Assembly (NCBI RefSeq): GCF_000340375.1
Contig: NZ_KB446648.1
Span: 58,576 to 102,882, forward strand
Length of the DNA: 44,307 nucleotides
Origin: Eggerthia catenaformis OT 569 = DSM 20559
Lineage (GTDB): Bacteria > Bacillota_I > Bacilli_A > Erysipelotrichales > Coprobacillaceae
Direction: 5' to 3'
Shown: positions 1 to 44,307 of the stretch, one piece after another
Numbering within the stretch: the first letter of the stretch is position 1
Layout: every line of letters begins with the position of its first letter
Notes under the pieces: generated by a model
Told to the model about the DNA's origin: nothing
What the model saw: only the letters and a program-made list of their open reading frames with translations
Database searches by the model: none
Made by a program: the position numbers and the translations under genes

Positions 1-26
1 AAGCCATGACCACGGATTAATTTTAA

Positions 27-122
27 ATTAGAATATAACCAAAGTGGAATGTAAATTTTGAATTGTTTTGTTTTCGGCTTGATTTTTCGTTTATTAGAAT
101 ATAACCAAAGTGGTCTTGTGGT
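27..122 (+). CRISPR. CRISPR array 1, trailer end (array enters from upstream of the window)
   Basis: One complete 30-bp repeat lies at 27-56. It begins ATTAGAATATAACC and ends AAAGTGGAATGTAAAT. A 36-bp spacer follows (57-92), then a terminal repeat at 93-122 whose first 21 bases are intact and whose last nine have diverged to TCTTGTGGT. Bases 1-26 are probably the end of another spacer. A degenerate last repeat marks the trailer end, so the array is read on the + strand, and the GGAATGTAAAT 3' end resembles repeats of clostridial type I-B/III systems. The trailer bases after 113 are homologous to those after array 2. Confidence 0.9.
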
Positions 123-244
123 CGGATAGGGATACATATAAGTTTTTAATTTTTAAAGTTTTTATGATGAATGACATTTTATTTATGACACAATATGCTC
201 TATAAAATGAATTGTTTGGAGATTTGAATAAAGGGGACAAAGAA

Positions 245-1273
245 ATGGATAAAAAAGATGAAATGATGATCGTAAATCATGAATCCCTTGTAAAAAAGAT
301 TTATATTATTAGGGGACAAAAGGTTATGCTTGATTTTGAGCTGGCAGAGATTTATGGATATGAAACGAAAAATTTCAACAGGCAGGTCAAGAATAATATT
401 GAGAAATTTGAAGGCGAAGATTTTATGTTCAGGCTCACCGAAGAAGAAATGGATGACTTGAGGTGCAAACTTTTCACCTCAAGTTGGGGTGGTACAAGAT
501 ACCTTCCTTATGCCTTTACTGAACAGGGAATCTATATGCTGATGACTGTATTAAAGGGTGACCTTGCTGTAAGGCAAAGCAGAGCTTTAGTTCGTACTTT
601 CAAGCAAATGAAAGACTACATTGTAGAAAATCAAGGGTTGATTGGGAAAAGAGAGTTTTTGCAGCTTTCGATGCAAATCACAAGTAATGTCGTGGAAATG
701 CAGGATTTAAGACGGGATTTAATGAATGTGGAAGATAAGGTGGCAGGATTAGTGAACAATTTAGGGAATGTTGTGCATAAATCCGAACTGTCTGACCTGA
801 TTCTTGACCTCAGTAATCCACAACTCAAATACGGATTTTTACTTTTGAACGGACAGCCGATTGAAGCCAATCTTGCTTATAAGGACATTTACAGCATAGC
901 GAAAAAGAGCATTTATATCGTCGATAACTACATCGGAGTGAAAACTTTGGTCTTGCTAAAAGACGTTCCTTCATCTGTAGAGGTCATTATATTTAGCGAT
1001 AACATCGGCAAAGGACTTCATACCCTTGAATATCAGGATTTCTATCAAGAATATCCGTTTAGAAAGATAACTTTCCAAAAATCCGGTGGAGAGTTTCATG
1101 ACAGATACATTATTATTGACTGGAATACCGAACATCAGAGAATCTATCATTGCGGAGCGTCTTCCAAAGATGCAGGACAAAGAATTACGAGCATAACGGA
1201 AGTAGTAGATCAGATGATTTACACCGACCTTATCAATAATCTATTGAAAAATCCAGTGTTGAAGTTAAAATAA
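245..1273 (+). CDS. ORF6N-domain protein with C-terminal PLD-like domain
   Basis: A 342-residue protein. Residues about 10-115 match the ORF6N domain found in phage antirepressor-like DNA-binding proteins, including the GGTRYLPYAFTEQGIYML stretch. A helical, probably coiled-coil segment follows (about 125-190). The C-terminal part has the pattern FHDRYIIID ... YHCGASSKDAG, which resembles the C-terminal phospholipase-D-like fold of related ORF6N proteins. The ATG at 245 is chosen because AAAGGGGAC precedes it; a TTG at 212 in the same frame is less likely. The gene follows array 1 by about 120 bp, and a decayed paralogue stands in the same order after array 2 (4990-5654). The DNA target is unknown. 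A role as a phage- or plasmid-derived regulator or effector is inference. Confidence 0.75.
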   Translation: MDKKDEMMIVNHESLVKKIYIIRGQKVMLDFELAEIYGYETKNFNRQVKNNIEKFEGEDFMFRLTEEEMDDLRCKLFTSSWGGTRYLPYAFTEQGIYMLMTVLKGDLAVRQSRALVRTFKQMKDYIVENQGLIGKREFLQLSMQITSNVVEMQDLRRDLMNVEDKVAGLVNNLGNVVHKSELSDLILDLSNPQLKYGFLLLNGQPIEANLAYKDIYSIAKKSIYIVDNYIGVKTLVLLKDVPSSVEVIIFSDNIGKGLHTLEYQDFYQEYPFRKITFQKSGGEFHDRYIIIDWNTEHQRIYHCGASSKDAGQRITSITEVVDQMIYTDLINNLLKNPVLKLK

Positions 1274-1535
1274 TGTATGACTATATGCATAAAAAGATAT
1301 AATATAAAAGAATTAAATCTGAGTATTATCAAATATAATGGTAAAGTTATCTGTTTCTGGATTGATATGATGTAAAAATGTAGAGATATAAAGATATACA
1401 GATGATAAATTTTTAATTGTCTATGTGGGTACTGTTTTAAGTGATATAATGTAGTTTTATTATATAGCATAAATGATAGACTTGATTTGTGGAGATTTCA
1501 AAAAGTAATAAAATAGATTTAAGGAGGATTTAAAT

Positions 1536-3008
1536 TTGAAATATGAGGATTTTGAAAGTATAATGAAAAAACAGGGTACAGCGATAGTCTTAGATACTAA
1601 TGTGATTTTAGATTTAGCAAGATATTCTTTATATACAAGTAAAAATGTTTTAGGAATTTTTAATGAATGTGCAGATTTAATATGGATTCCGTATCAGGTT
1701 TTTAAAGAATATAGTAAAAATAAGTATCGTGTGTTTGGAGATTTAAGAAAAAGGTATTTAAGTTTTGAAAATAATCTATTATCTATAATTGATGCTAGTG
1801 AAAAGAAACTTGAAAATGCTTTGAATAGTTCTTATAAATATAAATATTTTGGTAATAGAGCTCTTTCAAACGATATATCAAAAAAAATGGAAGAATGTAG
1901 AGAGATTATAATATCATATAAAAATACTGTAGGAAGAGAATATAATGAAATCACATCTGATTCGCCTGAAATAATAAAAGATATAGAAAAATTTATTTCT
2001 GATTTAGGAACAAACGAACAAATAGGGAAAGAAATTGGTTTTAAGGAACAATTGGAAATAATAAAGGAAGGAGAATTAAGATATAAGTATAAATTACCAC
2101 CAGGATTTAAAGATGATAAAAAAGATGGAATGGAAAAATTTGGAGATTTGTTTGTGTGGAAAGAAATACTAAAGTTACCCACCAATAAAAATATAAATAA
2201 TATTATCTTTGTCACTAATGATGAAAAAGATGATTGGTGGAGAAAGGATAAGCATGGTAACTTAGAAATACGAGGTGAACTTCTTGATGAATTTACAGAA
2301 ATCAATCCTAATGTGTCTATTATTTTTATGACAATAGGTATGTTTCAAAAATATGCTTCTAAATTATATGATTTATATGAGTTTGGAGTTTATGTGGATT
2401 TGAATAGAAATGATGAATCTTTTATCGAAAGAGTATCTGATAGAATAGCAGATGATGTAATTGAAGAAATATATAATAATGCATATGATTATTTAGAGTC
2501 AGAAGATATTGGTAGTGAAGGAATTGAAGATGTAGATATTGTAGAATGTTCATTAATAGGCATAAATGGAGTATATTCGGATTTAATTGATGGTGAAGTA
2601 TGTATAATTTATGAATTAGAATATGAGATAGAATTATATTGTAACTCATATGAATATTGGGGGCGTGATGATGATACCAAAGAAGTTATAAAATCACCAG
2701 CTATTGAGCATGCTTTTAAGGGAAATGTTATAGTTTCAGTAGAAAGAATTATTCAGGAAAGTGAAATAGAATCAAACTATAATTATTTGGATGAAGATGA
2801 GGATTATCAAGAATTAGAAATTACGAATAATAATATAGAACAAATTTATGTAAATAGTAGTGAAGATATGTATTTTGATGAAGAGTTTGATTTTGAAGAA
2901 AAACAATTTAAAAGCGGAGTGTTTACTTGTCCTAAATGTGGAAAAATTTTCACGGATCATTGTGAGGATATGGGTGGATTTTGCGTTAACTGTGCTTTTG
3001 AAGATTAA
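1536..3008 (+). CDS. PIN_8-like nuclease with C-terminal zinc ribbon
   Basis: A 490-residue protein. The N-terminus reads VLDTNVILDLARY (Asp20 as first metal ligand), followed by the pattern GDLFVWKEIL and IIFVTNDEKDDWW near residues 205-230. This order is typical of the PIN-like domain family PF18476, which belongs to the metal-dependent ribonuclease fold. Residues about 290-440 form an acidic region rich in predicted strands. The last 30 residues hold CPKC ... CVNC, a likely zinc ribbon. The start is TTG at 1536, supported by AAGGAGG eight bases upstream; the next ATG is nine codons in and lacks such a site. The gene lies alone between the ORF6N gene and the array 2 leader. A defence role, possibly linked to the type III system, is inferred from position only. 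Confidence 0.75.
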   Translation: MKYEDFESIMKKQGTAIVLDTNVILDLARYSLYTSKNVLGIFNECADLIWIPYQVFKEYSKNKYRVFGDLRKRYLSFENNLLSIIDASEKKLENALNSSYKYKYFGNRALSNDISKKMEECREIIISYKNTVGREYNEITSDSPEIIKDIEKFISDLGTNEQIGKEIGFKEQLEIIKEGELRYKYKLPPGFKDDKKDGMEKFGDLFVWKEILKLPTNKNINNIIFVTNDEKDDWWRKDKHGNLEIRGELLDEFTEINPNVSIIFMTIGMFQKYASKLYDLYEFGVYVDLNRNDESFIERVSDRIADDVIEEIYNNAYDYLESEDIGSEGIEDVDIVECSLIGINGVYSDLIDGEVCIIYELEYEIELYCNSYEYWGRDDDTKEVIKSPAIEHAFKGNVIVSVERIIQESEIESNYNYLDEDEDYQELEITNNNIEQIYVNSSEDMYFDEEFDFEEKQFKSGVFTCPKCGKIFTDHCEDMGGFCVNCAFED

Positions 3009-3094
3009 CAACATAAAGATGTAAAGTGTGATAGAGAAGTATATGTTTCTGATAAGAATAGGATTGAAATAATTAAAAAAAAGAAATTAAAAAT

Positions 3095-3129
3095 GTATCC
3101 AATACTTGACACAAGGGTGGAATGTAAAT
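3095..3129 (+). promoter_or_regulatory. CRISPR leader element with half-repeat (array 2)
   Basis: This 35-bp element runs from GTATCCAATACTTGACAC to GTGGAATGTAAAT. Its last 13 bases equal the 3' end of the repeat, and its 5' part is leader-specific. An identical element precedes array 3 (14273-14307), and a copy with four substitutions lies at 5689-5723. It is followed by 37 bp, a normal spacer length, and then the first intact repeat. The TTGACA inside has no -10 box at 16-18 bp, so it is probably not a promoter. Confidence 0.75.
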
Positions 3130-3527
3130 TCATGTGCGATATAATCTGTATTCCACTTTAAACTCAATTAGAATATAACCAAAGTGGAATGTAAATGACT
3201 TTACGGTATGATAATAACTACTGATATCTATTCATTAGAATATAACCAAAGTGGAATGTAAATTTGCTTCAGCAAGCTCATTCTGTTTAGCAAGATACAA
3301 TTAGAATATAACCAAAGTGGAATGTAAATTCGTCATGAGAACAGTCATGAATACTGCAAATCCTTTATTAGAATATAACCAAAGTGGAATGTAAATCATA
3401 ATCATTGATATCATTAGGAATCTTTACATACAATTAGAATATAACTAAAGTGGAATGTAAATTAATGATACATAATTGCAATTTCCTTCATGTCCTTATT
3501 AGAATATAACCAAAGTGGGCTTGTGGT
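3100..3527 (+). CRISPR. CRISPR array 2
   Basis: Intact 30-bp repeats lie at 3167-3196, 3234-3263, 3300-3329 and 3367-3396. A fifth at 3433-3462 has one substitution (AACTAAAG for AACCAAAG). A sixth, at 3498-3527, is intact for 21 bases and then diverges. Spacers are 35-37 bp. The leader side adds a pseudo-repeat (3100-3129) and a 37-bp spacer-like segment (3130-3166). Orientation is + by the degenerate last repeat and by the conserved upstream leader element. I cannot identify the spacer targets. Confidence 0.96.
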
Positions 3528-4010
3528 CTGAGAGAGATACAGAGAGAAAAGCCAGATAAATAGGAGCTTTCAGCACTGTATCCTTATTTTAGAAATCGTG
3601 AAAATCAAATAATCAGGTCTAAAAGGAGGATTTTATGAGATGTAAAAATATTTCAAGCCGATATATTCGCCTTTTCGGTGGTAAGGTAAGAATGAAATGA
3701 CATGGATAATTAAAATATTCTTGTTTTCAATTTCTACTAAGTCCTTACGGAATACCGGATGATAGGAGCAGCAGTTTATAGGTTTATTACATTGTAAATG
3801 GGGAATGAGTTATCATAAAGATATTGGATATTTTGAGAGAACAAAGGATATAAAATTTGCATTGGAACGAAAGAAAAATAGAATTTTAGCAATCAACTGG
3901 GGAACAAATATGATGAATATAAATAATGTTTGTTTCCCATAAAGCATTGAGATTTGGGGAATAAAATGGTACAATTTTATCAAGAAATGTTCTCCAAAGG
4001 AGTAAAAATA
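3528..4010. other. Intergenic region between array 2 and the fic pseudogene
   Basis: The first 25 bp repeat the array 1 trailer (CTTGTGGTC then GAGAGAGATACA against GATAGGGATACA). Short open frames such as 3805-3942 (45 codons) match nothing I recognise. A good promoter stands at the end: TTGAGA at 3947-3952, 17 bp, TACAAT at 3970-3975, with AAAGGAGT at 3996-4003 serving the fic remnant. Confidence 0.6.
3947..3975 (+). promoter_or_regulatory. Promoter of the fic pseudogene
   Basis: TTGAGA and TACAAT are separated by exactly 17 bp and lie 36 bp before the ATG at 4011. This is a near-consensus sigma-A promoter that survives although the gene behind it is broken. Confidence 0.55.
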
Positions 4011-4959
4011 ATGAATATAAAATATAACGAAATACAAGAATTACTTAGAGGTCGTGCTGATCTCCATGCTAGATTGAATTTGATGCCCTATGATGGTACA
4101 CCTGAAATGAAAGAACGTGGCGATGGGAAGTATTTATACGTTAGAAAGTGTGTAGCCGGTAAATTGACATCAACATATGTAGGAATATACACTGAAGAAC
4201 TCTATAATTTACTACTTCGTAACGCTAGAGAAATATGTGAAATTATGTGAAATAAGGAAAGAACTTAGACGTGCAGAAAAGAAACTTGCTGATGCAGGAT
4301 ACTCAGAAGATCAATTATCTGTTGATGTTATGAATAATATTTCCTTCGCAAGAACAAATATGAAGGTGAATATTTATGAACAGGCTGTATTGAAGGGAGG
4401 GTGGCTACATCTTTTCCACAAACAGAAGAAATCATAGATAATGGAAAAGTTTCCGGCATGACAGCAACGGATGTATAGAAAATCTTAAATCTGAAACATG
4501 CATGGGAATTTCTTTTGGACAAGGATGTAATAGCAAGTACATCGGATTATTATATGCTTAGCCATATTGCAAGGCTTGTGAATGAAGGATTTTTTCAGAA
4601 GGCGGTCGTATTCGAGGTGTTCCCGTAACCATCGGAGGTTCCTCTTATGTACCACCGTTACCAAATGAAGGTGATGTGAAAGACAGAATACGAGAGCTTA
4701 CGGAAGAAAATGGCGATGTAATTGATGTTGCAATCAAATTATGCTTTTATTGTATGAAGATTCAAATTTTCTTTGACGGTATAAGAGGGCATCTATTATT
4801 TTTGCGAATCACTATTTAATATCTCATGGAGGAGGCATTTTAGTTATTCCTGAAAAAGAAGTGCCAGAATTCAAAAGTTTACTTGTAAGGTATTATGAAG
4901 GAGAGAATATATCTATAATTTCTAATTTTATGAAAAAGAATTGTTGGAAGAAAATGTAA
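4011..4959 (+). pseudogene. Fic-family protein, multiply disrupted
   Basis: Successive frames read as one Fic/DOC-type protein: RADLHARLNLMPYDGTPE, then after a frameshift near 4248 EIRKELRRAEKKLADAGY, then after another near 4400 TTFPQTEEIIDNGKVSG. An in-frame TAG follows (about 4476), then LKHAWEFLLDKDV, then RIRGVPVTIGGSSYVPPL, and finally ISHGGGILVIPEKEVPEF up to CWKKM and TAA at 4957-4959. In Fic enzymes the loop HxFx(D/E)GNxR carries AMP-transfer chemistry. Here the remnant reads IFFDG followed by a frameshift exactly where GNKR should be, so the active site is lost. There are at least three frameshifts and one nonsense codon. Promoter and ribosome binding site remain, suggesting recent decay. 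Confidence 0.8.
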
Positions 4960-4989
4960 CTATAGAAGGCATTATTGGGGAACTTATTT

Positions 4990-5654
4990 TGTATTATAAT
5001 AGCAGATTTGTTCCCTTCACAAAAGAGGAATGGGAATTTTTGAGGTCAAAAAATTTGACCTCAAAATCGGAAACAGGTTCCGGATAGAAGATACTTACCT
5101 TATTAAAAGGAGATCTTGCAGTAAGGCAAAGCAGAGCTTTAGTTCGTACTTTTAAGCAAATGAAAGACTACATTATAGAAAATCAAGGGTTGATTGGCAG
5201 GAGAGAGTTTTTGCAGCTTTCGATGCAGATTACGAGTAATGTCGTGAAAATGCAGGATTTAAGACGAGATTTAAGAGATGTGGAAGAACAGGTGGCGAAA
5301 ATGGAGGACATTCTTAATAATGTGGTGCATAAATCCGAATTGTCCAACCTGATTCTTGACCTCAGCAATCCACAACTCAAATATGGATTTTTACTCTTGA
5401 ACGGACAGCTGATCGAAGTAAATCTTGCTTATAAGGACATTTACAGCATAGCGAAAAAGAGTATTTATATCGTCGATAACTATATCGGAGTGAAAACCTT
5501 GGTTTTATTGAAAGATGTTCCTTTATTGGTAGAGGTCATTATATTCAGCGACAATATCGGCAAAGGACTGCACAGCCTTGAATATCAAGATTTCTGCCAA
5601 GAATATCCGTTTAGGAAAGATAACATTCCAAAAATCAGGTGTTGCAGTTAAAAT
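4990..5654 (+). pseudogene. ORF6N-domain protein, decayed paralogue
   Basis: The segment RFVPFTKEEWEFLRSKN near 4999 and the frame opening at about 5100 (KGDLAVRQSRALVRTF) match the ORF6N gene at 245-1273. Between them an in-frame stop, a frameshift and the loss of the AFTEQGIYMLMTV segment are visible. The frame 5160-5651 is close to the paralogue residue by residue through EYQDFCQEYPFRK. The sequence then jumps from AAAAATCAGGT to a 3' end (GTTGCAGTTAAAATAG) matching the very end of the intact gene, so an internal deletion removed the HDRYIIID region. Both halves of the protein are crippled. It lies between the fic remnant and the fossil leader, mirroring the array-ORF6N order upstream. Confidence 0.85.
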
Positions 5655-5688
5655 AGAACTAAATCAGATTGGAAATTTGAAAAAATAT

Positions 5689-5844
5689 GTATCCAATACT
5701 TAACATAAGGGTGAAATGTAGATGTGTTTTTGTCTCCCGGGTTATAATTTCCAGAGTTGGTATTAATTGAATCAAACTGAAATGTAAATTGTGTACAAGA
5801 GCGATAAAATCGTTTTTATAATAGAACCGAACGGAAATATAAAT
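5689..5844 (+). CRISPR. Fossil CRISPR leader and array upstream of cmr1
   Basis: A 35-bp leader element at 5689-5723 differs at four positions from those of arrays 2 and 3 (TTAACA for TTGACA among them). A 36-bp spacer-like segment follows, then a degenerate repeat at 5760-5789 (21 of 30 bases match, ending AAATGTAAAT). A second degenerate repeat lies at 5815-5844 (22 of 30, ending AAATATAAAT) after a shortened 25-bp gap. Position, spacing and conserved 3' ends together make chance unlikely. The region now serves as upstream sequence of the cmr operon. Confidence 0.75.
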
Positions 5845-5967
5845 ATGGAACTCAGAATGAGAGTGATAAGTTCTTAAGAAAGTCAGGGTATATTCGTCAA
5901 ATAAATTATCTATGCTCTAAAAGAAAGGAGGAATTGTGTTATAAATATATTTAACACATGAGAAAAG

Positions 5968-7344
5968 ATGAATATTGTAAAGAAATCGATAGTGGAGTTT
6001 TGTTTGGAGCAGATAACACCTATGATTCATTTTCAAGGAGAAGAGAAATCAGCAGGAATACGAGCAAGTGATTTGAAACCACGGTTTGATGTTTTTTTAA
6101 AAAGATATTGGTATGACTTGAAGACAGAAAGAGAAAAAACGGAAATAGAAAGCTGTATTTTAAAACAAAATGAGGAAGAATTCGAAAACAATGCTTTAGA
6201 TGAAAAAAAGAGAGTTTCGTTTGATTACAAGGTCAAAATCTTTAACAACGGTTGTAAAAACTCTAATATGACCTTTTATAAAAAGAAAAAAAAAGATAAA
6301 AATTCATTTTATGGCTCATTTTACGGGAAATTAGAAGATAATAAATTTTCTTTTTACAATGAAATTAAGATTTTATTTCTCTCGCCACATCAAGATTTAA
6401 GAAATCAAATACAAGAGTTGTTTCCCGTTTTTTTAACTGTCAACGGCTTTGGCTTGAGAAATAATAAAGGATATGGATATTTCAAACTGAAAGGAAATAC
6501 AAAGGAAAGAATATTAGAAGATATACAAAAGTATCAAAGTTTGGAAAACAAATATATAGAACAATTAAAAGTAAAAGATAAAGAAAAAGGTGTGGGAGTT
6601 TATAAATTACAAATTGAAAATAAAGTCGGTTCAATGCCTGAGAAAGTTCAAAACTTATTGGAGGATATTAAATTTTTTCATCAAATATTAAAGTCCGGTT
6701 TGAATTTTGACAAAGAGCGTGACTGCAATTCTAAGAATGATGTATATATTCCATCATTTATGCTAAAAAAATATAAAAAACAGGAAGAAGTGCTTTTTGA
6801 AAAAAAATCACTAAAATTATTCTTAAAACAAAAGGGCTATAATATAAAAGAATCTTCTAAAAAAGATGATGTTATTAAAAAAGATAAAAAAGATGATTTG
6901 AATAATCAAGAATTGTACTATGTAAGAGGGCTTTTAGGATTGGCTCCATTTTACGAGTTCAGAAATGTAAAAAAAGGAGACCGGTCAGAAATTACAGCGA
7001 GATTTAAGGTCAAAATAAAGGGAGTAGAGAGATTTCCATCACCGATTAAATATCTTCCAGTTTCATATGAAGAAATCATTATTCTTGTAGACTATAGTAA
7101 AATTGGAGAATTTCGAAAAAAGGGTGATAAAATACATTCAGTCGTTTTTTCTTTAGATAGATCCAAGAGGGAATTATCTTCAAAAATCCATTTACAAATA
7201 CCAAATGAAGAGCAATACAGTATTTATCAATTATTCAAAATAAATGGTGTAATAGAAAACGAAATAAAAGAGTTTGAAAGTGAGATAACAAAAAAAACTA
7301 GGAAATGGCAATATAGTGTAATTTCTGATATAAAAATAGGGTAG
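5968..7344 (+). CDS. cmr1: Type III-B RAMP protein Cmr1
   Basis: A 458-residue RAMP protein. The N-terminus (EFCLEQITPMIHFQGEEK, then AGIRASDLKPRFDVFLKRYW) has the Cmr1 order of a first beta strand followed by a ligand-binding helix. The glycine-rich loop NGFGLRNNKGYGYFKL near residue 165 is the RAMP signature. Cmr1 caps the 3'-guide end of the Cmr complex and helps hold target RNA. It is first in a seven-gene operon, with eight bases to cas10. The ATG at 5968 follows GAGAAAAG; a stronger AAAGGAGGAATTG near 5925 is too far away to decide the start. Lys-rich low-complexity stretches (KKKKKDKN, KKDDVIKKDKKDD) are notable. The decayed CRISPR array ends 120 bp upstream. Confidence 0.85.
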   Translation: MNIVKKSIVEFCLEQITPMIHFQGEEKSAGIRASDLKPRFDVFLKRYWYDLKTEREKTEIESCILKQNEEEFENNALDEKKRVSFDYKVKIFNNGCKNSNMTFYKKKKKDKNSFYGSFYGKLEDNKFSFYNEIKILFLSPHQDLRNQIQELFPVFLTVNGFGLRNNKGYGYFKLKGNTKERILEDIQKYQSLENKYIEQLKVKDKEKGVGVYKLQIENKVGSMPEKVQNLLEDIKFFHQILKSGLNFDKERDCNSKNDVYIPSFMLKKYKKQEEVLFEKKSLKLFLKQKGYNIKESSKKDDVIKKDKKDDLNNQELYYVRGLLGLAPFYEFRNVKKGDRSEITARFKVKIKGVERFPSPIKYLPVSYEEIIILVDYSKIGEFRKKGDKIHSVVFSLDRSKRELSSKIHLQIPNEEQYSIYQLFKINGVIENEIKEFESEITKKTRKWQYSVISDIKIG

Positions 7345-7351
7345 GTGGGTT

Positions 7352-9004
7352 ATGAACAAGAAATATATTGGAATAACAATCGGACCGATTGTAAAAACCT
7401 TGATGTTGACAACGACTCCTGCAGGTTTGTGGGGGGCAAGTTATATTTTTTCGTATTATGCAAAGAACTTAATCAAGCAGATTAAACAAGAACTTAAAAT
7501 TCCGGATGATTTTTTTATAGTACCGGTTAATACCGGAAAGGTAGAAAAGATTATCAAGAATTGTCCTTGGGCAGGGTTGTTTCATGACAGAATTATTTTT
7601 CAGACAGATCATTCTATTCCATTAAGCAAAGTCGATCAATGTATAAAAAAGTGTAAGGAAGATTTAGCAAAGGAAATTTTAACAATTTTCTTAACGGGAG
7701 ATGAGGATATTGAAAGAGCGAAGAAATTCATAGAAGATTATTTGCAAGTTCATGTAATTGAAAAAGAAGTAGAAAAGGGAAAGAATCCGATATTAGCTTT
7801 GAGTCCAAATTTGGATATTTTGGAATTGGGACAAAGCTATATTCCGAAGGAAGATAAAAATTATTTGTTAGATTTTTTAGAAAGTAGAGATAGTTTGGAG
7901 CAGGAGAAACCGGAAAATAGAAATCAAAATATAAAAAGATTCACTCAAAAAATAGAAAAAACACAACAGTTGATGAAATGGCATTTTCTTGAAGAGGAAC
8001 ACATCATTACAATTGATGATATAGCAGGAGTTAACGGAAATAAAATTGATGTAAATACTCAAACCAAAAATTATTTTGCGTTGGTAAAAGCTGATGGAGA
8101 TAATTTGGGGGGAGTTCTAAAAAGTATGGAAGATATTGAAGGAAATCAAGTAATAGAAGAAATCAAAGGCTTTTCAGAAAAATGTTTCGATTATGCAAGA
8201 AGAGCCTTTGAAAAAGTGGGAAAATATGGTGGAAAGATGATTTATGCAGGAGGCGATGATCTCCTATTCATTGCTCCGGTAAAAAATCATGGAGAAACAA
8301 TTTTTCATTTACTATCTACTTTAAATGATGAATTTATAAATTGTTTCGGCGGTTTTTCTTTCAAGGAAGAAGGACAGGAAAAAAAGATGGGATTTTCAGC
8401 AGGCGTTATGATTTGCTATTATAAATACCCTTTGAAGGAAGCACTAATCGGCGTTTTAGATCAATTGGATAAATCTAAAAAAATCAAAACCAAAAATACA
8501 ATTAGTGTTCATTTTGAAAAACATTCGGGAAAACAACATGGAATTCAATTTATAAATTTTTTCAATAACGGTGAAAATAATAAAATTTATACTATGTTTC
8601 TAGACTTGTTGGAAGAATATGGAAAACAAAACGGGCAATTAAATAATTCGAAAGATTTTTTAAGGTCGGTTGGTACGAAGTTACAAGATTATCGAAATGT
8701 TTTTTTGATTGCCATGCTAAAGGATGGTAAGAAAAAGGAAAACTATCTAAATGAAGTTTTTAAAAATCTTTTTGAAGAATATCCCGGAATTTTTGATGAG
8801 ACTAAGACAAAGGAGGAGAAAGGCGAGGAGGCAAATTACATTGAAATGATAGTTGATTTGTTGGAAGAAATTTTTTATATGAAATTATCTCTGATTCAAG
8901 ATAAAACAGAAAAAACAAAACGGCAAGCAGCTTTGGATAGTTTACAGGAAATAGAGACAGTTATAGGGTTATTGAAGTTTTATAATGAAAAGGAGATAAA
9001 ATAA
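7352..9004 (+). CDS. cas10: Cas10/Cmr2 without HD nuclease domain
   Basis: A 550-residue Cas10. It starts directly at the first palm domain (GITIGPIVKTLMLTTTPAGLWGASYIFSYY in two parts: the GPI strand and the GLWGASYIFSYY helix), so the N-terminal HD nuclease usual in Cas10 is absent. The second palm has ALVKADGDNLGG (Asp248, Asp250) and MIYAGGDDLLF with the GGDD cyclase motif at residues 300-303, so nucleotide polymerisation should be intact. The C-terminal quarter is helical and Lys/Glu-rich. In type III complexes, target RNA binding triggers this palm to make cyclic oligoadenylates. In the B. fragilis type III-B complex an HD-less Cas10 instead joins ATP to S-adenosylmethionine, and the CorA gene in this operon points to that product. 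The GTG-less ATG start follows GGGTAGGTGGGTT. Confidence 0.92.
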   Translation: MNKKYIGITIGPIVKTLMLTTTPAGLWGASYIFSYYAKNLIKQIKQELKIPDDFFIVPVNTGKVEKIIKNCPWAGLFHDRIIFQTDHSIPLSKVDQCIKKCKEDLAKEILTIFLTGDEDIERAKKFIEDYLQVHVIEKEVEKGKNPILALSPNLDILELGQSYIPKEDKNYLLDFLESRDSLEQEKPENRNQNIKRFTQKIEKTQQLMKWHFLEEEHIITIDDIAGVNGNKIDVNTQTKNYFALVKADGDNLGGVLKSMEDIEGNQVIEEIKGFSEKCFDYARRAFEKVGKYGGKMIYAGGDDLLFIAPVKNHGETIFHLLSTLNDEFINCFGGFSFKEEGQEKKMGFSAGVMICYYKYPLKEALIGVLDQLDKSKKIKTKNTISVHFEKHSGKQHGIQFINFFNNGENNKIYTMFLDLLEEYGKQNGQLNNSKDFLRSVGTKLQDYRNVFLIAMLKDGKKKENYLNEVFKNLFEEYPGIFDETKTKEEKGEEANYIEMIVDLLEEIFYMKLSLIQDKTEKTKRQAALDSLQEIETVIGLLKFYNEKEIK

Positions 9005-10213
9005 ATGGCGATATATAAAGTTTTATTTCATCCACTGGAAGAATACTTTTTTGGAGAAGACGGTTCTTTTCGTGAAGGAGTAAGCAATGCGGAATATTTT
9101 ATTACTTCCAGATTTTTTCCGAGCCAAACGACTGTATTCGGAATTATTCGATATTTAAATTTATTATGTCTAAAAGACAAAGGATCATATTCACAGGAAG
9201 AAAAGGAACTTAATAATAAGACTGTCGGGGAAAAAGGATTTTCTATCGAATCAGCCGTCAGTTCTAACAGTGAAGTTCAGAATTTTGGAATAATAAAGCG
9301 TATGAGCAGTATTTTTCTTCATGGATATGATTTAGAGGATAAAGTGAATCGAGTTTATGTAACACTTCCTAAAGACGCAAAAAAACATTCTAAAAAGGAT
9401 GTGCGGCGTTATACTTCTATTCTTGATGAAGGAAAAGAAATGATAATGACTCCAAATGGAGGAAAAGTGATCCCTTCAGGATATAATGCGAAAAAGGGAT
9501 TGGCAACTGGATTTATCAGTATTGATGCAGGAATTTCCGATGCCGGAGAGTTGTTACAAAATGAGTTATCGGTTATAGAATATCCTTTTGAATATGTTTT
9601 AAAAACAGGATTAAAAATTAATAGAAAAGTGGCCAAATCGAAGGATATGATGGATTTGACCAATCCCCAAGACCCTATGAGCTCTTTATTCAAAAAAGAA
9701 TATGTTCGATTGAAACAAGAATCAGGTGAAGTGGAATACTCGTTTGGAGTCTATGTAGAGATAGAAAATAGTGAGGAAGAGGAAGTAACAAAACGAATGA
9801 ACCGAGTTGTCGGAATGGGGTTGGGAGGTTCTTTATTTTCTGTAAGAACATCAAAAATAAAAGAAATAGAGAAAAAAAGATTAAAAAATGGATTGATTTT
9901 AAATGTGGACCAAATTTTTGAGAATCATGTAAAGAAAGAAAATATTTTGTATTGTATATCTCCGTGCTATGTAAGCAATCCACAAGACATTTTGATGAAA
10001 AGTGAGTTTGCTTCATTAGATACAGTGGTCAATCGCCCGATGAATGGTGGCAATATTGATGATGCGTGGAGAAAGACAAAAACTTTATATCGTATGATGG
10101 ATTCAGGAAGTGTCTTAATTACGAAGCGTGTGAATGAAATTATAAAAGAATTTCAAAAAAATGGGTTACAGCAAATAGGATACAATCATTATTATTTAGG
10201 AGGAGAAATATGA
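9005..10213 (+). CDS. cmr3: Type III-B protein Cmr3
   Basis: A 402-residue protein. The N-terminus FHPLEEYFFGEDGSFREG and the segment RFFPSQTTVFGIIRYLNLL are the Cmr3 hallmark: a RAMP first strand, an acidic loop, then the PS-T-GxLR helix. The C-terminus ends LGGEI, where the glycine loop of Cmr3 normally lies. Cmr3 pairs with Cas10 and grips the 5' handle of the crRNA. The start codon lies two bases after the cas10 stop and is preceded by GAAAAGGAG within cas10. The 3' end overlaps cmr4 by ATGA, indicating translational coupling. Confidence 0.88.
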   Translation: MAIYKVLFHPLEEYFFGEDGSFREGVSNAEYFITSRFFPSQTTVFGIIRYLNLLCLKDKGSYSQEEKELNNKTVGEKGFSIESAVSSNSEVQNFGIIKRMSSIFLHGYDLEDKVNRVYVTLPKDAKKHSKKDVRRYTSILDEGKEMIMTPNGGKVIPSGYNAKKGLATGFISIDAGISDAGELLQNELSVIEYPFEYVLKTGLKINRKVAKSKDMMDLTNPQDPMSSLFKKEYVRLKQESGEVEYSFGVYVEIENSEEEEVTKRMNRVVGMGLGGSLFSVRTSKIKEIEKKRLKNGLILNVDQIFENHVKKENILYCISPCYVSNPQDILMKSEFASLDTVVNRPMNGGNIDDAWRKTKTLYRMMDSGSVLITKRVNEIIKEFQKNGLQQIGYNHYYLGGEI

Positions 10214-11091
10214 AAGTCGCATTATTAAAAGCAAAGTGCATTACTAATCTGCATATTGGCACAAGTGGAAATATTTATGGAGACATAAAAAGCGAGGTGG
10301 AGAAGGATGCTGTTTTAGCAACGCCGATTATGCCCTCTTCAGGTATAAAAGGGGCTTTGCGAGACTTTTGGAGAGCAAATGGGACTACAGAAACTTCTGT
10401 TACTATTTTTGGATCCGATGCTGAAGAAGAAAATCAAAATAGAAAAGGAAACTGCAAATTTGTAAGTGGGCAACTGCTGTTTAGACCGATGAGGGTATCA
10501 AAAGGAGATCATGCATATTGTTTGGTGACAACACCTGAGTTACTTCAAGTAATGATAGATACCATTGACTCCTTTCAAATTAAATTAAATCTCCAATCTG
10601 CAAAGAGTACTGAAGATTTCGAAAAAGCTCTTAATGAAATAAAAAAGGAACTGAACGAAAAGAAAGGGCAAGTCGTAGCGGGAATTGTAAACAAAGATGA
10701 CCATGCCATCATGGAAGTTGAAGGATATGATGTAAAAGAAATACAAAGCAAAGAGAATGACCTATATAAAATTTTGCTGGAAATTAGCGAGGGTGTTCCG
10801 GTTGTTATTATGAGAACGGATTTTTTTCGGATGATCGATTTGCCGATTATTGCCAGAAATTATTTGAAAGATGGAAAAAGCACCAACTTATGGTATGAAG
10901 AATTTGTTCCTCATCAAAGTTATTTTTATTTTCCTGTGTTGTGGGAAAAAGAAGAGGCGGAAGTTTTTTCAAATTTTATTCAAGAGATTAGTAAACAACC
11001 GATTGCTTTTGGCGGAAATAATTCTGTTGGCTATGGTTATTGCACTATTACTCCAATGAATAGAGAGTGGGAGGAGAATGATGGAGAATAA
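10210..11091 (+). CDS. cmr4: Type III-B backbone protein Cmr4
   Basis: A 293-residue RAMP protein. NLHIGTSGNIYGDIKSE, then TPIMPSSGIKGALRDFWR is the Cmr4 signature with the xPxSSxKGALR element. The C-terminus carries FGGNNSVGYGYC, the second glycine-rich loop. Multiple Cmr4 copies form the filament and cut target RNA every six nucleotides with an aspartate in the GxxD loop. Here the loop has Asp25, but an ungapped alignment to Pyrococcus Cmr4 places Lys27 at the catalytic position, so cleavage needs a two-residue loop shift. GGAGGAG precedes the coupled start. Cmr5 overlaps the end. Confidence 0.9.
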   Translation: MKVALLKAKCITNLHIGTSGNIYGDIKSEVEKDAVLATPIMPSSGIKGALRDFWRANGTTETSVTIFGSDAEEENQNRKGNCKFVSGQLLFRPMRVSKGDHAYCLVTTPELLQVMIDTIDSFQIKLNLQSAKSTEDFEKALNEIKKELNEKKGQVVAGIVNKDDHAIMEVEGYDVKEIQSKENDLYKILLEISEGVPVVIMRTDFFRMIDLPIIARNYLKDGKSTNLWYEEFVPHQSYFYFPVLWEKEEAEVFSNFIQEISKQPIAFGGNNSVGYGYCTITPMNREWEENDGE

Positions 11092-11536
11092 GAGAAAAAT
11101 TGATGAATACATTCCTAAGGCGATTAATAGTCTTTCCAAAAATAAAAAAATAGTGATAAATGGAGAAATTAAAAGTGGATTTGCAGGTCAAATTGCTACC
11201 TTTTCAGTTGCAGTGTCCACAGGAAGTTTACTATCTGCCGTCGCATTTTTTAGTGAAAAGAAACAATCCGCTGTTGAGCGTCAGGAGCTAATGAATGTAA
11301 TTTACGAAATAATTACGGGAGAAAGTGCAAGTGGAAATGACACTAACAATTCTAAGGCAGTTTTACTATCCTATGTTAAGAAAAAATACGAACAAACTCA
11401 TAGTCAAAAAGGAGATGTAGGTTCCTTACTGGATTATGGGCAGCTTCAGCAAGATATTTTAAATGCAGCAATAGCGGTGAAATTAGCAATTAATTTTTTT
11501 CCAAAAGAAAAAAATAAAGGTGAGAATGGAAGATGA
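11081..11536 (+). CDS. cmr5: Type III-B small subunit Cmr5
   Basis: A 151-residue mostly helical protein. KIDEYIPKAINSLSKNKKI at the N-terminus and GEIKSGFAGQIATFSVAVST match the Cmr5 family, whose members form the minor filament that lines the target RNA. The family is usually 120-170 residues, so length is normal. ATG at 11081 is preferred over 11078 because GGAGG then lies seven bases upstream; either start overlaps cmr4. The end overlaps cmr6 by ATGA. Confidence 0.85.
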   Translation: MENKRKIDEYIPKAINSLSKNKKIVINGEIKSGFAGQIATFSVAVSTGSLLSAVAFFSEKKQSAVERQELMNVIYEIITGESASGNDTNNSKAVLLSYVKKKYEQTHSQKGDVGSLLDYGQLQQDILNAAIAVKLAINFFPKEKNKGENGR

Positions 11537-12414
11537 ATGGTGATCGGAGAAATGGGCTGCAAGAAATAGAGGAGAAAATGAATAATTCAGAAAAAAATAA
11601 GATTGCAAATTTGGGGTATGTGTTTCAAACACAGGATTATTATATGCAAACAGAGGAGGTCGAAGAGGATGTAAAAAGAATCGTTGATTTTACATTGGAC
11701 GATAAGACAAAGGAAATGATTAAAAGTCGACAAAAAGAATTACAAAAATTGACAAAAAGGGAAACTTCCAAGCTTGATATAGGCTGTTTTCAAGCTTGTG
11801 TGAGTTATCCGGGGTTGTTGGTTGGCCTGTCGAATCCTGTAATGTCGAGTTTGAAACAGGGATCGTATGAGAAAGGGCAAGACAGTGCATTTAAAATGGG
11901 TTTTAGTTTTGACTATGTAACAGGCTTACCTTATATTCCGGGATCTTCAATTAAGGGGATGTTGAGAGCTTCCATTGAGAAGTATAAGACAGATGTTTGT
12001 CAGTGGCTTGAGGATGATATAGGCATTTTGACTGATGACAGACTATTTAAAGAAATGATATATGAAATATTTGGAGATGGGAATGATGATGTAGACAATG
12101 ACAAAATCAAGAATAATACTAATGTATTAGAGAGAGATGTGTTTTTGGATGCCATTATTATTGATGGATCAAACGATAAGATTTTAAAATCAGATTATAT
12201 AACACCGCATCCATATATGTTTAAAAATCCGATACCAATTCGAATATTGGCAATTAAACCGGAAGTAAAACTTGAATTCCATTTTTTGTTAAGAGAAAAG
12301 ATAATTGCAAAAATGAATCGGGAACAAAGATTTAAACTTTATAAGGATTTAATTTTGGATTTAGGTATTGGTGCAAAAACGAATACCGGATATGGAAGTT
12401 TGAAAAAAGTTTAA
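11533..12414 (+). CDS. cmr6: Type III-B protein Cmr6
   Basis: A 293-residue RAMP protein. It shows GLSNPVMSSLKQGSYEKGQDS (in part), then DYVTGLPYIPGSSIKGMLR, the typical Cmr6 centre, and ends LGIGAKTNTGYGSLKKV, the C-terminal glycine loop. The first 60 residues are a helical extension, longer than in many Cmr6 proteins. Cmr6 caps the filament next to Cmr1. The gene is coupled to cmr5 by a four-base overlap and separated from the CorA gene by 17 bp. Confidence 0.9.
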   Translation: MNGDRRNGLQEIEEKMNNSEKNKIANLGYVFQTQDYYMQTEEVEEDVKRIVDFTLDDKTKEMIKSRQKELQKLTKRETSKLDIGCFQACVSYPGLLVGLSNPVMSSLKQGSYEKGQDSAFKMGFSFDYVTGLPYIPGSSIKGMLRASIEKYKTDVCQWLEDDIGILTDDRLFKEMIYEIFGDGNDDVDNDKIKNNTNVLERDVFLDAIIIDGSNDKILKSDYITPHPYMFKNPIPIRILAIKPEVKLEFHFLLREKIIAKMNREQRFKLYKDLILDLGIGAKTNTGYGSLKKV

Positions 12415-12431
12415 TAAAAAGGGGAAGAATA

Positions 12432-14060
12432 ATGGAAATCAAAGATAAAAATGAAAGAGTCTATAGCTATCATACTTTTTTGCTTCCTTTTGAAATTTTA
12501 AAAAGCGACAACGAAACTCTATGCAGTAAAAAAGAGATAGAAAATGTTTTGAATCAGGAGTATTGGAAACGGTTGTCAGGAGACCATCTTTCGGCATTCG
12601 ATTCTGTCATCTCAACAAACGGAATAAAAAAAGATGACAGTAAGAAAAAAAATAATAATCTAATTGAGTCTGTAGTACGGCTGGTAGAGTATAATCAAGA
12701 ACAGTATTTCCATAACAATGTAAAAAAGGCGATTCATGATGATGGGAAAAGTGGAATAGTATCAGAATATGTGTTTCAATTTGATAAAAAAAACACCAAG
12801 CGTGTCATAATTAAAAAGTTTTGTAAAAATATAAAGGAAAACTTAAACATTAATGATGAAAGTACTAATGAAAATAAAAACACCAATGATAATAATGAAT
12901 ATGTTTTAAAGGTGTCAAACGTTCGTCTTAAACTTTTTAATACAGGAATCGGAATTTTAATTTTAGAATTATGTAATGATTTATATAGAAACTTCAAAAG
13001 CGTTAAAGATATTAATGAACTTGGAAGACATATTAGTTTGCCATATATTGCACTGGAAAGCAAAAACATTGCATCTGCTCAAATATTAATATGGGATTTT
13101 TTACATTCGGATGAAAAAGAATATAATTTTGGCAAAAAAAATGAATGCTTTCTGAACGAAAAATCACCAAAAGAAAAAACTTATATGGTGGATTTTTTGA
13201 AAAATATAATTCTTAACAAAAAATATCGATCGAATTATAATTTTAAGCCATCTTTAGATGATCGAATGTTCACTTGTTGTTTAATTCAAGATGATGGACT
13301 TGCCAGAGTATATTCACGGGATTATATCGCACAAAAGGATGATGATGCACAATTCGAAAAGTTATCTAAATACTTATATGAATATATTTATATTGATAAA
13401 GATGATAGCTGCACAGCAGCTACGTTCAATTTTAGAAAAAATATTTTAAACAATTCATTATATCATCGTTGGACAGAAATTGGTACAATTTATGGAGCTT
13501 CTCATACTTCTTTTGTTGCAATTACAAGAGAAGATGAATTTTTGGACACGATTATTACTTGGCCTTTTTTAACACAATATGTAGAAATTGCTATTTTAGT
13601 TTTGGTTCAAAGAGCATCTATTTTACGATTTCAAAAACAAATACAGAGCAATATGGATAATAAAAAGATTCAAAAACTTCAATCTAAATATATTGATTAT
13701 CGCAATCAATTACATTTTTTTGAGGTAAGTTCACAAGAGCAGGGAATAGAGCTATATGAGCTTATTCAAAAACAATTGTATATCAAGAAAGAAACGGAAG
13801 TCTTAGAAAAAAATTTAGAGATATTATATGAAAAAAATAATGTGGATTATGGGAATAAGTTTAATCGATTTGGACTATTTATCGGATGTATTACTATTTT
13901 ATCCATACTTTTAGACCTAATGAACTTTATACTTGGGAGGGATTTTAACATAAAATTCTTTGATCAATTTAAATTGATAAAGTGTGAGTTGTTAATAATT
14001 TTCCTGACCACAGGTCTAATATTTTCTTTTTTTTGGAAGTTAGTGAAATGGAAAAAATAA
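12432..14060 (+). CDS. CorA-like membrane effector of type III CRISPR
   Basis: A 542-residue protein with a large soluble N-terminal part and two C-terminal membrane segments (about 480-502 and 519-538) joined by a short loop. This is the CorA magnesium-channel layout. Residues about 395-465 form the long helix expected before the first membrane segment. The canonical GMN filter after segment one is not seen; the nearest match is LMN at 496-498. Such CorA proteins occur beside type III-B operons, and the B. fragilis one is activated by SAM-AMP and is thought to disturb the membrane during infection. It is last in the cmr operon and has its own site, GGGGAAG, seven bases before ATG. Family assignment rests on topology and context; sequence motifs are weak. 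Confidence 0.78.
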   Translation: MEIKDKNERVYSYHTFLLPFEILKSDNETLCSKKEIENVLNQEYWKRLSGDHLSAFDSVISTNGIKKDDSKKKNNNLIESVVRLVEYNQEQYFHNNVKKAIHDDGKSGIVSEYVFQFDKKNTKRVIIKKFCKNIKENLNINDESTNENKNTNDNNEYVLKVSNVRLKLFNTGIGILILELCNDLYRNFKSVKDINELGRHISLPYIALESKNIASAQILIWDFLHSDEKEYNFGKKNECFLNEKSPKEKTYMVDFLKNIILNKKYRSNYNFKPSLDDRMFTCCLIQDDGLARVYSRDYIAQKDDDAQFEKLSKYLYEYIYIDKDDSCTAATFNFRKNILNNSLYHRWTEIGTIYGASHTSFVAITREDEFLDTIITWPFLTQYVEIAILVLVQRASILRFQKQIQSNMDNKKIQKLQSKYIDYRNQLHFFEVSSQEQGIELYELIQKQLYIKKETEVLEKNLEILYEKNNVDYGNKFNRFGLFIGCITILSILLDLMNFILGRDFNIKFFDQFKLIKCELLIIFLTTGLIFSFFWKLVKWKK

Positions 14061-14272
14061 ACTTGCATGGTGATATCAACTAGGCTTTATAGAAATTTTC
14101 TTAAAAGAAAATGTTTATTCTACAAAGATAGTGCAAGATTTAAAACTTTCAAAAAACCTTATGAACAATAGATGTATAAGTTTCAAAGTTCAAAAATTTC
14201 ACTATAAATAATTGTAATGTAAGTGAGATTAAAAATCTTGACCTCATATAAGCAATTTCTAAAAGAAAATAG
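14061..14272. other. Intergenic region and CRISPR leader before array 3
   Basis: No gene is seen. It is AT-rich sequence between corA and the array 3 leader element. The array promoter should lie here, but no clear pair of -35 and -10 boxes stands out. Confidence 0.4.
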
Positions 14273-14573
14273 GTATCCAATACTTGACACAAGGGTGGAA
14301 TGTAAATGTCTATATAGGCCTTGATTTCAGGACGCTTTAAGAGCATTAGAATATAACCAAAGTGGAATGTAAATAATAAAACAGTCAAAAAAGCACTGAG
14401 ATAATAAAAAATTAGAATATAGCCAAAGTGGAATGTAAATCTGATTGATGGAATACTGAGGCAGGGACATAAAATGCATTAGAATATAACCAAAGTGAAA
14501 TCTAGGTAATGACACCTCTAAAAAAGCATTGGAACTGAAACTAATTAGAATCTAAGCAGATGAAGTTCGTGAC
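14273..14573 (+). CRISPR. CRISPR array 3, decaying at its distal end
   Basis: The leader element at 14273-14307 is identical to that of array 2 and is followed by a 37-bp spacer-like segment. Repeats lie at 14345-14374 (intact), 14411-14440 (one change, ATAGCC), 14478-14507 (3' end altered to GTGAAATCTAGGT) and 14544-14573 (only ATTAGAAT and scattered bases kept). Spacers are 36-37 bp. Loss of the 8-nt handle sequence from the last two repeats means only the first two or three spacers could give normal crRNAs. Orientation is +. Confidence 0.9.
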
Positions 14574-14882
14574 GACCTTTGCTGATGTTGGAGAATGTTC
14601 TTGGCTTATTGTTGAGGAATTTTTTAGAAGATTTAAAGTAAAAATCAGTTAGGCTATAGGTTTCCATTCTGAAAACATGGATATCCGTGACTTTGAAAAG
14701 AACAAGTGACACTTCGAGTAGAAAATGAATTTGTAGAAGGCGGTTGTCATTAGAACTTATAGAGAAACTTATAATTGTTAATGAATAACCTCTATTTAGT
14801 TAAAGAAGCATAAAAAATCTTAAGTTATATTTGAGGAGTTATTAAATATATTATTAATCTTATAATGAGCGTGAGCTAAATC
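14574..14882. other. Gene-free stretch downstream of array 3
   Basis: All frames are interrupted and I recognise no protein fragment or repeat. It is probably old degraded sequence. Confidence 0.4.
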
Positions 14883-14916
14883 ACTCAACCATTTTCTGAA
14901 ATACAGGTGGTTGAGT
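14883..14916 (+). other. Stem-loop upstream of sdpR
   Basis: ACTCAACCA (14883-14891) pairs perfectly with TGGTTGAGT (14908-14916) around a 16-base loop. It ends two bases before the -35 box of sdpR and has no T-run, so it looks less like a terminator than like a second operator or a relic. Confidence 0.4.
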
Positions 14917-14917
14917 C

Positions 14918-14945
14918 TTGACATTTAATAAATATATAGTATTAT
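14918..14945 (+). promoter_or_regulatory. sdpR promoter
   Basis: TTGACA (14918-14923) and TATTAT (14940-14945) are 16 bp apart and lead directly into the palindromic operator. Confidence 0.7.
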
Positions 14946-14948
14946 ATA

Positions 14949-14982
14949 TTTAGACATTTAGATAATTATCTAAATGTCTAAA
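14949..14982 (+). promoter_or_regulatory. 34-bp perfect palindrome, likely SdpR operator
   Basis: The two half-sites TTTAGACATTTAGATAA and TTATCTAAATGTCTAAA are exact reverse complements with no spacer. The palindrome covers the expected transcription start and ends about 12 bases before the sdpR ATG. ArsR/SdpR repressors bind such sites as dimers, so autorepression is the natural reading. Confidence 0.8.
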
Positions 14983-14994
14983 AGAGGTGATCAA

Positions 14995-15252
14995 ATGGGA
15001 GATGTATTTAAAGCTTTAAGTGATAGTACACGAAGAGAAATACTAAATTTATTAAAGGATGGACCTAAAAATGCGGGTGAAATAGCTGATCAATTCAATA
15101 TGACAAAACCGTCTATTTCGCATCATTTATCTATTTTAAAACAAGCAGGTTTGATTGAAGATGAAAGACAGGGACAGCAGATTATTTATAATCTGAATAG
15201 TACGGTTTTTCAGGAACTGATTAGCTGGTTTTACAGTTTTAAGGAGGAATAA
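14995..15252 (+). CDS. sdpR: SdpR-type ArsR family repressor
   Basis: An 85-residue winged-helix protein. The sequence DVFKALSDSTRREILNLLK opens the domain, and AGEIADQFNMTKPSISHHL is the helix-turn-helix, closely following Bacillus SdpR, the autorepressor of the sdpRI immunity operon. The ATG at 14995 is preferred because AAAGAGGTGATC precedes it. An in-frame ATG at 14974 lies inside the operator palindrome and lacks a site. The next gene, sdpI, begins four bases after the stop. In Bacillus, SdpI that has captured toxin SdpC sequesters SdpR at the membrane and so induces the operon; no sdpABC genes are seen here. The promoter and operator are listed separately. Confidence 0.88.
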   Translation: MGDVFKALSDSTRREILNLLKDGPKNAGEIADQFNMTKPSISHHLSILKQAGLIEDERQGQQIIYNLNSTVFQELISWFYSFKEE

Positions 15253-15255
15253 AAA

Positions 15256-15873
15256 ATGAAAAAATATCTTATTATGCTGGTTATCTTCACAATATTATTA
15301 GAGGTATCAGTATTCTTTATGCCTGATACTGTCCCATTACATTATAATATATCAGGAGCTCCGGATAGAATGGGAAGCAAATACTGGATGTATTTATTTG
15401 ATTTACTTCCTTTAGCTGTTTATGGTCTCATGTCTATTACTAAGAAAATTGATCCTAGAAAAGAAAATTTAGAAAAAAGTGATAACTATGAATTAATGAA
15501 ATATTTAGTTACAGGATTAATTTTAGGAATAACTATTATAATGACTGCATCAATCTTCTTTAAAGAGCTTTCTATTCAGATGGGATTACTTATTATTCTA
15601 GGAGTATTCTTTGTGATGATAGGAAATTATATGCCTAGAATCAAGCATAACTACTTTTTAGGTATTAAAACCCCATGGGCTATTCATGATGAGAATAACT
15701 GGAAAGCAACACATCGTATCGGAGGAATCAATTATGTGGTTTTAGGACTATTATTTATTGTGAGTGCTTTTCTGCCGGGAAATATAGCATTCACTATTAC
15801 AATGGTATCTGTTTTGGTATCTACTGTTTTTCTCTATGCTTATTCTTATTGGTATTTTAAAAAGCATCAATGA
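15256..15873 (+). CDS. sdpI: SdpI-family immunity membrane protein
   Basis: A 205-residue membrane protein with about six hydrophobic segments. The first part, FFMPDTVPLHYNISGAPDRM, is the DUF1648 motif. The later PRIKHNYFLGIKTPWAI and HDENNWKATHRIGG are SdpI-domain signatures. In Bacillus, SdpI protects against the cannibalism toxin SdpC and acts as signal receptor for SdpR. It is translated from AAGGAGGAATAAAAA right after sdpR. Such pairs are common without a local toxin, so the signal here may be a toxin of other cells; that is inference. Confidence 0.88.
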   Translation: MKKYLIMLVIFTILLEVSVFFMPDTVPLHYNISGAPDRMGSKYWMYLFDLLPLAVYGLMSITKKIDPRKENLEKSDNYELMKYLVTGLILGITIIMTASIFFKELSIQMGLLIILGVFFVMIGNYMPRIKHNYFLGIKTPWAIHDENNWKATHRIGGINYVVLGLLFIVSAFLPGNIAFTITMVSVLVSTVFLYAYSYWYFKKHQ

Positions 15874-15917
15874 ACAGAGAGATAAATCTCTATTTATTAG
15901 TTTTATAGATTATAATA

Positions 15918-15953
15918 AAAACCTTCTGACATGATAAAATGTCAGAAGGTTTT
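15918..15953. terminator. Bidirectional terminator between sdpI and the amidase gene
   Basis: A 15-bp perfect stem, AAAACCTTCTGACAT at 15918-15932 with its complement at 15939-15953, surrounds a six-base loop. A/T runs on both sides suit it to both convergent genes. Its right end abuts the amidase stop codon (15954-15956). Confidence 0.9.
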
Positions 15954-16898
15954 CTATTTAAGAAAAGCATCAATACCATCTGCGATTCCATTCGCAATTT
16001 TATATTGATAAGTGCTGTCACTCAGCAGATAATCTTCAGTTTTATTACTCATAAAGCCCATTTCAATTAAAGCGACAGGGACTTTGCACCAGTTAATACC
16101 ACTCATATTATTTACATAAGAAATACCTCTGTTTTTAGCGCCGGTTCTCTTGCACATAGAGTTAAGGACATTTCTGGTAAGTCTTTGTGATCCGCTAATA
16201 ACTGAGCTTGTTAGATAAGGATTATTGTTTTTGGGTGCTAAACCGGTAGCTCCATGAGTATTATGATTTGTACTTGAATCAGCATGTAATCTAATAAATG
16301 CACCGGCATGGGCATTATTCGCAATATCAGCTCTTTCTTTGTTGGATATATTCACATTTTGACTTGTACGTACCATTACAACTTTATATCCTCTTGATTC
16401 AAGAACACTCTTTAATTTTAAACCTACCTCTAAATTAAGTTGTGATTCAGTCTTGTGAGTATAATTACCGGTAGCTCCATAAGTAACCTTTGCTTTATAT
16501 TCTTTAGCACCAGGACCAATAGGCTCTTTTTCTAGATTACCTTTTGCCTGATGACCCGGATCTATGCAAACAACTTTATTATTAGGTATTATTTTATTTT
16601 TTGGAGTATTTTCTGTTTTCTTTTTCTCTTTCTTAGTATTATTTATCGGCTGTGTTTTTTTAGAAGCACTTTTTTTCTGCTCTGTTTTCTTAATATCTTC
16701 CTGTTTTTTCTTTTCAGGAGATATATTCTCTTGTTCCTGTTTCTTTGTATCTTCTTTTCTAGAGTCTTCCTTTTTTTCTGTTTCTTTTTCCGTTTCAGCA
16801 ACAGGCTGATTATCTTGTTTATTCTTTTTAACAGATGAACAACCAAATAACAGAGTACCTGTAATAAGTAAAGCAGCTAATTTATGTGATTTTTTCAT
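15954..16898 (-). CDS. Lipoprotein N-acetylmuramoyl-L-alanine amidase (Amidase_3)
   Basis: A 314-residue protein. A lipoprotein signal ends LLFGC with Cys20 as lipid site. Residues about 22-105 form a charged Lys/Glu/Gln linker that should span cell-wall space. The catalytic domain begins VVCIDPGHQ. The zinc ligands are that His, Glu in KTESQLNLEVG, and His in IRLHADSS, and the catalytic Glu is in VALIEMGFMSN, so all are present. It cleaves the bond between muramic acid and the stem peptide. The start follows AAGGAGGGTTACT. An extended -10 (TGTTATAAT on the minus strand, TATAAT complement at 16921-16926) lies 23 bp before the start. It converges with sdpI. Confidence 0.92.
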   Translation of the reverse strand: MKKSHKLAALLITGTLLFGCSSVKKNKQDNQPVAETEKETEKKEDSRKEDTKKQEQENISPEKKKQEDIKKTEQKKSASKKTQPINNTKKEKKKTENTPKNKIIPNNKVVCIDPGHQAKGNLEKEPIGPGAKEYKAKVTYGATGNYTHKTESQLNLEVGLKLKSVLESRGYKVVMVRTSQNVNISNKERADIANNAHAGAFIRLHADSSTNHNTHGATGLAPKNNNPYLTSSVISGSQRLTRNVLNSMCKRTGAKNRGISYVNNMSGINWCKVPVALIEMGFMSNKTEDYLLSDSTYQYKIANGIADGIDAFLK

Positions 16899-16979
16899 AG
16901 TAACCCTCCTTGTATCATATATTATAACATGATTTTAATTTTATATCTTGATTTTCACGGAAGATATATAAAAATAGGT

Positions 16980-17849
16980 ATGTGGAGAAAAAATATAAAT
17001 ATTAAAAAATGTTATAACATTCTCTCTGCCATTCCTATTATCTTATTTTTTACAAATACTTTATGGAATGGCTGACTTATTTATTATTGGTCAATATAAT
17101 GGAGCGGATGTTATTACAGCAGTTTCAGTAGGTTCACAGATTACTTATATGCTGACAATTGTTATTGTGGGATTAGCTATGGGTTCTTTAGTATTGATTG
17201 GCAGAAGTGTAGGGGCAAACAATCAAAAACAGATTTCTAAAATAATTGGCAATGCTATTTCTTTTTTTACAATATTCGGTGTATCTCTTGTTTTATTACT
17301 TGTTTTATCAGTCAATAATATTATACATATTATGTCTACGCCATTAGAATCATATAATCAGACTTCTGCATATCTGTTTCATCGGTATTCCATTTATTAT
17401 TGCTTATAATCTGATCGGCTCAATATTCCGGGGTATGGGTGATTCAAAGAGTCCAATGTACTTTATTTTAATTGCCTGTATTATTAATATATTATTAGAT
17501 TATTTATTTATAGGATATTTTCATATGCAGGCAATAGGAGTGGCATTAGGAACAATTATTGCCCAGGCAATTAGTGTACTGATTTTTTTGTAGCCATTAA
17601 AAGAAAAAAATTATCAGTTTCTTATTTATTATTCCATCAACAATGATGTCAGCTGTTTTCACTATTTCTTTTCAAAGTATTGGAGCAGGTAAAAAAGAAT
17701 TTGTCAGAAAAGTATTATTTATAGGAATCGGTATTGTTTCCGGAATAGGCTTTGTTTCTGAGGCTGTTATTGAATTATTTACAAGTGAAAAACAGATTAT
17801 TATTTGTATAGCGGCATATAGAATATTAATTCATAAGAAACTTATTTAA
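16980..17849 (+). pseudogene. MATE-family efflux transporter, multiply disrupted
   Basis: Fragments read in order as a MATE transporter. An ATG at 16980 is out of frame with NVITFSLPFLLSYFLQILYG in two parts, because of a slip in an A6 run near 17005. MADLFIIGQYNGADVITAVS continues to about 17380, where the frame shifts. GSIFRGMGDSKSPMYFILIA and GVALGTIIAQAISVLIFL follow, then a stop and a deletion near 17590-17640. The tail frame 17643-17849 (FQSIGAGKKEFVRKVLF) ends early. About half of a normal 450-residue protein remains. The gene is non-functional and reads into the lysS T-box region. Confidence 0.85.
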
Positions 17850-17861
17850 TAACTATTCATC

Positions 17862-17890
17862 TTGACAAAATCAATAGAAATTGACATAAT
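17862..17890 (+). promoter_or_regulatory. Promoter of lysS
   Basis: TTGACA (17862-17867) and CATAAT (17885-17890) are 17 bp apart. Transcription from about 17897 would include the whole T-box leader. Confidence 0.6.
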
Positions 17891-17896
17891 TACAAT

Positions 17897-18115
17897 CACA
17901 AAGGCAATGAATAGATGAGTAATTCTATGATTCTTTTAAGAGAGTCTCTGGCTGGTGAGAAGAGATAAGATAATAGAATGAATAAAGACTAGGAGCTGTA
18001 TTTTGGATCGTAAGTGATAAAATAACGTAGAGCCGCGTTAAGGTTAATGAGATCATATGAATGATGAATTAGGGTGGTACCACGATTAGCTCTCGTCCCT
18101 TGGATGAGAGTTTTT
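17897..18115 (+). ncRNA. T-box leader of lysS
   Basis: The T-box core AGGGTGGTACCACG lies at 18071-18084. A terminator hairpin follows: CTCTCGTCC (18090-18098), loop CTT, GGATGAGAG (18102-18110), then T5. The upstream 150 bases contain stem I with AAGAGAGTCTC and GGTGAGAAGAG elements. Uncharged tRNA(Lys) should pair with the core and prevent termination. I could not fix the specifier triplet with certainty. Confidence 0.9.
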
Positions 18116-18134
18116 ATATTGAAGGGAGAAAATA

Positions 18135-19619
18135 ATGGAAGAAAGAAAATTTACTCAGCAGGAGCAAGTAAGAAGAGATAAGCTAAGAGAATTAGAAGAA
18201 TTAGGTATTGATCCATTTGGACAAAGATATGATGTAGAGAACTATACATCAGATATTAGAAAAGATTATGGATCAATGACTAAAGAAGAATTAGAAGAAA
18301 AGAATATTAAAGTTAAATTAGCAGGAAGAATTATTAGAAGAAGAAGGAAAGGAAAAGTTGCTTTCATGGACTTACTTGATAGAGATGGAACTATCCAGCT
18401 TTATGTAAGAAAGGATATTGTAGGTGAAGAAGTCTATGAAATTGTTAAAAGAGGAGACTTAGGAGATATTATCGGGGTAGAAGGAGTATTAATGCTGACA
18501 GATACTGGAGAATTAACAGTAAAAGTAGAAAATTATACTCATTTATCTAAAGCATTAAGACCATTACCGGAAAAATTTCATGGATTAAGTGATACAGAAG
18601 AAAGATACAGAAGAAGATATGTAGATTTAATCATGAATGAAGAGGCACGAAAAGTTGCTTTTGCTAGACCTAAAATCATCAGATCTATTCAGAATTATTT
18701 AGATAATAAGAATTATGTAGAAGTTGAAACACCTATTATGAATAATATTTTAGGAGGTGCTGCGGCCAAGCCGTTTGTTACTCACTTTAATGCATTAGAT
18801 TCAGACTTTTATTTAAGAATAGCAACAGAATTAAATCTAAAGAGATTAATAGTAGGCGGTATGGATGCTGTTTATGAAATAGGAAGACTTTTTAGAAATG
18901 AGGGTATGGATAGAACTCATAATCCGGAATTTACAACTATTGAAGTTTATAAAGCATTTTCAGATTTAGAGGGCATGATGGATTTAACAGAAGGTATTAT
19001 TTCTAATACAGCAATGACTGTTAATGGTACATATGATGTAGAATATAAAGGTCATCAGTTATCATTAGCACCGGGATTTAAAAGAATTTCTATGACAGAT
19101 GCTATTAAAGAAATAACAGATATTGATTTTAATCAGCAGATGAGCTTTGAAGATGCACTAAAACTGGCAAAAGAACATGACATAGAAGTGGAACCGCATT
19201 TTGCCTATGGTCATATTGTGAATGCATTCTTTGAAAAATATGTTGAAGAAACAATAATAGATCCTACATTTGTATATGGGCATCCATTAGAGATTTCACC
19301 ACTCGCAAAAAAGAATACAGAAGATCCAAGATGGACACAAAGATTTGAATTATTCATTTGTGGTAATGAGTATGCTAATGCATTTACAGAACTGAATGAT
19401 CCTATTGATCAGTATGAAAGATTTGCTAATCAGTTAAAAGAAAAAGAATTAGGAAATGATGAAGCAAATGAAATGGATATTGATTATGTAGAAGCATTAG
19501 AATATGGTATGCCTCCATGTGGCGGTATGGGTATGGGAATTGATAGATTAGTTATGCTCTTAACCGGTCAGGAAACAATTAGAGAGGTCATCTTATTTCC
19601 TGCAATGAAGACAAAATAA
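18135..19619 (+). CDS. lysS: Lysyl-tRNA synthetase, class II
   Basis: A 494-residue enzyme of normal length that charges tRNA(Lys). The N-terminal anticodon-binding OB fold runs to about residue 140 ([20 protein letters not shown] in two strands). The catalytic domain shows motif 2, [15 protein letters not shown], and motif 3, [12 protein letters not shown]. The LysRS element [13 protein letters not shown] is also present. AAGGGAG precedes the ATG by seven bases. It is a single-gene transcript controlled by the T-box leader directly upstream. No odd features are seen. Confidence 0.97.
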
Positions 19620-19934
19620 ATATGCAGGTAACAAACAGGTGTTATACAATTTAAAAAGTATTGATAAAATCATTTTTTTGCGTTTTATAGCATAGATACA
19701 AGTGATAAATAAATGCTGTAAATTTTTCGTGAAAAAATAATAGAAGTCGAGATATTATGTATGAATTTTTGATATTTTATGACAACAAGATAATAGAAAT
19801 ATATGAAGATGATTTGAGTTCATCAAATGAATTTAAATCATTTTTTTATGGAAATAATAAGTGATTTCTGCCATGCATTGTATTAAATAATTAATTATTA
19901 TAAAATAATATCACAAATAAGGAGGATATAAAAA
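19620..19934. other. Intergenic region downstream of lysS
   Basis: An open frame of 35 codons at 19757-19864 (starting MYEFLIFYDNKIIEIYEDD) has only a poor ribosome binding site and no match I recognise. It may be the remnant of a gene related to the following one. No clear terminator is seen after lysS. Confidence 0.35.
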
Positions 19935-20627
19935 ATGATAGATAAACTTTTAGATATTGCAAAAAACGAATTAAAGGATTTCGCACCAAGAGGTTTTACT
20001 ACTATGGAGATGGCAACTCTCTTAATAAATTTTTTAACAATAGTGTTTTTTCTGATTCCAATGAAGTTTATAGATATTAATTCAGAACTAATTAAATATT
20101 ATAATTTAGTTTGGGAATTTAAATGGATTGTTTTATGGTTGATAATAATGATTGTATTTAATGGCATATGCTCATTGTTAAATAAACTTAGAGATGATTT
20201 TAGCTTATTAAATATTTATAGAATTACGAGCTTTACTAATATATTTTTTTGTTTTTACATGTCTGTATATTTTCTAATAAAGGTTTTTATAATAAAAAGT
20301 GGGCATATAAATAACATATCACTAGTATCAATCACCAAAATGATTTCATTTATAATAGTTATGAGTAATTTCATTGAAATGATGAAACAATTATTTAAAA
20401 AAGATGATTCTTTTCAAGAATATAAAAATAAAAAAGCTTATATGAATTATATAATAAATAAATATAAACAGGAAGATAATGAAACAATAGAAAAACAATT
20501 ATTGTTATGTCAATTATATGAAATAACATCTACTTTATATGATAAAAATGTATTATTGGATAAAACCAATTTTGAAATATATAAAAGCACAGAATTATAT
20601 AGAGAATTAATAATTAGGAAAAAATAG
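19935..20627 (+). CDS. Unrecognised membrane protein
   Basis: A 230-residue protein of unknown family. Four hydrophobic stretches are visible at about residues 27-45, 62-82, 98-117 and 128-148. A charged cytoplasmic-looking C-terminal domain of about 75 residues follows. The N-terminal 20 residues (IDKLLDIAKNELKDF) are amphipathic. The start is well supported by AAGGAGGATATAAAAA. The protein is rich in Ile, Asn and Lys and its DNA is more AT-rich than lysS, so recent acquisition is possible. It stands alone between lysS and an IS remnant, and a strong hairpin follows 14 bp after its stop. I can offer no function. Confidence 0.7.
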   Translation: MIDKLLDIAKNELKDFAPRGFTTMEMATLLINFLTIVFFLIPMKFIDINSELIKYYNLVWEFKWIVLWLIIMIVFNGICSLLNKLRDDFSLLNIYRITSFTNIFFCFYMSVYFLIKVFIIKSGHINNISLVSITKMISFIIVMSNFIEMMKQLFKKDDSFQEYKNKKAYMNYIINKYKQEDNETIEKQLLLCQLYEITSTLYDKNVLLDKTNFEIYKSTELYRELIIRKK

Positions 20628-20640
20628 ATTCATAAAATTT

Positions 20641-20686
20641 GATATGTACCCTCCTTACTGGTTGTCCAGTAAAGAGGGTACATATC
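20641..20686 (+). terminator. Long hairpin after the membrane protein, at the IS border
   Basis: GATATGTACCCTC (20641-20653) pairs with 20674-20686, and TTACTGG (20655-20661) pairs with CCAGTAA (20666-20672) around a TTGT loop. Only C54/A73 fails to pair, giving 20 base pairs. No T-run follows. It may be the end structure of the IS element rather than a true terminator. Confidence 0.5.
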
Positions 20687-20739
20687 ATTATCCAGTACAA
20701 TGTAGCTACCACAACAACAAAAGAAAGGATAAGCTCTCT

Positions 20740-21243
20740 ATGGATATTATAACAAAAACACAGAGGTATTTACCACACACACTTGATACAAGATACTATG
20801 CAGTGAAACTTTACCGAGGAGGCAATCCAGTTTCCCTTTTCCGAGTGCTGAGAAAACTCGGTTATTTCAAGAATAAGGTGAAGAAGAAAAAGCCGTATAT
20901 TCCAAAGCCTTACAATACTCCTGAAAAACCGGGCATCAAATGGCAGTTAGATGTCAAACACGTTCCCAAAGAGTACTATACAGGAGACATACCGGAAAGA
21001 TTCTATCAGTACACCGTAATCGACGAGGCAAGCAGGGAGAGATTCATTTATCCATTTTTGGAACAAAGCTCCTATTCAACGATACAGTTCATAGAAATGG
21101 CAATAAAACACTTCGGATACTCTCCTGAAATCATACAACACTCCGATGCAAACACTTGGATGGAAGACTCCCATGGAAACCCGAAAATTCTTGGAGGGGT
21201 GCTAGCACCCCTCCAAAACCTAAAAGTAGCTTCTCATACATAA
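20740..21243 (+). pseudogene. Transposase with rve integrase core, deleted and truncated
   Basis: The frame from ATG 20740 gives 167 residues. The N-terminus TQRYLPHTLDTRYYAVKLYR resembles the start of intact transposases of this type. The text then jumps to NPVSLFRVLRKLGYFK, so the whole helix-turn-helix part is missing by an in-frame deletion. The catalytic core begins IKWQLDVKHVPKEYY (first Asp) and continues through YQYTVIDEASRERFIYP to EIIQHSDANT, where the second Asp is expected. The sequence then becomes unrelated, so the third acidic residue is lost. A perfect palindrome (21191-21216) lies at the broken end. The IS family is not certain; the rve/IS3-IS481 superfamily is likely. Confidence 0.75.
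21191..21216. terminator. 26-bp perfect palindrome at the broken end of the transposase
   Basis: TTGGAGGGGTGCT is followed directly by its reverse complement AGCACCCCTCCAA. GC-rich arms in AT-rich surroundings would give a very stable stem. A T-run occurs only 30 bases later (21246-21251). It is either a terminator or a rearrangement junction. Confidence 0.5.
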
Positions 21244-21358
21244 TGCTTTTTTGTTCAAAAAAGGTCTCGCATCATTGACAAAGGTACATTCTATTATTCA
21301 ACTGTATTGCACTTAACTTGACAATTCAAATGGGAATGTCATCCTTACAAATTGGAAG

Positions 21359-21945
21359 TTATCTATCCCAACAAGTTTTTTTGTCTTCTTCTGTAATTGC
21401 ACGAATTACTTTACATGGATTTCCAACTGCTACAGAGTTGTTTGGAATATCTTTTATCACAACACTTCCACCGCCAATTACTACATTATCACCAATGGTC
21501 ACTCCTGGCATAACCTGAACTCCAGCACCTATCCAGACATTATTACCGACTTTAATCGGATAAGCATATTCCAGCCCTTTGTTGCGTCGTTCAGAATCAA
21601 TGGGATGTCCTGCAGTATGAAAGCCGCAGTCCGGGGCAATGAACACATTATCCCCAAATGAAACTTTCCCACCATCCAAAATAATCGTATTATGATTAGC
21701 AAAGAAATTTTCTCCTATTTCAATGTTATAACCATAATCACACCGGAATGGAGCTACTATACAGAAAGCACCTTTTGTTTTTCCGAGCAGTTGACGTATA
21801 ATCTCCTGTTGCTTTTTTCATCAGACGGATGAAGCTGATTGAACTGATAACACAATTCTTTTGCTTTTGTACGTTCAGTTAATAGAATTTTATCATAATT
21901 TGCATTATAGAGCATCTGCTTTTGCATCTTTTCTTTTTCTGTCAT
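21359..21945 (-). pseudogene. Sugar O-acetyltransferase (maltose/galactoside type), single frameshift
   Basis: The start MTEKEKMQKQMLYNANYDK to about 21825 and the rest (QEIIRQLLGKTKGAFCIVAP, then APDCGFHTAGHP) belong to one left-handed beta-helix acetyltransferase. A one-base slip in an A-run near 21820 separates the two frames. Hexapeptide repeats VWIGAGVQVMPGVTIGDNV and the catalytic His in HTAGHP are intact. These enzymes transfer acetyl groups from acetyl-CoA to sugars. Apart from the slip the gene is full length (about 195 codons), so decay is recent or the slip is a sequencing error in a homopolymer. Confidence 0.85.
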
Positions 21946-21948
21946 CTT

Positions 21949-22310
21949 TTAATTCCTCTTTTTTAAGTAATCAATTTTATTTTCTTCTGTAATTTTGCGA
22001 ATTATTCTGCATGGATTTCCTACAGCGATTATATTATCTGGAATACTCTTTGTCACAATACTCTCAGTTCCAATAATTGAGTTATCTTCAATCGTGACAC
22101 CAGAAAGAATTTTTACATCGCCACCAAGACAGACATTTTTTTCGAATTTACATCTGAAATCCGGATCAATCAATATCTTACTGCTAAAAGCTGTTTTTTT
22201 GCAAGCTCAGTTCGTCATCTTCTATTTTGTTATATGCCCAAAACAGCTTTTTGGCAGTAATTCATCTTTGAAATAAATCATCGTCAAAATCATTATACAT
22301 TTGTTCTTTT
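21949..22310 (-). pseudogene. Second O-acetyltransferase remnant
   Basis: The minus strand reads QKEQMYNDFDDDLFQR, stop, ITAKKLFWAYNKIEDDELSL near 22200-22310. After a large internal deletion it continues DPDFRCKFEKNVCLGGDVKI, GVTIEDNSIIGTESIVTKS and AVGNPCRIIRKITEEN to the stop at 21949. It is a tandem paralogue of the preceding pseudogene, but its central part with the catalytic His is gone. It cannot function. Confidence 0.75.
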
Positions 22311-22707
22311 TGCAATTTTTCCTATTCGATCATTTCATAATTACTTCACAATTTCCGATTTACCTCTAGCTCTATTTCTTAATTATACACAGGATTTGTA
22401 ACTTTTTCTACTTGTCTATTGTCTAAAAATCAGCCTTGTTGTCCAGTTTCACACCTACTGTTTTACTGATAGGAAATTATTGAGAGTACAAAAACGAAAA
22501 ATCTGCTTAAACAAAAAGGTGTAGGCAACCGATATTTTCAGTCTGATGATCCAAAGTATCAGAAATTCTATAAATCAAGAAAATAATGTTTTTCAGTAAA
22601 GATGAATTATGAACGGAACAGGAAATAAAAAATGAATTTTAGAGAGAAATGGATATCTATATAACGGATTGGCTCAATAAAAGAAATCCTTATAAGGAAA
22701 CACGATT
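22311..22707. other. Decayed sequence with left island repeat and an orphan C-terminal frame
   Basis: It contains the 36-bp direct repeat (22460-22495). Right after it an open frame without a start reads KNLLKQKGVGNRYFQSDDP and ends at the TAA before 22590. This looks like the tail of a lost gene. No promoter is obvious. Confidence 0.5.
22460..22495 (+). repeat. 36-bp direct repeat, left copy
   Basis: The segment beginning GTTTTACTGATAGGAAAT and ending TATTGAGAGTACAAAAAC is identical to 32390-32425. The two copies flank the 9.9-kb accessory island. They could be recombination or attachment sites, or ends of related mobile elements. Confidence 0.9.
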
Positions 22708-22719
22708 TTGGGAGGAACT

Positions 22720-23285
22720 ATGAACGAGATTGAGAAATATCGAATATTGAGTGCAGGGAAAGCATTTGGGCATCGTGCTCAACTTGCACTGGTGCTTCTT
22801 GACAGCAAGACAGCCTATGAAGAATTAAAAGAAGAAGGCTCACAAAGTATGGTTGCCGGAAGTTATGATTGTGCCGGTGGAGATCCGGCTGTAATACTTG
22901 AAAAAATAGCAGTAGAATTGATTTGTCGTGATACCCGCAACACGTGGTATTTGCCTGATGATGTTAAATTTTGGGACAGGCGTTTCGCAAGTTTGTTTGA
23001 GACCAAGTTTTTTGCTATGATGATATAGAAACGTGGAGTAAGATACTGTACAAATTTTTTGTAACACTCAAGTGGATGCCGAAAAGAGAAGATTATTCTT
23101 CCACAAGAAGCTATAATAATGTTTGGGGATATTTTGCAGAACTGTTAGCAGTTGTAAAACAAGATCATCATCCTGAATTTGACAAGTATTATGAAATTGC
23201 AGTTCAAAACGGAATGAATCCGGTGGTGTTGGAACGAAAGTTACAGGAACTGTCTGACTTAAAACAGTCCTTTGCTGAACTTTAA
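22720..23285 (+). pseudogene. Unrecognised cytoplasmic protein split by a frameshift
   Basis: The first frame starts at ATG 22720 after GGGAGGAACT (NEIEKYRILSAGKAFGHRAQ) and runs to FETKFF near 22998. Shifting by one base in the run TTTTTT gives CYDDIETWSKILYKFF, continuing MPKREDYSSTRSYNNVWGYF to the stop at 23285. Together they make about 188 residues with no gap, so one indel explains everything. The protein is soluble and acidic. I do not recognise the family. The setting among immunity-like genes suggests a similar class, but this is inference. The slip may be real, phase-variable or a sequencing error. Confidence 0.7.
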
Positions 23286-23378
23286 ATCCATTTGGAGTCA
23301 TATTCAATCAATGAACCATCAATCAAGGATAACAATTTGCCTGTAAAAATGTGGATATCAATTTGTCGGAGGAGAACC

Positions 23379-23843
23379 ATGGAGAAAAATTGGAACATAA
23401 AATCAGAAGATATGAAAGAACTTTTTCATTGGAATGAGGGAGAAGGTTGTATTGCAACAGACAGAATTATGGTAGACGGAGAAAAGGTCGGCTATATGTA
23501 TCGTGAGAATCCCGATTATAACGGAGATAGCGGTTGGAGATTTACTGCCGGGGATGAAGACGATGAGTATATGAGTGAACCGAATCATTCAGGACTCTAT
23601 ACCTTAAATGCAGTTGCGAACAATGATGTAGAGATTATCCCGTTTCTTCATTCTCCAATTGGGACAGGGTATTATCGGGATGAAAACGGAGAATTTGTCA
23701 AGGATACCTTTCATGTCATTGCCAGACAGGAGATTGACGAAATATTGTATGAATACAAGATAATGACCGTAGAAGATTATCAAAACCAAAGTCCTGAGAA
23801 TTTAGCTGTGATTTATGAGAATATTAAATCGGTAGTGGAATAG
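23379..23843 (+). CDS. DUF2185 (Imm33-like) putative immunity protein
   Basis: A 154-residue soluble protein. The segment CIATDRIMVDGEKVGYMYRE followed by SGWRFTAGDEDDEYM and IIPFLHSPIGTGYYR is characteristic of DUF2185, a family often found as immunity proteins in polymorphic toxin loci. ATG 23379 is chosen because GGAGGAGAACC lies directly upstream; the earlier in-frame start at 23292 overlaps the tail of the previous gene. The stop is TAG at 23841-23843, and the same frame stays open for another 26 codons (DLSEEAADAILSDLLEVYEE) to TAA at 23922-23924. The natural protein may therefore be longer. Confidence 0.8.
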   Translation: MEKNWNIKSEDMKELFHWNEGEGCIATDRIMVDGEKVGYMYRENPDYNGDSGWRFTAGDEDDEYMSEPNHSGLYTLNAVANNDVEIIPFLHSPIGTGYYRDENGEFVKDTFHVIARQEIDEILYEYKIMTVEDYQNQSPENLAVIYENIKSVVE

Positions 23844-24045
23844 TATGATTTATCCGAAGAAGCTGCGGATGCGATTTTGTCGGATTTATTGGAAGTTTAC
23901 GAGGAATCATTTCTGTTGAAGTAAGGATTAACCAATATCAGCTGATTGAAAAACAGTAAGCAACCCGGGTAGTAGAAGAAACAGTTTCAAAATGGTATAA
24001 TATTGGCAAATAGTTAGAGAGAAAAATTGAGTTTAGGAGAGAACA

Positions 24046-24474
24046 ATGAACAAGATTACTTGTATTTGCTTAGGTGTTAAAAATATGGAACAATCAATAA
24101 AGTTTTATAGAGACGGTTTGGGATACCAGACTGATTGCAAAGAAAATAATCCGCCGGTATGTTTTTTCAATACTCCGGGAACAAAGTTTGAACTGTTTCC
24201 TTTAGAACAGTTAGCAAAAGATATTGATGAAGACAATCCGCCAAAGGGAAATGGATTTTCCGGAATTACATTAGCGTACAATGTTGAACATAAAGAAGAT
24301 GTTGATGATGTTATTGAATTGGTACGAAATGCCGGGGGAACCATTGTAAAAGGACCGCAAGACACCTTTTGGGGTGGATATCACGCATATTTTTCTGATT
24401 TGGATGGATATTATTGGGAAGTTGCATGGGGTTCAAATTTTCAATTTGACGAAAATGGACTATTGAAGTTTTAG
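24046..24474 (+). CDS. VOC-superfamily (glyoxalase/dioxygenase fold) protein
   Basis: A 142-residue protein of two beta-alpha-beta-beta-beta modules. The first, KITCICLGVKNMEQSIKFYR, has the usual VOC strand and helix. The second ends DPDGYYWEV-like (SDLDGYYWEVAWG), where the metal-binding Glu of VOC enzymes lies. GGTIVKGPQDTFWGGYHAYF is the typical second-module opening. Substrate cannot be told. The start follows TTAGGAGAGAAC. The next gene starts 21 bases downstream, so the two may be co-transcribed. Confidence 0.85.
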   Translation: MNKITCICLGVKNMEQSIKFYRDGLGYQTDCKENNPPVCFFNTPGTKFELFPLEQLAKDIDEDNPPKGNGFSGITLAYNVEHKEDVDDVIELVRNAGGTIVKGPQDTFWGGYHAYFSDLDGYYWEVAWGSNFQFDENGLLKF

Positions 24475-24495
24475 GGAATAAGAGAGGAGTTAAAA

Positions 24496-24816
24496 ATGGC
24501 TTCAAGGAAAGAATATTTAGATTTTATTTTAGAACAACTATCCGAGTTGGAAGAAATAACATATCGGGCAATGATGGGAGAATATATTATTTACTACAAC
24601 GGAAAAATTGTTGGTGGAATATATGATGATAGGTTGCTTGTGAAACCGGTGCAAGCAGCGATAAATTATATGCCGAATGCAGAATATCAGTTACCATATG
24701 ATGGAGCAAAGGAAATGCTTTTGGTAGATAATGTAGATAACAAAGAATATTTAATCGGACTATTTAAGACCATGTATGAAGAATTGCCAAACCCAAAACC
24801 TAAGAAGAAAAAATAA
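24496..24816 (+). CDS. TfoX N-terminal domain protein
   Basis: A 106-residue protein. YRAMMGEYIIYYNGKIVGGI and DDRLLVKPV match the TfoX/Sxy N-terminal domain, known from the gammaproteobacterial competence regulator but widespread as a stand-alone protein of unknown role. The C-terminus ends in a Lys-rich tail (PKPKKKK). GAGAGGAGTTAAAA precedes the ATG. It overlaps no neighbour but lies between the VOC gene and a membrane protein gene in a tight run of three. Confidence 0.85.
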   Translation: MASRKEYLDFILEQLSELEEITYRAMMGEYIIYYNGKIVGGIYDDRLLVKPVQAAINYMPNAEYQLPYDGAKEMLLVDNVDNKEYLIGLFKTMYEELPNPKPKKKK

Positions 24817-24899
24817 ATATGATTGTACTTTCGCTGACAAAAAAAGTAAAACAATCAATTCAAAAAAGTGAAATAATAATATATGAGGTGGGGAGTAAA

Positions 24900-25490
24900 G
24901 TGAATCGAAACAACGATAAGATTACCGGATATCATTGGAGGAAAAGAATTACGATTGATGTTATGATATTTTTGTTAAAAGATGTGATTCCTGTGTTTGG
25001 AGCGGTTATCACAATGTCGGTAGTTATCGGACCTACATTATGGTTCGCAACAGATCATATCATCCTATTGGTATTATTGGGTATGGTTGCGTTGCTGATT
25101 TTGATTGTTGTCAGACATTTGATTGCAAAAAATATAAGCACAACAGCAGAAAAATTATATGGAAAACAGGAGTTGTATTTGATTCACAATCATTTGTATT
25201 GTACAGAAGATGTGAGAACTCGATTTTCCCATGTCATCAGATGTTATAAACCGATTGAAATCTATCATGTAGAAAAAACAAAGTTTTATTGGGCGGTTGA
25301 TTGCCTTTGCTATAAAATACGAAAGAGCGGCAATGTGAGGGAAGATATTGGACTTGTTTTGGAACAGTTGATACAGGATGAAAAAAATGAAATACCGGTA
25401 AAAGAAACATTATTGTTCAAGCGGCAGTATCATGATGAAATTGAGAAAATGATAGACGAGGTACTCCGTTACCACAAATCATCTGAATGA
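24900..25490 (+). CDS. Unrecognised membrane protein
   Basis: A 196-residue protein if read from GTG 24900, which has GAGGTGGGG upstream. An in-frame ATG at 24819 would add 27 residues but has no ribosome binding site and nearly abuts the previous stop. Two hydrophobic segments lie near residues 25-50 and 55-80 of the short form (IPVFGAVITMSVVIGPTLWF and ILLVLLGMVALLILIVVRHL). A soluble domain of about 110 residues rich in Tyr, Lys and His follows. The pattern resembles small membrane proteins that respond to envelope toxins, but I recognise no family. Confidence 0.6.
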   Translation: MNRNNDKITGYHWRKRITIDVMIFLLKDVIPVFGAVITMSVVIGPTLWFATDHIILLVLLGMVALLILIVVRHLIAKNISTTAEKLYGKQELYLIHNHLYCTEDVRTRFSHVIRCYKPIEIYHVEKTKFYWAVDCLCYKIRKSGNVREDIGLVLEQLIQDEKNEIPVKETLLFKRQYHDEIEKMIDEVLRYHKSSE

Positions 25491-25693
25491 TGGGAAAAGA
25501 AATCCGAAATAAGAATGTTGTCATTTCAGAAAGCGTGAATAGAAATGCTCTGATTTCGGAACATAAGATGAGTATGATGTAAAGTCTGTTGCAGTTAAGT
25601 TTGTTGTAAGAGAAGATATGGGTTGATACAAAAAAACACGTTTGCAGGTTGATGGCAGTAATGACAGTGCATTTTTGAAGGAGAAGGAATAGG

Positions 25694-25936
25694 ATGAAAA
25701 TGGAAGTCAGAAAAACTTACCGTGTTAAAAAAGAGATATTCAACTTCAAAAAAGGGGAAATTTTGATATTAGCTGACAAAGGATATCAGGCTTATTACGG
25801 TGAATATAATTTTGTTTTTGTCAATGAGGAGGAGGGACATCAGTATGCAGTCTTGCGAGACAGTTCAGATGAAGATATGGAAATATATGGTCATCTGGAA
25901 GAATATTTTGAAGAAGTGAGTATGACCGAAATTTGA
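25694..25936 (+). CDS. Small protein, possibly DUF3601-like
   Basis: An 80-residue, probably beta-rich protein. RKTYRVKKEIFNFKKGEIL and AYYGEYNFVFVNEEEG resemble the DUF3601 pattern of a small barrel reading KGEIL ... Y ... YxF. The tail is acidic (SSDEDMEIYGHLEEYFEE). GAAGGAGAAGGAATAGG precedes the ATG. Such proteins are often found in immunity or orphan toxin clusters. Family placement is tentative. Confidence 0.6.
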   Translation: MKMEVRKTYRVKKEIFNFKKGEILILADKGYQAYYGEYNFVFVNEEEGHQYAVLRDSSDEDMEIYGHLEEYFEEVSMTEI

Positions 25937-26110
25937 CACAAACGATCCATACAGTATGAAACTACTATGATACATATCGCTGAAGAGTGTTGTTGATAGA
26001 GAGTAGGTTGCGAATAGCTTTCATAAGTATCAGTACAAGCAACTTCATGATAATCAAAATAGGATAATCAGTTCGGTTGAACTGAAGTAGATAAACAGTT
26101 GGAGTAGGAG

Positions 26111-26911
26111 ATGGAAGGAGAAGTGATATCTATGGCGATTCTAAACGAAAAGCAAATAAAATACGGTTTTGATTACTTTCATCGTGATGAACCGGAGAAC
26201 AAATGTATTGTTGAAGTATCGGAGTACACCGGAGAAAAAGCATTGACAATAAACTGTACGCAATTAGGGGACAGCTCTACACCGGAGTATAAGACAGCAA
26301 AGGAAAAGAAGCGTGTCTTACAGGAATGGTGTGATTTTTTGCAGAATAATCCGACAGCGTTTACAGAGCTGATTTTTTGTACAAGGATGCCTCAAGAGCT
26401 GTTTGATGCTGTTTGTGCACAACAAAATCTTCAAAAGTTATATATCAAATGGGGAGTATATCCGGATCTTTCCAAGATTACCAACCTTGCTAATCTGGAA
26501 TATCTGCACATAGGCTCAGGTGCAAGTGTTGGGAGCATAGAGCCTATTACAAAATTACAAAACTTAATTGCCTTGTCGGTAGAAAATTTTCAGAGAGTGG
26601 ACGATTACAGTTTGCTTGCCAATCTTACAAAGTTGGAAAGCTTGTCGATTGAGGGAGATTGTTTTGCTCCTAAAAATATTCATGTAACTTCTTTTGATTT
26701 TCTGCATGAGATGAAGCAGTTAAGATATTTTAATTTTTTAGCCGGAATACTAAAAAGCAAGGATTACACCCCTATTTTAAGTCTTGAACGGATAGAGCAT
26801 TTAACACTAAAACCATGTAAAGAAGTGAAAGCATTATATAACGATATGATTCAACTTCCACGTTTGAAATACGGATTGTTAGTTGATAAACCGGAACTTT
26901 ACAGGAAATAA
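26111..26911 (+). CDS. Leucine-rich-repeat cytoplasmic protein
   Basis: A 266-residue protein without signal peptide. The N-terminal 100 residues have no repeats. Residues about 105-250 contain five to six irregular leucine-rich units, for example LQKLYIKWGVYPDLSKITNL, LEYLHIGSG, LIALSVENFQRVDDYSLLA and LESLSIEGDCF. ATG 26111 has GGAG six bases upstream; ATG 26132 (GGAAGGAG eleven bases upstream) is an alternative. A second LRR gene of similar style lies at 30496. Cytoplasmic LRR proteins in immunity clusters may bind toxins, but that is inference. Confidence 0.75.
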   Translation: MEGEVISMAILNEKQIKYGFDYFHRDEPENKCIVEVSEYTGEKALTINCTQLGDSSTPEYKTAKEKKRVLQEWCDFLQNNPTAFTELIFCTRMPQELFDAVCAQQNLQKLYIKWGVYPDLSKITNLANLEYLHIGSGASVGSIEPITKLQNLIALSVENFQRVDDYSLLANLTKLESLSIEGDCFAPKNIHVTSFDFLHEMKQLRYFNFLAGILKSKDYTPILSLERIEHLTLKPCKEVKALYNDMIQLPRLKYGLLVDKPELYRK

Positions 26912-27213
26912 CAATCTGTGGGAATAGCGGATGAATTTGTTAATATTCCGTGCGATATTATTTGATATGAAAATCGGATAAAATGATGGAACCGATGTAA
27001 TTTCTAAAAATGATCCTTTTGATACTTTCATTCATCCGTTTATTTACACTTTCACAGAGTCTGTTCATCATTTTTAAGTATCTAAAACACTTAATTTTTC
27101 AAGGAAGAATGAAATCATTCTATTGAATTTTAGTGTCATATCGGCAAACCATAGAACAGGGAGTTTTGAACGAACGACCGGAGAGCCTACATAAAATAGA
27201 AGGAGGAATTGAT
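26912..27213. other. Gene-free stretch in the island
   Basis: No credible gene is seen. The frame starting at 27133 that joins the next gene lacks a ribosome binding site. The AT-rich part near 27060-27110 could hold a promoter, but I cannot define one. Confidence 0.4.
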
Positions 27214-28707
27214 ATGAGAGCAAAGGCAGGAGATGTGTACTGCGTCTATAATAAATACCTAAAGAAATATACAGCTTGTCAAATCACAAAGATAGAAGAA
27301 GATGACAAGGAACCACAGGCGGTTATTCTTTCGCTGGATTGGTCGGGGGAAGAGCCTCTGAAAGAGGAGGAATTATCTTCCATAAAACCGCTTTATAAGG
27401 ACTTTATGTACTGGAACCGAGGGATACATCTATCGAATGTTGATGTGAATGTACCGACAAATTATACTTTTGTTGGCAACGTTACTCCCTTAACTGATGA
27501 GAGTACAAATTCATACGCAACATGGGGAAACGGTTATGAGGTCTACAGACAGCTTAAATGGCAGGAAATACCGAAAGAACAGAGAGATGCATTTAAGGAA
27601 GCGGATAAGAGCGAAGAAAAAGTCATCTTTGCAGGAGAGGAGTGTGGCATTTCCAAGCGCCGTTTGAATGATGAGTGGAAACCTTTTGAAGATGCAATGG
27701 AATTAAAGGTTTTTCCTTGTTTGACTCATCTAACATTAAACAAATGGCACAAAAATTTATACGAGTATTTGCAATCGACTCCATTTATTTCTGAACTGGT
27801 TCTCGAAAACCATAACCAAACAAAACTTGATTTCTCCAAAACATCAGTTTGTACGCTTTCAATTGATATGACAGGGGTAGAAGAACTTATCTTAAATGAC
27901 GGTTTGGAGCAACTTATTTTATTGGGAGAAGTAAGGAAAAATTGCAACATACAGGCGAATGGAAACGAAGAGGCCTTGCTGTTACAATATGATAAAGTGA
28001 TTCCTAAGTTGAAAGGCTTGGAAGCTTTAGGGAAATTACATGTTATCAAAATCGAAGAACTCGATATTGAGGAAGTTTTGAACGCATATCCAAAACTTAC
28101 AGAGTTAAGATTGTGGGGAAAACCGGGAAATCTTGTTCATTTTGATAAGTTGCCGGAGTTTCAGCAGTTGGAAGTTTTTACAACAATGGACTTGTTCGGT
28201 TTTACAGCAGAGGATATTCCAACTCCCGATAGACTTCCGAATTTGTATATGTTTTGGATGGACAGCTTGCCGGAGGATGCTGCAAAAGTAACGAAGAAAC
28301 TTTATAAAAAGCGAAAAGAAGACGGACTGCATCTTTGGATTAGCAAGCCGAGAAAACCCGAGTGGCTTGCTCAGAACTTGGACAATCCGTTTCGTTCGTG
28401 GGACGGACAGGAGAATATTACACCTGCCAATGCGAAGAAAGCCGCTGCTTTGTATAGAAAAACAAGAGCAGGAATCGTAAAGATTGCAGAAGGTTCCGAT
28501 AAAGACGCTATGACAAGTGCCGAAACTTTGGTAAGGGAGTATACCGAGGGATTCAATAAGATGGATAAGCGAAACTGCTTTATCTATACCGTTGAGCGAG
28601 AGGATATTTATACTGCGCTTGATGAAATGTTAGACTTGCTACCGGAGGACTTGAAAGTCGATAAAGAGCGATTGTTGAACTTATTCGATGAATTAAAGAA
28701 TTTCTAA
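27214..28707 (+). CDS. Large island protein with Imm26-like N-terminus and LRR-like middle
   Basis: A 497-residue soluble protein. The start KAGDVYCVYNKYLKKYTACQ resembles the small barrel of Imm26-type immunity proteins, which open with G-D-V and an aromatic-rich strand. The middle (about 200-390) has leucine-rich strands such as LTHLTLNKWH, ISELVLENHN and LTELRLWGKPG. The C-terminal 120 residues are helical and charged (TPANAKKAAALYRKTRAGIV ...). ATG 27214 follows AAGGAGGAATTG, far better than the earlier in-frame ATG at 27133. It is the largest gene of the island. The combined architecture suggests a toxin-binding protein, but no family name can be given with confidence. Confidence 0.65.
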   Translation: MRAKAGDVYCVYNKYLKKYTACQITKIEEDDKEPQAVILSLDWSGEEPLKEEELSSIKPLYKDFMYWNRGIHLSNVDVNVPTNYTFVGNVTPLTDESTNSYATWGNGYEVYRQLKWQEIPKEQRDAFKEADKSEEKVIFAGEECGISKRRLNDEWKPFEDAMELKVFPCLTHLTLNKWHKNLYEYLQSTPFISELVLENHNQTKLDFSKTSVCTLSIDMTGVEELILNDGLEQLILLGEVRKNCNIQANGNEEALLLQYDKVIPKLKGLEALGKLHVIKIEELDIEEVLNAYPKLTELRLWGKPGNLVHFDKLPEFQQLEVFTTMDLFGFTAEDIPTPDRLPNLYMFWMDSLPEDAAKVTKKLYKKRKEDGLHLWISKPRKPEWLAQNLDNPFRSWDGQENITPANAKKAAALYRKTRAGIVKIAEGSDKDAMTSAETLVREYTEGFNKMDKRNCFIYTVEREDIYTALDEMLDLLPEDLKVDKERLLNLFDELKNF

Positions 28708-28805
28708 AAGTGAGGGAAACAAAACGAATTATGATGTTTCAAGGGTGGTCTTGCCATAAAAGGGATAAGAAACAAGCTGATAGAATGTAATTAGGAGAGA
28801 ATGAA

Positions 28806-29252
28806 ATGAGAGTAGAAGTATTTCCTCTTGAGAAGATAACAATTGACAACAAGGAAATTATGTTGGGGATGAACATAAATGAGGTGCAAAAGCTGATTGG
28901 AATACCGGATAGAGTTTTTTCGAACTGTGACGGAGAATCTGGCAGGCATTATTATTTTGACAGTGAATTGGGATTGGACTTTGATGAAAGCGGATTGCTT
29001 GAATTCATTGAATTTCTTGGCGGAATTGACGGGAATCTCAGACCGTATCTTTATGGGGTATCGGCTTTTGAAACAAGTGCAGATGAATTGCTTAAGATGA
29101 TGATGGAACAAGACGGTGAGGTTGACGACAGTGAAGCAGATTATTGTTATTGTTTTTTGAATACCGGTATAGGGTTGTGGCGTCAAGATAATCAAAATAA
29201 ACACTGGGATACGATTGGTATTGGTGTAGATAAGTATTATAGATACGAATGA
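28806..29252 (+). CDS. Unrecognised small acidic protein, possibly immunity-like
   Basis: A 148-residue acidic protein. LGMNINEVQKLIGIPDRVF near residue 20 has the layout of small SmpA/BamE-like folds (GM-x-x-x-EV-x-x-x-LG-x-P). A beta-rich part follows with YYFDSELGLDFDESGLLEFI and TGIGLWRQDNQNKHWDTIGI. There is no signal peptide, so it is cytoplasmic. This pattern is frequent among putative immunity proteins of Gram-positive polymorphic toxins. The start follows TTAGGAGAGAATGAA. Family unproven. Confidence 0.65.
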   Translation: MRVEVFPLEKITIDNKEIMLGMNINEVQKLIGIPDRVFSNCDGESGRHYYFDSELGLDFDESGLLEFIEFLGGIDGNLRPYLYGVSAFETSADELLKMMMEQDGEVDDSEADYCYCFLNTGIGLWRQDNQNKHWDTIGIGVDKYYRYE

Positions 29253-29346
29253 TTTGATACAAAGCAGAGCGATAGAAAGTCAACCAAGAGCAATCTTTTG
29301 ATGAAAAGATAATTAAAATGATAGGTAGAGAAAGGATTTATTAACA

Positions 29347-29772
29347 GTGAACTGTTTGATACGGAATATTACCATAGAAAATCAGATAATCAATAGAGAG
29401 CAATTTTTTGCAATAGGGTATTGTCCTGAAATACAGAAACATCTGCTGTGTGTTCATATCTCTTGGATTGCGGGATATGACCGATATTACCGAATGGAGG
29501 AAGGCGATTTAGAGCTTTATGAAGCGGAACAGGAAACATTCTGCAAAAAATATGAAAAAGAAATCAAAGCCTACCGAACAGAGAAACTGATTGGTGCGGG
29601 GGCATTGAGGGATTATGATTTTAGATGTCTGCCAGATAAAGTGCTGAAGACTTTGGACAAATATCCTCCGTTTGAGGGATACTATTATCAAGACGGAATC
29701 TTCTACGCAAGAATCAAGATAGGGGATACCTTTTTCAGTATTCCGCCGGCTTGTGATGACAAACAGATGTAA
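29347..29772 (+). CDS. Unrecognised small protein of the island
   Basis: A 141-residue protein from a GTG start at 29347. AGAAAGG lies about twelve bases upstream, so the start is uncertain. It opens with a beta-rich half (FFAIGYCPEIQKHLLCVHIS, YDRYYRMEEGDLELYE). A helical segment follows, then a last beta part DGIFYARIKIGDTFFSIPPA. It has no membrane segment and no family I can name. It sits in a row of similar one-gene units separated by 100-200 bp. Confidence 0.55.
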   Translation: MNCLIRNITIENQIINREQFFAIGYCPEIQKHLLCVHISWIAGYDRYYRMEEGDLELYEAEQETFCKKYEKEIKAYRTEKLIGAGALRDYDFRCLPDKVLKTLDKYPPFEGYYYQDGIFYARIKIGDTFFSIPPACDDKQM

Positions 29773-29985
29773 CGGATCGTCATGGTAAGGTGATTGATAC
29801 GAAAGCGAATCAGATTGTCATACATTCCATACAACAAAACTCCATGCCTTTGTTCTTCTCTTCTTCTCAAAGTTAGGAAAATTGAGGATGACATCGCTTA
29901 GGTTGAACAAGAGTTGAAATGATGGTTGTAGTTTGAAAGAGTGCTGATATAGTAAGGTCATACAGAGAGGATGGGAGAGAATACT

Positions 29986-30300
29986 ATGAGTGATACAGAT
30001 TTGCTTTATTTCAAAGAAAGACTTGATACAATCGATTGGAACGGAGATTTTGAAAAGGCGGACAAGGAAAATTATGAGATTTTAGACAATTTGTGTGAAG
30101 AGATAGAAGCAGAGCTTGGAAGAAATCGAAACTCTGAAATTATAGCGAAAGCTTTATTGCTCCTTGCTGAGAATGTAGGTTGTATAGAGGATTTTGAAAG
30201 ATACGAAGAAAATTTTGTGAACCGTCTTGTGCAAGATAACTTGCTTACAAAAGAACAGTCGGAGTTATTTTATCATAACACAAACAGAAGACAGGGGTAG
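29986..30300 (+). CDS. Small helical acidic protein
   Basis: A 104-residue protein, strongly acidic and predicted all-helical (FKERLDTIDWNGDFEKADKE, NYEILDNLCEEIEAELG, IIAKALLLLAENVGCIEDFE). ATG 29986 is preferred because GGGAGAG stands about seven bases upstream; ATG 29971 has only AGAGAGG. Helical acidic proteins of this size are typical of immunity proteins to nuclease toxins, but this is a general likeness rather than a family match. Confidence 0.6.
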   Translation: MSDTDLLYFKERLDTIDWNGDFEKADKENYEILDNLCEEIEAELGRNRNSEIIAKALLLLAENVGCIEDFERYEENFVNRLVQDNLLTKEQSELFYHNTNRRQG

Positions 30301-30495
30301 AAAGTAGATAGCAGAAGATAAGAATTTATAACACAGATATTGTAGAACTTTTAGTTGGAACCGGAACATATTAGTTTTCGATTGGAGTTACAACTTGATG
30401 TAACATCACATATCAAAAATTGTTTTTTGAGTTTTGTGATTTGGAATGATATTTGTCATTCAGTCCGGTAAATGATGTTGATTGGAGGAGGTAGA

Positions 30496-31554
30496 GTGGG
30501 AGTTTTCTATTTGGAAGAAAGAATTGATTTTAGAGGTGCTTTGACAACTGATGAGATAGAAGAAATTGTCAAAAGAGGAAGTGTGGATACATTACAGACC
30601 AATGTTCTTCCTTTGGATTTACCTACCATGCAGAGGTTAAATGAGGAATACTTTTCCAAATTTCCAAATACGGAGCTGCGTATTTATACATATGGTGATT
30701 GTGATTTGCGTTCTCTTCATGTTATGGATAATGTTCGTAACTTATCTGTTGAAACATCCAAAGAAATATTGGGTATTGAAGAAATCTATTCTTTATCAGG
30801 AATCAGGCATCTTTGCATTGAGGCATCTAAAATACAGGACAAAGAGTTTCTTTTTAAAATTCCGGAGTCCGTAGAAACGCTTTATTTGGAAGTTTCGTCA
30901 AAGTCATTTGATTTGAAACCTCTGTCCCGTTTTGCTGAGCTGAAGGTGCTAGGGTTACGAAAATGCAATAAAAACATCGAATGTATTTCAGAATTGAAAC
31001 AGGTGCATAGTCTGAAATTGCATGGAATTACACTACCTTCCTGTTCTTTTCTCAATCAGTTACCAAGACTTCAAAATTTAGCGGTTTCAGGAGGGAATAC
31101 AGAGGATTTCTCTGAATTGTACGGCAATCCGACCATTACAGGATTATATCTGTTTCATCTTCCAAAACTGAACAATTTGGGCATACTTGCCAATTTGCCG
31201 AACTTGAAGGTTGCAGAAGTGTGTCAATTAAAGAATGTTCAGGAACTTCCTGACTTATCAAAATCAAAATTACAGCATCTATGCTTAGAAAATATGAAGA
31301 GCCTGTTGGATTTCAGTCCGCTTCAAATCGCTCCTTGCCTTAAGTCTGTTGCAGAAACGGTATGTCCGTCTTCCGTTACAACAGACTGCATACTTCCAAT
31401 TATGCAGAATCCTGAAGTAGAACAATGTGCATTTTTTACAAGCAGTGCCAAAAAGAACAAAGAACTGGAAGAATTGAGTAATCAATATCATAAGAAATGG
31501 CAATCAAATGCACATATCGTCAGAGAAATTATCTTTTCGGACGGTAGAATGTAG
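30496..31554 (+). CDS. Leucine-rich-repeat cytoplasmic protein
   Basis: A 352-residue protein from GTG 30496, chosen for GGAGGAGGTAGA upstream; two ATGs just before (30472, 30475) overlap that site. The first 75 residues are non-repetitive. Then about ten leucine-rich units follow, for example VRNLSVETS, IRHLCIEASK, VETLYLEVSS, LKVLGLRKCN, VHSLKLHGI, LQNLAVSGG, ITGLYLFHL and LQHLCLENM. The C-terminal 60 residues are helical. It is the second LRR protein in the island and likely a binding protein. No enzymatic motif or signal peptide is present. Confidence 0.75.
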   Translation: MGVFYLEERIDFRGALTTDEIEEIVKRGSVDTLQTNVLPLDLPTMQRLNEEYFSKFPNTELRIYTYGDCDLRSLHVMDNVRNLSVETSKEILGIEEIYSLSGIRHLCIEASKIQDKEFLFKIPESVETLYLEVSSKSFDLKPLSRFAELKVLGLRKCNKNIECISELKQVHSLKLHGITLPSCSFLNQLPRLQNLAVSGGNTEDFSELYGNPTITGLYLFHLPKLNNLGILANLPNLKVAEVCQLKNVQELPDLSKSKLQHLCLENMKSLLDFSPLQIAPCLKSVAETVCPSSVTTDCILPIMQNPEVEQCAFFTSSAKKNKELEELSNQYHKKWQSNAHIVREIIFSDGRM

Positions 31555-31610
31555 ATAATAAGGAGCGGTTAGTGAAAGGTCAATTAGATGAGCAAAGGGG
31601 AGGGGATTGA

Positions 31611-32132
31611 ATGGTAATAGGATATCCGTTGTGTTTAGAAGGTGTTGCATTTAGAAATCATGGAATCATAGGAATTTATCAACAAAAAGAAAAAATCATT
31701 GTGCTTCACTGTGCATTCGGTTTTGGTAATCCGGAACAACCGGCGGAAGATAAGAGACAACCGCACTACATTCTGTTGGATGTATTTTCAAAGGATTTTA
31801 AGGAACATACCAAAGAGCATTTGTGTTATTATCAAGAGAGCTTTATTTCGGCATTGGATTCAGAACTGTATGAAGAAAACGGCAAATTGATTTTAAATAC
31901 CAAGAAATACAAAGGATTTACCGAAACAATTGCAAAGCTTTTTGAGGTTTCAGATAAAGGTTTGGTTGAAATCGGACCATCTCCTGAGCCGGTAATGGAG
32001 ATATATAATGACAGTAAGACATATTATTTTGGAAATTCAGAAGTGTATATGCACTCTCCGTTTGTGATGGCATGTAGGGATAGTTCTTCGAGAAATATGA
32101 TTTGGAAGACAAAAATCGGTCTTTTGATGTGA
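31611..32132 (+). CDS. Unrecognised soluble protein, possibly C-terminally shortened
   Basis: A 173-residue protein that starts after GGGGAGGGGATTGA. It opens PLCLEGVAFRNHGIIGIYQQ and contains several beta strands (HYILLDVFSKDF, FTETIAKLFEVSDKGLVEIG). The end, MACRDSSSRNMIWKTKIG, reads like the middle of a fold, so a distal part may be missing. No family is recognised. It is the last + strand gene before the right-hand direct repeat. Confidence 0.55.
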   Translation: MVIGYPLCLEGVAFRNHGIIGIYQQKEKIIVLHCAFGFGNPEQPAEDKRQPHYILLDVFSKDFKEHTKEHLCYYQESFISALDSELYEENGKLILNTKKYKGFTETIAKLFEVSDKGLVEIGPSPEPVMEIYNDSKTYYFGNSEVYMHSPFVMACRDSSSRNMIWKTKIGLLM

Positions 32133-32192
32133 ATTTAACTCATTTTACCACAGTTTATCGTTAATTGAACAATATCGCAAACCTTAATATTG

Positions 32193-32387
32193 TTATCCTA
32201 TTTTGCACAACGCAACTTCTTTTAACCCTCTGTCATAAAGAGAGGTAATACAACTATCTCTGCTGATGTTTTGTACCTTATGTTTGCTCATTCCTCGCGG
32301 CAACCCGATATCAAAATATTCCCTTGCAGTAAGTGAAAAAAGTTTTTGTTTTCCCTTCCAATCATCTGTCTTAAACAGAGGTGTCAT
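32193..32387 (-). pseudogene. Unrecognised fragment, only minus-strand gene of the island
   Basis: A 64-residue frame starting MTPLFKTDDWKGKQKLFSLT with AGAGGTG upstream. It contains YFDIGLPRGMSKHKVQNISR and SLYDRGLKEVALCKIG and looks like a conserved protein piece rather than random sequence, but I cannot name the family. It starts three bases from the right direct repeat, as if its parent gene had been cut there. Confidence 0.4.
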
Positions 32388-32389
32388 GA

Positions 32390-32425
32390 GTTTTACTGAT
32401 AGGAAATTATTGAGAGTACAAAAAC
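32390..32425 (+). repeat. 36-bp direct repeat, right copy
   Basis: Identical to 22460-22495. It lies 14 bp before the 3' end of thiT, which is the first core-like gene beyond the island. Confidence 0.9.
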
Positions 32426-32438
32426 ATTGAATTCGATA

Positions 32439-32987
32439 TCATCTAATGACATGTCGTTTTAGCTTTTTCATTCTTGGATAGATAATTGTAAAGACTACAA
32501 AACAAAGAATCATTGTTCCCAGATTATAAGGAAGATTATAAAGAATAGAGTAAAGCCATGGATTCATATTAGCAGGAGCATAAGAAGCAAACAACAAAGC
32601 TCCGGATAAAACATGAATGATGTACTTTAAAATCATTGTAATAATAATACCTAAAGGAAGTTCTGTTTCCTTAATTTTAATGTTCTTAATTAAAGCAGCC
32701 ATGCCTACGACTGACAAAGGACCAATATAATCTAATAAGACAGACCAAGGTCCATAGAATTTAGCAAGTCCTAAAGCAAACTGCATAAGTGAACATAAGA
32801 ATCCAACAAGTATTCCCTCTTTGGCTCCTAACAGGTAAGAAGCCATAAAAATCGGAAGAAGACTTAAAGTGATTCTTCCTCCCTGAGGCAACTCAGGAAC
32901 CAAATTGAAGACATATTCTAAAAGAATATGCATCGCAATGAACAAAGCAATATATGCCATTGTTCGTGTGTTTAATTTTCTTTCCAT
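32439..32987 (-). CDS. thiT: ThiT, thiamine-specific S component of an ECF transporter
   Basis: A 182-residue membrane protein with about six hydrophobic segments. The N-terminus TRTMAYIALFIAMHILLEYV, then ELPQGGRITLSLLPIFMASY, LGAKEGILVGFLCSLMQFAL and PWSVLLDYIGP match ThiT, whose loop before the third helix and Trp/Tyr residues bind thiamine. It works with the shared EcfT-EcfA-EcfA' module, which is not in this window. The start is preceded by GGAGAAAATATT. A TPP riboswitch lies directly upstream on the same strand, confirming the substrate. Confidence 0.93.
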   Translation of the reverse strand: MERKLNTRTMAYIALFIAMHILLEYVFNLVPELPQGGRITLSLLPIFMASYLLGAKEGILVGFLCSLMQFALGLAKFYGPWSVLLDYIGPLSVVGMAALIKNIKIKETELPLGIIITMILKYIIHVLSGALLFASYAPANMNPWLYSILYNLPYNLGTMILCFVVFTIIYPRMKKLKRHVIR

Positions 32988-33010
32988 AATATTTTCTCCT
33001 TTCCGGGCAT

Positions 33011-33126
33011 TAAAAAAAGCCCCATAAAGAAGCCATTAAGAACGCGCTCTCTACGCTGGCATTACCCAGTTCAGATAGTAAGGGATTAGACAATGTCTAT
33101 CTCAGCTTTCGCCCCCCCGGCTTCTT
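33011..33126 (-). ncRNA. TPP riboswitch (THI element) of thiT
   Basis: Read on the minus strand, the core elements GCTGAGAT, ATCTGAACTGGGTAATGCC and AGCGTAGAG are in canonical order. P1 pairs AAGAAGCC (complement of 33119-33126) with GGCTTCTT (complement of 33027-33034). A U7 run (complement of 33012-33018) follows a weak five-pair hairpin GCTTC/GGGGC that competes with P1. Thiamine pyrophosphate binding should lower thiT expression. Confidence 0.93.
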
Positions 33127-33250
33127 CTATATTATGAACTGAAATATAATAAATTTCAATATAAATAGATTATATTAAATAATTCAAGGCATTACTGACA
33201 AAGAAAACAGTAAATGATATGATTAATAAAAAGAGATGGAGATGAAAAAT

Positions 33251-33706
33251 ATGTGTAAAGAATGTTATTGTGAAGAAAACAGAAGAACCCCATTATTAAA
33301 TCCTTTAGAATGTTTAAAGAATCATACACAATATATTTGTGGAACATGCGGGCGCTGTATTTGTATTGAACATGATCCTAATAAAGGCTTACAAAGATGG
33401 AATTTCCCATTTAAATCATTAGAAATTGCGAAGCTATATTTACGGACGGCTGACTATACGGTAAAAAAAGCATGCGGTATTTATGAGATAGAAAATACAA
33501 AGGGAAGACTTTCCTATAAAATTTTTGCCGGAAAAGAAGATTTAATTTTATTTTTGAAAAAGAATAAAGATAAAAAATGTAAGCTGATGGCGCCTGTCTT
33601 TATTATCGATGAATATAAAGAATATCCTCATACTGAGGTAAGAAAGCTAACCTCTGATGAAATTATACAGTATATGAATGAGCGAAAATCAGGTTTCCTC
33701 TCATAA
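33251..33706 (+). CDS. Cys-rich putative zinc-binding protein
   Basis: A 151-residue protein. The N-terminal 50 residues hold CKECYCE, LECLKNHTQYICGTCGRCIC and IEHDP, giving at least eight cysteines suited to two zinc sites. The rest is an alpha/beta domain without cysteines except KKACG and KKCK (YKIFAGKEDLILFLKKNKDK). ATG 33251 follows GGAG by nine bases; ATGs at 33236 and 33242 are alternatives. Function unknown. It is a one-gene unit with its own terminator. Confidence 0.65.
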   Translation: MCKECYCEENRRTPLLNPLECLKNHTQYICGTCGRCICIEHDPNKGLQRWNFPFKSLEIAKLYLRTADYTVKKACGIYEIENTKGRLSYKIFAGKEDLILFLKKNKDKKCKLMAPVFIIDEYKEYPHTEVRKLTSDEIIQYMNERKSGFLS

Positions 33707-33731
33707 GAATATAATAGAAGTTAATGGTCAT

Positions 33732-33771
33732 ATATCCTCTTTATGAAATACTTTTATAAGGAGGATATTTT
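33732..33771 (+). terminator. Rho-independent terminator
   Basis: ATATCCTCTTTAT (33732-33744) pairs with ATAAGGAGGATAT (33756-33768) with one G-T pair, followed by a short T-run. It ends the Cys-rich gene. Confidence 0.8.
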
Positions 33772-33852
33772 AATTGTTTATTAAAATAATTCAATATTAT
33801 AAAAAAACATCACATTATGAATATGAAAATTTTTATAATATGAAAAAATATA

Positions 33853-33881
33853 TTGAAATGGTGATTTTGGTATGCTACTAT
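33853..33881 (+). promoter_or_regulatory. Promoter of the GH20 gene
   Basis: TTGAAA (33853-33858) and TACTAT (33876-33881) are 17 bp apart, upstream of the GH20 start at 33981. Confidence 0.65.
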
Positions 33882-33888
33882 GTAAGTG

Positions 33889-33902
33889 TGTAAGCGCTTA
33901 TG
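33889..33902 (+). promoter_or_regulatory. cre-like site at the GH20 transcription start
   Basis: TGTAAGCGCTTATG contains the palindrome TAAGCGCTTA and fits the CcpA catabolite element except for its last two bases. Its position, just after the -10 box, would suit repression by carbon catabolites. Confidence 0.5.
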
Positions 33903-33980
33903 TATTTTTGTATTTTGTTTGAAAAACTCAATAAAAAAGGAGGAATTGGAGCTTGTAGAATTAGCTCCAAAAGGAGGGTT

Positions 33981-36900
33981 ATGATTTCAGCTTATGGTTT
34001 TAAAAAACTAAAGAAAGTCTTATTGTCTTCGTTTGTCTCTATTATGGTTATTGCCGGGATGGCTACACCTCTGACTGTTAAAGCAGAACCACAGAAAAAA
34101 GACTACAGTAAGAAATATAAGATGATTTCTTTAGATGCCGGTCGTAAGTATTTTTCTGCTGATCAGATTAATAGAATTATTGATCATGCAAGTAGCAAAG
34201 GTTTTACTCATTTGCATCTTTTGCTTGGCAATGATGCATTCAGATTTACATTAAATGATATGGATGTCCATGTAAATGATAAAGTATACAAAGCGGCAGA
34301 TATTAACAAAGCTATCACTAAGGGGAATTTTGAATATATGACGAGACAGAAAGCTCAGAATATTCAAGATGCTGCTAAGACTTTATCTGAATCCGATATG
34401 AATAAGATTTTAGCTCATGCAAAAGCTAAAAACATGAAGATTATTCCTGGTATTAATATGCCTGGTCATATGGATTCTATTGTTACTGTTATGGAGGAAA
34501 TGAAAGATCTGGGAAATGTTCGTTTCACAGGTGATAAAGGTACTTCACTAACAACTATGAATTATGATAATGAAAAAGCTGCTCAATTTATGAAAAGCTT
34601 TTTACAGAAATATTTAGATTACTTTAAGAGTAAAGGTATCAAAGAATTTAATTTTGGTGCTGATGAAATTGGTAATGATGCAGTTAGCGGATATAAAGGC
34701 GGATATGACTATTTATCAAAAAGGCCTGCACAGTATGCGACATTAGTTAAATTTATTAATAAATTGGCTGATCAGGTAGATGCTGCCGGTATGACTCCTT
34801 ATTGCTTCAATGACGGACTGTATTATAATGATAATACAGCTCATAAATTTTCTAGTAAGATTCGAGTTTTCTATTGGTCTTGCGGTCATACATGGTGGGG
34901 TGCTCCGGATTCAGGAAGTGCAAAAACAATTATTAAACAAGGTCATAAGATCGTTAATGTTAATGAGAAGTGGTACTATGTATTAGGTAGGGAAAGAGCG
35001 GATTGTCCATCACGCGGCGGAGCCTATACTGCTTTCCCATACGAAGGCATGGATCCAAGTAAAGCATCTACTGTAAAAATGAAAGATGTAACATTTGATT
35101 ATGTAAGAGAACATCCAAATGATAATAAAAATCTTGAAACATTAGGTTCAATGATTGCATTATGGTGTGATATTCCTAGTATGCCTTATGAAGAAGATAA
35201 ATTCTTTAAATATATGGATATTTTTGCAGACAGCAACCCTGATGTATTTAAAAAAGAAAATCCTGTTGCCCCAGAGATGAAAAGAACAATGTCTGTTAAA
35301 GGTACTATGAAAGTGGCCTCTATTGATGCCGGCAGAAAATTCTTCTCTGCACAGGATATCAAGAATGCTATTGCTCGCCTGAAAGAAAAAGATTATACAC
35401 ATTTACAGTTAATTTTAGGTAATAATGGATTAAGATTTGCTTTAGATAATATGGATATTAAAGCAAATAATAAGACATATAAAGGTGAAGATATTAAAAA
35501 ATATATTAAAGCCGGAAATAAAGAGTATATGACATCTAAGTATGCCGAGGATACAGAAAATGCTGACAGATTCTTAACAGAAACTGAAATGAATGATATT
35601 TTAGACTTCGCCAAGAAGAAGGGTATTCAGATTATTCCTTTAATTAACACTCCCGGTCATATGGATACAATCCTTTCTGTTATGGAAAAAGCCGGTCTTA
35701 CTCAGGTAAGATATGATTGTAAAGATCCAAAATATGATCAGTCTGATGAACCTTCTGCTACAACTATAAGCATGGAGAATAAAGAAGCTCTTGAATTTAC
35801 TAAGACTTTGGTTAAGAAGTATATGGACTATTTCTCTAAAAAAGGATGTCAGTTTTTCAATATTGGTGCTGATGAATATGGTAATCATGATTCAAATTGC
35901 CAGGGATTTGCTGATTTACAGAAATTAGGCTTATATAAGACATTTATTGCTTATATCAATGAGTTGGCTAAGTATGCAACTGATCGTAAGGTAAGACCAA
36001 TGGTATTTAATGATGGTATTTACTATGGTGAAAAAGATAATGATGGTCAGTTTGATCCTAATATCTTAGTTGCTTATTGGACTTCAGGATTCCCATATAA
36101 TGGACATCGGTATCAGCCTGCTCAAACAACTTACTTAGCCAAAAAAGATCATGAAATCTTAAATACAAATGATAACTGGTATTATGTGATTGGTACAGAG
36201 AGTCCATGGAATCAGTCATGGTATGGATTCAATATGGCGATGAGAGGTGTCTCTAAGCATAAATTTGCTGAAAATGTAGGAAATCCGGTTAAAACTGTCG
36301 GTTCTATGATTTGCTTATGGTGTGATAATCCGGGTAAGGCATATAAAGAAAAGAATTTCTTCCAGTGGGTAGATGCTTTTGCAAATAATAATCCGGATGT
36401 ATTTAAGAAACGTGCAGATTATTCAAAAGTTGATGAAGCCTTAGAAAAAGCTAAGAAATATGAAAAAGAGAAGAATAATTATACTGCTGAAAGCTATGAT
36501 AAGCTAGATAAGGCAGTTAAAGCCGTTATCAGAGATAAGTATGAAGAAGAACAGCCAACTGTTGATTTATATGCTGTTGCGATTGAAAGTGCTATTGCAC
36601 AGCTTAAGTTAAAGCCTGCTGATTATACAGCTATCAATGAGATTTATTTTAAGGCTAAAAAAGCTGTTGCTTATAGAAAAAATTATGTTGATAAAACAAT
36701 TGATGAATTAGAAAAAGTCTTAAACGAAATCAGCTTTGATCTAACTATTAAGGAACAAGAAAAAGTTAATAATTTAGCTAAACGATTGAAAGATGCGTAT
36801 GAGGCATTAGAATTAAAGGATGCTGATTACAGTGAGGTAGAAAAAGCTAAGAAAGAAGTGCCTGATCTTAAGAATTATACTGAAGAAACGGCAAAGGCTG

Positions 36901-37646
36901 TTACAAAAGCATTAGCAGCAGTTCAGGAAGGCTTAAAGATTGATGAACAGGATAAGGTTGATCAGTATGCTAAAAATATCAGAGATGCTATCAGTAAGCT
37001 TGAAGAAAAGAAAGCTGATTACAGTAATGTTGATAAAGCATTAAAGAATGTTCCTAAGGATTTATCTTCATATACTGAAGAAAGTGTAGAAAGATTGAAT
37101 AGAGCTATAGAAGCCGCTAAGAAGAGAGACTTGAAGATTTCTCAGCAGAAAAAAGCGGAAGCTATTGCTGAGGAAATTAATAATGCTATTGCGGGATTAG
37201 TTAAGAAAAATATTACTTATAAGATGACACCAGGTGATGTTATTAAAGGTCAGGAAGCAGTATTTAGATCTTCAGCTGATATTAAGAAATTTAAGCAGTT
37301 ATTAATTGACAATAAGATTGTGGATTCTAAAAATTATAAAGTTACAGAAGGAAGTACAATTATTACTCTTTCTAAAGAATATACTAAGACTCTTTCTGTT
37401 GGTGAACATACAATTCAGATTGTATCTGTAGACGGTCAGGCAACTGCTAAATTCACAGTTAAGGATATGGTAAAGGTAGAGGAGACAAAACCTGCTACAA
37501 AAAAGCCTGAGAAAAAGGCAAAAGAGAATATGAAGAAGAAACCTTCTAAAGCTGATACTTCAGATTCTACTCATATTATTGGTTATATTATTGTGATATT
37601 CATCTCTTTAGCAGGTGCTATCACACTAAAGAAAAAATTTAATTAA
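33981..37646 (+). CDS. Surface exo-beta-N-acetylglucosaminidase with two GH20 domains
   Basis: A 1221-residue secreted protein. ATG 33981 follows AAAAGGAGGGTT; the longer frame from 33900 has no site. The signal peptide ends VKA near residue 35. Two tandem GH20 domains follow, with the catalytic Asp-Glu pairs in FGADEIGND (228-229) and IGADEYGNH (631-632), so both look active. Four FIVAR-like helical repeats of about 65 residues (each starting ADYS or ADYT) occupy about 811-1075. A beta domain, a Lys/Pro linker and a C-terminal membrane segment with KKKFN tail complete it. The double GH20 layout is that of pneumococcal StrH, which removes GlcNAc from host glycans. No LPxTG is seen before the membrane segment. 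Confidence 0.9.
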   Translation: MISAYGFKKLKKVLLSSFVSIMVIAGMATPLTVKAEPQKKDYSKKYKMISLDAGRKYFSADQINRIIDHASSKGFTHLHLLLGNDAFRFTLNDMDVHVNDKVYKAADINKAITKGNFEYMTRQKAQNIQDAAKTLSESDMNKILAHAKAKNMKIIPGINMPGHMDSIVTVMEEMKDLGNVRFTGDKGTSLTTMNYDNEKAAQFMKSFLQKYLDYFKSKGIKEFNFGADEIGNDAVSGYKGGYDYLSKRPAQYATLVKFINKLADQVDAAGMTPYCFNDGLYYNDNTAHKFSSKIRVFYWSCGHTWWGAPDSGSAKTIIKQGHKIVNVNEKWYYVLGRERADCPSRGGAYTAFPYEGMDPSKASTVKMKDVTFDYVREHPNDNKNLETLGSMIALWCDIPSMPYEEDKFFKYMDIFADSNPDVFKKENPVAPEMKRTMSVKGTMKVASIDAGRKFFSAQDIKNAIARLKEKDYTHLQLILGNNGLRFALDNMDIKANNKTYKGEDIKKYIKAGNKEYMTSKYAEDTENADRFLTETEMNDILDFAKKKGIQIIPLINTPGHMDTILSVMEKAGLTQVRYDCKDPKYDQSDEPSATTISMENKEALEFTKTLVKKYMDYFSKKGCQFFNIGADEYGNHDSNCQGFADLQKLGLYKTFIAYINELAKYATDRKVRPMVFNDGIYYGEKDNDGQFDPNILVAYWTSGFPYNGHRYQPAQTTYLAKKDHEILNTNDNWYYVIGTESPWNQSWYGFNMAMRGVSKHKFAENVGNPVKTVGSMICLWCDNPGKAYKEKNFFQWVDAFANNNPDVFKKRADYSKVDEALEKAKKYEKEKNNYTAESYDKLDKAVKAVIRDKYEEEQPTVDLYAVAIESAIAQLKLKPADYTAINEIYFKAKKAVAYRKNYVDKTIDELEKVLNEISFDLTIKEQEKVNNLAKRLKDAYEALELKDADYSEVEKAKKEVPDLKNYTEETAKAVTKALAAVQEGLKIDEQDKVDQYAKNIRDAISKLEEKKADYSNVDKALKNVPKDLSSYTEESVERLNRAIEAAKKRDLKISQQKKAEAIAEEINNAIAGLVKKNITYKMTPGDVIKGQEAVFRSSADIKKFKQLLIDNKIVDSKNYKVTEGSTIITLSKEYTKTLSVGEHTIQIVSVDGQATAKFTVKDMVKVEETKPATKKPEKKAKENMKKKPSKADTSDSTHIIGYIIVIFISLAGAITLKKKFN

Positions 37647-37665
37647 TCTCCTATATTATACTTAG

Positions 37666-37697
37666 AAAAGAATCATCTGATATCAGATGATTCTTTT
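37666..37697. terminator. Terminator after the GH20 gene
   Basis: The 32-bp perfect palindrome has arms AAAAGAATCATCTGAT and ATCAGATGATTCTTTT and lies 20 bp after the stop codon. Confidence 0.85.
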
Positions 37698-37808
37698 GAC
37701 TTTATAATTATAATAAGCATGATTTTAAAAAATTAAGATTAATCGAATCATGGATAGATAATAATTTTTTCAAAAATGACTTAAAAAAATTAATATTAGT
37801 TCTGATTA

Positions 37809-37817
37809 TGCTATAAT
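37809..37817 (+). promoter_or_regulatory. Extended -10 element of glgA
   Basis: TGCTATAAT gives a TG-extended -10 box 29 bp before the glgA ATG. The -35 region is not consensus. Confidence 0.5.
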
Positions 37818-37845
37818 AAATAATAGATAGAGGGAGGTGGTCTTT

Positions 37846-39651
37846 ATGACAAAAGAAAAGAAAACAACTAAAAAAATAATAAAGACTGATAGTAAAGAAA
37901 ATAAATCAGCTGCTTTGAAGAAAACCGAGTCAGTAAAGAATGCAAAGATTACAGAAAAGAAAGCTACAAAAACTAATACAAAGAAAAAGACTGTTTCAAA
38001 AGCACCTGAAACTAAAAAGGATGAGATAAAAGAAGCTGTCAAGAAAGAAAAGAAAGCTACAAAAACTAATACAAAGAAAAAGACTGCTAAGAAGACTGAG
38101 GCTAAAAAAGATGAAGTAAAAGAAACTGTTAAAGATGAAGTTATAAAGATTCCGGCAGAAGTATCTTTATATGTTGAAGAATATATTCCTCAGCCTAGAA
38201 GAAGTGTAGCATTTATTGGTTCTGAGTGTTATCCGTTTGTAAAAACAGGCGGATTGGGAGATGTTATGTATGCATTGCCTAAAATGCTTGCTAAACAGAA
38301 TTGTGATGTTAAGGTTATTCTTCCTCGCTATGGATGTATTCCTTGGGAGTATCAGGAAAAAATGGTTTATGTCGGTTCATTTGATATGGATTTATGTTCT
38401 GATGGACGTTCATTCTATGTTGGTATTATGGAATATGTATGGGATGGAGTAGTCTATGATTTTATTGATAATCAGGAATTATTTGCCGGAGGAAATCCTT
38501 ATACTTCTCTGATAGAAGATATTCCTAAGTTTTGTTACTTTGGAAAAGCCGCTTTAGCTGCCTTGAATTATCTGAATTGGGTACCTGATGTTATTCATTG
38601 CCATGACTGGCAGGCAGGCTTAGTACCTATTTATCTACGGGAAATGTTTAATGAGACACCTCTTGCCAGTGCTAAAACTATTTTAACTATCCACAATTTA
38701 AGATTCCAGGGTATTTATAATATTGAGACATTAAAATATTGGACTAATCTTCCTGATTATGTATTTAATAAAGATGCAATGGTAGAAAACTGGCTGGATG
38801 CTAATATGTTAAAAGGCGGTATTACATATGCTAATATGATTACTACAGTATCTAATACTTATGCAGGTGAAATACAAACAGCTTTCTTTGGTGAACATCT
38901 GGATGCTCATTTAAGATACCATTCCGGCAAATTAAGAGGTATTGTGAATGGTATTGATTATGATATCTGGAATACTGCTTCTGACCCTTATTTAGCAGTT
39001 AATTATGATTTAAGCAATGTGTTAAGAAATAAGAAGGAAAATAAGAGGGCATTGCAGGAAGAATTAGGGCTAGAAACTGATGATCATAAATTTGTGATTG
39101 GCTTAGTATCAAGATTAACCAATCAGAAGGGCTTGGACTTAGTTAATAGTATTATTCCTCAGGTTATGGATGAGCATACACAGGTTGTTATTTTAGGAAC
39201 CGGTGACGCTATGTATGAAGATTCATTTAGGTATTATGAAAATGCATATAAGGGTAATTTATGTTCAAATATTATGTATGATGAGGCAAGAGCACATAAG
39301 ATTTATGCCGGATGTGATGCATTGCTTGTACCGTCATTGTTTGAGCCTTGCGGCTTAACACAGCTGATTGCAATGCATTATGGAACTATTCCTATTGTCA
39401 GGGAAACAGGCGGACTTAAAGATACTGTAGAGCCATATAATATGAATACAAATACAGGAAATGGCTTCACATTTAATTATTATGATGCCGGACTACTGCT
39501 GGATGCGATTAATAGAGCAAAGACATTTTATTTTACAAATAGATGGTGTTTTGATGAAATGGTACAAAGAGATATGGATAAAGATGTATCATGGGAGAAT
39601 TCAGCCAGACAGTATCGTGACTTATATGTAGAGCTTACAAGTAACAGATGA
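37846..39651 (+). CDS. glgA: Glycogen synthase (GT5) with Lys-rich N-terminal tail
   Basis: A 601-residue protein, about 110-120 longer than usual GlgA. ATG 37846 follows AGGGAGGTGG. Residues 1-110 are almost only Lys, Thr, Ala, Glu and Val, with a 41-bp DNA repeat (37953-37993 and 38046-38086) giving the unit KKATKTNTKKKT twice. The enzyme begins RRSVAFIGSECYPFVKTGGL with the ADP-glucose-binding Lys133 in KTGGLGD. HCHDWQAGLVP, GIVNGIDYDIWN, GLVSRLTNQKGLD and LVPSLFEPCGLTQLIAM are all present. It elongates alpha-1,4-glucan from ADP-glucose. Other glg genes are not adjacent. The tail resembles histone H1 and could bind DNA or polyanions, but that is inference. Confidence 0.93.
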   Translation: MTKEKKTTKKIIKTDSKENKSAALKKTESVKNAKITEKKATKTNTKKKTVSKAPETKKDEIKEAVKKEKKATKTNTKKKTAKKTEAKKDEVKETVKDEVIKIPAEVSLYVEEYIPQPRRSVAFIGSECYPFVKTGGLGDVMYALPKMLAKQNCDVKVILPRYGCIPWEYQEKMVYVGSFDMDLCSDGRSFYVGIMEYVWDGVVYDFIDNQELFAGGNPYTSLIEDIPKFCYFGKAALAALNYLNWVPDVIHCHDWQAGLVPIYLREMFNETPLASAKTILTIHNLRFQGIYNIETLKYWTNLPDYVFNKDAMVENWLDANMLKGGITYANMITTVSNTYAGEIQTAFFGEHLDAHLRYHSGKLRGIVNGIDYDIWNTASDPYLAVNYDLSNVLRNKKENKRALQEELGLETDDHKFVIGLVSRLTNQKGLDLVNSIIPQVMDEHTQVVILGTGDAMYEDSFRYYENAYKGNLCSNIMYDEARAHKIYAGCDALLVPSLFEPCGLTQLIAMHYGTIPIVRETGGLKDTVEPYNMNTNTGNGFTFNYYDAGLLLDAINRAKTFYFTNRWCFDEMVQRDMDKDVSWENSARQYRDLYVELTSNR

Positions 39652-39671
39652 TCGAAAGATCATCTGTTTTT
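39644..39671 (+). terminator. Terminator overlapping the glgA stop
   Basis: ACAGATGATC (39644-39653) pairs with GATCATCTGT (39658-39667) around GAAA, followed by a T-run. The glgA stop codon (39649-39651) lies inside the stem. Confidence 0.88.
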
Positions 39672-39738
39672 AGTATAAATATAAATACTATATTTTACAA
39701 AGAGGGAATAATAGAGTACACTTAATTCAGGTGATAAA

Positions 39739-40518
39739 ATGATTATAAGCAGATATTTTATAGGTTTTGTATTTTTTAGTTTTTTAGGATGGGTATGGGA
39801 ATGCTTATTTTGTATGATAAATACAGGAAAATGGGAAAATAGAGGCTTTTTATTTGGTCCTTATTGTCCTATTTATGGTTCAGCTGTTATGTTAGCTTAT
39901 TTTATTTTTGGGCATCATAGGTTATCAGTAAACAGTTCATTAATCATTGTATTTTTAATTTGCATGATCGGCAGTGCTGTTATAGAGTATGTAACCAGTT
40001 ATATATTGGAGAAGATATATCATGCCAGATGGTGGGATTATTCAAATATACCGTTCAATATTAAAGGAAGAATAGCATTACCGATATCCGTTGCATTCGG
40101 CATAGCTGGTATTATAATAGTAAAATTTGTTTTTCCTATTGTAAACAATCATTTTCCTCCTCATCATTCTTTATTTGCTGAGAGCTTATCATTATTATTA
40201 ATGGGATTAATATCTATTGATTTAGGTGTAACATTATCTACTTTATCAGAAGTTGTCTATCATCTTAATATGACTGAAAAACAGCTAGGTAATAGGATTC
40301 AGTGGATTTATGATCGAGTGGGAGAAGAGACTGAAGAACTTAGAGAACAATGGGATAATTATTCTAATTATATTACTATAAAAATTTCTCAGGTAGCAGA
40401 ATCTATTAATAGAAGAGAATGGAAAAGCTTAAAAAAGATGACTCATTTTACTACCAATAATCAGACATATATAGTTAATAAATTAAAAAAATTAAAAGAT
40501 AGGATGAACAAAAAATGA
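39739..40518 (+). CDS. CmpB/ABC-transporter type IV family membrane protein
   Basis: A 259-residue protein with about five membrane segments in its first 170 residues. The sequence FFSFLGWVWECLFCMINTGK, then RGFLFGPYCPIYGSAVM and ARWWDYSNIPFNIKGRIALP are the signature of PF06541 (putative ABC-transporter type IV, CmpB), a family of unknown role in Firmicutes. The last 85 residues are a charged helical cytoplasmic tail. The stop overlaps the start of the next gene by four bases, so the two are translationally coupled. The start has only a weak site (CAGGTGATAAA). Confidence 0.85.
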   Translation: MIISRYFIGFVFFSFLGWVWECLFCMINTGKWENRGFLFGPYCPIYGSAVMLAYFIFGHHRLSVNSSLIIVFLICMIGSAVIEYVTSYILEKIYHARWWDYSNIPFNIKGRIALPISVAFGIAGIIIVKFVFPIVNNHFPPHHSLFAESLSLLLMGLISIDLGVTLSTLSEVVYHLNMTEKQLGNRIQWIYDRVGEETEELREQWDNYSNYITIKISQVAESINRREWKSLKKMTHFTTNNQTYIVNKLKKLKDRMNKK

Positions 40519-41732
40519 AATATGATTTTACAAGCATTCTAGATCGTCATGGTAAGGATGCAATCGCAGTTGATGGATTAGGATTAAATCCGGGCTTTAC
40601 ACCGTCACAGCCAAAAGAAGGATTTTCCGTTATACCTATGTGGGTTGCTGATATGAATTTTCCTACTGTACCATCTGTTACTGAAGCTATTATTAAGCGT
40701 GCAAAACATCCGGCCTTTGGTTATTTTTCTCCAACAAAAGAATATTATCAGTCAATTATTGACTGGCATACTAAAAGAAATCATGTGACCGGATTAAAAA
40801 GAAAACATATAGGATATGAAAATGGTGTGTTAGGCGGATTAATAAGTGCTATGAATGTTCTTTGTTCTAAGGGTGATTATGTCTTATTACATTCACCTGC
40901 TTATATTGGCTTTACTAATTCTTTAAATAATAATGGCTACCATATCGTTCATAGTCCTTTAGTACTGGATGATCATGATCTTTGGCGAATGGACTATGAA
41001 GATATGGAGCAGAAGATTATTGATTATAAAATACATACTGCTATTCTTTGTTCTCCATATAATCCAATAGGAAGAGTATGGACATTAGAGGAATTAGAAA
41101 AATGTATGGAGATTTTTGAAAGACATCATGTTTATATTATTAGTGATGAAATATGGTCAGATTTAACATTGTATGATTATCAGCATATATCTGTGCAAAT
41201 GGTTAATGAGTATGCCAGAGAACATACTATTGCCTTATATGCACCCAGCAAGACTTTTAATCTTGCCGGACTGGTAGGTTCTTATCATATTATTTATAAT
41301 GATTATTTAAGAGAAAGAATAGATAAAGAGTCAAGTCTTTCTCACTATAATAATATGAGTGTTCTTTCTATGCATGGATTGATAGGTGCCTACAGCTCAA
41401 AGGGATATCAGTGGGTTGATTAACTTAGGCAAGTTCTCTCAGATAATATAAATTATGCTTATAATCATATTATAAAAAATTATCCCGATATTAAAGTAAG
41501 TAAGCCGCAGGGAACATATATGCTTTTTCTTGATTGTACTGATTATTGTCAGACTCACCATCTTACTATTGAAGAATTAGAAAAATTAGGATGGGATATT
41601 GGTGTTGCATGGCAGGATGGTAAGATGTTTGGTCATCCTTATGGAATAAGAATGAATCTTGCTTCTCCGTTATCACAAATCAAGGAAGCATTCCGCAGAC
41701 TGGATACTTATATTTTTCATATACATAATTAA
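40515..41732 (+). pseudogene. MalY/PatB-type aminotransferase interrupted by one in-frame stop
   Basis: One continuous frame of 405 codons is broken only by TAA at 41421-41423. The first 302 residues hold the fold-type I PLP core: VIPMWVADMNFPTVPSV, FGYFSPTKEYYQSI, AILCSPYNPIGRVWTLEEL, IISDEIWSDL and the PLP lysine in YAPSKTFNLAGL. After the stop the same frame continues LRQVLSDNINYAYNHI and ends YGIRMNLASPLSQIKEAF with the substrate-binding Arg. Family members are about 390-400 residues (cystathionine beta-lyase and MalY), and WVD-x-LRQVL suggests a Glu codon became TAA. Without suppression the enzyme lacks its C-terminal domain. It is coupled to the CmpB gene. Confidence 0.88.
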
Positions 41733-41747
41733 AATGGAGGAAATCTT

Positions 41748-43148
41748 ATGGCTTGTACAACAATTTTAGTAGGGAAAAAGGCATCATATGATGGGTCAAC
41801 AATGATTGCCAGAAACGATGATTCCCAGTCAGGTGTTTTTACAGAAAAGAAATTTACAGTGGTTCTGCCGGAAAATCAGCCGAAAGTTTATAAGTCGGTT
41901 ATTTCAGGTGTAGAAATTCCATTAAAGAATAGACCAATGAAATATACTGCTATGCCAAATGCATTATCAGGAGAAGGTATTTGGGCAGCGGCAGGAGTAA
42001 ATGAAGAGAATATCTCTATGAGTGCGACTGAGACAATTACATCAAATGAAAGAGTGCTGGGAGCGGATCCTCTCGTTAAAAATGGTATTGGTGAAGAGGA
42101 TATAGTGGTTTTAGTATTACCATATATTCATAGTGCCAGAGAAGGTGTTCTTTATTTAGGAAATTTATTAAAGACTTATGGGACTTATGAGATGAATGGT
42201 ATTGCTTTTCAGGATCAGGAAGAAATATGGTGGCTGGAAACAATAGGAGGACATCATTGGATGGCTAAAAGGGTACCGGATGACCATTATGTTGTTATGC
42301 CAAATCAGCAGGGAATAGATTCATTTGATTTTGAAGATGCTTACGGTGATAAAAAGGATCACTTATGTTCAAGTGATTTAAAGGAATTTACAGAAAAGTA
42401 TTATCTTGATTTATCAATGAATAATACATTTAATCCAAGACTTGCTTATGGCAGTCATAGTGATAGTGATCATACCTATAATACACCACGAGCATGGAGT
42501 ATAGAAAAATATCTAAATCCATCACTTAAGCAATCTCCATTATCAGATACTCTTCCCTGGGCACTTGTACCGGAAAGAAAGATTACTGTAGAAGATGTTA
42601 AATATGTTTTAAGTGATCATTATCAGGGGACTATCTATGATCCTTATAGTAAGGATTTAGATAAGAAAACAATCTTTAGACCAATCGGTATTAATAGAAC
42701 CAGCTTTTTATCACTGGTACAGATTAGACCATATATGCCAAAAGAAAATCAGGTCATTGAATGGTTTACATTCGGTTCAAATGTTTTTAATGCTTTTGTA
42801 CCTGTCTATACACAGATTTCATCTGTTCCGGATTATGTATCTAATACAACGGAAACTGTAGATACACATAATTTCTATTGGGCAAATAGACTTATTGGAG
42901 CATTAAGCGATGCACATTATAGTTTATGTTCTTCTCATATAGAAAGATATCAGTTATCTGTTCATTCTAAAGGTCATCAGCTGATTCATAAATATGATGA
43001 AATGATCTTAAATCAGAAATGTACACAAGAAGAAGCTAATCAATTTATTATTGATATGTTAGAAGAAGAAACCAATGATGTATTATCAAAAGTGTTGTAT
43101 GAAGCCGGCATGGCAATGAAAAATGGCTTTTCAAGATCAGATGCCTAG
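41748..43148 (+). CDS. pepD: C69-family dipeptidase
   Basis: A 466-residue Ntn-type hydrolase of usual length. The N-terminus MACTTILVGKKASYDGSTMI has Cys3 as the expected nucleophile after removal of two residues, and IARNDDSQSG is the conserved following loop. GIWAAAGVNEENISMSATET and IWWLETIGGHHWMAKRVPDD are further C69 signatures. These enzymes cut a broad range of dipeptides in the cytoplasm. TGGAGGAAATCTT precedes the ATG. It lies 15 bp after the aminotransferase frame, so the three genes from 39739 may form one transcript ending at the terminator after it. Confidence 0.92.
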   Translation: MACTTILVGKKASYDGSTMIARNDDSQSGVFTEKKFTVVLPENQPKVYKSVISGVEIPLKNRPMKYTAMPNALSGEGIWAAAGVNEENISMSATETITSNERVLGADPLVKNGIGEEDIVVLVLPYIHSAREGVLYLGNLLKTYGTYEMNGIAFQDQEEIWWLETIGGHHWMAKRVPDDHYVVMPNQQGIDSFDFEDAYGDKKDHLCSSDLKEFTEKYYLDLSMNNTFNPRLAYGSHSDSDHTYNTPRAWSIEKYLNPSLKQSPLSDTLPWALVPERKITVEDVKYVLSDHYQGTIYDPYSKDLDKKTIFRPIGINRTSFLSLVQIRPYMPKENQVIEWFTFGSNVFNAFVPVYTQISSVPDYVSNTTETVDTHNFYWANRLIGALSDAHYSLCSSHIERYQLSVHSKGHQLIHKYDEMILNQKCTQEEANQFIIDMLEEETNDVLSKVLYEAGMAMKNGFSRSDA

Positions 43149-43175
43149 GAGGAGTAATCCTCCTTTCTCTTTTTG
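43147..43175 (+). terminator. Terminator after pepD
   Basis: AGGAGGA (43147-43153) pairs with TCCTCCT (43158-43164) around GTAA, followed by a T-rich run. The stem includes the pepD stop codon region. Confidence 0.8.
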
Positions 43176-43219
43176 AAATAATCCATTATTTATTATTATT
43201 TTATATATAATAAAAATAA

Positions 43220-44307
<1,088 letters not shown>

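Follow-up and report, generated by a model that had tools for sequence, protein, structure and literature searches.

An old insertion junction of a mobile element with a TG core as the probable origin of the decayed CRISPR array upstream of cmr1 in Eggerthia catenaformis

How did a decayed CRISPR array come to lie directly upstream of cmr1 in Eggerthia catenaformis OT 569 = DSM 20559, and what is the conserved sequence at its head? The segment in question, positions 5689–5844, is part of a stretch of 44,307 nucleotides of contig NZ_KB446648.1 that is called the window here, and positions without a contig label refer to it. An earlier note had read this segment as a mutated leader element with two degenerate repeats, all in register, which marked the ancestral position of the array and perhaps supplied promoter sequence for cmr1.

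The first 35 nucleotides (5689–5723) were found to match the 35-nt sequence preceding arrays A (3095) and B (14273) of the window at 31 of 35 positions. The two degenerate repeats, at 5760–5789 and 5815–5844, match the repeat of the window at 21/30 and 22/30 positions, respectively. When 5641–5967 was subjected to 2000 dinucleotide shuffles, the 35-nt sequence scored no higher than 25. Repeat scores of 21 or more arose in 11 shuffles and scores of 22 or more in one, and no shuffle had two sites of 21 or more; the three components reported earlier are thus upheld as a set. A single score of 21/30 is weak, because an additional repeat-like site at 5647–5676, at the end of an ORF6N remnant, also scores 21/30, and the top repeat scores in shuffles of the whole window (n = 60) were 21–22 on either strand. 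The 3′ ends of the fossil units fall at 5723, 5789, and 5844, which gives unit lengths of 66 and then 55 bp. The supposed register was therefore kept in the first unit and lost in the second, where the spacer is 25 nt long.

Peptoniphilus mikwangii was found to carry the same fossil arrangement with 4 differences in 156 bases. Against a repeat of that species, GTGATAATAGAATCAAAATGAAATGTAAAT, degenerate repeats 1 and 2 score 26/30 and 23/30, respectively, a pair that was reached in 0 of the 2000 shuffles. Repeat 1 matches the repeat types of P. mikwangii at 26–27 of 30 positions versus 21 for the window repeat, and for repeat 2 there is no real difference (23/30 versus 22/30). Read on the plus strand, the fossil consists of a decayed right end of a mobile element (5689–5713, the "leader" of the earlier note), which ends in a TG core, the 3′ remainder of a first interrupted repeat (5714–5723; AAATGTAGAT, which is AAATGTAAAT in the P. 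mikwangii type), a decayed spacer of 36 nt (5724–5759), repeat 1, a shortened decayed spacer of 25 nt (5790–5814), and repeat 2. The right end agrees with the consensus at 24 of 26 positions when 5688 is counted, and the copy in P. mikwangii at 25 of 26. A part-repeat and two similar repeats beyond chance, with unrelated spacers that are regular in the first unit only, identify a decayed CRISPR array ahead of cmr1 in both species. Since the fossil repeats are closer to those of P. mikwangii than to those of the window genome, they probably arrived with the element from an earlier host; what was called the ancestral array position does hold a decayed array, but one that would have belonged to that earlier host.

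We regard it as improbable that cmr1 takes its promoter from the junction, as the earlier note had also suggested. The intact right end contains TTGACA, and the stretch between the fossil and cmr1 (5845–5967) has only 1 substitution in 123 positions between the two species. However, a scan found 2 promoter-like sites versus 2.4 expected from shuffles, the window genome carries TTAACA where the match had been, the well-conserved part lies downstream of the fossil, and the alignment of a Johnsonella sequence to the window starts only at 5911. The fossil diverges like the decayed DNA upstream of it (4/156 versus 47/2169; Fisher p 0.77), and no selective constraint on 5689–5844 was detected in this comparison, in which so few changes leave room for weak constraint.

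The sequence once taken for a leader is best interpreted as belonging to a mobile element, whose right end it forms, because it is found in four repeat families, outside CRISPR arrays, and beside genes for serine recombinases. This end has the form GTATCCAATACTTGACACAAGGG-TG, and in the CRISPR cases the 3′ part of the host's own repeat comes next. The window genome contains four copies at no more than three mismatches; those at C3:57410, 61670, and 72848 are exact, and the fossil (C3:64264) has three mismatches. The last bases of the three exact copies are the 3′ part of the window repeat, and in P. mikwangii the copy that comes after the cmr genes terminates in TG-AAATGTAAAT, which is likewise the 3′ part of that species' repeat. 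In two near-identical IMG/VR records (L057 and L058) and in genome G1057, the right end is continued by the 3′ part of GTTTGAGTATGATGTAATTTCGTATAGGTATTAAAC and of GTTTGAGAGTAGTGTAATTTCATATGGTAGTCAAAC, respectively. These are unrelated 36-nt repeats, both of which we take to be type II-like.

Two junctions lie outside CRISPR arrays. The one in G887 is within an IS200 tnpA gene (Y1_Tnp by Pfam), at ...TG followed by GAATTGTAAG, and the one in G1079 is near alr, where TG is followed by ATATTTAAAAG; no short direct repeats were found around the latter in the 10.9 kb examined. The junctions have TG in common, and NAAT comes next in most of them. Six of the eight intact right-end junctions are in CRISPR repeats (three in the window genome and one each in P. 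mikwangii, L057/L058 counted once, and G1057). By genome or record the proportion is 4/6, and among the sources found through parts of the element alone (L057/L058, G1057, G887, and G1079) it is 2/4. Record L065 was kept out of this count because its contig, which bears a related recombinase block, stops short of the right end. As far as these sequences indicate, CRISPR repeats are frequent targets but not the sole ones, in a set too small to gauge preference. The right-end pattern was searched for in sets of 130 genomes (1 with a match), 392 genomes (1, the window's own), and 349 genomes (3), and in viral_contigs (2 records); several of the genome sets used in this search and in those for recombinase 3 and Cmr1 overlap.

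At the left ends, the repeat is cut at ...AAAGTG and is followed by G(G/T)CTTG...GATACA. This was observed at positions 113 and 3518 of the window, at C5:19243 (minus strand), and at C2:93 of P. mikwangii, so that the left end adjoins ...AAAGTG of a cut repeat in four of four CRISPR cases. Only the right end is visible for the two 36-nt repeats and for G1079, and the two left-end patterns gave 0 and 0 matches in viral_contigs. Joining the flanks rebuilds the exact window repeat at all three insertions in the window genome, with a repeat spacing of 65–67 bp on either side of each junction. An imperfect inverted repeat results when the ends of the element are joined (12/23; permutation p 0.0045). 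The constant ends, the constant 2-bp TG core, and the target restored in 3/3 repeats are features expected of site-specific integration by a large serine recombinase.

From these junctions, the main array of the window genome, its array at 57.4 kb, and arrays A and B appear to be one array cut by three insertions. Within the window, all on the plus strand, a CRISPR repeat cut at ...CCAAAGTG (93–112) forms the left flank of element 1 (113–3119; left end 113–137, right end 3095–3119), which contains an ORF6N gene (212–1273; PADLOC candidate PDC-S05) and a PIN_8 gene (1536–3008). Array A (3120–3517) starts and stops inside repeats and separates element 1 from element 2, the 10.8-kb cmr element (3518–14297). 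The left end of element 2 is at 3518–3542 and its intact right end, which ends in the TG core, is at 14273–14297; array B (14298–14557), the distal remainder of the interrupted array, follows with its last repeats degenerate. No recombinase match was found inside elements 1 and 2. The largest insertion has a left end on contig C5 and a right end on contig C3, which presumably belong to one element. Runs of N account for both large gaps in the repeat series. Such runs within the arrays are located at C3:58303–58576 and at about 20.06–20.17 kb of C5, and the spacer total is thus incomplete. Elsewhere in the window, identical 36-nt sequences occur at 22460–22495 and 32390–32425, 9.9 kb apart and each solitary; their reverse complement resembles what we take to be a type II CRISPR repeat.

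Where the interior of the element is readable (the window genome, L058, G887, G1057, and G1079), genes for large serine recombinases were found inside the right end, and in four of these sources there are three in tandem. Recombinases 1 and 2 of the window genome are encoded at C3:17637–20990; the gene for recombinase 3 starts at C3:20991, is split by another recombinase-bearing element, and resumes near 54.95 kb, after which come an ORF6N gene and then the right end. The nested element (C3, about 21.2–54.95 kb) is presumably Tn1549-like. L058 and G1079 have the same three recombinase genes ahead of the right end, and in G887 both ends were located, 59.8 kb apart, together with three tandem recombinase genes (729493–734392) and an ORF6N gene. 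G1057 has part of recombinase 3 only, on a short contig. This gene (L077, 3434–3742) breaks near the same codon (73) as that of the window genome, and the recombinase 3 gene may be a target for insertion in its own right.

Resolvase, recombinase, and zinc-ribbon domains were assigned by Pfam to four full-length proteins (three from L058 and one from the window genome) and to the G1057 fragment, and DUF4368 is present in recombinase 1. The identity of recombinase 3 among five sources is 80–95%. A relaxase was identified by Pfam in the copy of the window genome. G887 combines three tandem recombinases at one end with conjugation genes, the gene content of a triple-serine-integrase ICE, these conjugation genes being assigned from a reading of translations only. 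Searches with recombinase 3 returned one genome of 392 (the window's own), one of 391, and three loci in viral_contigs; there was no match in P. mikwangii at 1e-100, and in phages and plasmids the identity was only about 33% (2 and 1 records, respectively, at 1e-60).

Three further observations concern these relatives. At 8519–11530 of L065, a truncated recombinase 1 is accompanied by a hybrid of recombinases 2 and 3, as if from recombination within the block, with ORF6N next and then the contig end. At its far side, the G1057 array (L077, about 5400–5450) is also interrupted after ...GTAGTG, where GAATTGGCAG... follows; recombination with another site may have given rise to this join. The element of G887 contains a gene (C2:719623–721557) that, from its first residues, we take to be Tet(M)-like.

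An ordinary DDE transposon, or homologous recombination between arrays, might have spread these sequences without any serine recombinase. The ends, being imperfect inverted repeats, would be compatible with a transposon, and elements 1 and 2 have no recombinase match. This explanation is nevertheless very unlikely, given one fixed TG junction in different repeats wherever both sides are visible, no target duplication beyond TG, and the serine recombinase genes that lie immediately within the right end in all five sources named above.

The reading as a true CRISPR leader, whose array formerly took up spacers before cmr1 and has since decayed, has the same 35 nt before array A, array B, and the 57.4-kb array in its favor, as well as the degenerate repeats that follow. 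A leader lies directly before the first complete repeat of one repeat family. Here the sequence is fused inside the repeat rather than placed at its start, and it borders truncated repeats of four families as well as two sites outside CRISPR, one of them the IS200 tnpA gene of G887. A different sequence precedes the array next to the type I-B genes (cas1, cas4, cas3, cas5, cas7, cas8-type, and cas6), and no copy at no more than three mismatches was found upstream of this cas1-side array. The leader was accordingly rejected, and we give it almost no weight. A working degenerate mini-array with a guide-like RNA that regulates cmr or cas genes, in the manner of CreR, is just as implausible: the segment lies directly upstream of an effector operon and the 3′ ends of its repeats are kept in part, but the longest matches of its two pseudo-spacers in C3:1–102882 and C5:1–30000 were 10 and 11 nt (10–13 in shuffles) and none identified a cas or cmr promoter there, the 36-nt decayed spacer had no phage match, and the fossil has diverged at the rate of the decayed DNA upstream.

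Element 2 is also present in P. mikwangii, at C2:93–10802, with about 96% identity. Over 10697 aligned positions the two copies differ by 366 substitutions (3.42%); in that species the TG used for insertion lies in another repeat type, and the adjacent spacers are others. The cargo (5968–14060, plus strand) encodes Cmr1, Cas10/Cmr2, Cmr3, Cmr4, Cmr5, and Cmr6, a type III-B Cmr module, and a CorA-like protein (12432–14060; PADLOC). Between the two species, cmr1 (5968–7344) differs by 7.2% (69 gap columns), and cas10 and cmr3–6 differ by about 3%. Only about 35 bp of the newer right end of element 2 match other right ends. Upstream of the fossil, 3518–5688 (plus strand) is the decayed remnant of an older element and contains pseudogene fragments. 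Its left subterminal stretch matches C5:19243–19039 at 74%, and its ORF6N remnant (about 5101–5651) stands in the same order and spacing to the fossil right end as in the complete copy at C3:56277–57434. Because of this ORF6N spacing and the C5-like left-end DNA, element 2 is probably composite and includes an older element that sat in a P. mikwangii-type array ahead of cmr1.

Searches for Cmr1 returned 4 of 196 genomes (the window's own included), 1 of 130, and two loci in genome_contigs; viral_contigs gave none. In a Johnsonella MAG (L033), cmr1 is 82% identical, and possible repeat-like traces were seen by eye upstream of it, at L033:5716–5810, with no clear element end; an array near the cmr operon may be older still. 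More distant cmr1 relatives of the same family (L041–L043; 35–36% identity) were left out of the analysis. Plasmid and phage searches with 3000–6100 gave short matches only, in two plasmid and two phage records.

We conclude, with a probability of roughly 90%, that 5689–5844 is an old insertion junction of a TG-core element in a CRISPR repeat that was later carried along with the cmr element. An element with left end GGCTTGTGG...GATACAG and right end GTATCCAATACTTGACACAAGGG would have recombined with a CRISPR repeat at the TG common to both and left the repeat halved around it. Related elements encode large serine recombinases inside their right end, and one or more of these would have been the acting enzyme. 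The interior of this first element would then have decayed to the remnant at 3518–5688, and its right end and two more repeats of its P. mikwangii-type array would persist, mutated, ahead of cmr1. The stretch between the left end and the newer right end at 14273, cmr operon included, would subsequently have entered arrays of the window genome and of P. mikwangii as a single unit, the order and direction of these transfers being what we infer. Element 2 was probably mobilized in trans, because it lacks a recombinase match and P. mikwangii lacks a recombinase 3 match at 1e-100.

A broader proposal is tentative. Conjugative elements and recombinase-less cassettes might prefer CRISPR repeats of several types as landing sites and carry defense genes (Cmr-CorA, ORF6N/PDC-S05, the PIN gene, and an ABC-3C-type PDC-M68 pair). 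Insertion could part distal spacers from the leader, the cmr cassette may gain crRNAs through the Cas6 of its host, and a cassette could pass through successive host arrays while retaining, as in the fossil, a remnant of a former one.

CRISPR arrays are usually taken as records of invaders, and here the repeat itself would be the entry door of an integrating element. Several loci that look separate and share a "leader" can be fragments of a single array, and a shared upstream sequence is thus unsafe for calling leaders. Such insertion would also provide a route by which a type III module with no adaptation genes travels between species, and it names recombinases whose target is directly testable. 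In the open-licence PMC papers searched, no account was found of serine recombinases that use CRISPR repeats as their attachment sites.

Several known systems share features with the elements described here. The Cmr-CorA type III-B module has Cmr1–6 and a CorA-like partner, as identified here by PADLOC; the present one differs in being cargo of an element that sits in a type I-B array. In Sulfolobus islandicus, a pING1-like insertion likewise places mobile-element DNA inside a CRISPR locus, but the available part of that report describes it as spacer-like, between two complete repeats and not within one (PMC3718332). Close relatives among multi-targeting large serine recombinases use several attB sites, and DUF4368, present in recombinase 1, is common among them according to the accessible sections of that study (PMC10083194); the terms "CRISPR array" and "CRISPR repeat" are absent from its text.

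Triple-serine-integrase ICEs are known in streptococci, with mutT, traG, hsdM, snf2, and methyltransferase genes as targets in the portions available (PMC4701971, PMC12942858). By description, not by sequence comparison, the Tn1806-like ICEs of those portions resemble the present elements in that a conjugative element carries, at one of its ends, large serine recombinases in a tandem set of three; very short direct repeats at the junction and several targets within one family are also shared. They differ with respect to CRISPR, a word that occurs 0 times in PMC4701971 (2016) and only in a reference title in PMC12942858 (2026). The nearest precedent is a conjugation-type "prophage" reported in CRISPR arrays of Parvimonas micra (PMC11076991). 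As described in the part of that report at hand, it has no capsid genes and lies in a type III-B array, and a similar one is found in a II-A/III-A array with different repeats. The same part ties no recombinase to the insertion, defines neither ends nor core, and terms the element a prophage. Relative to that report, the advance of the present work is the definition of the ends, the core, and the likely recombinases across several repeat types.
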